Positions 1-46,999 of a stretch of 46,999 bases of DNA are shown here, one piece after another (positions within the stretch are counted from its first letter, which is position 1; every line of letters starts with the position of its first letter). Below the pieces are notes generated by a model. It worked only from the letters and a program-made list of their open reading frames with translations. It searched no databases and was not told where the DNA came from. The stretch spans positions 1 to 46,999 of the forward strand of contig NZ_AOJG01000015.1 in the NCBI RefSeq assembly GCF_000337375.1, read 5' to 3'. The translations under genes were made by a program, and so were the position numbers. The stretch is from Halorubrum lipolyticum DSM 21995 (GTDB taxonomy: Archaea; Halobacteriota; Halobacteria; Halobacteriales; Haloferacaceae).

Positions 1-25
1 GCTCAGAGATGTGTATAAGAGACAG
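1..25. other. Residual Nextera sequencing adapter
   Basis: Bases 7-25 match the 19-base Tn5 mosaic end used in Nextera libraries exactly (AGATGTGTATAAGAGACAG). Bases 1-6 resemble the end of the read-2 adapter with one mismatch. This is library DNA left on the contig end, not genomic sequence. Coordinates and translations before base 26 should be ignored. Confidence 0.96.
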
Positions 26-708
26 ACCCAGTCGTGGTAGAACCCGCGGTCGTCTTCCTCCAAGATCGTCACGCCGACCTCGGCGCCGTGGCCCGCGCAC
101 ACCGCAGCCTGATGCGGTTTCTCCGCGAGCCGCCCGGCCGCGTACAACCCGTCGACGCCGGTCCGTCCGCGCTCGTCGGTGTCGACGTACGACTTCCCGC
201 GGTCGAGGATCCCGACCCCGTCGATATCCGCGAGATACCCGACCTCGTTCTTCGTCGCGGCGACGACGTACCGGGCCCGAAGCGGGTCGCTGTTGTCACC
301 GGGCGCGTCGGCGTCGTCGCGGTCGCCCCGGTCGTCCCGGTCGCCGTCGACCGCGACGACGAACCGGGCGGCGTCGGACGGGTCGGAGCCGTCCGCGTCA
401 TCGGAATCGACCGCCGAGACCCGCGTCACGCGGCCGTCGAACCGGTCTGCGCCCGCGGTCTCGGCCTGCTCGGCGAGGAGGTCGAGCAGTCGCCGGGCGT
501 CCACGCCGAGCGGGAACCCGGGGAAGTTCTCCAGGTGCGCGTTCCGCCGGAGGATCGATTCGCCCGGGTCGACGACGAGCGTGTCGAGCCCCTGCCGGGC
601 CGTGAACACGGCCGCCGAGAGGCCGGCGACGCCCCCGCCGACGACGACCACGTCGCGGGGATCGCCCGAGTCGCGGTCGCGGTCCGCGGGCGCCTCGTCA
701 CCGCTCAT
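26..708 (-). CDS. NAD(P)/FAD-dependent oxidoreductase, C-terminus cut off by contig end
   Basis: About 227 codons are present, reading in from the ATG at 708 with no stop before the adapter. A Rossmann FAD-binding motif near residues 20-36 (VVVVGGGVAGLSAA) is followed by ENFPGFPLGV, typical of thioredoxin-reductase-like haloarchaeal proteins. A second nucleotide-binding region ends with GVDGLYAAGRL, the usual FAD-contacting motif. No CxxC redox pair is visible, so it is probably not a true thioredoxin reductase. An Asp/Arg-rich insert (DRDDRGDRDDAD) sits mid-protein. The ATG overlaps the stop of a small upstream open frame as ATGA. Substrate is unknown. Confidence 0.85.
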
Positions 709-996
709 CGGTCGTCCCTCCGTTCGATCCGTCCGGGCCGCGAGTCGTCGCTGTCGATCGCCATACGCGTCGGCGCGCGCGAGTCGTCGTAGTCGCTTCG
801 GTCCGGAGCGGTCCGGATTCCGGCCGCTCCCGCGACGCCGCGGGCGGGGCGAAGCGCGGTCATCGCCTCACTCGAACCGGGCGCTCCGCCGCGATGAACG
901 GCTCGTCGCGGTCGGCCGCCGCGAACGCGAGGTCGCCGCCGTCGCCGCGCGACCACTCGCCCGTAACGCAACCGATTCGATATAGCCGACTACGGT
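709..996 (-). other. Intergenic region with a possible small leader ORF
   Basis: No recognised gene lies between the FAD oxidoreductase and RIO2. A TATA-like CTATATC (minus strand, 979-985) could drive the oxidoreductase. A minus-strand frame from ATG 863 to stop 705 (52 aa, very Arg/Asp-rich) overlaps the oxidoreductase start by ATGA, so it might be a coupled small gene. Another frame ending at 860 reads protein-like (DLAFAAADRDEPFIAAERP) but has no start codon and may be a gene remnant. Neither resembles a family I know. Confidence 0.3.
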
Positions 997-1911
997 TTAC
1001 GCCTCGCCAAACGCTCGGATCGTTTTAAAAGAGCCGTCGACGATCGCGTCCGCGATCCCGCCGATGTCACCCTCGCGCGGCACCTCGTGGGGGTACTTCC
1101 GGCCGAAGTACCGCAGGAGGTTCTCCACGTCGCGTTCGAGGAACTCGCGGGCGTTCTCGTGGTCGACGGGGACCGCCTGCGGCCAGTCGAAGATCGTGAC
1201 GCCGCTCTCCGCGACCGCGACGTTGTGTTCGGACATGTCCGCGTGGATCCACCCGAGGTCGTAGGCGGTCGCCAGCTCGCGGAGGACGAGGTCGAGAACG
1301 CCCACGGCCTGCTCGGGATCGAGTTTCGCGCGCGCGAGCTCGACGCCGTCGAACTTGTCCATCACGATGGCGTGGCGGTTGTGGTCGACCGGCCGCGGCA
1401 CCGACACGTCGGGGTACAGCGCCTCCATCGCCTCGTACTCGCGCTCGGCCGCCTTCCGCGCGGTGTACAGCCACGAGACGTGGTCGCGGTCGGCGGTGTA
1501 CTCGCGCCCGCGGTTCACCTCGCGGAAGTTGGTGTACCCCTCGCGGTGGTACTTCAACGCGAGCGGCTTGAACGACTGCGCCTCGTACACGTCTCCCTCC
1601 TTCCCGAACCCCAGGGGCGAGCCCACCCCGTCGATGGTCTCGCGCTCGGCGAAGGTGCGGAGCGCCAGGGCGTCGTACCCCTCGAAGGTGAGCTGGTACC
1701 CCTCGTACTGGATCGTCTTCCGTTCGATCAGCTCGCGGTCGAGGCACCGGTCGATCCGGTAGTCGACCTCCTCGCGCGTCAGGTCGGCGTAGTCGGGGAT
1801 CTTGTCCCGGCGGACCCACTCGGAGAAGCGCATCCCCTGCTCGACGCCCGAGAGGAGATAGAAGTCCTCGGGGTCGAGCTCGGCCATGTCGCCGGCGACG
1901 TTTCGAACCAT
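997..1911 (-). CDS. rio2: RIO2-type serine/threonine kinase
   Basis: This 304-residue protein is a RIO2 atypical kinase/ATPase, known to act in late maturation of the small ribosomal subunit. Residues 1-90 form the N-terminal winged-helix domain typical of RIO2. The nucleotide loop is GFGKEGDVYE (101-110), the probable catalytic lysine is K120, the hinge is around VMDKFDG (183-189), the catalytic loop is HADMSEHN (223-230, Asp225) and the metal-binding motif is FDWPQ (241-245, Asp242). The frame stays open upstream to 2088, but the ATG at 1911 gives the family start (MVRNVA) and sits 24-29 bases after a TATA-like box, so the transcript is probably leaderless. Confidence 0.95.
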   Translation of the reverse strand: MVRNVAGDMAELDPEDFYLLSGVEQGMRFSEWVRRDKIPDYADLTREEVDYRIDRCLDRELIERKTIQYEGYQLTFEGYDALALRTFAERETIDGVGSPLGFGKEGDVYEAQSFKPLALKYHREGYTNFREVNRGREYTADRDHVSWLYTARKAAEREYEAMEALYPDVSVPRPVDHNRHAIVMDKFDGVELARAKLDPEQAVGVLDLVLRELATAYDLGWIHADMSEHNVAVAESGVTIFDWPQAVPVDHENAREFLERDVENLLRYFGRKYPHEVPREGDIGGIADAIVDGSFKTIRAFGEA

Positions 1912-1934
1912 ACGCGCCCCTACTCCGGCGATTC

Positions 1935-1940
1935 CTAAAA
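1935..1940 (-). promoter_or_regulatory. TATA-like box of rio2
   Basis: TTTTAG on the minus strand begins 29 bases before the rio2 ATG at 1911, the spacing expected for a leaderless haloarchaeal transcript. Supported by sequence and spacing only. Confidence 0.5.
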
Positions 1941-2129
1941 GGGACGCGCGTTCGGTAGGCGGCGGGATAAAGCGGATACCGCGATAGTAAATCGGTAGAA
2001 GGGCGGGACGGACGGTCGCGCGACGCCGAGCGCAACCGCTTTCGGACGGGACGCCCACGTGGGACGCATGCACGCGGACGGAGCGCACGGTGGAGCCGGT
2101 GGCCGATCGCGGGGCGCGGGTGGTGGACG

Positions 2130-3035
2130 GTGACCGCGCCGTCGGGCGACTGGCGGCTGATCCGGGAGGAGTCGCGGCCGGGACCGATGCAGATGGCCCT
2201 CGACGAGGTCGCGGCGGAGACGGCGGCCGCCGGCGGCCCGGCCACCGTCCGGACGTATCGGTGGGACCCGAGCTGTCTCACGCTCGGCTACCGACAGGAC
2301 CCGGAGACGGTCGACTGGGCGTTCTGCGAGCGCGAGGGGATCGACGTGACTCGGCGCCAGACCGGCGGCGGCGGGATCTACCACGACGCGCGCGGCGACA
2401 TCGCGTACTCGATCGCGGTCCCGGCCGCCGACGTGCCGGGGGAGCTGCTCGACTGCTACCACCTGCTCTGTGAGCCCGTCCTCGACGCGTTCGATCGGCT
2501 CGGGATCGACGCGGGCTACGTCGAGGAGTCGGTGCCGGAGATCTACCATCCGGCCTGTTACCTGCGGGAGCTGCATCCGGCACACGACGTGGTCGCCGGG
2601 AGTTCCGATGACAGCGACGAACGCCGGCGGAAGATCGCCGGCAACGCCCAGTACCGGAAGCGAGACGCCGTGATCCAGCACGGTTCGCTCACCTTCTCGG
2701 TCGAGGCGGAGCGCCACCTCGGGACGTTCGCGGACCCGCCGGTAACGCCCGCCGAGTTCCGCGACCGGGTCGTCGGGATGGACGAGCTGGCCGACGTCGA
2801 TCGGGGGGACGCGGTCGCGGCGGTGGAGGCCGCGCTCGTTGCGTGGGTGGCGGGGGAAGACGACGGCCGCGAGGGCGTCGACAACGACAGCGAGGGCGTC
2901 GCCCTCGACCGCGACGGTTCGTGGACCGACGCGGAGCTGCGGCGCGCCGAGGAGCTCGTCGAGACGAAGTACCGGGACGAGGAGTGGGTCCGGACGCGTC
3001 CCGGGAACAAGAGGGCCGGAGCCGGAAGCGGGTAA
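2130..3035 (+). CDS. lplA: Lipoate--protein ligase A family protein
   Basis: The 301-residue protein belongs to the biotin/lipoate A/B ligase family, which attaches lipoate (or octanoate) to acceptor proteins such as 2-oxoacid dehydrogenase E2 and glycine cleavage H. Visible motifs are RRQTGGGGIYHD (about 75-86), an ACYLRE segment near 141, and KIAGNAQYRKRDAVIQHGSL (about 163-182), which holds the lipoyl-AMP lysine region. The C-terminal third (about 235-301) is acidic and low in complexity. The GTG start at 2130 is the best fit; no strong TATA box lies at -27. A 21-codon frame from 2068 ends across this GTG (GTGA). A LipM-type octanoyltransferase cannot be excluded. Confidence 0.88.
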   Translation: MTAPSGDWRLIREESRPGPMQMALDEVAAETAAAGGPATVRTYRWDPSCLTLGYRQDPETVDWAFCEREGIDVTRRQTGGGGIYHDARGDIAYSIAVPAADVPGELLDCYHLLCEPVLDAFDRLGIDAGYVEESVPEIYHPACYLRELHPAHDVVAGSSDDSDERRRKIAGNAQYRKRDAVIQHGSLTFSVEAERHLGTFADPPVTPAEFRDRVVGMDELADVDRGDAVAAVEAALVAWVAGEDDGREGVDNDSEGVALDRDGSWTDAELRRAEELVETKYRDEEWVRTRPGNKRAGAGSG

Positions 3036-3091
3036 CGTCGCGGAACGGGGGTGAGTCCGCGCGAGACGGTGGCCGGCCGGTTCCGAAGGGG

Positions 3092-3099
3092 CTTTTTCC
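3092..3099 (+). promoter_or_regulatory. TATA-like box of nfo
   Basis: CTTTTTCC lies 21-28 bases before the ATG at 3120 and is the only T-rich stretch nearby. Its position fits a leaderless nfo transcript. Confidence 0.45.
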
Positions 3100-3119
3100 G
3101 ACGCTCGCCTGGGAACGGT

Positions 3120-3995
3120 ATGAGTCTCAAGGTCGGCGCGCACGTCTCCATCTCCAGTTCGAGAGCGTCCAGCGATCCGGAAACGCCGCCGTACGGAAAC
3201 ATCGCGAACGCGGTGTTCAGACAGACGCAGTTCGGCGGCAACTGCGGACAGATATTCACCCACTCGCCGCAGGTGTGGCAGGATCCGGACATCGGCGACG
3301 AGGAGGCAGAGCAGTTCCGGGAGGAGAGCGAGCGCGAGCTGGAGGGTCCGTGGGTGATCCACACCTCCTACCTCGTCAACCTCTGTACGCCCAAGGAGGG
3401 GCTCCGCGAGAAGTCGCTCGACTCGATGCAGAAGGAGGTCGACGCGGCCGACAAGCTCGGGATTCCGTACGTCAACGTCCACCTCGGCGCGCACACGGGG
3501 GCGGGCGTCGAGGGCGGGCTCGACAACGCCGCGTCGGTGATCGACGACCTCGACGTGCCCGAGGGCGTCACGATCCTGATCGAGAGCGACGCGGGCGCGG
3601 GCACGAAGCTCGGCGGCGAGTTCGAGCACCTCGCGGGAGTCATCGACCGGACCGAGACCGACATCGACGTCTGCGTCGACACCGCCCACGCGTTCGCGGC
3701 GGGCTACGACCTGTCGACGCCCGAGGCGGTCGACGAGACGGTCGCGGAGTTCGACGATGTGGTCGGGTTAGAACACCTCAGGTACGTCCACCTCAACGAC
3801 TCGAAACACGCCTGCGGAACCAACAAAGACGAGCACGCCCACATCGGCGAGGGGCTCATCGGCGAGGACGGGATGAGGCGGTTCCTCAACCACCCGGATC
3901 TGGCGGACGTACCGCTGGCACTAGAGACCCCGACCGAGGACGGCAAGAGCTTCGCGTGGAACATCGATAGGGTCCGCGAGCTCCGGGCCGAGTGA
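3120..3995 (+). CDS. nfo: Deoxyribonuclease IV (AP endonuclease Nfo)
   Basis: This 291-residue TIM-barrel metalloenzyme of the endonuclease IV family cuts 5' of abasic sites in base excision repair. Family motifs appear in order: GAHVSISSS near the N-terminus, [21 protein letters not shown] (usually EN-AGQG), [33 protein letters not shown] and the terminal LALETP. These carry the zinc-binding His, Glu and Asp residues. The ATG at 3120 gives the usual family N-terminus ([10 protein letters not shown]); the frame is open further upstream, but that part is Arg-rich and unlike the family. It lies downstream of lplA with its own TATA-like box. Confidence 0.95.
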
Positions 3996-4010
3996 GCCTC
4001 GGGGGACAGG

Positions 4011-4117
4011 GTCTCGGTCGAACTGGGTCTCGGTCGAACTAAGTCTCGGTCGAACTAAGTCTCGGCCGAACTGGGTCTCGGTCGAACTGGGTCTCGGTCG
4101 AACTGGGTGTCGACCGA
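4011..4117. repeat. 16-bp tandem repeat, six copies plus a degenerate seventh
   Basis: The unit GTCTCGGTCGAACTGG starts at 4011, 4027, 4043, 4059, 4075 and 4091. Units 2 and 3 end in AA and unit 4 carries one T-to-C change. A degenerate piece follows at 4107-4117. A 16-base period shifts frame with each copy, so it is unlikely to be coding. It lies just past the nfo stop codon. Confidence 0.95.
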
Positions 4118-4182
4118 AGCGAGCCCTCACGGGGGCGGAGCGGCGGGAATCAGTTGGATCTATTAAAAGCGTCCGACGCGGC

Positions 4183-4190
4183 TTTATATA
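4183..4190 (+). promoter_or_regulatory. TATA box of the 4213 membrane-protein gene
   Basis: TTTATATA lies 23-30 bases before the ATG at 4213, a near-ideal archaeal TATA box for a leaderless transcript. Confidence 0.7.
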
Positions 4191-4212
4191 CCCGGAGCCG
4201 CGATCCACGGGC

Positions 4213-4683
4213 ATGACCACCGCGAAGGCGCTGCTCCTCGGGGGACGGCGTCGGTTGGCCCTCACGATGGTCGGCGGGTTCGCCGGCGTCGTGGCGCTGG
4301 CGCTGGCGGTCGCGATCGTCGCCGACCTCGCCGACATCCGGACCGCGGCGGCGCTGACGGACCGGCTCGTCCCGCTGCTGGTGTTTTACGCGCCGGCGCC
4401 GATCGCGGCCGCCGGCGGGTACGCGCGCTGCGGCGGGCCGGCGTGTCTGACGGTGGGCGTCGTGCCCGCGCTCGTGTTCGCCACGCTCGTGGTCGTGGGC
4501 ACCGTGTTCGGCGTCCCCGGCGTGGGCGGGGGCGACGCGCCGCTCGGCGGGGTGACGATGTCGTTCGCGCTCGTCGGCCTGAGCGGGGCGTTCGTCGGTT
4601 ACTGCGCCGGCGTCACCGCGGCGCTCCTCGCGGACCTCGCGGGGATCGGCGGGGGCAGTGACGGCGACGGCGTCGACGACTGA
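4213..4683 (+). CDS. Hypothetical multi-pass membrane protein
   Basis: This 156-residue protein has four likely membrane segments: about 16-38, 50-66, 78-100 and 113-140. They are rich in Ala, Val, Leu and Gly, and the acidic tail (GGSDGDGVDD) is probably cytoplasmic. No catalytic motif is visible. The strong TATA box at 4183-4190 supports it as a real gene starting at the ATG at 4213. A separate TATA box precedes the next gene, so the two are probably not co-transcribed from one promoter only. I do not recognise the family. Confidence 0.7.
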   Translation: MTTAKALLLGGRRRLALTMVGGFAGVVALALAVAIVADLADIRTAAALTDRLVPLLVFYAPAPIAAAGGYARCGGPACLTVGVVPALVFATLVVVGTVFGVPGVGGGDAPLGGVTMSFALVGLSGAFVGYCAGVTAALLADLAGIGGGSDGDGVDD

Positions 4684-4693
4684 GTTCCGTACG

Positions 4694-4702
4694 TTTATTT
4701 TA
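4694..4702 (+). promoter_or_regulatory. TATA box of the 4724 methyltransferase
   Basis: TTTATTTTA is centred about 27 bases before the GTG at 4724. It supports that GTG over the in-frame ATG at 4658, which lies upstream of the box. Confidence 0.65.
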
Positions 4703-4723
4703 CCCTGCGTCGAACCCGGGGGC

Positions 4724-5530
4724 GTGCGACGCTTCTCCGCGGAGTACCTCGAACACACCCGCCGCGGGATGTGGACCGACGACCGGGGTGCCCTCGCGGA
4801 CCTCGACCTGCCGAGCCGCCGCCGCGTCCTCGACGCCGGCTGCGGCACCGGCGAGCTGACCCGCGTCCTCGACGCTGAGACGGGTCCCGACGCGACCGTG
4901 GTCGGCGTCGACGCGGACCCGGAGCTCCTGCGGGTCGCCCGCGAGGAGACCGGGCTCCCGTACGTCGTCGGCGACGCGACGCGACTCCCGATCCCGGACG
5001 ACGCCGTCGACCTCGCGGTCTGTCAGGCCCTCCTCATCAACCTCCCCGACCCGGCCGCCGCGGTCCGGGAGCTCGCTCGGGTCTCCTCGGGGCTGGTCGC
5101 CGCGATCGAGCCCGATAACGCCGACGTGACGGTGACCTCCACCGTCGGCGTCGAGGAGCGGTTGGAGCGGGAAGCGCGAGAGGCGTACCTTCGGGGGGTC
5201 GACACCGACGTGGCGCTCGGCGACCGGGTCCGCGAGGCGTTCGCGGCGGCGGGGCTCACCGACGTTCGGACGCGTCGGTACGTCCACGAGAAGCGGGTCG
5301 CGCCGCCGTACGCGGAGCCGGCGCTGACGGCCGCGGCGCGGAAGGCCTCGGGCGCGGGACTGGACGACCACCGCGAGGAGCTGATCGCGGCGACCTCCGA
5401 GACCGCGTACGACGACCTCCGGCGGCGCTGGCGCGAGATGGGCCGAGCGGTGGTCAACGCGATCGGGGAGGGCGAGTACGAGCGCGCCGAACGCGTCCCG
5501 TTCGACGTGACCGTGGGGCGGGTCGACTGA
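4724..5530 (+). CDS. Class I SAM-dependent methyltransferase
   Basis: The 268-residue protein carries SAM motif I as RVLDAGCGTGELTRVLD (about 33-49), an acidic motif II (VVGVDAD) and a motif IV region (DAVDLAVCQALLINLPDP), all typical of the Methyltransf_11/25 fold. The C-terminal third shows no recognisable domain. The GTG start (VRRFSAEYLEHTRRGMW) is preferred because a TATA box precedes it at leaderless spacing and the alternative upstream 22 residues look random. The substrate, whether small molecule or protein, cannot be told from sequence. It converges on scpA. Confidence 0.85.
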   Translation: MRRFSAEYLEHTRRGMWTDDRGALADLDLPSRRRVLDAGCGTGELTRVLDAETGPDATVVGVDADPELLRVAREETGLPYVVGDATRLPIPDDAVDLAVCQALLINLPDPAAAVRELARVSSGLVAAIEPDNADVTVTSTVGVEERLEREAREAYLRGVDTDVALGDRVREAFAAAGLTDVRTRRYVHEKRVAPPYAEPALTAAARKASGAGLDDHREELIAATSETAYDDLRRRWREMGRAVVNAIGEGEYERAERVPFDVTVGRVD

Positions 5531-5581
5531 ACGCGAGGAGAGAACGGTTCTGATGACACCGGTCGCCGTCCGGCGGCCGAC

Positions 5582-6547
5582 TCAGTCCGCGATCGCTTCC
5601 GACTCCGCGGTCATCGCCGACGGGTCCTTCACCCACAGGTCGCCGAACAGGTCGTCCTGCTGGAGCCGGACCGAGCCGCGGTGGGCCATGAACAGCAGCG
5701 CGAGGTACGTCATGAAGGGGCGACCGCCCGCCGTCTCGATCTCCGCGAACAGCACCTCGGTGCGCCCGCGGTCGAAGTGGGTCCGGAGGACGTTGTCGAT
5801 CTCCACGATCACCTCCTCGATGTCCTCGTCGTGAGTGCGGTCGGTCGCCTCGCCCGCGGTCGGCTCGCCGTCGCGTCGGAACTCGTCGCCCGTGTGGTAG
5901 TCGAGCGTCTGGGTGCCGCGGGCGTGGCCGTGCGGCGACTCCGAGGTGTCGTACTCGCGTGAGTCCTTCCACCACGAGCCGCGCTCGGCCTCGCGGAGCT
6001 CCCGGACCAGCTCGTCGAGCGTCTCCGGGGAGCCCCGGGTGTTCTTCCGTTCGAGCCGGCGGTCCATCTCCGCCTCCAGCTCGTCGATCGGGTCGAAGTC
6101 GCCGTCGGCGGGGTCGGGCGCGCCGCCCTCCATCGCGACCTCCCACGGCTCGGGCTCCGGCTCCTCGTCCTCCCCGTCGTCGTCGGCCAGCATCCCGTCG
6201 CTCTTCATCCGGAGCAGGACGCTGGCGTAGAAGAGCGCGCGGCCGGTCGTCCGGAGGTCCGTCTCGTCGAGCTTCTCCAAGAACGCGTCGGTCACCTGCA
6301 CGATGTCGATGTCCCACGGCTCGATCTCGCCCTCCTCGGCGAGCTGAACGAGGAGCTCGACGGGCTCGACCTCGTCGTCCTCGCGATCGGCGGCGGCGCC
6401 CTCGTCGCCGTCTCCGTCGCCCGCGCTGTCTCCGTCGCCCTCGCCGGCGTCCGTCGCGCCACCGACTCCGGGAGCGTCGCCGCCGTCGCGCTCGCTCGTC
6501 AGGTCGAGGTCCGGGACGCCGCCAGTCGACTCCGGCGGTTCAGTCAT
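5582..6547 (-). CDS. scpA: ScpA segregation/condensation kleisin
   Basis: This 321-residue kleisin bridges the SMC heads. A very acidic N-terminal tail (about 1-60, rich in Gly, Asp and Glu) is followed by the ScpA core VELLVQLAEEGEIEPWDIDIVQVTDAFLEKL (split here across about 63-93), which binds the SMC neck. A charged middle linker follows, then a C-terminal winged-helix region (VLFAEIETAGGRPFMTYLALLFMAHRG, about 267-293). Its ATG overlaps the end of smc by eight bases (ATGACTGA), so translation is likely coupled. No ScpB is visible in the window. Confidence 0.93.
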   Translation of the reverse strand: MTEPPESTGGVPDLDLTSERDGGDAPGVGGATDAGEGDGDSAGDGDGDEGAAADREDDEVEPVELLVQLAEEGEIEPWDIDIVQVTDAFLEKLDETDLRTTGRALFYASVLLRMKSDGMLADDDGEDEEPEPEPWEVAMEGGAPDPADGDFDPIDELEAEMDRRLERKNTRGSPETLDELVRELREAERGSWWKDSREYDTSESPHGHARGTQTLDYHTGDEFRRDGEPTAGEATDRTHDEDIEEVIVEIDNVLRTHFDRGRTEVLFAEIETAGGRPFMTYLALLFMAHRGSVRLQQDDLFGDLWVKDPSAMTAESEAIAD

Positions 6548-9500
6548 CCGCGGTCACCTCCTCGTCGCCGTCGTCGCCGAACTGCATCCCGGTGACCGCC
6601 GAGAGGTTGTCGCCCTGCATCGTGACGCCGATGGCGCGGTCGGAGCGCTCCAGCAGCGCCGAGCGGTGACCGACGACGACGAACTGGGCGTCCTCGGCCA
6701 GCTCCTCGATCATCTCGCCGACGCGCTCGGCGTTGACCGCGTCGAGGAACGCGTCGATCTCGTCGAGCGCGTAGAACGGCGCGGGGTTGTGCCGCTGGAT
6801 CGCGAAGATGAAGGAGAGCGCGGTCAGCGACTTCTCGCCGCCGCTCATCGCGTCGAGCCGCTGGACCGGCTTGTCGGCGGGCTGGGCCTTCATCGTCAGC
6901 CCCTCCTCGAACGGGTCCTCGGGGTTCTCCAAGAGGAGCTCGCCGCTGCCGGCGGAGAGGCGCGCGAAGATGTCCTCGAACTGGTCGTTGATCGACTCGA
7001 ACGTCTCCATGAACGTCCGCTTCTTCTCGGCCTCGTACCCCTCGATGCGCTCCTCGATCGCGTCGCGCTCCTCGACGAGCACGTCGCGGCGCTCCTGGAG
7101 CGTGTCCAGCGCCTCCTCGACCTCGTCGTACTCGTCGATCGCGAGCATGTTGACGGGTTCGAGCGCCTGCATCTCCGCCTCCAGCTCCTCGATCCGCGAC
7201 TCCACCTCGTCGAGGTCCGGGATCTCGTCGGCGTCGTACTCGCCGACCTGCGACTCCAGCTCGTCGATCTCCCACGCGAGCCGGTCGCGGCGGTCGGTGA
7301 GGTCCTCCAGGTCCGACTCCGCCTCCGCGACGAGCGAGCGCTGCTCGTCGCGCTCACGGGTCGCCTCGGCGATCTCCTCGCGGAGGTCCTCGCGGTCGGC
7401 CTTCAGCTCCGTCAGCTCCTCCTCGAGCTCCGCGATCGCCTCGCGTTTCGCCTCCAGCGTCTCCTCTCTCTCGTCGATTTCGGCCTCGTGTTCCGCGATC
7501 GCCTCCTCGGCCTCGGCCTTCCGGTTCTGCGCCGTCTCGACGGTGTCGTGGAGGTCGTCGACCGCGTCCTCGGCGTACCCCTTCTCCAGTTCGAGCTCGT
7601 TGCGCCGCCCGTCGAGCGAACTCATCCGGTCTTCCAGGTCAGAGATCTCGCCGCGGATCTCGTCGGCGCGCTCGGAGAGCTCCGGGATCTTCGAGTCGGC
7701 CAGCTCCGTCTCGATCTCGTCGATTTCGGCGTCGAGGTCGTCGATCTCGGCGTTCAGCTCGTCGATCTCGGCGTCGAGCTCCCTCATCTCCGCGTCGACC
7801 GACTCGCGTTCCGCCTCCAGCTCGTCGAGCTCGGTCTCTAACTCGTCGATACGGCTCTCGGCGTCCGCCAGCTCGCCTTCGGCGCGCTCGACGTCGGCTT
7901 CCAGCGACCGGACGCGATCGGCCGCGTCGGCCTTCCGGTCGCGCGCGTCGTCGATGTCGTCTTCGAGCGCGTCGACCTCGTCCTGGAGCGCCTGCCGTTC
8001 GTCCTCCAGCTCCGAGATCTCGGTCGCGAGCCGTTCGAGCTTGCCGCCGCCGGACTTCGTGAACGCGTAGCGGGAGCCGCCGCCCGACCCGCCGGTCATC
8101 GCGCCGGACTTCTCGACGAGGTCCCCGTCGAGGGTGACCATCCGGTAGTCGCCCATCAGGTCGCGAGCGGTCGCCATGTCCTCGACGACCAGCGTCGACC
8201 CGAGCACGTACGAGAAGATCGACTCGTACTCGCCGTCGTAGTCGACGAGGTTGCGCGCGAAGTCGACGACGCCCGGCACCGAGGGTTTCCGCGGGAGGCT
8301 CCGGTCGTCCATCTTGGTGATGGGGAGGAACGTCGCCCGGCCCGCGTTGCGCCGCTTGAGGTAGTCGATGCACGTCGAGCCCACGCCGTCGTCGTCGACG
8401 ACGACGTTCGCGAGCCGACCGCCGGCCGCCGTCTCGCAGGCCTCCGCGTACTCGGCCTCGACCGACCCGAGCTCGCCGACCGCGCCGTGGACCCCGTCGA
8501 TCCCGCCGTTCTTCACCTCGGTCACCGCGCGCGGCCACGAGGCGTCGCCGCGCTGGTCGGCCGCGGCCTCCAGCTTCGCGTACTCGTTCTGCTTCTCGCG
8601 GAGGTCCTCCTCGACCGTCTCCAGTTTCTCGCTCGTCTCAGCCTTCTCCGCGAACAGGTCCGCGACCGCGTCCTCGATCGTCTCCTCGTTCTTCTCGGCC
8701 TTGTCGAGCTCGCTGTGTAGCTCGGAGATCCGCGCTTTGTGCTCGGGAAGCGACTCGCGGGCCTCCTCCAGGTCGGTCCGCGCCTCGCTCACCGCGTTCG
8801 AACGCCGGCGGGCCTCGTCGAGCAGGCGGTCCTTCTCGCGCTGGAGCTCGTTCTTCTCCTCGCGCAGCGACTCGATCGCCTCCTTCTTCTCCGAGAGCTC
8901 CGCCTTCAGCTCGTCGAACTCGGTGTCGGCGCCCTCGATCTCGGCCTCCACGTCGGCGAGTTCGGAGCGCTTCGTGGCGATCTCCGACTTGACCGAGGCC
9001 TTCTCGACTTTCACCTCGCGGATCTCGGAGTCGAGCTCCTCGATCGTCTCCTCCTTGCGGTCGATCTGGACGAACGCGTCGCGCCGCTCGGTCTCGGCCT
9101 CCGCGGCGCGCTCCTCGGCGGCCTCGATCCTGTCCTCCAGCCGCGAGATTTCGCCTTTCACCTCCTCGATCTCCGACCGGATCTCAATCTGCTCGTCCTC
9201 GCCTTTCGTCTCGATCTCGTGGTTGAGGTCGGCCAGGTCCTCCTCTAACCGCGTGAGCTTCCCCTGTCTGGCGTCGAGTTCGGCGCGAAGCTCCTCGAGT
9301 TCGGCCTCGGCGTCGTCGATGTCGTCCTCGACGCCCGCGAGCGTCTCCCGTTTCTCCTCCAGCTCGGAGGCCTTGAGGAAGCCGCGGTACTCCTCGAGCT
9401 CGTCGCGGAACTGCTGGTACTGGAGGGCGGTCTCGCGCTCGTCGGCCAGCTGATCGAGCCGGTCTTGCTTCTCGCCGATCCGGAGGTCGGCCTCCTCGAT

Positions 9501-10121
9501 CCGGTCTTCGACAGTCTCCAGCTCCTCGTAGGCGGCCTCCTTCTTCTCGTCGAACTCGGCGACGCCCGCGATCTCGTCGATGATCCCCCGGCGCTGGTAG
9601 GGAGTCATGTTGATGATCTCGGTCACGTCGCCCTGCATCACGACGTTGTACCCCTCCGGCGTGACGCCGGCGGCCGCGAGCAGGTCCTGCACGTCCGAGA
9701 GGTTCACCGACCGGCCGTTGAGGTAGTAGTACGAGTAGTAGTTGTCCTCGGTCTCCTTGACGCGCCGCTTGATCGTGATCTCCGAGACGTCGCCGACGTT
9801 CTCCGTGCCGGCTGCGGAGACGACCTGCGAGCGGTCGAGCGTGCCGTCCTCGTTGGAGAGCACCACCGTCACCGACGCCTCGCTCGGGCCGTCGGACGAC
9901 TCGCCGCCGTCGTGGCCGGGGTTGTAGATCAGGTCCGTGAGCTTCTTCGCTCTGATCCCGCGGGTGCGGGCCAGTCCGAGCGCGAAGAGGACCCCGTCGA
10001 TGATGTTGGACTTCCCGGAGCCGTTCGGTCCGGTGACGACCGTGAAATCGTCGTAAAAGGGGATCCTCGTCGTCCGTCCGAAGCTCTTGAACCCGTCTAA
10101 AACCACTTCTGTGATGTGCAT
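6540..10121 (-). CDS. smc: Chromosome segregation protein SMC
   Basis: This 1193-residue SMC ATPase compacts and organises the chromosome. Walker A is GPNGSGKSN (31-39). Two long coiled coils flank a flexible hinge at roughly 510-680 that includes the glycine-rich GAMTGGSGGGSRY. The C-terminal head has the signature LDAMSGGEKSLTALS and Walker B FYALDEIDAFLD. Length and order are those of a complete SMC. The ATG at 10121 gives the usual MHITEVVLDGFKSFG start. It lies 27 bases after the upstream coiled-coil gene and overlaps scpA, indicating a three-gene operon. Strong codon bias opens long antisense frames here; I treat them as artefacts. Confidence 0.98.
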   Translation of the reverse strand: MHITEVVLDGFKSFGRTTRIPFYDDFTVVTGPNGSGKSNIIDGVLFALGLARTRGIRAKKLTDLIYNPGHDGGESSDGPSEASVTVVLSNEDGTLDRSQVVSAAGTENVGDVSEITIKRRVKETEDNYYSYYYLNGRSVNLSDVQDLLAAAGVTPEGYNVVMQGDVTEIINMTPYQRRGIIDEIAGVAEFDEKKEAAYEELETVEDRIEEADLRIGEKQDRLDQLADERETALQYQQFRDELEEYRGFLKASELEEKRETLAGVEDDIDDAEAELEELRAELDARQGKLTRLEEDLADLNHEIETKGEDEQIEIRSEIEEVKGEISRLEDRIEAAEERAAEAETERRDAFVQIDRKEETIEELDSEIREVKVEKASVKSEIATKRSELADVEAEIEGADTEFDELKAELSEKKEAIESLREEKNELQREKDRLLDEARRRSNAVSEARTDLEEARESLPEHKARISELHSELDKAEKNEETIEDAVADLFAEKAETSEKLETVEEDLREKQNEYAKLEAAADQRGDASWPRAVTEVKNGGIDGVHGAVGELGSVEAEYAEACETAAGGRLANVVVDDDGVGSTCIDYLKRRNAGRATFLPITKMDDRSLPRKPSVPGVVDFARNLVDYDGEYESIFSYVLGSTLVVEDMATARDLMGDYRMVTLDGDLVEKSGAMTGGSGGGSRYAFTKSGGGKLERLATEISELEDERQALQDEVDALEDDIDDARDRKADAADRVRSLEADVERAEGELADAESRIDELETELDELEAERESVDAEMRELDAEIDELNAEIDDLDAEIDEIETELADSKIPELSERADEIRGEISDLEDRMSSLDGRRNELELEKGYAEDAVDDLHDTVETAQNRKAEAEEAIAEHEAEIDEREETLEAKREAIAELEEELTELKADREDLREEIAEATRERDEQRSLVAEAESDLEDLTDRRDRLAWEIDELESQVGEYDADEIPDLDEVESRIEELEAEMQALEPVNMLAIDEYDEVEEALDTLQERRDVLVEERDAIEERIEGYEAEKKRTFMETFESINDQFEDIFARLSAGSGELLLENPEDPFEEGLTMKAQPADKPVQRLDAMSGGEKSLTALSFIFAIQRHNPAPFYALDEIDAFLDAVNAERVGEMIEELAEDAQFVVVGHRSALLERSDRAIGVTMQGDNLSAVTGMQFGDDGDEEVTADD

Positions 10122-10148
10122 GTGTCGCGGGAGGGTGGGCGGCGGCGG

Positions 10149-10583
10149 TTACGCGACGATGATGTCGCTGTCGGACTCCTCGTCGCTCTCCCCCTCCGCG
10201 TCTGCCTCCGCCGCGGCGGCCTCGGCGTCGGGCGTCGTCGCCTCCTGCTCGGGGACGATCACGTCGCCCTCGGACGCGTCGTCGTCGGCTGCCTCGGTCT
10301 CCCCGGCCGCGGGACCGTCGTCGGTCCGCTCGACGACCTCGACGTGGTCGTCGGAGTGGGTCCGGCGCTCGCCGCCGGTCGCCTCGGGCTCCTCGGCCGC
10401 CTCGTCTCGCGTCGGCTCGGCCGGCTCGGCCGGCTCGGCGGCGTCGGCCGCGACGGATACCTCCTGGGCGTCCTCCACCTGTCGGACGCGCTCTTTCATC
10501 TCGACGAGCTCCTCGGTGAGCCCGTTGACCGCCGCCTGTAGCTCCGCGACCTGTCGTTCGAGATCCTCGACGCGGTTACTCAT
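10149..10583 (-). CDS. Small coiled-coil acidic protein upstream of smc
   Basis: This 144-residue protein has an N-terminal coiled coil (MSNRVEDLERQVAELQAAVNG to about residue 40, with heptad Leu/Val), then a long Ala/Glu/Asp-rich disordered tail ending SDSDIIVA. I recall similar proteins beside smc in other haloarchaea (possibly annotated DUF7518), but their role is unknown to me. A TATA box (TTTATA, minus strand) lies 28 bases before the ATG at 10583, favouring that start over a GTG nine bases upstream. As first gene of the operon with smc and scpA, it may assist SMC; this is inference. Confidence 0.8.
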   Translation of the reverse strand: MSNRVEDLERQVAELQAAVNGLTEELVEMKERVRQVEDAQEVSVAADAAEPAEPAEPTRDEAAEEPEATGGERRTHSDDHVEVVERTDDGPAAGETEAADDDASEGDVIVPEQEATTPDAEAAAAEADAEGESDEESDSDIIVA

Positions 10584-10610
10584 TATACACACGTATGCCC
10601 ACGCGGGCCG

Positions 10611-10616
10611 TATAAA
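10611..10616 (-). promoter_or_regulatory. TATA box of the smc operon
   Basis: TTTATA on the minus strand lies 28 bases before the ATG at 10583. It is the clearest promoter element in the divergent region between the smc operon and the RHH zinc-ribbon gene. Confidence 0.7.
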
Positions 10617-10673
10617 TCTGCGTCAGACATGTGTGTCCGTACCACATGGTTTCCGAGCGGCGCCGAAGCGACT

Positions 10674-10715
10674 CGTTTCAGTGGAGTGAAACGTGTCTGT
10701 CGATCGTCGGACACG
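10674..10715. promoter_or_regulatory. Two overlapping inverted repeats in the divergent promoter region
   Basis: CGTTTCA (10674-10680) and TGAAACG (10687-10693) form perfect 7-base arms around six bases. CGTGTC (10692-10697) and GACACG (10710-10715) form a second pair sharing two bases with the first. They lie between the smc operon TATA box and the RHH zinc-ribbon gene, so they could be operators. Function is inferred from position. Confidence 0.4.
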
Positions 10716-10755
10716 AGGAGAAGATACTTGTAGTGAGGGTTGATACCGGTTCGGT

Positions 10756-11355
10756 ATGAGCAAGATCACCTTCCGGGCCGACGACGACCTCGTCGAGCGG
10801 CTGGAAGCGTGTGACGCCTCCAAAAGCGAGGTGATGCGTGAGGCCCTCCGGACCCACCTCGACGGCGCCGTCGACGACGACCCGGACGCGTCGGACGCGA
10901 CGGTCGACGCCGCGCTGGCCGACCGGATCGACGACCTCATCGCCGATCGGCTCGACGCCGCGTTGGACGAGCGGCTCGGCGACCGAGCCGCGGCGCCTCC
11001 GGCGACGCCCCCCGCGGCGTATACGCCCGGAAACGCCGGTGAGATAAACGTAAACGTCACGCTCGACGCTCCGGGCGCCGACGAGGACGACACGAGCGTA
11101 ACGCGTGAGACGGCGACGGACGCCGACACGGAGACGCGTAAGACGCCCGCGGATCAGGAGGTGCAAACGCGCGAAAATGCCTGTGGCGGATGCGGCGAAA
11201 ACGTCCCGTCTGACCACGTATACTGCCCGAACTGCGGCGAGAAACAGTCCCACCGGGCGTTCTGCGAGTGCGGCGACGAGCTCCGGACCGACTGGGCGTT
11301 CTGCCCCGGCTGCGGGCGCCGAACCCCCGCGGCCGACGTTCTCAAGGACCGCTGA
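10756..11355 (+). CDS. Ribbon-helix-helix protein with C-terminal double zinc ribbon
   Basis: This 199-residue protein starts with an RHH DNA-binding domain (ITFRADDDLVERLEACDASKSEVMREAL, residues 4-32 split here: strand, then two helices). An acidic, Ala-rich linker (about 40-125) contains GEINVNVTLD. The C-terminus holds two zinc ribbons: CGGCGENVPSDHVYCPNCG, then CECGDELRTDWAFCPGCG. RHH proteins usually dimerise and bind palindromic operators. It is encoded just upstream of the small RHH gene and ftsZ2 and divergently from smc. A role in regulating division or chromosome genes is plausible but is inferred from location. Confidence 0.8.
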   Translation: MSKITFRADDDLVERLEACDASKSEVMREALRTHLDGAVDDDPDASDATVDAALADRIDDLIADRLDAALDERLGDRAAAPPATPPAAYTPGNAGEINVNVTLDAPGADEDDTSVTRETATDADTETRKTPADQEVQTRENACGGCGENVPSDHVYCPNCGEKQSHRAFCECGDELRTDWAFCPGCGRRTPAADVLKDR

Positions 11356-11405
11356 TACCCCCATACACCCGCGTATACGCCGAATAACGGGCGTTTTCAC
11401 GATCT

Positions 11406-11475
11406 GTCTTACACCCTCCGGTAGTTTTATAATGGTAGCCTCGGTGACTTCAACTGCGTAAGACGGTCGTCTTAC
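11406..11475 (+). promoter_or_regulatory. Promoter and palindromic operator for the RHH-ftsZ2 operon
   Basis: A TATA box (TTTTATAAT, 11425-11433) is followed about 25 bases later by the perfect palindrome GTAAGACG-GT-CGTCTTAC (11458-11475), which should overlap the transcription start. A matching half-site GTCTTAC lies upstream of the TATA box at 11406-11412. Such placement is typical of repressor operators. The RHH protein encoded next (11573) is the obvious candidate binder by autoregulation; that is inference. Confidence 0.7.
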
Positions 11476-11525
11476 AGTGGCCGTCCGAGTCGGGGTGACC
11501 CCTCGTCGTCGGGCGGTTTCGCGCT

Positions 11526-11559
11526 GTAAGACACACGCGTCGCGTGTTCGCCGTCTTAC
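11526..11559 (+). promoter_or_regulatory. Nested inverted repeat in the leader of the RHH-ftsZ2 operon
   Basis: The same half-sites reappear here: GTAAGAC (11526-11532) and GTCTTAC (11553-11559). They enclose a second perfect repeat, ACACGCG-T-CGCGTGT (11533-11547). The stretch is probably inside a leader of about 115 nt, 14-47 bases before the RHH start codon. It could be a second operator or an RNA hairpin controlling translation. Confidence 0.55.
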
Positions 11560-11572
11560 CGGGGGAATACCA

Positions 11573-11752
11573 ATGGAGCGTGTGACACTACGAATCCCGA
11601 AACAGCAGATAGACGAGGTCGAACAGATGGTCGAGACGGGCGAGTTCCCGAACCGGAGCGAGGCGATCCGGTCGGCCGTCCGCGACATGTTGAACGAACA
11701 GGACGGCGAGCGCGACGAGCGCGGCCGCAACCGCAACTGGGCGAAGGTGTAA
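11573..11752 (+). CDS. Small ribbon-helix-helix (CopG-type) regulator upstream of ftsZ2
   Basis: This 59-residue protein is essentially one RHH domain: strand ERVTLRIPK, helix [13 protein letters not shown], then [18 protein letters not shown], with a charged tail [13 protein letters not shown]. The ATG at 11573 is chosen because the protein begins at the RHH strand; upstream in-frame codons include operator-like sequence. The stop codon is only four bases before ftsZ2, so they are co-transcribed. GTAAGAC/GTCTTAC operator-like sites at the promoter suggest that it represses its own operon and therefore ftsZ2. Confidence 0.88.
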
Positions 11753-11756
11753 ACTG

Positions 11757-12971
11757 ATGCAAGATCTCGTTCAGGACGCTCTCGACAACGCGGAAGCGGA
11801 GAAGCGCGACATGGACGTCGACATGGACGACGACGAGTTCGGGGACCCCCGGATCGTCATCGTCGGTGCCGGCGGCGCCGGCAACAACACCGTCAACCGG
11901 CTGTACAACATCGGCGTCGACGGCGCCGACACCGTCGCGATCAACACGGACAAACAGCACCTCAAGATGATCGAGGCCGACACCAAGATCCTCGTGGGCA
12001 AGTCGCTCACGCAGGGGCTCGGCGCCGGCGGCGACCCCAAGATGGGCGAGCGCGCCACCGAGATGGCTCAGGGCACGATCAAAGAGGTGCTCGGCGACGC
12101 AGACCTCGTCTTCGTCACCGCCGGGATGGGCGGCGGCACCGGGACCGGCGCGGCGCCGGTCGTCTCGAAGATCGCCAAGGACCAGGGCGCCATCGTGGTC
12201 GGAATGGTCTCGACCCCGTTCAACGTCGAGCGCGCCCGCACGGTGAAAGCCGAGGAGGGGTTAGAGGACCTCCGCAACGAGGCCGACTCGATCATCGTCC
12301 TCGACAACAACCGCCTGCTCGACTACGTCCCGAACCTGCCGATCGGGAAGGCGTTCTCCGTGATGGACCAGATCATCGCGGAGACGGTGAAGGGGATCTC
12401 GGAGACGATCACCCAGCCGAGCCTCATCAACCTCGACTACGCGGACATGTCGACGATCATGAACCAGGGCGGGGTCGCGGTCATGCTCGTCGGCGAGACC
12501 CAGGACAAGAACAAGACCCAAGAGGTGGTCAACGACGCGATGAACCACCCGCTCTTGGACGTCGACTACCGCGGCGCCTCGGGCGGACTCGTCCACATCA
12601 CGGGCGGCCCGGACCTCACGCTGAAGGAGGCCGAGGGGATCGCGAACAACATCACCGAGCGGCTGGAGGCGAGCGCCAACGTGATCTGGGGCGCCCGCAT
12701 CCAGGACGAGTACAAGGGGAAGGTCCGCGTCATGGCGATCATGACGGGCGTCCAGAGCGCGCAGGTGCTCGGCCCCTCGACGCAGAAGCAGGCCGACAAG
12801 TCCCGCGCCGCGGTCGACGGCAAGGACCTCGGCGACTCGCGCTCGCGGGCGGCGGAGACGAACGGCACCGCCGGCGCGGCGGTCTCGGGCGGCACCGACC
12901 AGGGCGCGTGGGAGTCCGACGGCGGCAGCGAGCCGACCGAGAAGAACAACGGGCTCGACGTCATCCGCTAG
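11757..12971 (+). CDS. ftsZ2: Cell division GTPase FtsZ2
   Basis: This 404-residue tubulin-like GTPase forms the division ring. It has an N-terminal tail ([15 protein letters not shown]), the glycine loop [13 protein letters not shown] (37-49), the tubulin signature GGGTGTG (125-131), and the T7 catalytic loop NLDYAD (225-230). A variable C-terminal linker (about 345-404, rich in Gly, Ser and Thr) ends NNGLDVIR. The N-terminal tail and the RHH gene just upstream match what I recall of haloarchaeal FtsZ2 rather than FtsZ1. ncsA, which I recall beside ftsZ2 in Haloferax, lies further along in this window, supporting the call. Confidence 0.92.
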
Positions 12972-13002
12972 GCGCCCCGCAGCGACCGACCGCCGACGCG
13001 GC

Positions 13003-13062
13003 GTTCCGGTTCCGATTCCGTTTTCGATTCCGTTTTCGATTCCGATTCCGATTCCGGTTCGA
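13003..13062. repeat. 6-bp tandem repeat downstream of ftsZ2
   Basis: Ten imperfect hexamers run from 13003 to 13062. Five are ATTCCG, two TTTTCG, two GTTCCG and one GTTCGA. The stretch is noncoding, starts 31 bases after the ftsZ2 stop codon, and is poorer in GC than its surroundings. It could act as a T-rich transcription terminator on the plus strand or be a simple slippage repeat. Confidence 0.85.
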
Positions 13063-13232
13063 TCGTTCCTACCGCTCTTCCCGTCCCTCCGCCGGGTTCG
13101 ACCCGCCCTCCGAACGGCGCGAGGACTTAACATCGCACGGGCCGTGGAACGCTACGTGTCACGTCACCAGCCGAGCCGAGGCCCGCGGCGTCGCTCGGGC
13201 GTCGCCCGCGACCGGACCGGGTCCGTGATCCG

Positions 13233-14249
13233 ATGACCGACGCCGCCCTCTACTTCACCGGACCCGAGACCGTCGAAGTGCGGGAGGCGGCGGTCGGCCC
13301 GCCGGCCGCCGACGAGCTGCTCGTCGACACCCGCGCGTCGGCGATAAGCGGCGGGACGGAGCTGCTCGTGTACCGCGACCAGACCCCGAGCGACCTCCCG
13401 GCCGACGAGACGCTCGACGCGCTCGACGGCGACCTCTCGTACCCGCTCCGGTACGGCTACGCCGCGAGCGGCGTCGTCCGCGAGGTCGGCGGCGAGGTCG
13501 ACCCGGAGTGGGTCGGTCGGTCGGTGTTCTCGTTCGTCCCGCACCAGACGAGCTTCCGCGCGACGCCCGACTCGGTGGTCGCGCTCCCGCCGGAGACGAC
13601 CTCGGCCGCCGGGTCGCTGCTCCCGTCGGTCGAGACCGCGACGAACCTCGTCCTCGACGCCGCCCCCCGACTCGGAGAGCGGGTCGTGGTGTTCGGCGCC
13701 GGAGTGATCGGGCTCTGCGTCACCCGGCTGCTGGCCGCGTTCCCGCTGGAGTCGCTCGTCGTGGTCGACCCGATCGAGCGCCGGCGGGCGCTGGCGGCCG
13801 AGCTCGGCGCCGACCGAACGACGACGCCGACCGAGATCGGAGGCGCCGATACCGCCGGTTCGGACCCCGCCGTCGACGACGCCGATCTCGCGGTCGAGCT
13901 GTCCGGGCAGCCGAGCGCGCTCGACGACGCGATCGGGGTCGTCGGCTACGACGCCCGGATCCTCGTCGGGTCGTGGTACGGGACCAAGCGCGATCCGATC
14001 GATCTCGGCGGGCGGTTCCACCGGGACCGCATCGACATCGTCTCCAGTCAGGTGTCGACGATCAGCCCCGAGCTGCGCGGCCGCTGGGACCGCGACCGAC
14101 GCATGGACGCGGCGCTCGACCGGCTCGACTGGATCCCCGCGGACGAGTTGATCACTCACCGGATCCCGTTCGAGCGCGCGCCGGAGGCGTACGAGCTGCT
14201 CGACTCGGCCCCCGACGCGGCGGTGCAGGTGATCTTGGAGTACTCGTAG
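13233..14249 (+). CDS. Medium-chain dehydrogenase/reductase lacking the zinc ligands
   Basis: This 338-residue protein has the alcohol-dehydrogenase-like layout: a GroES-like N-terminal domain and a Rossmann domain with GAGVIGL (about 158-164) followed by an acidic strand end (VVVDP). The usual catalytic-zinc Cys is Ser (AISGGTE instead of GICGTD) and the usual GHE is GYA, so a metal-independent reaction is likely. No four-Cys structural zinc lobe is present. It resembles haloarchaeal 'zinc-binding alcohol dehydrogenases', which I recall near PTPS-like genes. Substrate unknown; membership of the downstream pterin-glycosyl cluster is inference. Confidence 0.82.
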   Translation: MTDAALYFTGPETVEVREAAVGPPAADELLVDTRASAISGGTELLVYRDQTPSDLPADETLDALDGDLSYPLRYGYAASGVVREVGGEVDPEWVGRSVFSFVPHQTSFRATPDSVVALPPETTSAAGSLLPSVETATNLVLDAAPRLGERVVVFGAGVIGLCVTRLLAAFPLESLVVVDPIERRRALAAELGADRTTTPTEIGGADTAGSDPAVDDADLAVELSGQPSALDDAIGVVGYDARILVGSWYGTKRDPIDLGGRFHRDRIDIVSSQVSTISPELRGRWDRDRRMDAALDRLDWIPADELITHRIPFERAPEAYELLDSAPDAAVQVILEYS

Positions 14250-14262
14250 GTGTCGACCGCGC

Positions 14263-15033
14263 TCACCGACGACCGGGGAGTCGCCCGCTGACGGCGAGGT
14301 AGTCCCGCGCGAACACCGCCAGCGACGGGGCGAGGACGACGGGCGCGAGGGACCACACGAGGTCCGTCGGCACCGCCGGAACGAGCGCGACCGTCACGAA
14401 GACCATCTGGACGCCGGCGAGGTACTTGCCGAGGTCGCTGTCGGGGAGGTCGCCGACGGGGAGCCCGCGGAGTTCCCGCAGCCACACGGCCCCGCGGAAG
14501 ACGTAGCGCGCGGCGGAGATCGAGAGGTACCAGACCGGCAGCAACCCCCACGCCACCGCCACCAGCGGCGCGGCGACGAAGCCGAACGTGTCGAACGCCA
14601 TGTCGAGCCGGCGGCCGATCTCCGTCTCCCGACCGACCGTCCGGGCGACGGTCCCATCGAGGTTGTCGAGGGCGACGCCGACGCCGTAACACAGCGCTGG
14701 CACCCACGCGAGCGTCGTCTCCGGCGGGACGACGACGAACCCAGCGACGACGGCGTACAGCGCTCCTCGGACGAACGTGACCGCGTTCGCCAGCCCGAGC
14801 AGTCGGCGCCAGAACCCGCCGGTCAGCCGCCCCGGATCGAGCCCGTAGCCGACGTACCAGAGCTGTCCGGCCCAGCAGAGCCCGGCGACGACGGCGGGAG
14901 AGAGCCCCCATCGGCCCATCGCGTCCGCGGGGAACAGCCGCAACAGGAGGGCGGCGAGCGCGAGCGCGGCGACGAGCGGGAGCCCGACACCGAGCCCGAC
15001 CCGAACGGACCGTCGCCGGCGGGCCTCGGCCAT
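14263..15033 (-). CDS. CDP-alcohol phosphatidyltransferase family membrane enzyme
   Basis: The 256-residue integral membrane protein carries the complete family motif DNLDGTVAR-x8-G-x3-D-x3-D, written here as DNLDGTVAR, then TVGRETEI, then GRRLDMAFD (about 123-148), which binds metal and CDP. It transfers a phospho-alkyl group from a CDP-alcohol to an alcohol. Several membrane helices lie on both sides. It has an unusually long N-terminal region before the motif compared with PgsA-type proteins. It converges on the dehydrogenase at 13233. The acceptor could be a lipid or, given the neighbourhood, a soluble glycosylated metabolite; sequence does not decide. Confidence 0.88.
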   Translation of the reverse strand: MAEARRRRSVRVGLGVGLPLVAALALAALLLRLFPADAMGRWGLSPAVVAGLCWAGQLWYVGYGLDPGRLTGGFWRRLLGLANAVTFVRGALYAVVAGFVVVPPETTLAWVPALCYGVGVALDNLDGTVARTVGRETEIGRRLDMAFDTFGFVAAPLVAVAWGLLPVWYLSISAARYVFRGAVWLRELRGLPVGDLPDSDLGKYLAGVQMVFVTVALVPAVPTDLVWSLAPVVLAPSLAVFARDYLAVSGRLPGRR

Positions 15034-15107
15034 CTACTCGTCACCCCTCGCCTCGGCGATCGCGGCGGCGCGCTCGCGCCGCGGTCGGCGGTCGCGGGTC
15101 GACACGG

Positions 15108-15494
15108 CTATCGGCGCAGGAGGACGACCAGAACGGCGATCAGCGCGACCTGCGCGACCTTGTCGACGGCGCCGAGCGTCCCGACGTCGGCCGGGAACGA
15201 CTTCGCTCCGCCCGCGAAGTTGACGACGTACCAGAGGACGATCTGGACGAGGGTGAAGGCGATCCCGACGGCGTACACCGCTCGCCGGCGGTAGTCGATC
15301 ACGAGGAGGCCGACGCCGCCGACGAAGCCGAGTCCCGCGAGGATGAAACTTATTCCCATGGGGGACGGGAACATCCTGACGCCGAGGAGGAGGTGGACGG
15401 CGGCGGAGACCAGGGCCGCGACGATACCCACCCAGTGGAGGCCGTTCAACGAGCCGAGATCGACCGTCGGCTGTCGCGCTTCGGTTGTTGCCAT
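15108..15494 (-). CDS. Small four-helix membrane protein, haloarchaeal family
   Basis: This 128-residue protein has four likely membrane segments: about 20-38, 42-64, 69-87 and 105-126. A short soluble N-terminus reads ATTEARQPTVDLGSLNGLHW. The ATG at 15494 is the natural start; codons upstream are Arg-rich and lack hydrophobic character. I recall a similar widespread haloarchaeal family (possibly DUF7475) of unknown function. It is separated from the CDP-alcohol transferase by about 75 bases with nothing recognisable, and may form a transcription unit with it. Confidence 0.75.
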   Translation of the reverse strand: MATTEARQPTVDLGSLNGLHWVGIVAALVSAAVHLLLGVRMFPSPMGISFILAGLGFVGGVGLLVIDYRRRAVYAVGIAFTLVQIVLWYVVNFAGGAKSFPADVGTLGAVDKVAQVALIAVLVVLLRR

Positions 15495-15565
15495 ATCCCA
15501 TACACGGACTTCTGTCACATAGGAATACCGCCCCGACCGGCGGGGTCCGGTCAGTGACGGTCGCC

Positions 15566-17530
15566 CTATCGCTCGAAGTCCGGATCCCGGAGGGCGTCGA
15601 TGCGCGCGAGCTCGGCGGCGGTCAGCCGCTCGCCCCCGGCGGCCAGGTTCGAGACGACGTGCGACTCGCTCGTGCTGGACGGGATCGGGACGATCCCCCG
15701 AGAGGCGTTCCACGCGATCACGACTTCGGCGGGCGAGATCCCCCGTTCCGTCCCGATCGCGTTCAGGACGGGCTCGTCGAGGAGGCCGGGCGCCGACAGC
15801 GGCGAGTGGGCGACGACGCGGATCCCGCGCTCGTGACAGCGCTCGACGAGGTCGGTCCGGGGCCGGTAGGGATGGCGTTCGACCTGGACGATCGCCGGGT
15901 CGACCGACCCCGTCGCCAGCACCGTCTCCAGCTGCGCCCGCGAGACGTTACAGACCCCCAGCGTCCGGGCCCATCCCCGCTCGCTGACCGCCTCCAGGTT
16001 CCGCCACGCCGTCGCGAGCGACACGTCGGCGGTCGCGAGTTCGCCGTCCTCGCGCTCGGGAAAGGTGAGCGCCTCCTGCCGCTCGACCGGCTTCTCGGCG
16101 AGCCGGGTCAGCTCCCCTCGGTGTTCGAGCGCGGAGGGCCAGTGGAGCGCGTAGCAGTCGAACGCGTCGATCCCCAGCTCCTCGCGGCTGCTCTCGCAGG
16201 CCGCGAGCAGGTGCTCGTGACGGTGGTTTGTGCGCCACGCCTTGCCGAGGAGGAACACGCGCTCGCGGTCCGGCGCGCCCGGCGCGGCGAGCAGCTCCCC
16301 GATCCGGTGCTCGTTGCCGTAGAGCTCGGCCGAGTCGAGGAGGCGGTAGCCGGCGTCGAGCGCGGTCGCGATCGAGTCGGCGCGCTCGACGTACTCTCCG
16401 TCGCGGTAGCGCGAGCAGCCGAAGCCGACCGCGGGGAGGCGGACCGCGGACGCGCGCCGATCGCTCGTTCCCGGCCTGACGACCGGCGCCGGCGGGGGGT
16501 CGGCTGTCGCCCCGCAGTCGTCCACGGCGACCGACCCCTCGCCCTCGGCGGCCGTCTCGATCGCGTTGCAGACGGCGACGACGTGCGCGCCCCGGCGCCC
16601 CCCGGCCCGCGAGGGAGAGCCCGCCTCGACCGTCGCGGCGAGGCGCTCGACGGCGTCGACGTACGCGTACGGCTCCTCGGGAGAGGTCGGCGGCGCGGTC
16701 ACGTACTCCCGTCCGACGCGACCGAACCGGACGCCGTCGCGGGCGGTCCCCATCGCGCCGGTCCCCTTGAGGTACAGCGAGCCGTCGTCGCCGTGGAGCT
16801 CCAGCCCGTAGAACTCCCGGCTCCGGTGGGGCGCGTAGAAGCTCGCGGTCAGCCTGACCGTCGGCCCCGCGGTAAACGCCAGCGTCGCCTCGACGTGGCT
16901 CGGCGTCGACGGCCGCCGCGCCTCCCGCTCGGGCCAGACGTCGAGGGCGTCGGCGACGCGGACGCGCTCGACCGGACCGAACCACGAGACCAGCAGCGCG
17001 AGCGGGTACACCGCCCCGTCGTACAGGGGGCCGATCTCGAGGAAGGAGTCGGGCCGGTCGTGCCAGTCGGTCACGCGCCCGACGTGGGCGTGGGCGTACC
17101 CCAGCCCCACCGGGCCGAGCCGGCCGTCGGCGAGGAGACGGCCCGCGCGGCGCTGCGAGGGCGCCCGCGGCGTGCCGGGCGCGCAGCCGAGCGCGAGGTC
17201 GCGCTCACGGGCGAGCGCCACCAGCTCCGTCGCCTCGTCGGCGTCGAGCGCGAGCGGCTTCTGCGAGTAGACGTGGCGGTCGGCCTCCAGCGCGGTCCGC
17301 GTCACCGGCGCGTGGGCGGCGTGGCTCGTTAGGTTCACCACGAGCGGCGCGTCGACCGCCGAGAGCGCCGTCTCGAGGTCGGTGAAGGACGGGCAGTCGT
17401 GGGCCGGGGCGAGGGTCGCGGCGCGGTCGCCGTCGAGGTCGACGACGCCGGCGAGCGACAGCGAACTCCCCGGCAGGCCGGCGGCGTACTCCGGCGCGAT
17501 CGCTCCGGCCCCGACGAACAGACAGTTCAC
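15566..17530 (-). CDS. Fusion of Gfo/Idh/MocA oxidoreductase and aldo/keto reductase
   Basis: This 654-residue protein joins two oxidoreductases in one frame. Residues 1-350 form a Gfo/Idh/MocA domain: N-terminal FVGAGAIAP nucleotide loop, then QKPLALD in place of the usual EKP, with the lysine kept. Residues about 370-654 form an aldo/keto reductase with the tetrad in DSAELYGNE (Asp, Tyr), LLGKAW (Lys) and ALHWP (His), and IPSSTSESHV near the cofactor site. Both halves use NAD(P). The GTG start at 17530 has a TATA-like CTATAC about 24-29 bases upstream. The fusion implies sequential redox steps on one, perhaps sugar-like, substrate; that is inference. Confidence 0.9.
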   Translation of the reverse strand: MNCLFVGAGAIAPEYAAGLPGSSLSLAGVVDLDGDRAATLAPAHDCPSFTDLETALSAVDAPLVVNLTSHAAHAPVTRTALEADRHVYSQKPLALDADEATELVALARERDLALGCAPGTPRAPSQRRAGRLLADGRLGPVGLGYAHAHVGRVTDWHDRPDSFLEIGPLYDGAVYPLALLVSWFGPVERVRVADALDVWPEREARRPSTPSHVEATLAFTAGPTVRLTASFYAPHRSREFYGLELHGDDGSLYLKGTGAMGTARDGVRFGRVGREYVTAPPTSPEEPYAYVDAVERLAATVEAGSPSRAGGRRGAHVVAVCNAIETAAEGEGSVAVDDCGATADPPPAPVVRPGTSDRRASAVRLPAVGFGCSRYRDGEYVERADSIATALDAGYRLLDSAELYGNEHRIGELLAAPGAPDRERVFLLGKAWRTNHRHEHLLAACESSREELGIDAFDCYALHWPSALEHRGELTRLAEKPVERQEALTFPEREDGELATADVSLATAWRNLEAVSERGWARTLGVCNVSRAQLETVLATGSVDPAIVQVERHPYRPRTDLVERCHERGIRVVAHSPLSAPGLLDEPVLNAIGTERGISPAEVVIAWNASRGIVPIPSSTSESHVVSNLAAGGERLTAAELARIDALRDPDFER

Positions 17531-17638
17531 GGTCGTACCGAGGCGGCGAGACGTATAGGTGTCCCGGCGGGACCGGTGTTACGCCGCGACGGTCCGTTCC
17601 GCCGGAGCGGTTTAGTCGCCGCGCGCCAACTGACGGTC

Positions 17639-18523
17639 GTGACGGAACCGGGAATGAGCCGCCTCGGGACCGCCTACCTGCGCGGGCTGCAGGCGGTCGG
17701 TCGGCGGCTCGACTACGGGACGAACGCCTTCGAGCGCGAGTGGGACGTGCTCGTCGTCCTCGACGCCTGCCGTGCCGACCTGCTGCGCGCGGTCGCGCCC
17801 GAGTTCGACTTCCTCGGCGAGGTCGAGACGGTCCGGTCGGTCGGAAGCTCCTCCTCCGAGTGGCTGGTGAACACCTTCCTCAACCACCCCGAGACGCCGC
17901 GGACGGTCATGGTCACCGGGAACACGTGGACCGACCGGTACCTCGACGCCGACGCGTTCGCCGCGCTCGACGAGGTGTGGAAGTACGCGTGGGACGACGC
18001 GATCGGCACCGTGCCGGCGGCGGCGGTCACCGAGCGCGCGGTCGGCCTCGCTCGCGGGCGCGATCCGGACCGACTGGTCGTCCACTACATGCAGCCGCAC
18101 CACCCGTTCGTCCCGGACCCCCTCGACGGCGACGACGGGATGGCCCGGACCGGGAGCCACAGCAACGAGGGGAACCCGTGGGTGCTGCTCCGGCGCGGGG
18201 AGGTCTCCGTCGAGCGCGTCTGGCGGGCCTACGAGGCGAACCTCCGACACGTGCTCGGCGAGGTGGCGACGCTCGTCGACAACGTCGACGGCCGCGTCGC
18301 GGTCACCGCCGATCACGGCAACCTCTTCGGCGAGTGGGGGTTGTACGGCCACCCCATGCACACCCCCGTTCCCGCCCTCCTCGCCGTCCCGTGGGCGGAG
18401 GCGACGGGCGTCGACCGCGAGACCCTCGACCCCGACCTCGAGCCGCCCGAGTCGCTGCCGGTGAGTCGGGTACACGGGGAGACGAGCGAACGCGAGCGGC
18501 TCGAGGCGCTCGGCTACCTGTGA
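17639..18523 (+). CDS. Sulfatase-like / alkaline-phosphatase-superfamily protein
   Basis: The 294-residue protein shows the superfamily metal-binding pattern: VLVVLDACRADLL near residues 38-50, HYMQPHHPF near the middle and TADHGNLFGEWGLYGHP near 222-238. A Ser-rich GSSSSEW loop (about 75-81) may hold the nucleophile; no sulfatase CxPSR motif is present, so it is more likely a phosphohydrolase or phosphotransferase than a formylglycine sulfatase. The GTG start at 17639 lies about 27 bases after GGTTTAG. Haloarchaea often carry such proteins near glycosyltransferases. There is no signal peptide, which suggests a cytoplasmic role. Confidence 0.8.
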   Translation: MTEPGMSRLGTAYLRGLQAVGRRLDYGTNAFEREWDVLVVLDACRADLLRAVAPEFDFLGEVETVRSVGSSSSEWLVNTFLNHPETPRTVMVTGNTWTDRYLDADAFAALDEVWKYAWDDAIGTVPAAAVTERAVGLARGRDPDRLVVHYMQPHHPFVPDPLDGDDGMARTGSHSNEGNPWVLLRRGEVSVERVWRAYEANLRHVLGEVATLVDNVDGRVAVTADHGNLFGEWGLYGHPMHTPVPALLAVPWAEATGVDRETLDPDLEPPESLPVSRVHGETSERERLEALGYL

Positions 18524-18623
18524 GCGCCCCGCCGACGGGACGCCGGGTCGGGCGGCGGCGACTCCCCGCCCCGCCTACCGCCACCCTCCGGATTTAGGTG
18601 CGTCGCGCCCCTGGGATCGGTCC

Positions 18624-19001
18624 ATGTACGCGACGACGGTCCTGACGGACTTCGTGGCACAACACTACCTCACGGTCCCCGACCCCGGGCCCGAAGGCGT
18701 GCCGCACTCCCACCACTTCGAGGTGGAGCTGACCTTCCGCGGCCCGGAGCTGAACCAGTACGACTACCTCGTCGACATCGACGACGCCGAGGCGGCGCTC
18801 GCCGACCTCGCCGACCGCTACCGCGACGAGCTGCTCAACGACCTCCCCGAGTTCGAGGGTCGCAATCCGAGCGTCGAGCGTTTCGCCCGCGTGATATTCG
18901 AGCGCGTCACCGACGCGGTGACCGACGACACCGTGGCCGAGCTGGCCGTGACGGTCTGGGAGGACGACGCGGCCGCCGCGACCTACGACGCGCCGGTATG
19001 A
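18624..19001 (+). CDS. 6-pyruvoyl-tetrahydropterin synthase (PTPS/QueD) family protein with Glu at the cysteine position
   Basis: This 125-residue T-fold protein has the zinc ligands His14, His28 and His30 (PHSHHFEVEL), the NPSVERFARVIFE helix matching the family NPTAEN motif, and VWEDDAAAATY carrying the purine-anchoring Glu. The catalytic Cys of QueD/PTPS-II (CxxxHGH) is replaced by Glu24 (EGVPHSH). Loss of this Cys with Glu nearby is known for PTPS-III enzymes, which make 6-hydroxymethyl-dihydropterin. A TATA-like box (GATTTAGG, 18590-18597) precedes the ATG. The stop overlaps the glycosyltransferase start (ATGA), so the product is probably a pterin intermediate for the next enzymes. Confidence 0.85.
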   Translation: MYATTVLTDFVAQHYLTVPDPGPEGVPHSHHFEVELTFRGPELNQYDYLVDIDDAEAALADLADRYRDELLNDLPEFEGRNPSVERFARVIFERVTDAVTDDTVAELAVTVWEDDAAAATYDAPV

Positions 19002-20080
19002 GGGTCGGGCTCGCGCTGTACGGGAGCCTGGACGAGCAGTCCGGAGGGTTCCGCTACGACCGGAAGCTGGTCGAGGGGCTCCGCCGGGCCGGCGACGCCG
19101 TGGAGGTCGTCGAGCTCCCGTGGCGGGCGTACCCGCGCGGGCTGCTCGACAGCGCGCTCCCGGGATTTCGGGACCGCCTCCGCGTCGACGTCGACGTGAT
19201 GCTCCAGGACGAGCTGGCGCACCCGTCCCTCGTCGGGCACAACCGCGACCTGCCGTACCCGGTCGTGGGGATCGTTCACCACCTCCGCGCGAGCGAGCCC
19301 CGGCGGCTCGCCCCGCTGTACCGAGCCGTCGAGCGCCGGTACCTCGAGACGCTCGACGGCGTCGTCTGCAACAGCGCGGCGACCCGTGACGCCGTCACCG
19401 CTCTCGGCGTCGATCCCGACGCGACCGCCGTCGCGCCGCCCGCGGGCGACCGGTTCGACCCCGCGATCGACGACGACGCGATCGCGGCGCGGGCCGGCGA
19501 GCGTCCCCTCCGGGTCGCCTTCGTGGGGAACCTCGCCCCCCGAAAGGGGCTCGACACGCTCGTCGAGGGACTGGCCCGGGCCGACGCCCGCGTCGAGCTC
19601 ACGGTGGTCGGTCGAACGGTCGACGAGGGGCACGTCGCCGACGTCCGGCGACTGGTTCGAGAGCGCGGGCTCGGCGACCGCGTGCGCTTTTCCGGCCGGC
19701 TGTCGGACAACGAGCTGGCCGACGTCCTCCGCGAGGGCCACGTCCTCGCGGTCCCCTCCCGCTACGAGGGGTTCGGGATCGTCTACCTGGAGGGGATGAG
19801 CTTCGGCCTGCCGGCGATCGCCTCCCGGGCGGGCGGCGCGGTCGAGACGGTCGCGGACGGGGAGACGGGCGTCCTCGTCGACCCGGACGACCCCGACGCC
19901 GTCGCCCGCGCGCTCGACGGGTTCGCGGCCGACCCCGACCGGCTCGCCGAGATGGGTCGCGCGGCCAGACGACGGTACGAGCGCCACCCGAGCTGGGCGG
20001 AGTCGACGGTCCGGGTCAGGCGACTGCTCACCGATGTCGTCGACGCCGACGCCGCCTCCGAGCCGGAGGTGGCGACGTGA
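18998..20080 (+). CDS. Glycosyltransferase family 4
   Basis: The 360-residue GT-B enzyme starts MRVGLALYGSLDEQSGGFRY, with a Gly-rich acceptor-side loop. The C-terminal domain begins around LRVAFVGNLAPRKGLDTLVEGL and contains PSRYEGFGIVYLE with the E-x7-E nucleotide-sugar motif, followed by GLPAIASRAGGAVE. No membrane segment is present. It overlaps the PTPS-like gene by ATGA upstream and the methyltransferase by GTGA downstream, so the three proteins are translated together. That coupling suggests that it glycosylates the product of the pterin-family enzyme rather than the S-layer, but this is inference. Confidence 0.9.
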   Translation: MRVGLALYGSLDEQSGGFRYDRKLVEGLRRAGDAVEVVELPWRAYPRGLLDSALPGFRDRLRVDVDVMLQDELAHPSLVGHNRDLPYPVVGIVHHLRASEPRRLAPLYRAVERRYLETLDGVVCNSAATRDAVTALGVDPDATAVAPPAGDRFDPAIDDDAIAARAGERPLRVAFVGNLAPRKGLDTLVEGLARADARVELTVVGRTVDEGHVADVRRLVRERGLGDRVRFSGRLSDNELADVLREGHVLAVPSRYEGFGIVYLEGMSFGLPAIASRAGGAVETVADGETGVLVDPDDPDAVARALDGFAADPDRLAEMGRAARRRYERHPSWAESTVRVRRLLTDVVDADAASEPEVAT

Positions 20081-21150
20081 CGGGCGACGGCGGCGGCCCT
20101 CCGGAGGCCGGCGGCGACGCCCTCGCCGCCGACACCGCCGCGTTCCGGCGCTACCTCCGAGCGAAGCGGTCCGTCGACGATCGGGCGCTCGACCGGCGAC
20201 TCCTCGGAACCCTCCGCGAGCGGCTCGCCGACGGCGCCGCGGCGGGCGAGGGCCCACTCCGCGTGTTGGAGGGCGGGGCGGGCATCGGTACGATGGTCGC
20301 CCGCCTGATCGACTGGGAGGTGCTCCCGCCGGGCGAGACGCGGTACGTCGCCGTCGACCGCGACGCCGGGGCGCTCGCCGGGATCGGTCCGTTCCTCCGC
20401 GAGTGGGCGGCGGAACGGGGCGCGTCGGTCTCCGTCGACGAGGCCGACAATGGCGACGACGGCGACGCGCTCGTCGTCGAGACCGACGCGCGGGCGGTCA
20501 CGGTCGAGCCGGTCGCCGCGGACGCGGTCGCGTTCGCCGAGGCGCACGCGAACGAGTTCGACGCCCTGATCGGGATGGCGCTGCTCGACGTGCTCGACCT
20601 CGACGGGCTCGGACCCCTGCTCGGCGCGCTCGCGCCCGGCGGGACGTACTACTTCCCGATCACGTTCGACGGGGGGACGCGGTTCCGCCCGGTTCACCCG
20701 GCCGACCGTGCGGTCGAGCGCCGCTACCACGCGCACATGGACGCTAAACCCGGCGGGAGCAGCCGCGCCGGCGGCGACGCCCTCGAGCGACTCCGGGCGA
20801 TCGAGGGCGCGTCGCTCCTCGGCGTCGCCGGCTCGGACTGGGTGGTCCGGCCGGCCGAGGGCCCGGAGCAGCGGGTTCCCTCCGGATCTCCGTACCCCGG
20901 CGACGAGGCGTTCTTCCTCCGGCACATCCTCGACACCGTGGAGGCGGCGGTCGGCGAGGTGATCGACGGGAGCGTGGGGGGATCGTCGGCGGGGTCGCCG
21001 TCGGCGGGGTCACCGTCGGAGGACGACGAAGGCCCGGCCGTCGAACTCGACGACTGGCTCGCCCGCCGACGGCGACAGGTCGACGCCGGCGAGCTCGTCT
21101 ACCTCACCCACCAGCTCGATCTGCTCGGGCGGGTCGATCCGGAGACGTAA
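20077..21150 (+). CDS. SAM-dependent methyltransferase of the PTPS-GT4 operon
   Basis: This 357-residue class I methyltransferase has motif I RVLEGGAGIGTMVARL (about 62-77), an acidic residue after strand 2 (YVAVDRDAG) and GMALLDVLDLDGL near motif IV. PGGTYYFPITFDGGTRF follows. A Ser/Gly-rich repeat (GSSAGSPSAGSPSEDD, about 310-325) separates the core from the C-terminus. The GTG start overlaps the glycosyltransferase stop (GTGA). Third member of a tightly coupled operon, it probably methylates the same small molecule. The substrate is not identifiable from sequence. Confidence 0.85.
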   Translation: MTGDGGGPPEAGGDALAADTAAFRRYLRAKRSVDDRALDRRLLGTLRERLADGAAAGEGPLRVLEGGAGIGTMVARLIDWEVLPPGETRYVAVDRDAGALAGIGPFLREWAAERGASVSVDEADNGDDGDALVVETDARAVTVEPVAADAVAFAEAHANEFDALIGMALLDVLDLDGLGPLLGALAPGGTYYFPITFDGGTRFRPVHPADRAVERRYHAHMDAKPGGSSRAGGDALERLRAIEGASLLGVAGSDWVVRPAEGPEQRVPSGSPYPGDEAFFLRHILDTVEAAVGEVIDGSVGGSSAGSPSAGSPSEDDEGPAVELDDWLARRRRQVDAGELVYLTHQLDLLGRVDPET

Positions 21151-21183
21151 TTCGCGCCGACCGGCCGGCCCACACCACCCGAC

Positions 21184-22164
21184 TCAGACCGCCTCGATCG
21201 ACTCGAGCAGCCGGCACTTCCGGCAGACGTCGCGGCTCGTCTTCGAGCCGCAGCGCTCGCACTCGCCGAGGTCGGGCGAGTCGGCGGCGGCGTCGCCGCC
21301 CTCGCGGTACGTCTCTGCGGCGAGCGCGGAGAGCTCCTCGTACCCGGCCATGATCGAGTGGCGGGCGCCGGGGTGGTTCTCCTCTAACTCGTGGATCGTC
21401 GACTGGATCTCGCCGCGGTACGCCTCGGAGGAGTGGGGGCACTCGGCCATGTGCGTCGGGAGGTCGCGGACGTGACAGTAGAGGGCGATCTCCTTCTCGG
21501 GCACGTCCCGGAGCGGCTTCGCGCGCGGGACGAACGCGTCGGTCCCCTCGCGCTCGTCGAAGGGGCCGAGCGAGGCGTCGAAGTGTTTCGCCACCTGTCG
21601 CACGTCGCCCTCGAGGAAGTTCATCATCGCCGTCTGGGCCTCGTCGTCGAGGTTGTGGCCGGTGAGCAGCTTGTCGGCGTCGAACTCGGCGGCGTACTTC
21701 TCGAGGAGGTCCCGCCGGAACACGCCGCAGTACGCGCAGGCGGCCATGTTCTCCGGGTCGCTCTCGACCACGTCGTCCATCCGCACGTCGAACTCCTCCT
21801 CGTAGGAGACGACCTCGTGGCGGAGCGAGAGGTCCTCCGCGAGCTCGACGCAGGCGTCGAGGCTCTCGTCGCGGTACCCCTCGATCCCCTCGTGGATCGT
21901 CAGTGCGAGCATCTCGACGCGGGGGTCCTTTCCGAACACGTCGTCGAGGATCTGCGTCAGCGCGACGCTGTCTTTCCCGCCCGACAGCCCGATCACCCAG
22001 CGGTCGGGGTCGTTCGGCGTCGCGTCCGGATCGAGGAGGGAGTCCTCGCGGACGCGACGTTTCACGCGCTTCTCGACCGACTGGCGGAGGTGGTCGCCAC
22101 AGAGGTGCGCCCCGGAGTAGGCGGCGTGGTGGATCGCGTCGTCGCCGCACCTGTCACACTCCAT
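21184..22164 (-). CDS. ncsA: tRNA 2-thiolation protein NcsA (TtuA/Ncs6 family)
   Basis: The 326-residue protein adenylates U34 of tRNAs for 2-thiolation using sulfur from a ubiquitin-like SAMP carrier. An N-terminal zinc finger (Cys3, Cys6, Cys22, His25) is followed by the PP-loop GLSGGKDS (59-66). A central AACAYCGVFRR and a later AECPHSSEA hold catalytic or Fe-S cysteines. A C-terminal zinc finger (CERCGSKTSRDVCRKC) completes the TtuA layout. The ATG at 22164 gives the family N-terminus (MECDRCGDDA). The frame is open upstream but runs into the repeat region. In Haloferax I recall this gene next to ftsZ2; here they are about 8 kb apart. Confidence 0.93.
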   Translation of the reverse strand: MECDRCGDDAIHHAAYSGAHLCGDHLRQSVEKRVKRRVREDSLLDPDATPNDPDRWVIGLSGGKDSVALTQILDDVFGKDPRVEMLALTIHEGIEGYRDESLDACVELAEDLSLRHEVVSYEEEFDVRMDDVVESDPENMAACAYCGVFRRDLLEKYAAEFDADKLLTGHNLDDEAQTAMMNFLEGDVRQVAKHFDASLGPFDEREGTDAFVPRAKPLRDVPEKEIALYCHVRDLPTHMAECPHSSEAYRGEIQSTIHELEENHPGARHSIMAGYEELSALAAETYREGGDAAADSPDLGECERCGSKTSRDVCRKCRLLESIEAV

Positions 22165-22275
22165 CGGTGTCGGGTTGCGGTCGCGCGCGGATACCCGTTT
22201 CGGGCCGAGACGACGTGAGAGCGGTAGCGAGGCGGGGCGTATTCTCCGTGACAACCGCCACACCTCCGGCCGTTC

Positions 22276-22360
22276 GTTTATAAACGGTTGTCTGTAGACC
22301 GGTGCCGAATGCGTGATCGGTGGCTCTGTGGTGAACACCTCCAAAGCCCCAGGCGCTCAC
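22276..22360 (+). repeat. Partial upstream unit of the dispersed repeat
   Basis: This stretch carries a first TTATAAACGG (22278-22287, inside palindrome GTTTATAAAC) and a first copy of the 20-base block GAACACCTCCAAAGCCCCAG (22333-22352). Both recur in the full element at 22361 and 22390. Spacing between TATA and block is 55 bases here against 29 in the complete copy, so this looks like a partial or decayed tandem unit. A degenerate counterpart lies at 43741-43808 beside the second copy. Confidence 0.75.
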
Positions 22361-22706
22361 TTATAAACGGTCGGCAGCGAATCGACGGCGAACACCTCCA
22401 AAGCCCCAGGCGGGAGGCGGGCGCACGCTCGTTTCGCGCTTCAGTCGCTCACTTCGTTCGCTCCCTCCAGTGCTTACGTCGCCTGCGCCCGCCTCCCACC
22501 TGCCCCTTTGAGTCCCACCCCGCACCGCCCCGCACCTCACGCCTCCCCAGCCTCGTCACCGGACTGCGTCCGGTTGCAAGCGAGAGCTCCGCTCTCGCCC
22601 TGTCGGTCGCCCTCCGCGTTGCTCCGGACGACCGACTCCCTCGCGCGTGCGACTCGCGCCCTACGGGCGCTCGTCGGCGCGCGCCGACCGCGGTCGGTAT
22701 AAATAA
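22361..22706 (+). repeat. Structured dispersed repeat, copy A
   Basis: TATA-like TTATAAACGG (22361) is followed 29 bases later by block 1, GAACACCTCCAAAGCCCCAG (22390-22409). A hairpin follows with perfect 14-base arms (22412-22425 and 22484-22497) and a 58-nt loop. Then come block 2 (22502-22520, GCCCCTTTGAGTCCCACCC), block 3 (22536-22552), further hairpins, block 4 (22634-22650) and GGCGCGCGCC (22676-22685). TATAAATAA (22698-22706) closes it. The same order occurs in reverse orientation at 43416-43740 with different stem sequences. It fills the gap between ncsA and the DUF4442 gene; no protein frame is convincing. Confidence 0.9.
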
Positions 22707-22784
22707 TCGTCCGACGTCGACAACTCCGGACGCGTTGTCGCCGGTTCCGACACGGGTTTGCCCGCGGCGCCGTCTCCTGTTGGT

Positions 22785-23303
22785 GTGACCGACTCTCCGA
22801 CCGGCGTCGACCGCGATCCCGACCCGCGTCCCCTCCGCGAGGACCCGCCGGCAGAGAGCCTCCGCACCCGGCTGTGGCGGCACGGGTTCAACCTCCTGCC
22901 CGCCTACCGCGGCACCGGCGCTCGAGTGGACCACATCGGCGCGGACTGGCGCTACGTCCGGGTCCGGGTCCCGTTCAACTGGCGGACGCGCAACGCGATC
23001 GGCACGATCTTCGGCGGGAGCCTCTACGGCGCGATCGACCCGGTGTATCTGACGATGCTCCGCCGAGTCCTCGGCGACGGGTTCACCGTCTGGGACAAGT
23101 CGGCCGCGATCGAGTTCCTCGAGCCCGGCCGCGACACGCTGTACGCGGAGTTCGCGCTCACCGACGCAGCGATCGAGACGCTCCGCGAGGAGCTGGACCC
23201 GGGCGAGTCGACCGACCGCGAGTACCTCGTCTCGCTGGTCGACGGCGACGGGACGGTCCACGCGGCCTGCGAGAAGACGCTGTACGTCCGTCGAGACGAG
23301 TGA
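22785..23303 (+). CDS. DUF4442 hotdog-fold protein
   Basis: The 172-residue protein matches the DUF4442 hotdog family: GFNLLPAYRGTGARVDHIGADWRYVRV split over the first strands, then NAIGTIFGGSLYGAIDPVYL, the helix with conserved Gly-Gly, and DKSAAIEFLEPGRDTLYAEF. Such proteins are thioesterase-like, but the activity of this family is not settled to my knowledge. The GTG at 22785 gives the shortest protein containing the whole fold, with GGTTTG about 27 bases upstream. TATAAATAA at the end of the repeat (22698) could be an additional promoter. Confidence 0.82.
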   Translation: MTDSPTGVDRDPDPRPLREDPPAESLRTRLWRHGFNLLPAYRGTGARVDHIGADWRYVRVRVPFNWRTRNAIGTIFGGSLYGAIDPVYLTMLRRVLGDGFTVWDKSAAIEFLEPGRDTLYAEFALTDAAIETLREELDPGESTDREYLVSLVDGDGTVHAACEKTLYVRRDE

Positions 23304-23313
23304 CAGAGATCGC

Positions 23314-24093
23314 TCAGTCGCCCGCGCGCGCTTCCGACGCGACCTCCTCGAACTCCGAGACGGAGATGACGAGCCGGTCGTCGCTCGTCGTCGTCACCAT
23401 CTTCGACTCCGCGAAGGTGGACCCGTCGGCGCGGAGCCCGGTGCTCGTCCCGGTCCACCGCTCGCCCCCCATCACCGCCGGGATGATGTGCGTGCGGATG
23501 TGCTCGACCTCCTCGGTCGGGTGGAGCCGCTGCCAGCGCTCCCCGACGAGCTCGTCCGGTTCGTAGCCGTACAGCTCGCCGTACTCCTCGCCCACGAACT
23601 CGAACGTCCCGTCGGGCGCCACGGTGCAGAGTCCGTCGAGCGCCACGTCGCGGGACGGGTCGATCCCCGACTCTCGGTCCGCGTCCGACTCGAAGCGCCC
23701 GCCGTCGCCCTCGACCGCGTGCTCGACCCGGCGCAGCAGCGCGGTGTACCCGTCGACGCCGCCGCGCTTCGTGACGTAGTCGCTGACGCCCGCGCGGACC
23801 ATCTCGGCCGCGATGGCGTCGGGCTCGGTCGCGGAAAAGAGGAGGAACGGGAGGTTTGGGTCGTGCTCCCTGGCCGCGGAGAGCAGCTCGACGCCCGTCC
23901 GGCCGGGCATGTCGTAGTCGCTGACCACGCAGTCGAACGGCTCGCGTTCGATCCGGTCGAGCGCGGCCTCGGGATCCGTCTCCGTGGCGGTCTCGCAGTC
24001 GATCTCGTCGTCGCGTTCGAGGTACGCCGCGACCAGCTCGGCGAGGCCCGGCTCGTCGTCGACGCAGAGCACTCGAAGCGGTGCGTCCGTCAT
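23314..24093 (-). CDS. Response regulator with receiver and PAS domains
   Basis: This 259-residue protein has a receiver domain (about 5-120) with acidic pair Asp12-Asp13, phosphoacceptor Asp59 (VVSDYDMPG), Ser87 (LLFSATE) and Lys109. A PAS domain follows at about 150-255 (VAPDGTFEFVGEEYGELYGYEPDELVG split here). No histidine kinase or DNA-binding domain is present, so it must pass its signal by protein contact. Architecture is common in haloarchaeal phosphorelays. No partner kinase is encoded beside it. The ATG at 24093 fits the family. Confidence 0.9.
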   Translation of the reverse strand: MTDAPLRVLCVDDEPGLAELVAAYLERDDEIDCETATETDPEAALDRIEREPFDCVVSDYDMPGRTGVELLSAAREHDPNLPFLLFSATEPDAIAAEMVRAGVSDYVTKRGGVDGYTALLRRVEHAVEGDGGRFESDADRESGIDPSRDVALDGLCTVAPDGTFEFVGEEYGELYGYEPDELVGERWQRLHPTEEVEHIRTHIIPAVMGGERWTGTSTGLRADGSTFAESKMVTTTSDDRLVISVSEFEEVASEARAGD

Positions 24094-24167
24094 ACCCGCC
24101 GCTCGGCGCCGTCCGGATATACCGTTTCCCTCCCGATGCTCAGAACTGATACCGACCGGTCACGCGG

Positions 24168-25124
24168 TCACGCCGTCGCGCCCGCGACGAGGGACTCCTC
24201 GACGGTCTCGACGAACCGCTCCGGGTGTTCGACGTGCGGCAGCAGCTTGGCGCGGTCGAAGACGACGAGGCGGGCGCCGGAGGCGTCGGCGAGCTCGCGG
24301 CCGTCGGCCAGCGGGCTCACCTCGGCCTCGCGGCCCCAGACGATCGTCGGCGCCGCGTCCATCGACGCGAACGCGGCCGCGAGGTCGAGGTCGCTGTTGA
24401 GGTACCCCGAGACGAACGACGCGGGCGCGAACCGGGCGTTCTCGACGTGGGCCGTCCGCCACTCGTAGTCGGTCCACTCGTCGCTCGGGGCCGCCGGGTC
24501 GTCGTAGCCGTGGTCGGCGTTGAAGTACCGGATCGACGGTTTCGAGGCGATGACGTTGAACAGCGCGTCGCCGACGAGCGGCGCCCGGATCAGCTCTCGC
24601 AGCCACGACTTCGGCGGGCTCGGCCCGGCGACGGTCGTCGGACAGACGCCGACGAACCCGCGGACTTCGATGCCGTCCGCCGCCGAGTCGGCGGTGTCGA
24701 CCGCCGCGGCCGCGTACGCCGCCGAGAGCGACGAGGCGACGACGGCGGGCCGATCGAAGTCGGCGAGGAAGTCGCGAACGAAGTCCTCGTACAGCGCCGC
24801 GGAGTAGCGCAGCGGCGGGCGGTCGGACCGGCCGAACCCCGGAAGGTCGGGGGCGACGACGTGGTGTTCGGCGGCCAGGTCGTCGAACACCTCGCGCCAC
24901 TCGCCCGCGGAGCCGGCGGCGTTGACGCCGTGGAGGCACACGAGATCCGGGTCGTCGGGGTCGCCGGCCTCGGTGTACGCCACGTTCATGCCGCGCCAGC
25001 GGAACGTGCCGTCGTCGCCGTCGAGCGGCGATTCCAACTCCCCTTCGTACCGGAGGCCGGTGTTGAGCGCGGCGAGCGCGCCGACGCCGAGGAGGGCACT
25101 CCCGGCGACCTTGGTGAGCTTCAT
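24168..25124 (-). CDS. Alpha/beta hydrolase with N-terminal membrane segment
   Basis: The 318-residue protein begins with a short hydrophobic stretch (KVAGSALLGVGALAALNTGL) that may anchor it in the membrane. The alpha/beta-hydrolase core has the oxyanion region LVCLHGVNAAG, PDLPGFGRSD and a nucleophile elbow VASSLSAAY, where the usual GxSxG is SSLSA. The catalytic His probably lies in LLPHVEHPE. The atypical elbow leaves activity uncertain. A TATA-like GATATAAG lies about 31 bases before the ATG. The substrate is unknown. Confidence 0.85.
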   Translation of the reverse strand: MKLTKVAGSALLGVGALAALNTGLRYEGELESPLDGDDGTFRWRGMNVAYTEAGDPDDPDLVCLHGVNAAGSAGEWREVFDDLAAEHHVVAPDLPGFGRSDRPPLRYSAALYEDFVRDFLADFDRPAVVASSLSAAYAAAAVDTADSAADGIEVRGFVGVCPTTVAGPSPPKSWLRELIRAPLVGDALFNVIASKPSIRYFNADHGYDDPAAPSDEWTDYEWRTAHVENARFAPASFVSGYLNSDLDLAAAFASMDAAPTIVWGREAEVSPLADGRELADASGARLVVFDRAKLLPHVEHPERFVETVEESLVAGATA

Positions 25125-25193
25125 GGAAACCTGTTGGTCCGCTGGCGACTTATATCACGTGGGAGCGCGAGCGGTCCGAGCGACCGTATCGCG

Positions 25194-26279
25194 TCACAGT
25201 TCGCCGTCGTCGACGCAGTCCGCGATGGGCTCGACGATCTCCGCGGCGAGGCTGTACGGGTCCGTCTCCCGCCGCCGGACCGAGTCGGCGAGCGCGTCGA
25301 TCCCGCCCCGGCGCTCGATCTCCGCGGTCGCGAGCGCCCCCACGTCCGAGCGGACCAGCGTGCGGATCTCCTCGGCGTACCGTCGACGCTTCGTCGACTC
25401 GATCGCGCCCGACTCCCGGAGGTGGGTCGCGTGGGCGTCGAACGTCTCGATCAGCTCCGCGACCCCTTCACCGGTGTTCGCGACGGTTCGGAGCACGTCG
25501 GGGGTCCACACGGTCTCGTCACCCTCCCCGTCCCCGTCTGTCCCGTCGTCCGGGTGGTCCGGGACCTCGAACCCGTGATGTCCTCCGTCGAGTCCCTTCG
25601 TCGGGCTCTCGCGCCGGTGGACCATCTCCTCCAGCTCGGCGAGGGTGCGCTCCGCGCCGTCCATGTCGGCCTTGTTGACGACGAACACGTCGCCGATCTC
25701 CAGGATCCCGGCTTTCAGCGTCTGCACGTCGTCGCCCGAGCCTGGCTGGACGAGCACCGCGACGGTGTCCGCGGTGCGGACCACGTCGACCTCGTTCTGC
25801 CCGGCGCCGACCGTCTCGATGATGACCGCGTCTTTCCCGAAGGCGTCGAGCGCCTTCACGGCGTCCGCGGTCGCCATCGACAGGCCGCCGAGCTGGCCGC
25901 GCGCGCTCATCGACCGGAAGAACACGTCCATGTCGCCGACGTTCGACGCCATCCGGATCCGGTCGCCGAGCACCGCGCCGCCGGTGTACGGCGAGGAGGG
26001 GTCGACCGCGACCACGCCGACGGTGTCGCCGCGGTCGCGGTAGGCCGCGGCGAGCTTGTCGACGAGCGTCGACTTCCCGGCGCCGGGCGCCCCGGTGATC
26101 CCGATCACGTCCGCGCCGCCGGTGTGCTCGTGGAGCGCGGCGACGATCCCGCGGTAGCCGGCGGCGCGGTTCTCGATCCGCGTGATGACGCGCGCGAGCG
26201 CCCGGTGGCTCCCGGCGAGGAGGTCCTCCACGAGCGCGGCGTCGCCGTCGCTGAGCGCGGTTGCGTCCGACCGGCCCAT
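25194..26279 (-). CDS. meaB: Methylmalonyl-CoA mutase-associated GTPase MeaB
   Basis: This 361-residue G3E-family GTPase protects and reloads B12-dependent methylmalonyl-CoA mutase. Walker A is GITGAPGAGKSTLVDK (about 39-54). The family motif DPSSPYTGGAVLGDRIRM follows, then ETVGAGQNEVDVV and the G4 motif VVNKADMDGAE. An acidic insert (DHPDDGTDGDGEGDE) interrupts the C-terminal part. Its ATG directly follows the stop of the B12-subunit gene (TAG-ATG), so the two are co-translated. The large mutase subunit is not in the window. Confidence 0.95.
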   Translation of the reverse strand: MGRSDATALSDGDAALVEDLLAGSHRALARVITRIENRAAGYRGIVAALHEHTGGADVIGITGAPGAGKSTLVDKLAAAYRDRGDTVGVVAVDPSSPYTGGAVLGDRIRMASNVGDMDVFFRSMSARGQLGGLSMATADAVKALDAFGKDAVIIETVGAGQNEVDVVRTADTVAVLVQPGSGDDVQTLKAGILEIGDVFVVNKADMDGAERTLAELEEMVHRRESPTKGLDGGHHGFEVPDHPDDGTDGDGEGDETVWTPDVLRTVANTGEGVAELIETFDAHATHLRESGAIESTKRRRYAEEIRTLVRSDVGALATAEIERRGGIDALADSVRRRETDPYSLAAEIVEPIADCVDDGEL

Positions 26280-26699
26280 CTACGCTCGCTCCGGGAGGTT
26301 GTTCCGGATGAACTCGATCGTCTCCTCCATCGGGGTCCCGGGACCGAACACCTCGGCGACGCCGAGTTCCTTGAGCTCCGCCTCGTCGTCGTCGGGGATG
26401 ATCCCGCCGACCAACACGAGGGTGTCCTCGAACGCGTCGTACTCCTTGAGCCCCTCGATCACCTTCGGGACGAGCGTGTTGTGCGCCCCGGAGAGGATAG
26501 AGATGCCGAGCACGTCCACGTCCTCCTGGACCGCCGCCTGCACGATCTCCTCGGGCGCGCGATGGAGCCCGGAGTAGACCACTTCGAAGCCGGCGTCCCG
26601 GAACGCCCGCGCGATCACGTGTGCTCCCCGATCGTGGCCGTCGAGTCCGACCTTCGCGACCAGACAGCGGACGGCCCGCGTCTCCTGTTCGGCGCTCAT
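26280..26699 (-). CDS. mcmA2: Methylmalonyl-CoA mutase cobalamin-binding subunit
   Basis: This 139-residue protein is a stand-alone B12-binding domain. GLDGHDRGAHVIA (about 18-30) holds the DxHxxG cobalt-ligand histidine, and SILSGAHN and LVGGIIP complete the corrinoid-binding loops. With a separate catalytic subunit it interconverts methylmalonyl-CoA and succinyl-CoA in propionate metabolism. The ATG at 26699 is the only good start. It is transcribed with meaB downstream, with zero spacing. Confidence 0.94.
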   Translation of the reverse strand: MSAEQETRAVRCLVAKVGLDGHDRGAHVIARAFRDAGFEVVYSGLHRAPEEIVQAAVQEDVDVLGISILSGAHNTLVPKVIEGLKEYDAFEDTLVLVGGIIPDDDEAELKELGVAEVFGPGTPMEETIEFIRNNLPERA

Positions 26700-26821
26700 A
26701 CCCGGCCCTCCGTCGCGTGACCGTTTGATTCTAACGGAAGTTCAGGAGAGTTCGGCCGAGAGCGTCCGGGCGCCCCTCCGGGACCGACGCGTTGAACGCG
26801 GCGGCCGTGGTATCGAACGGC

Positions 26822-27721
26822 ATGAACACCGACGCCTCACGAGACGCCCCCGACGACCGCCTCCCCGCCGGGACGCGGATCGGTCGCGCCGCGCTCCGGA
26901 TCGTGGACCTCGACGAGACGACCGCGTTCTACCGCGACGTGGTCGGCCTCGGGGTCCTCGACCGCGACGGCGACCGAGCGGTCCTCGGCGTCGACGGGAC
27001 GCCCCTGCTCGTCTTAGAGCGCGACCCCGACCGCCCGGACCGGGGCCGGACCGACGCCGGGCTCTTCCACACCGCGTTCCGGGTCCCGTCCCGCGCCGCG
27101 CTCGGCGAGGCGCTGGTTCGCGTGCGGGACCGGTGGCGGCTCGACGGCCCCTCAGACCACCTCGTCAGCGAGGCGCTGTACCTCGACGACCCGGAGGGGA
27201 ACGGCGTCGAGATCTACCGCGACCGCCCCCGCGAGGAGTGGCCGGTCGCCGACGACGGGACGGTCCGGATGGCGACCGAGCCGCTCGACGTGCAGGGCGT
27301 CGCCGCGGCCGCGGGAGGGGCGAGCGCCGGCCTCGTCGACGACGCCCCGTCCGGCACCGACGTGGGTCACGTGCACCTCGAAGTCACGTCGCTGTCGGCG
27401 TTCGAGGCGGTGTACGTCGACGGGATCGGCTTCGAGGTCGGCATGACCGGGCCGAACGTCCGGTTCGTCGCGGCGGGCGGCTACCACCACCACCTCGGCG
27501 CGAACACCTGGCGGGGCCGGACGACGCCGGCCGCGGGTCGAGGGATCGCGTGGTTCGAGGTCGTGGTCCCGGACGCGGCCGCCGTGGAAGCGGTGCGAGA
27601 CCGGCTCGACGCGGTCGCGGCCGACACCGATGTCGATGTCGGCGTCGAGGTGCGGGAGGACGGTATCGCGATCACCGACGACGACGGTATCGAAGTGCAC
27701 GTTCGGCCGGAATTCGCGTAG
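26822..27721 (+). CDS. VOC-family protein, CatE-like extradiol dioxygenase type
   Basis: The 299-residue protein contains two glyoxalase/bleomycin-resistance (VOC) modules: about 15-135 (AALRIVDLDETTAFYRDVVG and ALYLDDPEGNGVEIYRDR) and about 180-299 (GHVHLEVTSLSAFEAVYVDG and YHHHLGANTWRG). Candidate metal ligands are His184 region (VGHVHLEV), HHHLGAN and the C-terminal Glu (DDDGIEVHVRPE). The layout resembles CatE catechol-2,3-dioxygenase-type proteins, but the true substrate is unknown. The ATG at 26822 is preferred; the frame extends upstream to 26792 without family character. Confidence 0.85.
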   Translation: MNTDASRDAPDDRLPAGTRIGRAALRIVDLDETTAFYRDVVGLGVLDRDGDRAVLGVDGTPLLVLERDPDRPDRGRTDAGLFHTAFRVPSRAALGEALVRVRDRWRLDGPSDHLVSEALYLDDPEGNGVEIYRDRPREEWPVADDGTVRMATEPLDVQGVAAAAGGASAGLVDDAPSGTDVGHVHLEVTSLSAFEAVYVDGIGFEVGMTGPNVRFVAAGGYHHHLGANTWRGRTTPAAGRGIAWFEVVVPDAAAVEAVRDRLDAVAADTDVDVGVEVREDGIAITDDDGIEVHVRPEFA

Positions 27722-27903
27722 GGGTTGCAACGCCGGGAGTGCGAGCGGTTCGGACGTGGGTGTCGAAGCGCGTGGCAGCGGTGCAGTACGGAACACCGCG
27801 AGCGGACGCAGCGGGCTGATAAACGGTCACCGCCGCAGACGTTCCGCGATAGAAATATGACCGCAACAAGTAATTATAAATTTTAATATCATTATCAGAC
27901 GGT
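27722..27903 (+). promoter_or_regulatory. AT-rich promoter region of the membrane-protein pair
   Basis: Bases 27855-27903 are strikingly AT-rich for this genome. A TATA box TTATAAA (27874-27880) lies 24-30 bases before the ATG at 27904. The rest of the interval shows no gene. The low GC content differs from neighbouring intergenic DNA and may mark acquired sequence. Confidence 0.65.
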
Positions 27904-29094
27904 ATGTCAGACGCCGTCGAACACGGAGCGCCTACAGACGAAACGGTGTCCGAAAGTCCAGGGCTCCTTTCGCAGCTGAAAGTCACACTTCAGCGAGACG
28001 CGACGAAAGACCGGATCCGATTTATCGTTTTAGTGTATATTACCGTCGCGACGGCCGCGTCGGTCCAGTACGCCGGGCTCCTTCTGATCGTCAACTCACA
28101 GCTTCCCGCGGGGGGAGCGGCGATTCTCACTCAGTACGTCTTGCTACCCGTCTTCGCCTCGGGGATTCTGGCGGTCGGCCTCGGGTTACACGTGGGAAAA
28201 CGTTCCGAGAACGAGATGGGTGCCGTCGCCGCGTCGGGGATCGGGACGTATCTCGGCTACATCGGCTTCGTTCTGGCGACGGTCGTCGCGACGCGGGTCG
28301 TCGGCAGCGACTTCATCAGCTCGGCCCTCGGACTGACGACCGAAGGCCTCCTCTCCGAACTCGTCTTCGTTGGACTCGGCATCGGGTTCGTCGGTGCGGG
28401 AACGGGGTACCTGGGGTTCCGGTCCAAACGGGCGACCGACCGGACAGACGTCGACGGAGAGACGGAAGCTAGGGCCGTCGCCGGCCCGGACGAGCCGACG
28501 GCCGACGTAGCGACGGATGGTGGCGAGAACGACCCCGGCTCCCGTCTCTTCGGCGGGCTGTTTGAGGCCTTCACGGGGCCGTCACCCGCGCGGACCACGT
28601 GGATGACCGTCTACGCCTTCGCGCTCGTCGGCGTCGGGTACGGGATATCGACGGTGGCGTTAACTGTCGGAGCGACCGGGTTCGTCCCGATTCTTATTTC
28701 GCTGAGTGCGAGTTACGCCATCGTCTTTTCAGCGCCACTGCTCGCGGCGTACTTCGGATCGCAGGTCGGACGGTCGACCTCGACGACCCGAGCCGTTTCG
28801 ATCGGCTTCGTCGGCGGCGGGCTCGGATTCGTCGCGATGGTTCTCGCGATGGTCGTCATCGGCTCGTTCGGGCCCGACGCCGGGTTGTTGAACAACCTCT
28901 CCAGCTCGGTCGAACTCCTCCAGGGGAACGTCGGCGCCGCGAGCAGCGTCTTCGCTCAGGGGATCGAAACCGTGTTCGGGGCCGTTCCCCGTGGATACGA
29001 AATCTCTCGGATCCTCCTGCTCGGAGGGGTCGGTAGCGCGCTCGCGGGAGCAGTCGCGGCGTTCGCCGCGCAGGACGATCGGGGGTGGGTCTGA
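27904..29094 (+). CDS. Hypothetical multi-pass membrane protein
   Basis: This 396-residue protein has about nine likely membrane helices in two groups, roughly 38-175 and 235-390. A hydrophilic acidic loop (about 180-225, rich in Asp, Gly and Glu) separates them. The N-terminus (SDAVEHGAPTDETVSESPG) is soluble. The two halves may be distant repeats, since both contain Gly-rich helices followed by YLGY- or YFGSQVG-type ends; I cannot confirm this by eye. No catalytic motif is seen. The stop directly abuts the ATG of the next gene, so they form an operon. I do not recognise the family. Confidence 0.75.
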   Translation: MSDAVEHGAPTDETVSESPGLLSQLKVTLQRDATKDRIRFIVLVYITVATAASVQYAGLLLIVNSQLPAGGAAILTQYVLLPVFASGILAVGLGLHVGKRSENEMGAVAASGIGTYLGYIGFVLATVVATRVVGSDFISSALGLTTEGLLSELVFVGLGIGFVGAGTGYLGFRSKRATDRTDVDGETEARAVAGPDEPTADVATDGGENDPGSRLFGGLFEAFTGPSPARTTWMTVYAFALVGVGYGISTVALTVGATGFVPILISLSASYAIVFSAPLLAAYFGSQVGRSTSTTRAVSIGFVGGGLGFVAMVLAMVVIGSFGPDAGLLNNLSSSVELLQGNVGAASSVFAQGIETVFGAVPRGYEISRILLLGGVGSALAGAVAAFAAQDDRGWV

Positions 29095-29889
29095 ATGGCC
29101 GACGACGCCCCCTCCACCGACACGCCACGTCCCGAGCGGGACGACGACGAGAGCCCACGGAGCGGTCCGGACGCCCGCGATGGCGCCGACGACGCGAGCG
29201 ACGGCGCGGCCGTCCCGAGCGAGACGGCCGGCCGGTTCGCGTCCAACGACCGCGTCGACGACGGCGTCGAAGCGCTCGAAGAGCCGGACGTTCGCCGGGC
29301 GGTTATCGGGAACGCGGGCACGTTCGCGGGGGCGGGAATCGGGCTCGGCTGTATCGTCCTCGTTTCCCTCTTTCGGCTCGTCGGCGCCGAATTCACCGAT
29401 CCCGAATCGATCGTGGGTAGCGTGTTCGCGGTCTCGGAGGTGTATCTCGTGCTCACTGCGGTCGCCGCCGTCGGCGTCACGAATTACGTCCTGCTTGCAG
29501 GTCTCATCGGTATCGACTCGGGCGGACGGTTCGACACCGATGCCCACGCGATGACCGCAGCTGGCGTCGGCTCCGCGATCGGCGCCTGCATCCTGCTCGT
29601 CGCGTTGGCGATCGCGACGGCCATCGGGTTCCTCGCGCTGAGTTCGGTCACACCGCCGCTCGAAGAGCTCAGCAGAATGGCGGACCTCGCCCGCAGCACC
29701 GGCGGGCTCTCCGGCGTGGGAGCCGCCGGTCCCGGGGGCGCCGAGGCCTCCGGAGAGACCGGGCTCTCGGCGCTAGAAGTCCTCGGTGCGCTGCTTTCGC
29801 TCGTAGTCACTGGTGCCGTGATCGCGGCACTCGCCGGCGTCACCGGCAGCGTCACCGCGTACGTCACGAGGCGGTACGGACTGGCCTGA
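29095..29889 (+). CDS. Hypothetical membrane protein, partner of the upstream gene
   Basis: The 264-residue protein has a long acidic N-terminal tail (about 1-65), then four likely membrane helices: about 72-96, 108-138, 150-182 and 225-255. A Gly/Ala-rich loop (GVGAAGPGGAEASGETG) precedes the last one. The ATG starts immediately after the upstream stop codon (TGA-ATG). Sequence style and composition match the upstream protein, so the two may form one complex. Family and function are unknown to me. Confidence 0.72.
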   Translation: MADDAPSTDTPRPERDDDESPRSGPDARDGADDASDGAAVPSETAGRFASNDRVDDGVEALEEPDVRRAVIGNAGTFAGAGIGLGCIVLVSLFRLVGAEFTDPESIVGSVFAVSEVYLVLTAVAAVGVTNYVLLAGLIGIDSGGRFDTDAHAMTAAGVGSAIGACILLVALAIATAIGFLALSSVTPPLEELSRMADLARSTGGLSGVGAAGPGGAEASGETGLSALEVLGALLSLVVTGAVIAALAGVTGSVTAYVTRRYGLA

Positions 29890-29945
29890 CCGCCGTCCGT
29901 CGCCGCCGATATTCTCGCCCGCTCGCCGCCGTCCTCGCCGACCGG

Positions 29946-30998
29946 TCATCCGACGATCGTCCGGAGCGTCGACTCCGTTAGGAGCGCGGTGATTCCCAGC
30001 GCCTCGGTCGTCATCCAGCCGAGGAAGAGGACGTACATCGCGAGGAGGACGTATCCCTCCTCGGTGGTGAGCTCGAAGTCCGTCGCGGCCAACACCACGA
30101 CGACGAGAGTGGTGTAAAACAGGAACAACATGAGCGGCACGGACGTGAGGAATCCGATCGAGACGCCGCCGGCGAGGATGACGCCGATCGGCAGCGCCGC
30201 GACGAGGTTGAACGTGTTCGTCCCGAAGACGTTCGCGACCGCCGCCCGCTTGTCGCCGGCCTTGCCCATCTTCACGCCGACGAGCAGGTCTGGGAACGAG
30301 CTCAGCACCGACAGCACCGTCACGGAGACGAGGAACGACGGCGCGTCGAGCGCGTCCGAGATCTGTACCGTCATGGTCACCATCGACTCGACGCCGACGA
30401 GCACGACGGCCAGTCCGGCCGCGAACAGTCCGACCTGTTTGGGAACGTTCGTCGACTCGGTCCGCTTCAGGTCCGACGCGCCGCTCTTGCCGCCGGCGAG
30501 CAAGATGACGTACACGCCGTACAGCACCAACAGGCCGACGCCCATCTGCGGGGTGATCCGCGCGAGCTCCCGCCCGTCGGTCCCGAGGACGCCGAGCGCG
30601 ATCACGCCGAAGAGGCCGAGGACGGCAACCACGTAGAAGATGGCGTCGCGGTAGACGATCCCCCGCGTCGTCTCCGTGTCGCCGCTCGTGATGGCGACGG
30701 CGGCCGGGATAACCAAGATGTTGAACACCGCCGTCCCGATGAGCGCCCCGGCGCCGACGCCGAAGTCGCCGAGCACGAGCACCGAGATGACGATGATCGC
30801 GAGCTCGGGGAACGACGTCGCGGCTGCGACGATGAGCCCGCCCTGGACCGCCTGCGAGACGCCGAAGTGGTCGCTGATCTTCGAGGTCGTCGACTCGATG
30901 ACGTTCGCGCCCTTCCAGGTCAGCAGGAACCCGATCGCGCCCAACACGATCCAGACGACGAGCGACTGGTCTCCGATGAGTTCCTGCAGTACAGTCAC
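29946..30998 (-). CDS. Calcium/sodium antiporter (CaCA family, YrbG-like)
   Basis: The 350-residue protein has about ten membrane helices in two inverted halves, as in Na+/Ca2+ exchangers. The alpha repeats are visible as QGGLIVAAATSFPELAIIVI (first half) and LSVLSSFPDLLVGVKMGKAG with NVFGTNTFNLVAALPIG (second half); the acidic residue of PEL/PDL binds cation. The GTG start at 30998 lies about 27 bases downstream of a minus-strand CATAATCC. It probably exports Ca2+ or exchanges other cations in a salt-rich cell. Confidence 0.92.
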   Translation of the reverse strand: MTVLQELIGDQSLVVWIVLGAIGFLLTWKGANVIESTTSKISDHFGVSQAVQGGLIVAAATSFPELAIIVISVLVLGDFGVGAGALIGTAVFNILVIPAAVAITSGDTETTRGIVYRDAIFYVVAVLGLFGVIALGVLGTDGRELARITPQMGVGLLVLYGVYVILLAGGKSGASDLKRTESTNVPKQVGLFAAGLAVVLVGVESMVTMTVQISDALDAPSFLVSVTVLSVLSSFPDLLVGVKMGKAGDKRAAVANVFGTNTFNLVAALPIGVILAGGVSIGFLTSVPLMLFLFYTTLVVVVLAATDFELTTEEGYVLLAMYVLFLGWMTTEALGITALLTESTLRTIVG

Positions 30999-31190
30999 GC
31001 GTATACCGAGGCTTCGGAGCGGATTATGATTTTTGGAGGCGTCGTCGACGAGCGAGAGGGCGAGACCGTCGCGACGGACGCCGACGGTATCGGAGTTCGC
31101 GTCCGGACCGAGTGGAGAAGAGCGGCGGTCGGAGTTCCGCTCGCGGGGTCGTCACCGTTCGGGAGCCGCGCCGTTACGGATAATCGAGGA

Positions 31191-31224
31191 GAAAGCCCCG
31201 TGCTTCAGCGCGGGGAGGATGTCA
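31191..31224 (+). mobile_element. Solo right-end remnant of an IS200/IS605 (TnpB-type) element
   Basis: The sequence GAAAGCCCCGTGCTTCAGCG followed by CGGGGAGGATGTCA matches what I recall of haloarchaeal IS200/IS605 and IS1341-type right ends. It folds as an 8-base hairpin (31196-31203 with 31208-31215, one G-U pair, TTCA loop). In intact elements this segment is the 3' end of the TnpB guide RNA scaffold. No tnpA, tnpB or left end is visible nearby, so it is a remnant or a nonautonomous derivative. It ends inside the stop codon of the next gene. Confidence 0.75.
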
Positions 31225-31608
31225 AGCCGGGACCGGCTCGGGGTCGCTCTCGACCCGTAGGTCAGCCAGCGCCTCGACGTCCGCCCGTCGCGTCGCCTCG
31301 TCGTCGTCGAACCCGTACCGTTCGAGGGAGGCGGCCCTCCCCGTCCGCAGCGCCTCGCCGCTCGTCTGGAGCGCGGCCCGGACTCCGTCGGTCGCCCGCT
31401 CGTTGATGACGGTCGCTCGGTCTCTGTCGGGGTCGATCCCGATGCGGAGCTCGGCGAGCGGTCCCAGGTCGTCGTCCCGCTCCGCGGCGTCCACGACGCC
31501 GTGGAACCAGCGGGCGGCGAGGCGTTCGCTCGGCAGAATGATATGTCCGGTATCGCGATCGAAGCTCGTGTTATGGCGCCGAATGCGGCGCTCTAGCGTT
31601 TCGTTCAT
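31222..31608 (-). CDS. Hypothetical soluble protein, possibly 3'-altered by the IS605 remnant
   Basis: This 128-residue acidic, Arg-rich protein begins MNETLERRIRRHNTSFDRDT. It contains WFHGVVDAAERDDDLGPLAELRIGIDPDRD and then a helical C-terminus with RRADVEALADLRVESDPEPVPA; no known domain is recognised. The ATG at 31608 lies about 27 bases after minus-strand ATTTAACG, supporting a real gene. Its stop codon falls within the last bases of the IS605 right-end sequence, so the native C-terminus may have been cut or replaced. Confidence 0.6.
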   Translation of the reverse strand: MNETLERRIRRHNTSFDRDTGHIILPSERLAARWFHGVVDAAERDDDLGPLAELRIGIDPDRDRATVINERATDGVRAALQTSGEALRTGRAASLERYGFDDDEATRRADVEALADLRVESDPEPVPA

Positions 31609-31703
31609 GTGTACCTGAGTAGGGCCTCTGTTCCGTTAAATGTGTGCTTCCAGGGGCTGTATCCGCCGATATTAATCATGTACGTTCAGCGCGACGGGAG
31701 CCC

Positions 31704-32204
31704 CTACTCGCCGTCGTGCTCGCCGAACCGCTCGTCGAAGAGGGCGACCACGCGGCGCTCGATCTCGTCGCGGATCGGACGGACCTCCTCGATCGGGCGC
31801 TCGCCCGGGTCGTCGAGGTCCCAGTCGTCGGTGTCGACGCCGTCCAACTCCAACGTCGAACAGCCCATCGTCGCGACGAAATCGGACGCGGCGAGCGTCT
31901 CGTCGGCGATCTCGCGAGGGGTCCGCCCGCCCACGTCGAGCCCGACCTCCGCGAGCGCCTCGACGACCACGCCGTGAACGCTGTCCGCGGGCATCGTGCC
32001 GCCCGTCACGATCTCGACGCGGTCGCCGAGCCCGCGCCGGTCCCGCTCGCGCTCCGCGAAGGCGGTCGCCATCTGGCTCCGCCCGGCGTTGCGGACGCAC
32101 ATGAACGTGAGCGTGGTCGTCTCGTCGGCCGTCTCCGATTCGCCGGCCGTCTCCGGTTCGTCGGCTGTCTCCGGCTCGTCCGTCGTGTCGGTGGGTGTCG
32201 TCAT
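31704..32204 (-). CDS. Low-molecular-weight protein phosphatase / arsenate-reductase-like protein
   Basis: The 166-residue protein has the P-loop CVRNAGRSQM (Cys36, Arg42) typical of low-molecular-weight tyrosine phosphatases and thioredoxin-coupled ArsC, a later MGCS segment (second Cys as in ArsC) and an Asp-Pro loop (DDPGERP) that should hold the general acid. The N-terminal tail is a repeated DEPETA/GESETA acidic stretch. It ends the pst-phoU operon, 37 bases after phoU. That position suggests phosphate-linked dephosphorylation or arsenate reduction, since Pst can import arsenate. Confidence 0.85.
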   Translation of the reverse strand: MTTPTDTTDEPETADEPETAGESETADETTTLTFMCVRNAGRSQMATAFAERERDRRGLGDRVEIVTGGTMPADSVHGVVVEALAEVGLDVGGRTPREIADETLAASDFVATMGCSTLELDGVDTDDWDLDDPGERPIEEVRPIRDEIERRVVALFDERFGEHDGE

Positions 32205-32241
32205 CGTGGATCTGTGGGTGTCGTCTCGCCGCCGCCCGCCT

Positions 32242-32958
32242 TCAGTAGATCAGCTCGTCGTCGTTCTCGACCATGTAGAGGGTGCGCGCCGCCACGTTGA
32301 CCGCGTGGTCGGCGACGCGTTCGAGGTCGCGCACCGCGAGCAGCGCGCGAGACACCTCGTCGAGCGAGGCCTCAAGCGCCTCCGCGTCGGCCTCGGCGTC
32401 GGTCGCGCCCCGGCCCTCGGTGGCCTCCTCGTTGCGGGCGCGGTCCGCCTCCAGCAGCTCGCGGACGACCGCCTCGCTCGCCTGCCGGCACCGCTCGTCG
32501 AAGTCGTCGTCGCGGGCCGCGATCTCGCGGCACGCCTCCGCGTCGCCCGCCTCGTAGGCCGCGACCGCGTCGGCGACCATCTGCCCGGCGTCCTCGCCCA
32601 GCTCGCGGAACTCGACGGCGGGGTGGACCCCCCCGTCGGGACCGCCGTAGCCGGCGAGGTTGGTCGCCAGGTCGGCGACGCGTTCGAGGTCGGTGATCAC
32701 CTTGAACGAGGCGGTCACTAACCGGAGGTCGCCCGCGACGGGCTGTTGGAGCGCGAGCAGCTCCGTACAGTCGTCCTCCAGACCGAGGTACGTCTCGTTC
32801 ACCTCGTGGTCGCCCTCGATCACCTCCCGCGCGAGCTCGTCGTCGCCGGTCGCCGCCGCCTCGATCGCCGCGTCGTACCGCTCGCCCACCAGCTCGCCCA
32901 TCGCGACGACGTCGTCCCGGAGCTGGTCGAGCTTCTCCTGGTAGTTCTCTCGGGGCAT
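32242..32958 (-). CDS. phoU: Phosphate signalling protein PhoU
   Basis: This 238-residue protein consists of two three-helix PhoU repeats. The metal-binding E/DxxxD motifs appear in FKVITDLERVADLATNLAGY (first repeat) and LAVRDLERVADHAVNVAART (second repeat). An Ala/Glu-rich insert (about 168-188) separates the repeats. PhoU restrains Pst transport when phosphate is ample. Its ATG directly follows the pstB stop codon (TAG-ATG). Confidence 0.95.
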   Translation of the reverse strand: MPRENYQEKLDQLRDDVVAMGELVGERYDAAIEAAATGDDELAREVIEGDHEVNETYLGLEDDCTELLALQQPVAGDLRLVTASFKVITDLERVADLATNLAGYGGPDGGVHPAVEFRELGEDAGQMVADAVAAYEAGDAEACREIAARDDDFDERCRQASEAVVRELLEADRARNEEATEGRGATDAEADAEALEASLDEVSRALLAVRDLERVADHAVNVAARTLYMVENDDELIY

Positions 32959-33900
<942 letters not shown>

Positions 33901-33902
33901 AC

Positions 33903-35540
33903 TTACTGGGTTCGCTGCGTGCGGTTTCGAAGCACGATCGCCGCGGCGTTCATCGTCAGGAGGACCACCAGAAGCGTCACCACGCCCGCCGCGAGCACGC
34001 CGTAGCGGAACTCGGTGGTGATCTGCGTCGACCATGAGAGTATCTGCCTCGGCATCGCGCCGGTCCGACTCAGGAACGAATCGGGCGAGACGCGGACGCT
34101 CGCCGAGACGCCGATCATCAGCAGCGGGGCGGTCTCGCCGATGGCTCGGCCGAGTGCGAGAATCGTCCCGGTGAATATCCCGGCGAGCGACTCGGGAAGG
34201 ACGACGTTGCGGACCGTCTGCCACTTGGTCGCACCCATCGCGTACGAGGCCTGGCGGCGGGAGTCGGGAACCGCTCGGATCGCTTCCTGTGTAGAGATGA
34301 TGACGATCGGGAGGATGAGCAGACCGACGGTGAAACCGGCGACGACCGCCGTCCCGCGCCCCATCCCGATGAGGTTGATGAAGATCGCCAGCCCGAGGAC
34401 ACCGTACACGATCGAGGGGACGCCGGCGAGGTTGGAGATGTTGACCTGTATCAGTTCTATCACTGTACCGAGCCTCCCCTGCGATCGGGCGTACTCTTCG
34501 AGATAGACGGCCGCTCCGATCCCGACAGGGAACGCGGAGAGGACGATCACGATCATGATGAGCACCGAGCCGACGAGCGCCGGATAGATCCCCGCGTCAG
34601 CGGGGGTGGTGCTGGTGGAACTCGTCAGGAACTGCATGTCGAGCCACGTGTCGGGACCGGCAAACCCGAGCGTCTGGGCCGCAGTCAGGCCGACGAAGAT
34701 GCCAGCGGCGACGACGATGGGGAACGCGAGCCCCGAGACGCCCTCGTCGTTTCGGACGACGTGTTCGACGTAGAGGACGAGCGCCCCGACGATCGGCGAG
34801 GCGAAAACGAGCCAGCTCGTCGGGTGGACGCCGAACACCGGCCCGACGACTACGCCAGCGAGCCCGCCGGCGACGGTGATTCCCGCGGCGATAGCACCGT
34901 CGCGGTCGGCGTCGCGAACGGCGCGGACGCGCCACCCGACGACCGCCGCGATCGGCAGTGTGAACGCGATCACCAACGAGAACAGCGCGTTCGGCAACAC
35001 CGGCGACAGGCTCAGGAGGTCCCGGAGGCTCGGAAGCACCGTCGGAACGCCGACGACCGCGAGCAGCGGCACGACCACCGTCACCACGAGCCGTTCGACC
35101 GCGGCGTCGTGTCTCACCCGTGAGTGGGCCGTAACGAGACCGCCTGCGACAAGAATCGAGGCGGCCAACACGAACCACTCTTGCGGAGAGACGATGTGAC
35201 GGAACAGCAGCCAGAGGCCGCCGGAAACGAGCGCCACGAAGATCGGAAGCCCGAGCGCCGTGTAGGCGACCTCTCCGGCGGATCGATCGCGTCGGTAGTA
35301 GTATCCAGCCAGCAGCACGACGGGGAGGACGACGGTCACTCCCATCGTCGCGAGCCAACTGGGATCGGCCGATAGCGGCCTGAGCGCGTCGTTCGCGACA
35401 TACAGCAAGAAGACGAGCATCAAAAACAGCGTGAGCACTGTCGCTCCAAGACAGGTCCACTTGAAGACGCGTCCGCGGAGTCGACCGACCTCCTCCGTAG
35501 AGCCGAACCACGTAGTGGACGTCTGCGTTTCGCTGGCCAT
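33903..35540 (-). CDS. pstA: Phosphate ABC transporter permease PstA with long N-terminal membrane extension
   Basis: This 545-residue protein is almost twice the usual PstA length. Residues about 25-275 form an extra membrane domain of six to eight helices. The PstA permease follows (about 300-545), with [36 protein letters not shown] and the EAA loop [26 protein letters not shown] split at the helix turn. I recall that some other haloarchaeal PstA proteins carry such an extension, whose role I do not know. It lies between pstC and pstB in the operon. Confidence 0.93.
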
Positions 35541-35580
35541 CAGTGGGTCACCTCCGCTCGGTGGGGGACGTGCTGATCGG

Positions 35581-36513
35581 TCATTGGTACTCCTCTCGGT
35601 ACCGTGCGGCGATGCGGTTGCTTGCGAGGTTCATCAGGAACGTGATTACGAACAGCGAGAGACCGATCGCGAACATGCTGTAGTATTCGGGCGAGCCACC
35701 GGTCGCGTCGCTCGTAACGGCGTTGACCATCGAGGCGGTCATCGTCCGACCCGATCCGGCCAGACTGCCGAACGGATCGAACGGGTCGAAGAGACTCGTC
35801 CGGAGACCGCCGGCCATGACGACGATCATCGTCTCGCCGATCGCTCGCGACAGTGCGAGGATGTACGACGAGAAGATCCCCGAGACCGCCGCCGGAATGA
35901 CGATTCCCGTCGAGACCTCGTACTTCGTCGCGCCGAGTCCGTAGCCCGCCTGCCGGAGCGAGTCCGGCACCGCGCTCATCGCATCCTCGGAGAGCGACGA
36001 GACCATCGGCACGATGAGGATACCGACCATGATCGAGGCGCTAAAGAGGTTGAACGTCCCGAGCGGGAGGCCGATGTCTCGCAGCCACGGCGTCAGATAG
36101 ACCAATGCGAGATAGCCGTAGACGACCGTCGGAATCCCCGCGAGTATTTCGAGGGACGGTTTGATCACTGAGCGAACCTTCGGGCTCGCGTACTCAGAAA
36201 GGTAGACGGCGGCGGCCGTCCCGATCGGGATCGCGACCAGCGCGGAGACGACGGTGACGACCAGCGTCGAACTCACGAGCGGCCAGACGCCGTAATGGCC
36301 GTTCCTCGGCTCCCATTCGAGTCCGGTCAGAAAGTCAACGACAGTCGTTTCCTCGAATCCGAAGAACGTGATCGTGTCGTACGCGAGCGTGAACAGAATG
36401 CTCGCGGTCACGAATATGGTCAGCGCTGCGCAGGCGAACAGCAACACACCGACCATCTTCTCTTTGACGTCGCGGTCGGCTGCCGCGCGCGTCAACGCTG
36501 GTTCGCCGTTCAT
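35581..36513 (-). CDS. pstC: Phosphate ABC transporter permease PstC
   Basis: The 310-residue permease has six membrane helices. WPLVSSTLVVTVVSALVAIPIG is followed by YLSEYASPKVRS, LAGIPTVVYGYLALVYLTP and the EAA loop SEDAMSAVPDSLRQAGYGLGATKYE split at its turn. It pairs with PstA to form the phosphate channel. The ATG at 36513 lies 78 bases after the pstS stop codon; the gap may hold a processing or attenuation site that lets pstS be expressed more strongly, but I see no clear hairpin. Confidence 0.95.
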   Translation of the reverse strand: MNGEPALTRAAADRDVKEKMVGVLLFACAALTIFVTASILFTLAYDTITFFGFEETTVVDFLTGLEWEPRNGHYGVWPLVSSTLVVTVVSALVAIPIGTAAAVYLSEYASPKVRSVIKPSLEILAGIPTVVYGYLALVYLTPWLRDIGLPLGTFNLFSASIMVGILIVPMVSSLSEDAMSAVPDSLRQAGYGLGATKYEVSTGIVIPAAVSGIFSSYILALSRAIGETMIVVMAGGLRTSLFDPFDPFGSLAGSGRTMTASMVNAVTSDATGGSPEYYSMFAIGLSLFVITFLMNLASNRIAARYREEYQ

Positions 36514-36591
36514 TGGTGTCTCATAGATAATTTCTGGTAGCCTTAATTCATTCGTGATCCGATAGCGGGGCCAACAGCGGTTCAGCTCCGG

Positions 36592-37632
36592 TTACGCGTA
36601 CTCTTCGAGCGTCGAGAGATTCTCCTCGACCTGCTCCTCGTTGGACGGCACGTAGCCGACGTCGTCGGCGATCCAGTCCGCGTTGGAGTTCTCGAGGTAG
36701 TACTCGACGAACGAGTAGACCTGATCCTTCTCGCTGAGCGAGTCGGCGCTGGGGTAGATGAACAGCGGCCGAGCCATCGGGTAGTCGCCTGCAGAGGCGG
36801 CCTCGAGGCTCGGAGCGGAGGGCTCGTCGTCCGAGGTCTCGGCGATGTTGAGCGCCTTGAGGTCGTCCTCGTTCTCCTGGTAGTAGGCGAATCCGAAGTA
36901 ACCGATCGAGTGTTCGTTGTTCGAGATCCCCTGAACGATCGTGTTGTCGTCCTCGGTCGGCTCGTAGTCGCTCCGGTGGTTGCCGGCTTCGCCGACGACG
37001 TTCTCGGTGAACCAGTCGAACGTCCCCGAGGTGTCGTCGGGGCCGTAGAGGTCGAACTCCTCGTCGGGCCAGTCTTCGTTGACGTCGGCCCACGTCTCGG
37101 CGGGGTCGTCGCCGTTCCAGATCTGCGCCAGCTCGTCGAAGGTCATGCTGTCGACCCAGTCGTTGTCGGGGCTGACCGCCACCGTCAGTGCGTCGCCCGC
37201 GATCCGGAACTCGACCGGTTCGACGTCGTTGCCGTCACAGCTCTCGATTTCTTCTTCCTTGATCGGACGGGACGCACCGTTGATGTCCGAATCGCCGGGA
37301 CAGAAGTTGTTCGCGAAGCCACCACCGCTGCCGGTCGAGTCGACGGTCACGCTGACGTCCTCGTTCTCGTCCATGAACCGTTCCTGCATCTCTATGGAGA
37401 CCGGGTAGACCGTACTCGACCCGGTGACGATGACCTCTCCGGAGAGGCCGTCGCCGCCGTCGCCGCCGTCGTCGCCGCCGAGACCGCCGTCGTCTCCGTC
37501 ATTGCCGTCATCGCCGTCGCCGCCGTCGTTCGACGTGCATCCCGCGAGCGCGAGCGCCCCCATGCCGCCGAGCGCCGCGAGCGATTTCCGCCGCGTGATT
37601 CCCGCTGTGTCCGCGTCGTGGCTTGATGCCAT
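36592..37632 (-). CDS. pstS: Phosphate-binding lipoprotein PstS
   Basis: This 346-residue substrate-binding protein has a Tat signal (TRRKSLAALGGMGALALAGC) ending in a lipobox cysteine, followed by a Gly/Asp-rich linker. The mature domain contains ITVTGSST-like VIVTGSSTVYPVS and DSTGSGGGFANN, which form the phosphate site, and DTSGTFDWF. It captures phosphate outside the cell. The ATG at 37632 is preferred over an adjacent GTG at 37635, because the TATA box at 37654-37661 then gives leaderless spacing. First gene of the pst operon. Confidence 0.96.
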   Translation of the reverse strand: MASSHDADTAGITRRKSLAALGGMGALALAGCTSNDGGDGDDGNDGDDGGLGGDDGGDGGDGLSGEVIVTGSSTVYPVSIEMQERFMDENEDVSVTVDSTGSGGGFANNFCPGDSDINGASRPIKEEEIESCDGNDVEPVEFRIAGDALTVAVSPDNDWVDSMTFDELAQIWNGDDPAETWADVNEDWPDEEFDLYGPDDTSGTFDWFTENVVGEAGNHRSDYEPTEDDNTIVQGISNNEHSIGYFGFAYYQENEDDLKALNIAETSDDEPSAPSLEAASAGDYPMARPLFIYPSADSLSEKDQVYSFVEYYLENSNADWIADDVGYVPSNEEQVEENLSTLEEYA

Positions 37633-37653
37633 CACCTGAATGAGAGCGTTTTC

Positions 37654-37661
37654 GATATAAG
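37654..37661 (-). promoter_or_regulatory. TATA box of the pst operon
   Basis: CTTATATC on the minus strand lies 22-29 bases before the pstS ATG at 37632, as for a leaderless transcript. Confidence 0.65.
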
Positions 37662-37708
37662 TAGTATGCTATGAGGGGTACGACCGACGCAGTATCGCTC
37701 CCCGGTGA

Positions 37709-37723
37709 TATATACTCTATATA
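37709..37723. promoter_or_regulatory. AT-rich palindrome upstream of the pst promoter
   Basis: TATATA-CTC-TATATA forms a 15-base inverted repeat in a GC-rich intergenic region. It lies about 50 bases upstream of the pstS TATA box and about 56-70 bases upstream of the TATA-like TTTTTAAG (37779-37786) of the divergent gene. It is a candidate phosphate-responsive operator or a second promoter. Position is the only evidence. Confidence 0.45.
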
Positions 37724-37810
37724 GATCGCTCGGCGACCGTCTCCTGCGGTTTGGCCACCGACGTGCGATTCGACCGTATTTTTAAGACCCTCCGTGCGAA
37801 GACCCGGACT

Positions 37811-38119
37811 ATGACCCCACCGACGACCGGGGATTCGGTCCCGCTCTCGCTGTCGCACGAGGAGGCGTGGGTCGCCCACGCGGCGCTCCTCGACGCGGGC
37901 GAGGCCGCCGCCGCCGCCGGCGACGACGCGCCGCCGCAGTGTCGACCGCTCCGTCGAATCGAGCGCGACCGCCCGCTCGCGCCCCGCGAGGTCGTCCTCC
38001 TCCGCGACGCGCTGGTCGATTACCTCGGCGACGCGCCCGTGCGCGACCGGGCGCCGGGCCGGACCCTGCTGCGACGGGTCGACGACGCGGTCGAGTCGCG
38101 GTCGGCGTCGACACGCTGA
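37811..38119 (+). CDS. Small haloarchaeal protein of unknown function
   Basis: This 102-residue acidic protein contains LSLSHEEAWVAHAALLDAGEAAAAAGD, a probable helix pair, and PLAPREVVLLRDALVDYLGDAPVRDRAP. It may belong to a small haloarchaeal family I recall as DUF7853, but I am not sure. TTTTTAAG (37779-37786) lies 25-32 bases before the ATG at 37811, supporting that start over an upstream in-frame ATG at 37751. It is divergent from pst and converges on the HdrD-like gene. Confidence 0.65.
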   Translation: MTPPTTGDSVPLSLSHEEAWVAHAALLDAGEAAAAAGDDAPPQCRPLRRIERDRPLAPREVVLLRDALVDYLGDAPVRDRAPGRTLLRRVDDAVESRSASTR

Positions 38120-38138
38120 GGCGCGCGCCGCGGGGCGG

Positions 38139-40376
38139 TTACGACCCCGTCGCCGCTGAGCCCGCTTCCACCGACCCCGCTTCCACCGACCCCGCTTCCA
38201 CCGCCTCGATCAGCAGTTCCGCCACGTCGACGATCTCCACGTCGTCCTCGAAGTCCCCCGTCTTCCGCCCGTCCTCGAACATCGTCGTGCACATCGGACA
38301 GGCGACGACGAACTTCTCGATCGCCGCGCCCGCGTCGGTGTCCTCGACCGCCTCGCGGAGCCGCTCCTCGCTCGGTTTGACCGCCTCGTCGTGTTCGGTC
38401 CAGAGCCCGCCGCCGCCGCCGCCACAGCAGAACGAGTCCTCGCGCGAGCGCGGCATCTCGTGGAGGTCGGCGCCGGTCGCTCTGATTAGCTCGCGGGGCG
38501 CCTCGTACTCGTCGTTGTACCGGCCGAGGTGACAGGGGTCGTGGTAGGTGACGGTGTAGTCGAGCTCGTCGCCGGAGAGGCCGAGCCGCCCCTCGTCGAC
38601 CAACCCCTCGACCACCTGCGTCCAGTGGAACACGCCGATCTCCTCGTCGGCGTTCCACGGCTCCTCGCGGTCGAACGGCATCATCGGGTCGTCCGCGAAC
38701 TCCGCGAAGTCGACCTCGGGGTACTCGTTTTTGATGGTGTTGTACGAGTGCGGGTCCGTACAGACGATCGAGTCGAACTCGCAGTCCGCGAACGTCTCGA
38801 CGTGGTGGCCGGCCAGCTCGAGGTAGAGGAACTCCTCGCCGATCCGACGGATGTCGTTGCCGTCGGTCTTCTCGTCGTCGAACAGGATTCCGAACGACAC
38901 GTCCGCCTCGTCGAACAACCGGGCGAGCGCGCGGGCGACCTTCCTGTTCCGGTCGTCGAAGCTCGGGTAGTCGCCGACGTACCAGAGGAACTCCACCTCG
39001 CGCTCGCGGGCGTCCGGGACCTCCACGTCCCCGTCTAACTCGTCCGCCCAGTCGCCGCGGTTCGCTTGGGACTCGCCGAAGGTGTTCCCCTTCTGCATCA
39101 CGTCCTGGAACACGCCCTGGAGGTTGGAGTCGACCGCCCCCTCGTCGACGAGCTGGCGGTTCATCTTCGTGAAGGCGGTGAGGTGTTCGATGTCGACGGG
39201 GCAGGCGTCCATGCAGGCCATACACGACATGCACGACTCCATCGACTCGCTGGCGATGACGCCGCCCTCGTCGGCGACGATTGGGACGGTGCCGCCGTCG
39301 CTGGCGGCGGAGCCGGTCACGCCGCCGTCGGTCGCCACCGCGCCGCTACCGCCCGACCCCGCCACCGGGTCGTCGCTCACGGACTCGCGGTACGCTTTCA
39401 GATCGAGGATCACGTCCCGCGGGTCGAGGTTGCGGCCGACCGTGTCCGCGGGGCAGGCGTCGGTGCACCGCCCGCACTTCGTGCAGGCGTCGCCGTCCAT
39501 GAGCTCCTTCCAGGTGAAGTCGTCGAGCGACTCGGCGTTGGTGTGGTCGAGGTCGGCGGGGACGTTCGGGAGCCGCGCGCCCGCTTTCTCGTCGCGGGCG
39601 ACGACGTTCGCGAACGAGGAGATCATGTGGAACGGCTTGGCGTACGGGATCCACGCGATGAAGGCGAACGCGAGCAGCGAGTGGCTCCACCAGACGACGC
39701 CGTAGATCGCCTCGGCGCCGCCGGGCGTCAGCCCGACCCACCGGAAGCCGGCAGCCATCGCCATGCCGACGAAGCTCACCGTCTCGTCGACGCGCGCGGG
39801 CTGGCCGACGATGCCGAGCGCCTGCACGACGAAGCCGCCGACGCCGAGCGCGAAGAGGGTCCAGACGAACGCGTCGTCCTCGAGCGAGGTGTGTTTCCCC
39901 CACAGCCGCCCCTCTCGGTTCCGGTAGCGACGGTACATGGCCATGCCGACGCCGACGACGAACAGCAGGCCGAACGCGTCAACCGTGAACTGGTAGGCCA
40001 GGTAGAAGTCGCCCACCCAGAACGACTCGCCCGCGAGCGGGCGGTACACGTCGATGTCGAACCCGAGGATGGTCGTCGCGACGAGGAGGGTGAGGAACCC
40101 CCACAGCACGAAGGTGTGCATCACGCCGGCGTACAGGTCGCGGTCGAACTGGTTCTCGTTCGAGAGCACCGTCTTCGTCGCCGCGACCGTCCGGGCGGGG
40201 AGGTCCGACAGCCGGTCACGGGGGTCCTCGCTCCCGCGGGCGTACGCCGTGAACCGGGCGTACACGCCGTACAGGAACACGAGGATCGCGACCGCGGCGA
40301 GCCAGTAGAACGCGGCCTTCCCGACGGGACCGATCGTCCAGAACGTCTCCCGGGTGGCCGCCTGCAGGGGAGTCAT
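38139..40376 (-). CDS. Membrane-bound HdrD/GlpC-like iron-sulfur oxidoreductase
   Basis: The 745-residue protein has an N-terminal NarI-like membrane domain (about 20-245, five or six helices with possible haem-ligand His88, His232 and His250). Two 4Fe-4S motifs follow (Cys298/301/304/308 and Cys382/385/388/392), separated by a Gly/Ser-rich insert. Two CCG-type domains complete it, visible as TYHDPCHLGRY, DSFCCGGGGGGLW and ACPMC. Such proteins pass electrons between soluble dehydrogenases, for example ETF or a flavin dehydrogenase, and quinone. The partner is not encoded here. A TATA-like GTTTTAA lies about 27 bases before the ATG. The last residues are an EAGSV repeat. Confidence 0.9.
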   Translation of the reverse strand: MTPLQAATRETFWTIGPVGKAAFYWLAAVAILVFLYGVYARFTAYARGSEDPRDRLSDLPARTVAATKTVLSNENQFDRDLYAGVMHTFVLWGFLTLLVATTILGFDIDVYRPLAGESFWVGDFYLAYQFTVDAFGLLFVVGVGMAMYRRYRNREGRLWGKHTSLEDDAFVWTLFALGVGGFVVQALGIVGQPARVDETVSFVGMAMAAGFRWVGLTPGGAEAIYGVVWWSHSLLAFAFIAWIPYAKPFHMISSFANVVARDEKAGARLPNVPADLDHTNAESLDDFTWKELMDGDACTKCGRCTDACPADTVGRNLDPRDVILDLKAYRESVSDDPVAGSGGSGAVATDGGVTGSAASDGGTVPIVADEGGVIASESMESCMSCMACMDACPVDIEHLTAFTKMNRQLVDEGAVDSNLQGVFQDVMQKGNTFGESQANRGDWADELDGDVEVPDAREREVEFLWYVGDYPSFDDRNRKVARALARLFDEADVSFGILFDDEKTDGNDIRRIGEEFLYLELAGHHVETFADCEFDSIVCTDPHSYNTIKNEYPEVDFAEFADDPMMPFDREEPWNADEEIGVFHWTQVVEGLVDEGRLGLSGDELDYTVTYHDPCHLGRYNDEYEAPRELIRATGADLHEMPRSREDSFCCGGGGGGLWTEHDEAVKPSEERLREAVEDTDAGAAIEKFVVACPMCTTMFEDGRKTGDFEDDVEIVDVAELLIEAVEAGSVEAGSVEAGSAATGS
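38161..38203. repeat. 15-bp tandem repeat at the 3' end of the HdrD-like gene
   Basis: CCCGCTTCCACCGAC occurs at 38161 and 38176 and as a 13-base partial at 38191. In frame on the minus strand it encodes EAGSV units at the C-terminus. A 15-base period keeps the frame, so copy number can vary without damaging the protein. Confidence 0.9.
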
Positions 40377-40401
40377 GATCGATCAGGCGGATACGGCGGG
40401 G

Positions 40402-40408
40402 TTAAAAC
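40402..40408 (-). promoter_or_regulatory. TATA-like box of the HdrD-like gene
   Basis: GTTTTAA on the minus strand lies 26-32 bases before the ATG at 40376, consistent with a leaderless transcript. Confidence 0.5.
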
Positions 40409-40509
40409 TTGCCACAACGCGGGGCGCGTCGCCCGGGGTTTCCGAGAGGGGGGCGCCACGACCGCCGCACGACGGCTACGCGTTGGGCGCCGCGACCGCC
40501 GCTCGCCGA

Positions 40510-41223
40510 CTACGCGAGAGTCGCCACGGCCGCCAGCGCCAACCCCCCGCCGACCGCGAGCGCCGGGTAGTCCGCGGGGCCGAGCGCGAGCCGCGGGAGC
40601 GTCGGGTTCCACGCGAAACACCGGGCGTTCAGCGCGGTCCCCAGCCGGTCGGCCCGCCCGAACGCCCGGTTGATCCCCGCGACGGCGACGAGCCGCACCC
40701 GTTCGCGGACCGGGAGCGCTCCGCCGCCGCGCGCCCGGACCGCCTCGCGCGCCGTCAGCAGGTCCCGCTTCAGGAGCGGGAGGAACCGGAACACGAGCGC
40801 GACGCCGGTCCCGAGGAACTGTCCCGGCTTGCCCGGAACCGCCCGCTGGATCGCCGCCCGCGACTCGCGGACCGGCGTCGACCGCACGTAGCCGGCGGCG
40901 ACGACGAGGATCAGGAGGACCCGGTAGCTCGCGAGGCCCGTGGTCGCGGCGCGCTCGACCCGGAACCACGGCGGCCCGAGCGTCGCGCCGGCGACGAGCG
41001 GCGCGACGAGAAGCACCGGGAACGCGGCCCGGTAGGTCCACAGGTCGCGCGGGCCGCCGCCGGCGAGACGCAGGCAGGCGACGGCGAGGAGCGTGAGCGC
41101 GGCGAGCCCGCGGGGCGTCGTGTACGCGTACGCGGCCGCCGCGAACCCCGCCTGCACGAGGAGCTTCGACCGGGGGTCGAGCCGGTGGGCGAGCGAGTCG
41201 CCGGGGACGTACGAGAGGGTCAC
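40510..41223 (-). CDS. bioN: Energy-coupling factor transmembrane protein (EcfT/BioN-like)
   Basis: This 237-residue EcfT protein starts VTLSYVPGDSLAHRLDPRSKLL, containing the typical D-P-R-x-K signature. Membrane helices follow. The coupling helices carry ALVFRFLPLLKRDLLTAREAVRARGGG, with an Ala-Arg-Gly segment matching the family ARG motif. It transmits ATPase movement to the substrate-binding subunit. The GTG start overlaps the ATPase stop codon (GTGA). With bioY and the ATPase next door, it probably serves biotin uptake; the gene symbol rests on that context. Confidence 0.85.
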   Translation of the reverse strand: MTLSYVPGDSLAHRLDPRSKLLVQAGFAAAAYAYTTPRGLAALTLLAVACLRLAGGGPRDLWTYRAAFPVLLVAPLVAGATLGPPWFRVERAATTGLASYRVLLILVVAAGYVRSTPVRESRAAIQRAVPGKPGQFLGTGVALVFRFLPLLKRDLLTAREAVRARGGGALPVRERVRLVAVAGINRAFGRADRLGTALNARCFAWNPTLPRLALGPADYPALAVGGGLALAAVATLA

Positions 41224-41984
41224 GGGCCGGAACCCGTGTTCGCGGACAGGCGGTCGAACCCCCCGGGCACCCGAACGCCGAGCCCCGGCAGCGTCTCGGT
41301 CGCCGCCCGGGGCGCGTCGTCGACGACGATCGCCCCCGTCGACAGCCCCACCACCCGGTCCGCGAGCCCGAGCACGTCCCGGAGGTCGTGGGTGACGACG
41401 ATCACGCTGGTCCCGGTCGCGCGGAGGTCGCGCAGGCGGTCGAGCACCGACCTCCGTGCCGGTTCGTCGAGCCCGGTGAACGGCTCGTCCAGGACGAGAT
41501 GGTCGGGCTCCATGGCGAGCGCGCCCGCGATCGCGACGCGCCCGCGCTCGCCGCCGGAGAGATTCGCGATCCGGTCGTCTCCGCGCCCGTCCATGTTCAC
41601 CGCCGCGAGCGCGTCGTCGACCCGCCGGTCGATCTCCTCGTGCGCGAGCCCGAGGTTCTCCGGCCCGAACGCCACGTCGGCGCCGACGGTGGCGGCGACC
41701 AGCTGGTCGCGCGGGTCCTGGAACACCATCCCGACCGCGGTCCGGGCCGCGACGAGGTCGTCGCTCACGGGAGCGCCGTTGACCGCGACCGTCCCGGCGT
41801 CGGGCTCGACGAGCCCGTTGAACGTCCTGACGAGGGTCGTCTTCCCGGAGCCGTTGGCGCCGGCGACGATCAGGAACTCGCCGTCGGGGACCGACAGGGT
41901 CACGTCGTCGACCGCGACGACGCCGCCCGCCTCCCCGGTGGCCCCGCCGTCGAACCGGCACGTGACGCCGTCGACGTCGATCAC
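41220..41984 (-). CDS. bioM: Energy-coupling factor ATP-binding protein (EcfA/BioM-like)
   Basis: The 254-residue ABC ATPase has Walker A GANGSGKTTLVR (about 43-54), Q-loop MVFQDPRDQLVAATV, where the DQL segment is typical of CbiO/EcfA, signature NLSGGERGRVAIAGA, Walker B HLVLDEPFTGLD and switch His VVTHD. It powers the BioY transporter with EcfT. It overlaps the EcfT gene by four bases and lies 31 bases downstream of bioY. Confidence 0.9.
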   Translation of the reverse strand: MIDVDGVTCRFDGGATGEAGGVVAVDDVTLSVPDGEFLIVAGANGSGKTTLVRTFNGLVEPDAGTVAVNGAPVSDDLVAARTAVGMVFQDPRDQLVAATVGADVAFGPENLGLAHEEIDRRVDDALAAVNMDGRGDDRIANLSGGERGRVAIAGALAMEPDHLVLDEPFTGLDEPARRSVLDRLRDLRATGTSVIVVTHDLRDVLGLADRVVGLSTGAIVVDDAPRAATETLPGLGVRVPGGFDRLSANTGSGP

Positions 41985-42015
41985 GGCGCCACCGCGGAGT
42001 CGGTCACGGACCGTC

Positions 42016-42597
42016 TCACGCGGCCGCGACCGCGTCGGAGCGAACGATTCCGACCGCGGCGGCGATCTTCAGCGCCTCCGCGGGAACGAACGCCGCGGCG
42101 CCGACGGTCACCGCCTCGACGGGACCCAGCGAGAGCACCAAAGCGAGCCCGGCGACGCCGAGCGCGTAGATGATCGCGGTGCCGAGGACCATCGAGCCCA
42201 CGAGCGTCGGGAGCCCGACGGTATCGAGGTCGCGGAGCGTCGCGCCGCGGTGGACGACCGCGCCGACCGCGGCTGCGGCCAGCGGGTACGACCAGAGGTA
42301 GCCCGCCGACTGACCGACGAGCTGGCCGACGCCCGCGGAGCCGCCCTCGAACACCGGGGCGCCGACCGCGCCGGCCGCGAGGTAGAGGACGAGGGACGCG
42401 CCCCCCCACACCGGGCCGAGGTAGACCCCGGCGAGGAACACGCCGAGCACCTGGAGCGTCACCCGGACGGGCGAGACGGGATTCGGGAACGTCACGTACG
42501 CGAACGCGCCGACGAGCGCGGCGAAAAGCGCCGCGCGGGCGAGGTTCGTCGCGGCCTCGTCGCCGACGAGATCCACCGACTCCGTGCTGGTTGCCAT
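42016..42597 (-). CDS. bioY: Biotin transporter BioY
   Basis: This 193-residue S-component has about six membrane helices. The BioY features VSPVRVTLQVLGVFLAGVYLGP split over the first substrate loop and GGSAGVGQLVGQSAGYLWSYPLAA (GGxxY-type region) are clear. It binds biotin and is driven by the ATPase and EcfT encoded next. The ATG at 42597 is preceded at 16-43 bases by a BirA-like operator, so biotin probably represses the operon. Confidence 0.92.
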   Translation of the reverse strand: MATSTESVDLVGDEAATNLARAALFAALVGAFAYVTFPNPVSPVRVTLQVLGVFLAGVYLGPVWGGASLVLYLAAGAVGAPVFEGGSAGVGQLVGQSAGYLWSYPLAAAAVGAVVHRGATLRDLDTVGLPTLVGSMVLGTAIIYALGVAGLALVLSLGPVEAVTVGAAAFVPAEALKIAAAVGIVRSDAVAAA

Positions 42598-42612
42598 GTC
42601 TCCGACACCCTC

Positions 42613-42640
42613 GTAAACCGACTTGAAGGTACTGGTTGAC
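42613..42640. promoter_or_regulatory. BirA-like biotin operator upstream of bioY
   Basis: GTAAACC (42613-42619), 14 bases and GGTTGAC (42634-42640) form an inverted repeat with six of seven positions symmetrical. It resembles the published BirA signal of bacteria and archaea (GTAAACC or GTTAACC, 14-16 bases, GGTTTAC or GGTTAAC). It covers the expected promoter of bioY, 16-43 bases before the start codon. Confidence 0.65.
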
Positions 42641-42739
42641 GATGTGGGAGCGGAGCGTCGACGGCAACAGGCGAGACCGCCGGAGGCGGCTCGGACCGGA
42701 CGCGAGGCTTATTTATCGCCGGCGCGTATGCCCCCGCCC

Positions 42740-43420
42740 ATGGACGAGAAGACCTCCGAGCTCCGCGACATCTTCGTCGAGACCACCGGGTCGGAGACGG
42801 TCACCGAGCGGCAGGCGGAGTCCCGCGGGACGCTCACCGACCGCGACGAGGCGGCGGTCGACGAGCGGGTCCGCGAGCTCGTCGCCGCGATGCGAGAGCG
42901 GTACGACTTCTCGACCGACCTCGGCGACGAAACCTACGCGCGGATCGCCCGCGGTCGCTTCGAGGAGGAGGACGACGAGGCGATCGCGACCGCGCTCGTC
43001 GAGGAGCGGGAGGGGGACGAGGAGCGGGAGGGGGACGAAGCGGAGACCGAGTCGGAAGTCGCACCCGTCCTCGAGCCCTCGACCGTCCGCGACGCGCGGC
43101 TCGACCTCCACCTCGTCCGCGAGGCCGACCGCGAGGTCGACGACGACGCGTTCGAGTACGGCGATCTGAAGCAGCTGACGGCCGAGGGGCGCTCGATCGT
43201 CGAGTGCGCGGACGCCCTCGACGCCGACCCCGACACCGTCGCGAAATACGCCCGGATCGCCCGCGTGGACCTGACCTCCACCCGCGCGAACGACCGGTTC
43301 CGCGACGAGTTCCGCGACCTCCTCACCGACGCCGAGATCGAGGGCTCGCACGCCGAGACCGCCCGCGACGACGGGCTCGAAGCGGCGACCGAAGACATGG
43401 AGACGGACACGAACTTATAA
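42740..43420 (+). CDS. Conditioned-medium-induced protein 4-like (Cmi4-like) helix-turn-helix protein
   Basis: The 226-residue acidic protein begins MDEKTSELRDIFVETTGSETVTERQAESRGTL, split after the first helix, which I recall from haloarchaeal proteins named 'conditioned medium-induced protein 4'. A charged middle has EEREGDEEREGDEAE. The C-terminal part (KQLTAEGRSIVECADALDADPDTVAKYARIARVDL) reads as a helix-turn-helix, suggesting DNA binding. TTATTTAT (42709-42716) lies 24-31 bases before the ATG at 42740, favouring it over an ATG at 42728. The stop codon lies in TTATAA at the edge of repeat copy B. Confidence 0.7.
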   Translation: MDEKTSELRDIFVETTGSETVTERQAESRGTLTDRDEAAVDERVRELVAAMRERYDFSTDLGDETYARIARGRFEEEDDEAIATALVEEREGDEEREGDEAETESEVAPVLEPSTVRDARLDLHLVREADREVDDDAFEYGDLKQLTAEGRSIVECADALDADPDTVAKYARIARVDLTSTRANDRFRDEFRDLLTDAEIEGSHAETARDDGLEAATEDMETDTNL

Positions 43421-43740
43421 AACGTATGCGGGGCGCGCGCCTCCGAGTGGCCGAGAGGCCACGAGGAGCACGCGCGAGGGAGTCGCGAGCAGAGAGGGAC
43501 CTCCGGTCCCTCATGCAGCCGGCGCGCAGCGCCGGCGACGAAGGGAGCGACGGGGCTGGGGAGGCGTGAGGCTGTGCGGTGCGGTCGGGTGGGACTCAAA
43601 GGGGCAGTCGCTGAGGCGCAGGGGACGCAAGGACCACAGGGAGTGAGCGAAGCGAGCGACCGAGGACCGCAGCGAGCGTGCGCCTCAGCGACTGGGGCTT
43701 TGGAGGTGTTCACCGCCGGTCCACCGTCAACCGCTTATAA
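43416..43740 (-). repeat. Structured dispersed repeat, copy B
   Basis: Read on the minus strand, TTATAAGCGG (43740-43731) is followed 29 bases later by block 1 (43711-43692). A hairpin with perfect 16-base arms (43694-43679 and 43620-43605) and a 58-nt loop follows. Then come block 2 (43605-43587), block 3 (43570-43554), block 4 (43484-43468), hairpin GTGGCC-GAGA-GGCCAC (43447-43462) and GGCGCGCGCC (43441-43432). Blocks are identical to copy A at 22361-22706 while stem sequences differ. It fills the 405-base gap between the convergent Cmi4-like gene and srp54. A degenerate upstream unit extends to about 43808. Confidence 0.9.
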
Positions 43741-43825
43741 GCGAGCGACTGGGACTTCGGAGAAGTCGTCCCTCGATCCACCGTCAGCAACGGCTCGTTA
43801 TAAACAACCGCCCTCGATCAACGCT
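43741..43825 (-). repeat. Degenerate upstream unit of repeat copy B and srp54 3' flank
   Basis: Read on the minus strand, TTTATAACGAG (about 43805) and GAAGTCCCAGTCGCTCG (43763-43747) are decayed versions of the TATA and block 1 of the repeat, mirroring the partial unit at 22276-22360 beside copy A. A small hairpin (GACTTC-TCC-GAAGTC) lies within. No gene is present. Confidence 0.55.
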
Positions 43826-45220
43826 TCAGAACGGCCCTTTCCCGCCGCCCATCATGTCGCCGAGGCCGCCGCCCTCGCCGCCGCCCATCTTCTTCATCAT
43901 GCGTTGCATGTCGCCCTCGCCCATCCCCTGGAACTGGCTGATCGTCTGTTCCATCATCGAGTGCTGCTCTAAGAGCTGCCGGACGGTCTCCTCGTCGGTG
44001 CCGGAGCCGCGCGCGATCCGTTCCGTGCGCGACTGGCCGACGACGCGGGGGTTCGTCAGCTCCTCCTCGGTCATCGAGTCCATGATGCGCTCGAACCGGC
44101 GCATCCGGTCTTGGGTCACGTCCATCGCGTCGTCCGGGAGCTGGTCCATCATCCCGCCGCCGAGCCCGGGGATCATGTCCATCACCTGATCGAGGGGCCC
44201 CATCCGGTTCATCGCGTCCATCTGCTTTTTCATGTCCTTCAGGGTGAACTCGCCCTGCAGCATGTCCTCGGGGTCCCAGTCCTCGTCCTCCTCCTGGGTC
44301 TCCTGCATCGCGCGCTCGACGCGCTCGGAGAGCTGCTTGAGGTCGCCCATCCCGAGCAGCCGGGAGATGAACCCGGAGGGCTCGAACCGCTCGATGTCCT
44401 GGACCGTCTCGCCGGTCCCGAGGAAGGCGATGGAGGAGTCCGTCTCGTTGACCGCCGTCAGCGCGCCCCCGCCCTTCGCGGTCCCGTCGAGCTTGGTGAT
44501 CATCACGCCCTCGATGCCGATGGACGCCTCGAACTGGCGGGCCTGCTCCTTGGCGCCCTGCCCGATAGCGGCGTCGAGCACGAGCAGCGAGCGGTCGGGG
44601 TCGACGACGCTCTCGATCTCCTCGATCTCCGCGATGAGGTCGTCCTCGAGGGCGTGGCGCCCCGCCGTGTCCACGATGTGCACGTCGGCGTCTTCGGTCG
44701 CCTCGAGCCCCTCGCGGGCGATCGCGACCGGGTCGTCGTTGTCGGGGTCGCCGTAGAAGTCGACCTCGGCGCGCTCGCACATCTGCTTGGCCTGGTCGTA
44801 CGCGCCGGGCCGGAAGGTGTCCGTCTGGATGACGGCGGGGCGGAGCCCCTTCTTCGAGAACCACCAGGCCATCTTGGCGGCGGAGGTGGTCTTCCCCGAC
44901 CCCTGGAGGCCGGCGAGCAGGATCGTCTGGTTCTCTAAGGGGAGCTCGGTCGAGTCGCCCACGAGCTCGACCATCTCCTCGTAGACGATCCTGAGGACGT
45001 GGTCCTTCGCCGTGGTGCCGCCCGGCGGCTCCTCTTCGAGGGCGCGGGACTTGATCGAGTCCGACAGCTCCATGACGAGGGAGACGTCGACGTCGGCGGA
45101 GAGGAGCGAGCGCTGGATCTCCTTGACGATCTCCTCGACGTCGCTCTCGGAGAGTCGGGACTTCCCCTGGAGCTTGTCGAGGCTGCTCCGGAGGGACGTA
45201 CCGAGGTCGTCGAGTACCAT
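43826..45220 (-). CDS. srp54: Signal recognition particle 54 kDa protein
   Basis: The 464-residue SRP54 delivers ribosomes to the membrane. N domain: residues 1-90 ([20 protein letters not shown]). G domain: [13 protein letters not shown] (G1), [15 protein letters not shown] (G3) and TKLDG (G4). M domain: Met-rich C-terminal part ([18 protein letters not shown] to the end), binding 7S RNA and signal peptides, with a Gly-rich tail. The ATG at 45220 matches the family start, and a minus-strand GCTTTACC lies 25-32 bases upstream. The frame is open further upstream but with no family similarity. Confidence 0.97.
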
Positions 45221-45244
45221 TTGCCGGAGATAGGCGGGCGACGA

Positions 45245-45252
45245 GGTAAAGC
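45245..45252 (-). promoter_or_regulatory. TATA-like box of srp54
   Basis: GCTTTACC on the minus strand is centred about 27-28 bases before the srp54 ATG at 45220. Confidence 0.5.
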
Positions 45253-45312
45253 TTTGTTCGTCGGCGTCGGCGACGGAGTCCGTCAGCGCGGGGTGCCCGG
45301 GAAGGCGATCGT

Positions 45313-45789
45313 TCAGTTCGGAGAAACCGCCAGCGACGGGAAGTACGTCGAGTAGAACCCCTCGTCGAACGTGACCAAGCCGTCGCAGTCGACGACGGCG
45401 TGCGCACCGATGAGAAAGTCGGCAGCGATGTGTTGTCGCGGCGAGATCGACTCGCCGCACGCCTCGCAGTCAACGGACCGTGTCTCGCCACACGCGGGAC
45501 ACTGGATTCCGTCCGGTCGACGATCCACGTATTCTCGGAACCGATCGCCCGCTGTAAACCGCGCCTCGCGCGACGGATCGACCACTTTGACGCTGAAATC
45601 CTCGAGAAATCGATCGAGATCGGCGGCCGAGTCGAAGCGGCCGTCGGCTGCGAGTTCGACATATACGACCGGAGTGACGACCACCGCCCCCTCTCGGTAC
45701 GCGTGTCTGAGAGCCGCCTCGCTGGCGTCGGCGTACTCGTCGTCGTAGAGCAGCGCGAGAAACGCGTTCGTGTCGACGGCCGTGGTCAC
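45313..45789 (-). CDS. PIN-domain (VapC-like) nuclease toxin with inserted zinc knuckle
   Basis: The 158-residue protein has PIN acidic residues Asp6 (VDTNAF), Glu45 (YVELAAD), Asp124 ([10 protein letters not shown]) and Asp142 (TFDEGF), which bind Mg2+ for RNA cleavage. Between the second and third it carries a four-Cys segment, CPAC-x7-CEAC (Cys97, 100, 108, 111), unlike ordinary VapC proteins of about 130 residues. The GTG start overlaps the antitoxin stop codon (GTGA), the usual toxin-antitoxin layout. The target RNA is unknown. Confidence 0.88.
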
Positions 45790-46088
45790 GAGTCGCCACC
45801 CGCTTCCTCGTCGTCGAGCGACTCGTCGACTGGGAGTGATTCATCGGTCTCGCGGGGATACTCGCCGCGGAGTCGACGCATCCGATCCGGCATCGTTTCG
45901 TCGCTATCCGCGCTTCCACGGTGCTTCTCGAACGGATCTTCGCCGTCCTCGGTGGTCGGGGCCCGTTTCTGGAGCCGATAGTCGGAACCGACTCGCTCGA
46001 AGTCGACTTCATCACCGGGCTCGATTCCGAGAGCCTCGCGAATCTCTTTCGGAATCGTGACCTGTCCCTTCGTGGTAACTCGGGGCAT
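45786..46088 (-). CDS. AbrB/MazE-type antitoxin
   Basis: This 100-residue protein starts with a swapped-hairpin AbrB domain (MPRVTTKGQVTIPKEIREAL, then GIEPGDEVDFERVG), which binds DNA. The acidic C-terminal half (about 48-100) should wrap and neutralise the PIN toxin encoded next. TTATTTATC (minus strand, 46122-46114) precedes the ATG by 26-34 bases, next to a 13-base palindrome that may be its own operator. Confidence 0.9.
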   Translation of the reverse strand: MPRVTTKGQVTIPKEIREALGIEPGDEVDFERVGSDYRLQKRAPTTEDGEDPFEKHRGSADSDETMPDRMRRLRGEYPRETDESLPVDESLDDEEAGGDS

Positions 46089-46113
46089 GCTCTACTAACA
46101 CAGTCGGTGTAAT

Positions 46114-46132
46114 GATAAATAAGTATTACTTA
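46114..46132 (-). promoter_or_regulatory. Promoter and palindromic operator of the toxin-antitoxin operon
   Basis: The TATA box TTATTTATC (46122-46114, minus strand) abuts the perfect palindrome TAAGTA-T-TACTTA (46120-46132) on its upstream side. AbrB/VapB antitoxins usually repress their own operon from such sites. Confidence 0.6.
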
Positions 46133-46173
46133 GCCAGACACTGGGCGATACGAGGAGGGATCCGCCGACAGGT

Positions 46174-46999
46174 TCACCGCCCAACCAGCCGCGCGCCAGC
46201 GGCGTCGACCCGACAGACCTCGGGGTCGTAGCCCGCGTCGGAGAGGCCGGTACCGAGCGCGAAGACGGTGCGGCCGAGCATCGCCATGGCGGCGCCGTAG
46301 TCGTCGGATCCATCGGGTGAATCGCCTTCCGACTCCTCGACCGCCGCGATCGCCTCGGACACCTCGGGAACGAGGAGGTCCGCCTCGCGGGCGAACCCGC
46401 GGGCCGCGTCCATCATCGTCGGGAGCCGCGGGTCCGCGCGGAGCCGGTCGAGCGCCTGCTCGCCGGCCGCGGAGAGGGCGGCGGTGTCGCCGCCCAACAC
46501 CTCCTCGGTCGACAGCTCGCCGAACGTGGCGTACTCGACGCGCGCGTCCGCGGGAATCCCGTCGAGGGCGCCCATCCCCGGTGCGCCGGGCTCCAACCGG
46601 ATCGGGACGCCGCCGCGCGCCTGCGCGACCACGTCGCCGAGGCCGGTCCCGCGGCCGACCTCCGCCTCGTGAGCGATCCGGATCAGCTCGTTCTCCGACC
46701 GGCCGCGGTCGAAGGCGTCGTTCGCGGCGAGCGCCGCGCCGAGCGCGGCCGCCCCGGAGACGCCGAAGCCGGCGCCGATCGGGAGGTCCGTCTCGACCGC
46801 GACGTCGGCGTCCGGAGTGCCGAGGTCCGCGAGCACGTCCTCGACGGCGCCGATCGTCCCCGGCTCGCCGTCGACGGTGTGGGACCCGGCTGACCCGTCC
46901 CTTACGCTCGCTTCGTCCACTTCGCCTACTTCGTCCACTTCGCCTACTTCGTCCACTTCGCCTACTTCGTCCACTTCGCCTACTTCGTCCACTTCGCCT
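46174..46999 (-). CDS. Pantoate kinase, N-terminus cut off by contig end
   Basis: About 275 codons of a GHMP-family kinase are present; the start lies beyond the contig. The ATP loop is LPIGAGFGVSGAAALGAAL (about 70 residues after the contig edge), with a second segment EVGRGTGLGDVVAQARGG and a C-terminal AAGARLVG. This matches archaeal pantoate kinase, which phosphorylates pantoate before phosphopantothenate synthetase in coenzyme A synthesis. The visible N-terminal part is a VDEVGE hexapeptide repeat, encoded by an 18-base tandem repeat and unlike the family. It may be a real insertion in a surface loop. Confidence 0.85.
   Translation of the reverse strand, partial: GEVDEVGEVDEVGEVDEVGEVDEVGEVDEASVRDGSAGSHTVDGEPGTIGAVEDVLADLGTPDADVAVETDLPIGAGFGVSGAAALGAALAANDAFDRGRSENELIRIAHEAEVGRGTGLGDVVAQARGGVPIRLEPGAPGMGALDGIPADARVEYATFGELSTEEVLGGDTAALSAAGEQALDRLRADPRLPTMMDAARGFAREADLLVPEVSEAIAAVEESEGDSPDGSDDYGAAMAMLGRTVFALGTGLSDAGYDPEVCRVDAAGARLVGR
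46911..46999. repeat. 18-bp tandem repeat at the contig end
   Basis: The unit CTTCGTCCACTTCGCCTA occurs at 46911, 46929, 46947 and 46965 and as 17 bases at 46983, ending the contig. All copies are identical and in frame with pantoate kinase. The true copy number is unknown, since the assembly stops inside the array. Confidence 0.95.

Follow-up and report, generated by a model that had tools for sequence, protein, structure and literature searches.

The window analysed here is a stretch of 46,999 nucleotides from Halorubrum lipolyticum DSM 21995 (contig NZ_AOJG01000015.1). It encodes a PTPS homologue, a GT4 glycosyltransferase and a methyltransferase (MT), together with a medium-chain dehydrogenase (MDR) and several accessory proteins (Table 1). 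In Halorubrum the cluster lies between an ftsZ gene and ncsA (11757–22164 of the window). Judged from sequence comparison, it is one form of a cluster common to haloarchaea and bacteria such as Streptomyces and Rhizobium. The initial annotation had described the PTPS, GT4 and MT genes as overlapping, and the exact coordinates agree: PTPS ends where GT4 begins, in an ATGA at 18998, and a GTGA at 20077 likewise combines the stop of GT4 with the GTG start of MT. Its description of the MDR as ligand-free also holds, as the zinc ligands are missing and the only Cys, C162, is part of the nucleotide-binding fold. The CDP-alcohol phosphotransferase and the Gfo/AKR protein that it had placed nearby are confirmed by Pfam and are part of the same cluster.

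Table 1. Features of the cluster, with positions in the window
Feature	Position	Strand	Basis
MDR, zinc-ligand-free medium-chain dehydrogenase, BchC-like	13233–14249	+	Pfam ADH_zinc_N, 2.5e-09
CDP-alcohol phosphotransferase	14263–15033	-	Pfam CDP-OH_P_transf, 7.4e-15; motif DNLDGTVARTVGRETEIGRRLDMAFD intact
DUF7475 protein	15108–15500	-	Pfam
Gfo/Idh/MocA–aldo/keto reductase fusion (Gfo/AKR)	15566–17530	-	Pfam Gfo, 1.6e-16, and Aldo_ket_red, 9.7e-42, in a single protein
Probable alkaline-phosphatase/sulfatase superfamily hydrolase, 289 aa (phosphatase-like, AlkP-like)	17654–18523	+	Weak Sulfatase match of a homologue
SCO6650-type PTPS homologue	18624–19001	+	Pfam PTPS, 7.8e-27
GT4 glycosyltransferase	18998–20080	+	Pfam Glycos_transf_1, 2.2e-36
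Class I SAM-dependent methyltransferase (MT), unnamed family	20077–21150	+	SAM motif I; predicted fold

Proteins encoded by the cluster

Within an alignment of 35 haloarchaeal PTPS sequences, residues H14, H28, H30, E24, E85 and E113 are invariant. The three histidines are the predicted zinc ligands, and they are present together with the ring-binding glutamate, as in a canonical PTPS. The catalytic Cys of the CxxxHGH motif is absent: the window protein is free of Cys, and the invariant E24 is found instead in the 35 sequences. Gone as well is the His of the DH motif, a member of the catalytic triad, which is replaced in the same sequences by E, A, S, T or other residues, with D68 kept in at least 90% of them. 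A canonical QueD (CSRPHGH, WDH motif) adjoins QueE elsewhere in the same genome.

The five best matches to the window PTPS are all from Halorubrum, at 95–97% identity. Its best relative of solved structure is SCO6650 of Streptomyces coelicolor (3D7J; 6.1e-16, versus 3.2e-9 for the next, a QueD). SCO6650 is reported to have neither zinc nor the catalytic triad and to be inactive in the PTPS reaction, although it retains the pterin-binding residues, and to our knowledge it has been assigned no function; PTPS proteins of this type may act in binding or as a scaffold. In bacterial PTPS homologues HGA replaces the archaeal HSH, with the loss of one zinc-ligand His, and E24 is also missing. The partners that go with the SCO6650 type, namely MDR, GT4, MT, a CDP-alcohol transferase and a riboflavin-type GTP cyclohydrolase, are found here as well, the GTP cyclohydrolase III (ArfA) of the window genome lying at another locus outside the cluster (G000:C30). 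By its residues, relatives and partners, the window PTPS is classed as a non-canonical member of the SCO6650-type group. In one genome (G100) a window-type cluster (L038, G100:C1:179633-180006) has its PTPS split into two overlapping pieces; a second, divergent cluster there, ordered ArfA-MDR-PTPS-MT (L039), has an intact PTPS.

Neither catalytic nor structural zinc ligands were found in the MDR, and no Cys is among its invariant columns. Its best NCBIfam relative is BchC (8.8e-17, under the equivalog cut-off), but family and context differ, with no chlorophyll genes. BchC oxidises a secondary alcohol to a ketone, and by analogy the MDR is proposed as a candidate oxidase of a side-chain secondary alcohol. 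The GT4 protein has a GT-B C-terminal domain with an EX7E motif, in which E257 and E265 are invariant. The MT returned no match in Pfam or NCBIfam. It contains SAM motif I (VLEGGAGIG), its AlphaFold model has a mean pLDDT of 89.5, and Foldseek identified 3MGG as a match (1.4e-11); the MT is predicted on this basis to be a class I SAM methyltransferase with a Rossmann fold.

As for the accessory proteins, the CDP-alcohol phosphotransferase could serve to add a phospho-alcohol or a lipid. A Haloarcula homologue of the phosphatase-like protein has a weak Sulfatase match (PF00884, 2.4e-4) that falls below the cut-off, and because the structure model is poor (pLDDT 56.7), the protein is still only a probable member of the alkaline-phosphatase superfamily. 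Among the clusters compared, the Gfo/AKR fusion, DUF7475 and the AlkP-like gene occur in haloarchaeal clusters only.

Conservation and joint loss in haloarchaea

We scored 134 PTPS loci, some of which share a genome, and counted neighbours within 8 kb. An MDR gene is near PTPS in 121 of them, typically immediately upstream but 4 kb upstream in the window. GT4 and MT are each found at 97 loci, DUF7475 at 71, the CDP-alcohol transferase at 68, ArfA at 57, Gfo/AKR at 52 and the phosphatase-like gene at 31. Another glycosyltransferase, GT4b, replaces GT4 in 19 loci, and the two occur together in 0/134 (Fisher 3e-13, uncorrected for phylogeny). The gene order is MDR-PTPS-GT4-MT-ArfA in some loci and ArfA-MDR-PTPS-GT4 in those of Haloferax. 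The window MDR is ~50% and the window PTPS ~80% identical to the Haloarcula counterparts, the MDR used in this comparison being the copy directly upstream of PTPS, which suggests a mosaic origin.

PTPS is present in 106 of 119 haloarchaeal genomes; 12 of the 13 that lack it are also without MDR, and 11 are without MT (p about 1e-12 for the co-occurrence of MDR, PTPS and MT, phylogeny ignored). As at least six genera (g3, g5, g8, g12, g16 and g24) have other members that keep the set, several of the losses are independent. The exceptions to joint loss comprise incomplete genomes, a contig edge (G110), a divergent MDR in genus g5 and an MT without PTPS in G034. The co-occurrence of MT with PTPS holds also where the two genes are far apart. 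Profile searches found no PTPS, MDR or MT in 13/13 Halobacterium genomes; the PTPS and MT profiles found genes in other genomes, and the MDR null (profile A4) is without a positive control. This genus was assigned by a bacteriorhodopsin identical to the sequence taken as that of H. salinarum.

Treated as one set in the initial annotation, the genes do co-occur across haloarchaea, with MDR, PTPS and MT lost jointly among the 119 genomes. The phosphatase-superfamily neighbour keeps its proposed place in the cluster at the 31 loci counted above; its family is no more than probable, for the reason given. Given the synteny across haloarchaea and the co-occurrence, the cluster is not due to chance, and the view that its genes form one functional unit is supported.

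GTP cyclohydrolases and related clusters

ArfA is found in 119/119 genomes, and with a universal gene co-loss with the cluster cannot be shown. A paralogous ArfA clade (support 99/91) is restricted to ArfA-MDR-PTPS loci. It retains 59 of the 88 residues that are invariant in the remaining ArfA proteins, and N13 is replaced by D or E throughout. Among six genomes sampled with this clade, G066, G086, G092, G100 and G115 have another ArfA elsewhere, that of G092 being two fragments, and G005 has a single ArfA copy. At three further loci (L082, L084 and L086, of G022, G044 and G060) a divergent second ArfA is located off the cluster and the cluster copy belongs to the ordinary clade. RibD was not among the genes detected around PTPS at the haloarchaeal loci. 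MptA is present in 118/119 genomes, separate from the cluster, and lies on another contig in the window genome; the MptA gene of G100 (PF02649, G100:C1:2211344-2212208) is in three pieces and possibly frameshifted.

The ArfA of Haloferax volcanii is HVO_1284 (PMC8305020). Since ArfA and the reductase serve riboflavin synthesis too, their adjacency to the cluster could partly reflect a shared precursor supply. A gene for a HAD-family hydrolase adjoins ArfA in many haloarchaea, with a HAD match in 28 loci, and lies ~2.5–2.9 kb from PTPS in L042, L047, L054, L169, L176 and others. It is a candidate for EC 3.1.3.104, the riboflavin phosphatase that PMC8305020 lists as missing from the archaeal pathway.

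Two archaeal lineages outside the haloarchaea have homologous MDR-PTPS-GT4-MT genes with GTP cyclohydrolase II (RibA), an enzyme unrelated to ArfA. At L212:1990-3720 (G171:C114) a GTP cyclohydrolase II-MDR fusion of 577 aa is immediately upstream of PTPS and GT4, and L213 contains the run GTP cyclohydrolase II-MDR-PTPS-GT4 with MT and creatininase nearby. A search of plasmids with the SCO6650 sequence as query returned 26 records. The plasmid clusters, from Streptomyces, rhizobia and others, are composed of MDR-PTPS-GT4-MT with varying RibA, RibD, creatininase and CDP-alcohol transferase, and further partners are an LPG-synthase-type membrane protein, cytochrome b561 and a sulfatase. Profiles built from the haloarchaeal proteins retrieve the bacterial homologues (MDR <=1e-63, GT4 <=2e-32, PTPS <=8e-14, MT <=3e-15). 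The bacterial RibD proteins examined have the RibD_C reductase domain only, without a deaminase.

The cluster of Streptomyces fungicidicus encodes CDPOH, MDR, PTPS, GT4, MT, creatininase and RibA. In the Streptomyces cluster RibA a Met is found at the position of E. coli Tyr105, which presumably halts the reaction at the formylated product, and a creatininase is encoded in the same cluster. The other cluster RibAs keep the Tyr and mostly have no creatininase nearby, L213 being an exception. A creatininase-family formamidase removes the formyl group from the formylated cyclohydrolase product (PMC9478397). The flanks of the rhizobial loci L241, L243 and L245 encode a sulfatase-annotated protein, cytochrome b561 and a flippase-like protein with an LPG synthase domain; the sulfatase-annotated protein of L241 was tested and gave no Pfam match. 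On two Streptomyces plasmids (L239 and L240) the SCO6650-like gene is an orphan, with the rest of the cluster missing.

A proposed pathway and its alternatives

Because the cluster is linked to ArfA or GTP cyclohydrolase II, the starting compound is most likely a riboflavin-type diaminopyrimidine nucleotide and not dihydroneopterin triphosphate. From the gene content we consider it probable (roughly 0.6) that the widespread cluster makes a glycosylated, methylated pteridine-type small molecule from GTP. Genomic evidence supports an opening of GTP in the riboflavin style, by ArfA in haloarchaea and by RibA in the two other archaeal lineages and in bacteria, and points to creatininase-type deformylation where the cyclohydrolase halts at the formylated product. 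A RibD-type reductase without a deaminase would then yield 2,5-diamino-6-ribitylamino-4-pyrimidinone phosphate, and in the absence of deamination the pterin-like 2-amino-4-oxo ring should survive. Following the conversion of ribosyl to ribityl, the MDR may oxidise the 2'-hydroxyl to a ketone, the one that GTP cyclohydrolase I obtains by Amadori rearrangement. The 5-amino group could close on this ketone in the PTPS-fold pocket to give a 7,8-dihydroneopterin-like phosphate; a PTPS fold with its ring-binding Glu would be a natural site for such a closure. A sugar would be added after ring closure by GT4 or GT4b, and a methyl group by MT. As MptA already supplies haloarchaea with dihydroneopterin cyclic phosphate, one would have to explain why they possess another route to a plain pterin.

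The modified-pterin pathway of the initial annotation is therefore retained in part. What stands is the functional unit seen in synteny and joint loss, the chemistry of a GTP-derived heterocycle and the recurrent glycosylation and methylation; the pathway as first worded does not, with the catalytic Cys and His of PTPS lost and ArfA or RibA, not MptA, as the cluster cyclohydrolase.

A narrower assignment of the product is to a charged haloarchaeal pterin, most plausibly sulfohalopterin-2, which we take to be a neopterin glycoside described from Haloarcula. The full set of genes is found in Haloarcula, so this compound is still a possible product; a glycosyltransferase, GT4 or in exchange GT4b, is recurrent, and an unusual sugar could arise through the products of the Gfo/AKR, MDR and AlkP-like genes. 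No sulfonate-forming gene was recognised in the cluster, however, and the cluster occurs in rhizobia and Streptomyces too, from which we know of no report of a halopterin. We regard the assignment as possible but doubtful. Phosphohalopterin, presumably described from Halobacterium, was rejected as the product in that genus: the cluster genes are absent there (13/13 genomes), and the compound, if made, cannot need PTPS, MDR or MT. The product might instead be bound to membranes, if the CDP-alcohol phosphotransferase joins the pteridine glycoside to a phospho-lipid and so generates a lipid-anchored redox pteridine. The transferase gene, with its motif intact in the window, recurs at 68/134 loci and in bacterial clusters, and LPG-synthase-type flippase-like proteins or cytochrome b561 adjoin the rhizobial, Microbacterium and Thiodictyon clusters; but roughly half of the PTPS loci have no such gene nearby and such enzymes also give soluble or inositol-type products, so that a membrane-bound product would seem unlikely. 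Rather unlikely, too, is a hitherto unrecognised trans-domain cofactor or signal in the full sense, namely a lipid-linked pteridine, glycosylated and methylated, whose synthesis bypasses GTP cyclohydrolase I and proceeds via ribityl dehydrogenation and ring closure in a non-canonical PTPS fold.

The vicinity of ArfA, and of the HAD gene beside it in many loci, could also mean that the genes assist riboflavin or F420 synthesis at steps for which archaeal enzymes are missing. This appears very improbable: at least six genera include members that have lost PTPS, MDR and MT, Halobacterium is without all three, riboflavin synthesis has no use for GT4 and MT, and several genomes with the cluster ArfA clade hold a second ArfA elsewhere; the filling of a riboflavin gap was rejected because of joint loss with ArfA kept (ArfA 119/119, PTPS 106/119). 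Going by family membership, the PTPS could be expected to use dihydroneopterin triphosphate in the manner of QueD or a folate-type enzyme, but it is without any Cys and without the catalytic His, its best structural relative is SCO6650 and not QueD, and the genome has a separate QueD beside QueE, so that canonical pterin chemistry is barely credible. The separate QueD-QueE pair, the location of MptA elsewhere and the loss of catalytic residues likewise led us to reject a role in folate, archaeosine or queuosine synthesis. A pure glycolipid or inositol pathway is disfavoured because the cyclohydrolase links recur in both domains and RibD links are found in bacteria.

The glycosylated pteridine pathway preferred here can be compared with several known systems. 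One is SCO6650/SCO6655 of S. coelicolor: SCO6650 has the solved structure nearest to the window PTPS, and SCO6655 we take to be a GTP cyclohydrolase II giving the formylated product, whereas haloarchaea use ArfA. The start of archaeal riboflavin synthesis (ArfA, ArfB, ArfC) has the same cyclohydrolase, and the deformylase and reductase chemistry is proposed to be alike. Unlike the riboflavin pathway, the cluster is dispensable; it is without a deaminase and without lumazine and riboflavin synthases, and contains in addition MDR, a PTPS fold, GT and MT. Cyanobacterial pterin glycosides likewise combine a pterin or pterin-like core with a glycosyltransferase, in their case a pteridine glycosyltransferase. 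Their synthesis begins with GTP cyclohydrolase I and uses a catalytic PTPS, and we know of no methyltransferase or riboflavin-branch enzymes among their genes. A 2026 pterin review presents pterin glycosides as established bacterial products, and its parts that were searched make no mention of such a cluster (PMC13259868). No published description of the cluster was found in a survey that covered the subscription literature in part, so an earlier description is possible.

The comparison unites a group of haloarchaeal genes, whose usual annotations are 6-carboxytetrahydropterin synthase and alcohol dehydrogenase, with orphan genes of Streptomyces and rhizobia in one proposed archaeal-bacterial pathway, and it predicts the precursor. 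Haloferax volcanii is genetically tractable and allows a test, as its genus has the ArfA-MDR-PTPS-GT4 run. If true, the proposal would mean that there are two routes to pterin-like rings in biology, and it would account both for what SCO6650-type proteins do and for the second ArfA of some haloarchaea.

Follow-up and report, generated by a model that had tools for sequence, protein, structure and literature searches.

Known repeats and the R1 family

The closest described systems are the SMRs and PATEs of Haloquadratum walsbyi. SMRs are transposase-free and occur in many copies; their terminal inverted repeats (TIRs) are not related to those of known transposons, they show no target duplication, and how they are mobilised is not known (PMC3119063). 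They are about 80-110 bp long and homogeneous, commonly with more than 95% identity (PMC3119063). PATEs are derived from IS605 and lack TIRs, and their mobility is reported to depend on a Y1 transposase (PMC3119063).

The locus described here lies in a 46,999-nt stretch of the Halorubrum lipolyticum DSM 21995 genome (the window), which carries two copies of a repeat built around a conserved hairpin, R1. The family resembles SMRs in lacking a transposase and in its many copies, and a TIR-bounded subset also in having inverted repeats without target duplication. However, the R1 units of Halorubrum span 300-540 bp, are strongly diverged and contain a hairpin core that is class-wide; the best unit pairs are 92-96% identical and most are far lower, in contrast to the homogeneity of SMRs. 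With PATEs the family shares palindromes, the lack of target duplication, core-deleted derivatives of about 52 bp and nested inserts into palindromes, but a subset has TIRs and inspection found no IS605-type ends at R1. MITEs are likewise short, non-coding, TIR-bounded and high in copy number, whereas R1 units have no target duplication and no parent transposon that could be found, and their internal structure is conserved across the class. Bacterial REP/BIME elements are also intergenic, numerous and made of hairpins with conserved mismatches, but R1 elements are longer and multi-hairpin, and the H. lipolyticum genome has no match to a Y1 (RAYT-type) transposase. The large structured ncRNAs of Rfam resemble R1 in their extensive covarying structure and intergenic location; here, however, the RNA is putative and no Rfam model comes at or near threshold.

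Two specific origins were rejected on the evidence of the H. lipolyticum genome: IS605/PATE, by zero Y1_Tnp matches alongside 94 R1 copies, and an IS110 bridge-RNA element, by zero IS110 recombinase matches. Literature searches by motif letters and by topic returned the Haloquadratum SMR/PATE paper as the only related one (PMC3119063), and a paper on vesicle ncRNAs reports no common motif (PMC10927574). The hairpin repeat family is apparently undescribed, being absent from Rfam 15 and from the open literature searched.

The two copies in the window

The two copies were recognised in a sequence-only reading as inverted repeats with four shared blocks. The blocks are indeed present in the same order in both, identical over 20, 21, 18 and 18 bases, and a TTATAA starts 30 bases before the AACACC of block 1 in each. 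The common order and spacing stand as described but are not specific to the pair, being a property of a family of about 94 copies in the genome. The outer arms differ, GGGAGGCGGGCGCA in copy 1 and CAGTCGCTGAGGCGCA in copy 2, yet in each copy the arm pairs perfectly with its partner around exactly 58 nt, as claimed; the later hairpin also keeps its pairing in both copies despite its changed sequence. Allowing up to 3 mismatches, block 1 occurs three times and block 2 twice in the window, against 0.00 expected for each in the shuffled window. Folding was far more stable than in shuffled sequences (z -5.7 to -6.2) for copy 2 on either strand and for copy 1 on the plus strand.

Copy 1 is located between divergent genes, upstream of a plus-strand ORF. 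Copy 2 is located between the 3' end of a gene that we take from its protein sequence to encode SRP54 and a convergent gene, the stop codon of which lies in the last TTATAA of the element. Both copies are preceded by a decayed tandem unit (Table 1). Small hairpin pairs (GCCGGC..GCCGGC, GAGGGACC..GGTCCCTC and others) are nested in the loops of many copies, including window positions 22553-22636 and 43479-43555, and also occur in a Haloterrigena plasmid (L223:1720-2220). They appear to be mobile hairpins of a second kind.

Table 1. Positions of the repeat features within the window
Feature	Position	Strand	Remark
Decayed upstream 57-bp-type unit, copy 1	22276..22357	+	TTATAA box and exact second block 1 at 22334-22352; 57-bp spacing in relatives
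5' TTATAA box, copy 1	22361..22366	.	Palindromic; unit boundary, only putative promoter
R1 hairpin domain, copy 1	22391..22520	- (strand with conserved structure)	Covariance model match 136.2 bits; alignment A2
Conserved block 1 GAACACCTCCAAAGCCCCAG	22390..22409	+	CAAAG pairs with CTTTG of block 2
Variable outer stem, left arm GGGAGGCGGGCGCA, copy 1	22412..22425	+	
58-nt inner part, copy 1	22426..22483	-	Chained 2-bp steps and tandem G-A mismatches, GNA-type loop at end
Variable outer stem, right arm TGCGCCCGCCTCCC, copy 1	22484..22497	+	
Conserved block 2 CTGCCCCTTTGAGTCCCACCC	22500..22520	+	
Conserved block 3 CCTCACGCCTCCCCAGCC	22535..22552	+	
Hairpin II region with nested extra hairpins (inserted modules), copy 1	22553..22636	.	
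Conserved block 4 CGACTCCCTCGCGCGTGC	22633..22650	+	
Hairpin III, copy 1	22642..22685	-	TC/TC on plus is tandem GA/GA on minus
3' TATA-like box, copy 1	22698..22705	.	
R1 hairpin domain, copy 2	43587..43710	+ (structural strand)	Covariance model match 125.5 bits
Variable outer stem arm CAGTCGCTGAGGCGCA, copy 2	43679..43694	-	
Variable outer stem partner arm TGCGCCTCAGCGACTG, copy 2	43605..43620	-	
Hairpin III, copy 2	43432..43476	+	Minus GTGGCC-TCTC-GGCCAC; plus GAGA loop and GA/GA
5' TTATAA box and decayed upstream unit, copy 2	43724..43809	-	
3' TTATAA, copy 2	43415..43420	.	Includes TAA stop of convergent gene 42727-43420

Structure, covariation and strand

The paired structure is under selection. 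In a cross-genus alignment of 36 R1 sequences from many genera with 38 pairs, both sides have changed in 30 of the 38 and 94.5% of the cells are paired, which bears out the earlier claim of selected structure. The covariation check proposed with that claim gave a score of 0.527, compared to 0.171 for shuffled alignments, none of 500 of which reached it, and 0.07-0.10 with slid partners; covariation above controls is what a structured ncRNA should display. CAAAG/CTTTG becomes GAAAG/CTTTC in Halobaculum and Halorussus copies, a compensatory change between genera. The inner part of R1 consists of a chain of 2-bp steps with tandem mismatches between them, and the steps covary one by one. The distance between blocks falls into classes of 101-103, 108-111 and 117-119, which differ by about one 8-nt module.

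The strand on which the sequence-only reading placed the structure was the wrong one: the opposite strand is favoured by the tandem G·A mismatches, by the tolerance of G·T relative to A·C, by the folding energy and by the loop types. On this structural strand the inner mismatches are G·A (297 and 121 A/G cells versus 1 and 6 C/T cells), with hardly any pyrimidine-pyrimidine mismatches. Hairpin III has an invariant TC/TC, which reads GA/GA on the structural strand, flanked by freely varying stems. The G·T to A·C ratio is 39:9 in the cross-genus alignment and 76:44 in the Halorubrum alignment, and the helices of the whole element lean in the same direction (193:139). Copy 2 folds at -177 kcal/mol on the structural strand vs -155 kcal/mol on the other. 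Of 107 triloops on the structural strand 79 are GNA, and 30 of its 35 GNNA tetraloops have a pyrimidine as the third base and are not GNRA. In DNA, the mini-hairpins c(GNA)g and c(GNNA)g have exceptional stability. By these thermodynamics the loop types would fit stable DNA mini-hairpins better than the GNRA loops of RNA. Covariation, strand-specific G-A mismatches, the G-T:A-C bias and the loop types all count for a structure formed by a single strand.

Palindromes might also be kept perfect by template-switch correction, as a mutational process, together with gene conversion alone, with no selection on structure. Replacement of whole stems suggests conversion, and loop inversions occur (L049, L076). 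The conserved mismatches largely refute this very improbable explanation: the tandem TC/TC (plus) persists unchanged within otherwise perfect, freely varying stems. The pattern is also strand-asymmetric and the 2-bp steps covary individually. Conversion between copies can account for whole-stem replacement, but not for why invariant mismatches persist. In two copies (L049, minus-strand copy, element offset 2958; L076:6035-6164) the arms are intact but enclose an inverted stem-I loop; this is a DNA-level inversion between the arms. The shape is strictly conserved despite the changing sequence, probably because the family spreads or functions in a single-stranded form.

Family size and distribution

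A covariance model built from the stem-I domain (R1) was used to count copies. It matched in 51 of 52 Halorubrum genomes, in line with the earlier remark that similar sequences are scattered through this genus. The family is not restricted to Halorubrum, since the R1 core is class-wide, occurring in 229 of 292 Halobacteria genomes and 63 of 77 genera. The model finds 94 matches in the H. lipolyticum DSM 21995 genome, where copy 2 as a BLAST query yields 79 matching pieces. The copy number within Halorubrum ranges from 0-1 (G025, G034, G041, G049) up to at least 65, and some genera of other families have 94-104 copies by the same model. Among the exact block 1 matches listed from public genomes, all are Halorubrum except one uncultured archaeon.

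The conserved core is a hairpin of about 120 nt that occurs as singletons, as inverted pairs, or within 300-540-bp units in Halorubrum. Outside Halorubrum, R1 is found either singly or in inverted pairs; the two members are separated by about 30 nt, and the pair has outer inverted repeats. The gene context of 93 sites was scored from home-made gene calls: convergent genes flank 43 of them and divergent genes 13, and the two codirectional settings account for 25 and 12. Both orientations occur with respect to the preceding gene.

No Rfam family matched the window at the gathering threshold, and at E<=5 matches were at chance level; no tRNA or tmRNA was found. Among 50,697 phage records there was no match.

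Boxes, tandem units and terminal inverted repeats

The TTATAA box was earlier proposed as a promoter for the strand then read, which is not supported. The box is palindromic, belongs to a 57-bp tandem unit and, by inspection, has a BRE-like flank on the other strand only. Most copies have a second box at the other end. The 57-bp units upstream are sometimes identical duplicates. Upstream tandem units of 51 or 57 bp reach up to six copies (L136, L078, L121, L053); some of these arrays are identical and some lack the TATA box.

The boxes bear on the main rival explanation, possible though on balance unlikely: a multicopy family of transcribed structured ncRNA, encoded on the strand opposite to the one first read, with the TATA-like box by hairpin III as its putative promoter and dispersal as a by-product, as SINEs arise from RNA genes. 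A TATA-like box follows the conserved end by 7-9 nt in 49 of 105 copies and by at most 40 nt in 68 of 105, over a background of 2%, and inspection showed BRE-like bases on the side of this box. Also in its favour are the purine-rich loops and tandem G-A motifs, both characteristic of RNA, the tolerance of G-T relative to A-C, the class-wide conservation of the structure and, on plasmids, the fixed position of R1 by a conserved noncoding element. However, the spacing from box to element end varies and the predicted start falls inside hairpin III. Singletons outside Halorubrum were seen on inspection to have no TATA-like box just upstream, the terminal tetraloops are GNYA rather than GNRA, and no Rfam family matches.

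The limits of a unit are clearest in three copies from Halorubrum sp. CSM-61, 92-96% identical, in which the unit is bounded by inverted repeats TGATCGATAGCGGGAGTGGGTATAGCA and the flanks are otherwise unrelated. This repeat occurs 51 times in the H. lipolyticum genome versus 0 for a control pattern, and all 12 TIR units examined there, 296-542 bp in length, contain block 1. TIRs are 25-50 bp long in some Halorubrum units. Both TIR ends are found in 10 of 137 copies; most copies, including both in the window, are without intact TIRs. No consistent target-site duplication was seen at TIR units or inverted pairs. An autonomous element with the same TIRs was not found in the H. lipolyticum genome; among the listed positions, inward-facing pairs span about 300-640 bp, which is too short for a transposase. 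A small conserved reading frame (MSDGDDRL-like) ends in TTATAA at the right end of TIR units (L302-L331); it is probably an incidental effect of the repeat sequence.

Filled, empty and diverged sites

Presence and absence of the element at orthologous sites can be observed directly. At the copy-1 site and at the SRP54 3' site the element is present in many species, with a mean 5' arm identity between species of 0.69 and 0.57 respectively, and the arms mostly pair with their own partner. In other species the two sites are empty, and clean absences are common. At the SRP54 3' site, G037 compared with G016 lacks exactly the stretch between two TTATAA boxes. At the copy-1 site G004 has only a 57-bp-type remnant, and core-deleted solo units occur. 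With many copies at the same site in many species, recent transposition is rare.

A TnpB-type (IS1341-like) element is inserted at TTTATA just upstream of an SRP54-adjacent copy (L227; G004:C12:63700-66500). In several Natrialbaceae-like genera (L294, L295, L296) an R1 copy lies between nucS-like and endA-like genes, the names being presumed from their sequences. It is the sole R1 copy found in G155, where the outer stem has mismatches.

Elements at gene 3' ends could have been adopted by the host as REP/BIME-like cis elements that serve, for instance, to terminate transcription, protect mRNA ends or organise the chromosome, with vertical maintenance thereafter. The 43 of 93 sites between convergent genes, the retention of the same sites across species with changed stems still paired, and the nucS-endA copy of several genera are all in keeping with such a role. 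It is nevertheless improbable: several Halorubrum genomes have 0-1 copies, clean absences are common, the orientation to the preceding gene is mixed, and the single G155 copy has a mismatched outer stem.

Plasmid setting

On plasmids of many genera an R1 of about 109 nt occupies a fixed position, some 470-550 nt upstream of an OB-fold gene that is replication factor A-like (RPA-like) by a sub-threshold match. The stretch between R1 and this gene, about 490 nt long, is a highly conserved noncoding element (L332-L336, L357-L364; e.g. L336:4465-4960), beside which the place and orientation of R1 are fixed on about 20 plasmids. A combined query that included this element matched 166 plasmid records, often 80-90% identical across genera, and R1 follows the element in 5 of 12 cases aligned. 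The element has no Rfam family match and is absent from the H. lipolyticum genome; it is possibly a large ncRNA or a replication element. Its association with R1 is a new observation.

The fixed place and orientation look like function rather than random insertion, and this setting is the strongest ground for keeping a true function of R1 in consideration. The plasmid location may be the original setting. Tentatively, and rather unlikely, R1 could be an undescribed class-wide structured module, made of RNA or of one folded DNA strand and bound by a single dedicated partner, whose original function on plasmids lay beside the 490-nt element and the RPA-like gene and which spread to chromosomes in up to about 100 copies.

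A probable non-autonomous mobile element

The "structured non-autonomous mobile repeat" is one of two interpretations from the sequence-only reading that survive. It is also the one modestly favoured here: both loci probably are old haloarchaeal non-autonomous, non-coding repeats around R1, multiplied as mobile DNA, whose shape is kept through recognition of a single strand by a trans-acting protein. The family would multiply as mobile DNA by means of a trans-acting enzyme. A trans-acting protein would recognise the hairpin as a folded single-stranded nucleic acid, DNA slightly more likely than RNA, during mobilisation or processing. The family would be maintained by selection of active copies together with exchange of segments between copies.

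Variation in copy number from 0-1 to at least 94, filled and empty sites, TIR units, core-deleted units and nested inserts count in favour of this mobile-element reading, as does the intergenic location with 43 of 93 sites between convergent genes. The lack of target duplication, the rarity of recent transposition and the few intact TIRs count against it. The search for a mobilising enzyme gave no match to Y1 (IS200/605) or IS110 transposases in the 94-copy H. lipolyticum genome, so neither can be the present mobiliser. Low-copy genomes do have them (G041 with Y1, G049 with Y1 and IS110), and IS110 is present in 17 of 52 Halorubrum genomes.

Biological meaning

A repeat present in most haloarchaeal genomes combines strict compensatory evolution with a repeating architecture of 2-bp steps and tandem G·A mismatches. 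R1 repeats may explain some of the dubious intergenic "hypothetical protein" calls. The family is directly testable in culturable species, and would open up either a new mobile system that depends on single-strand structure or a new family of large archaeal ncRNAs.
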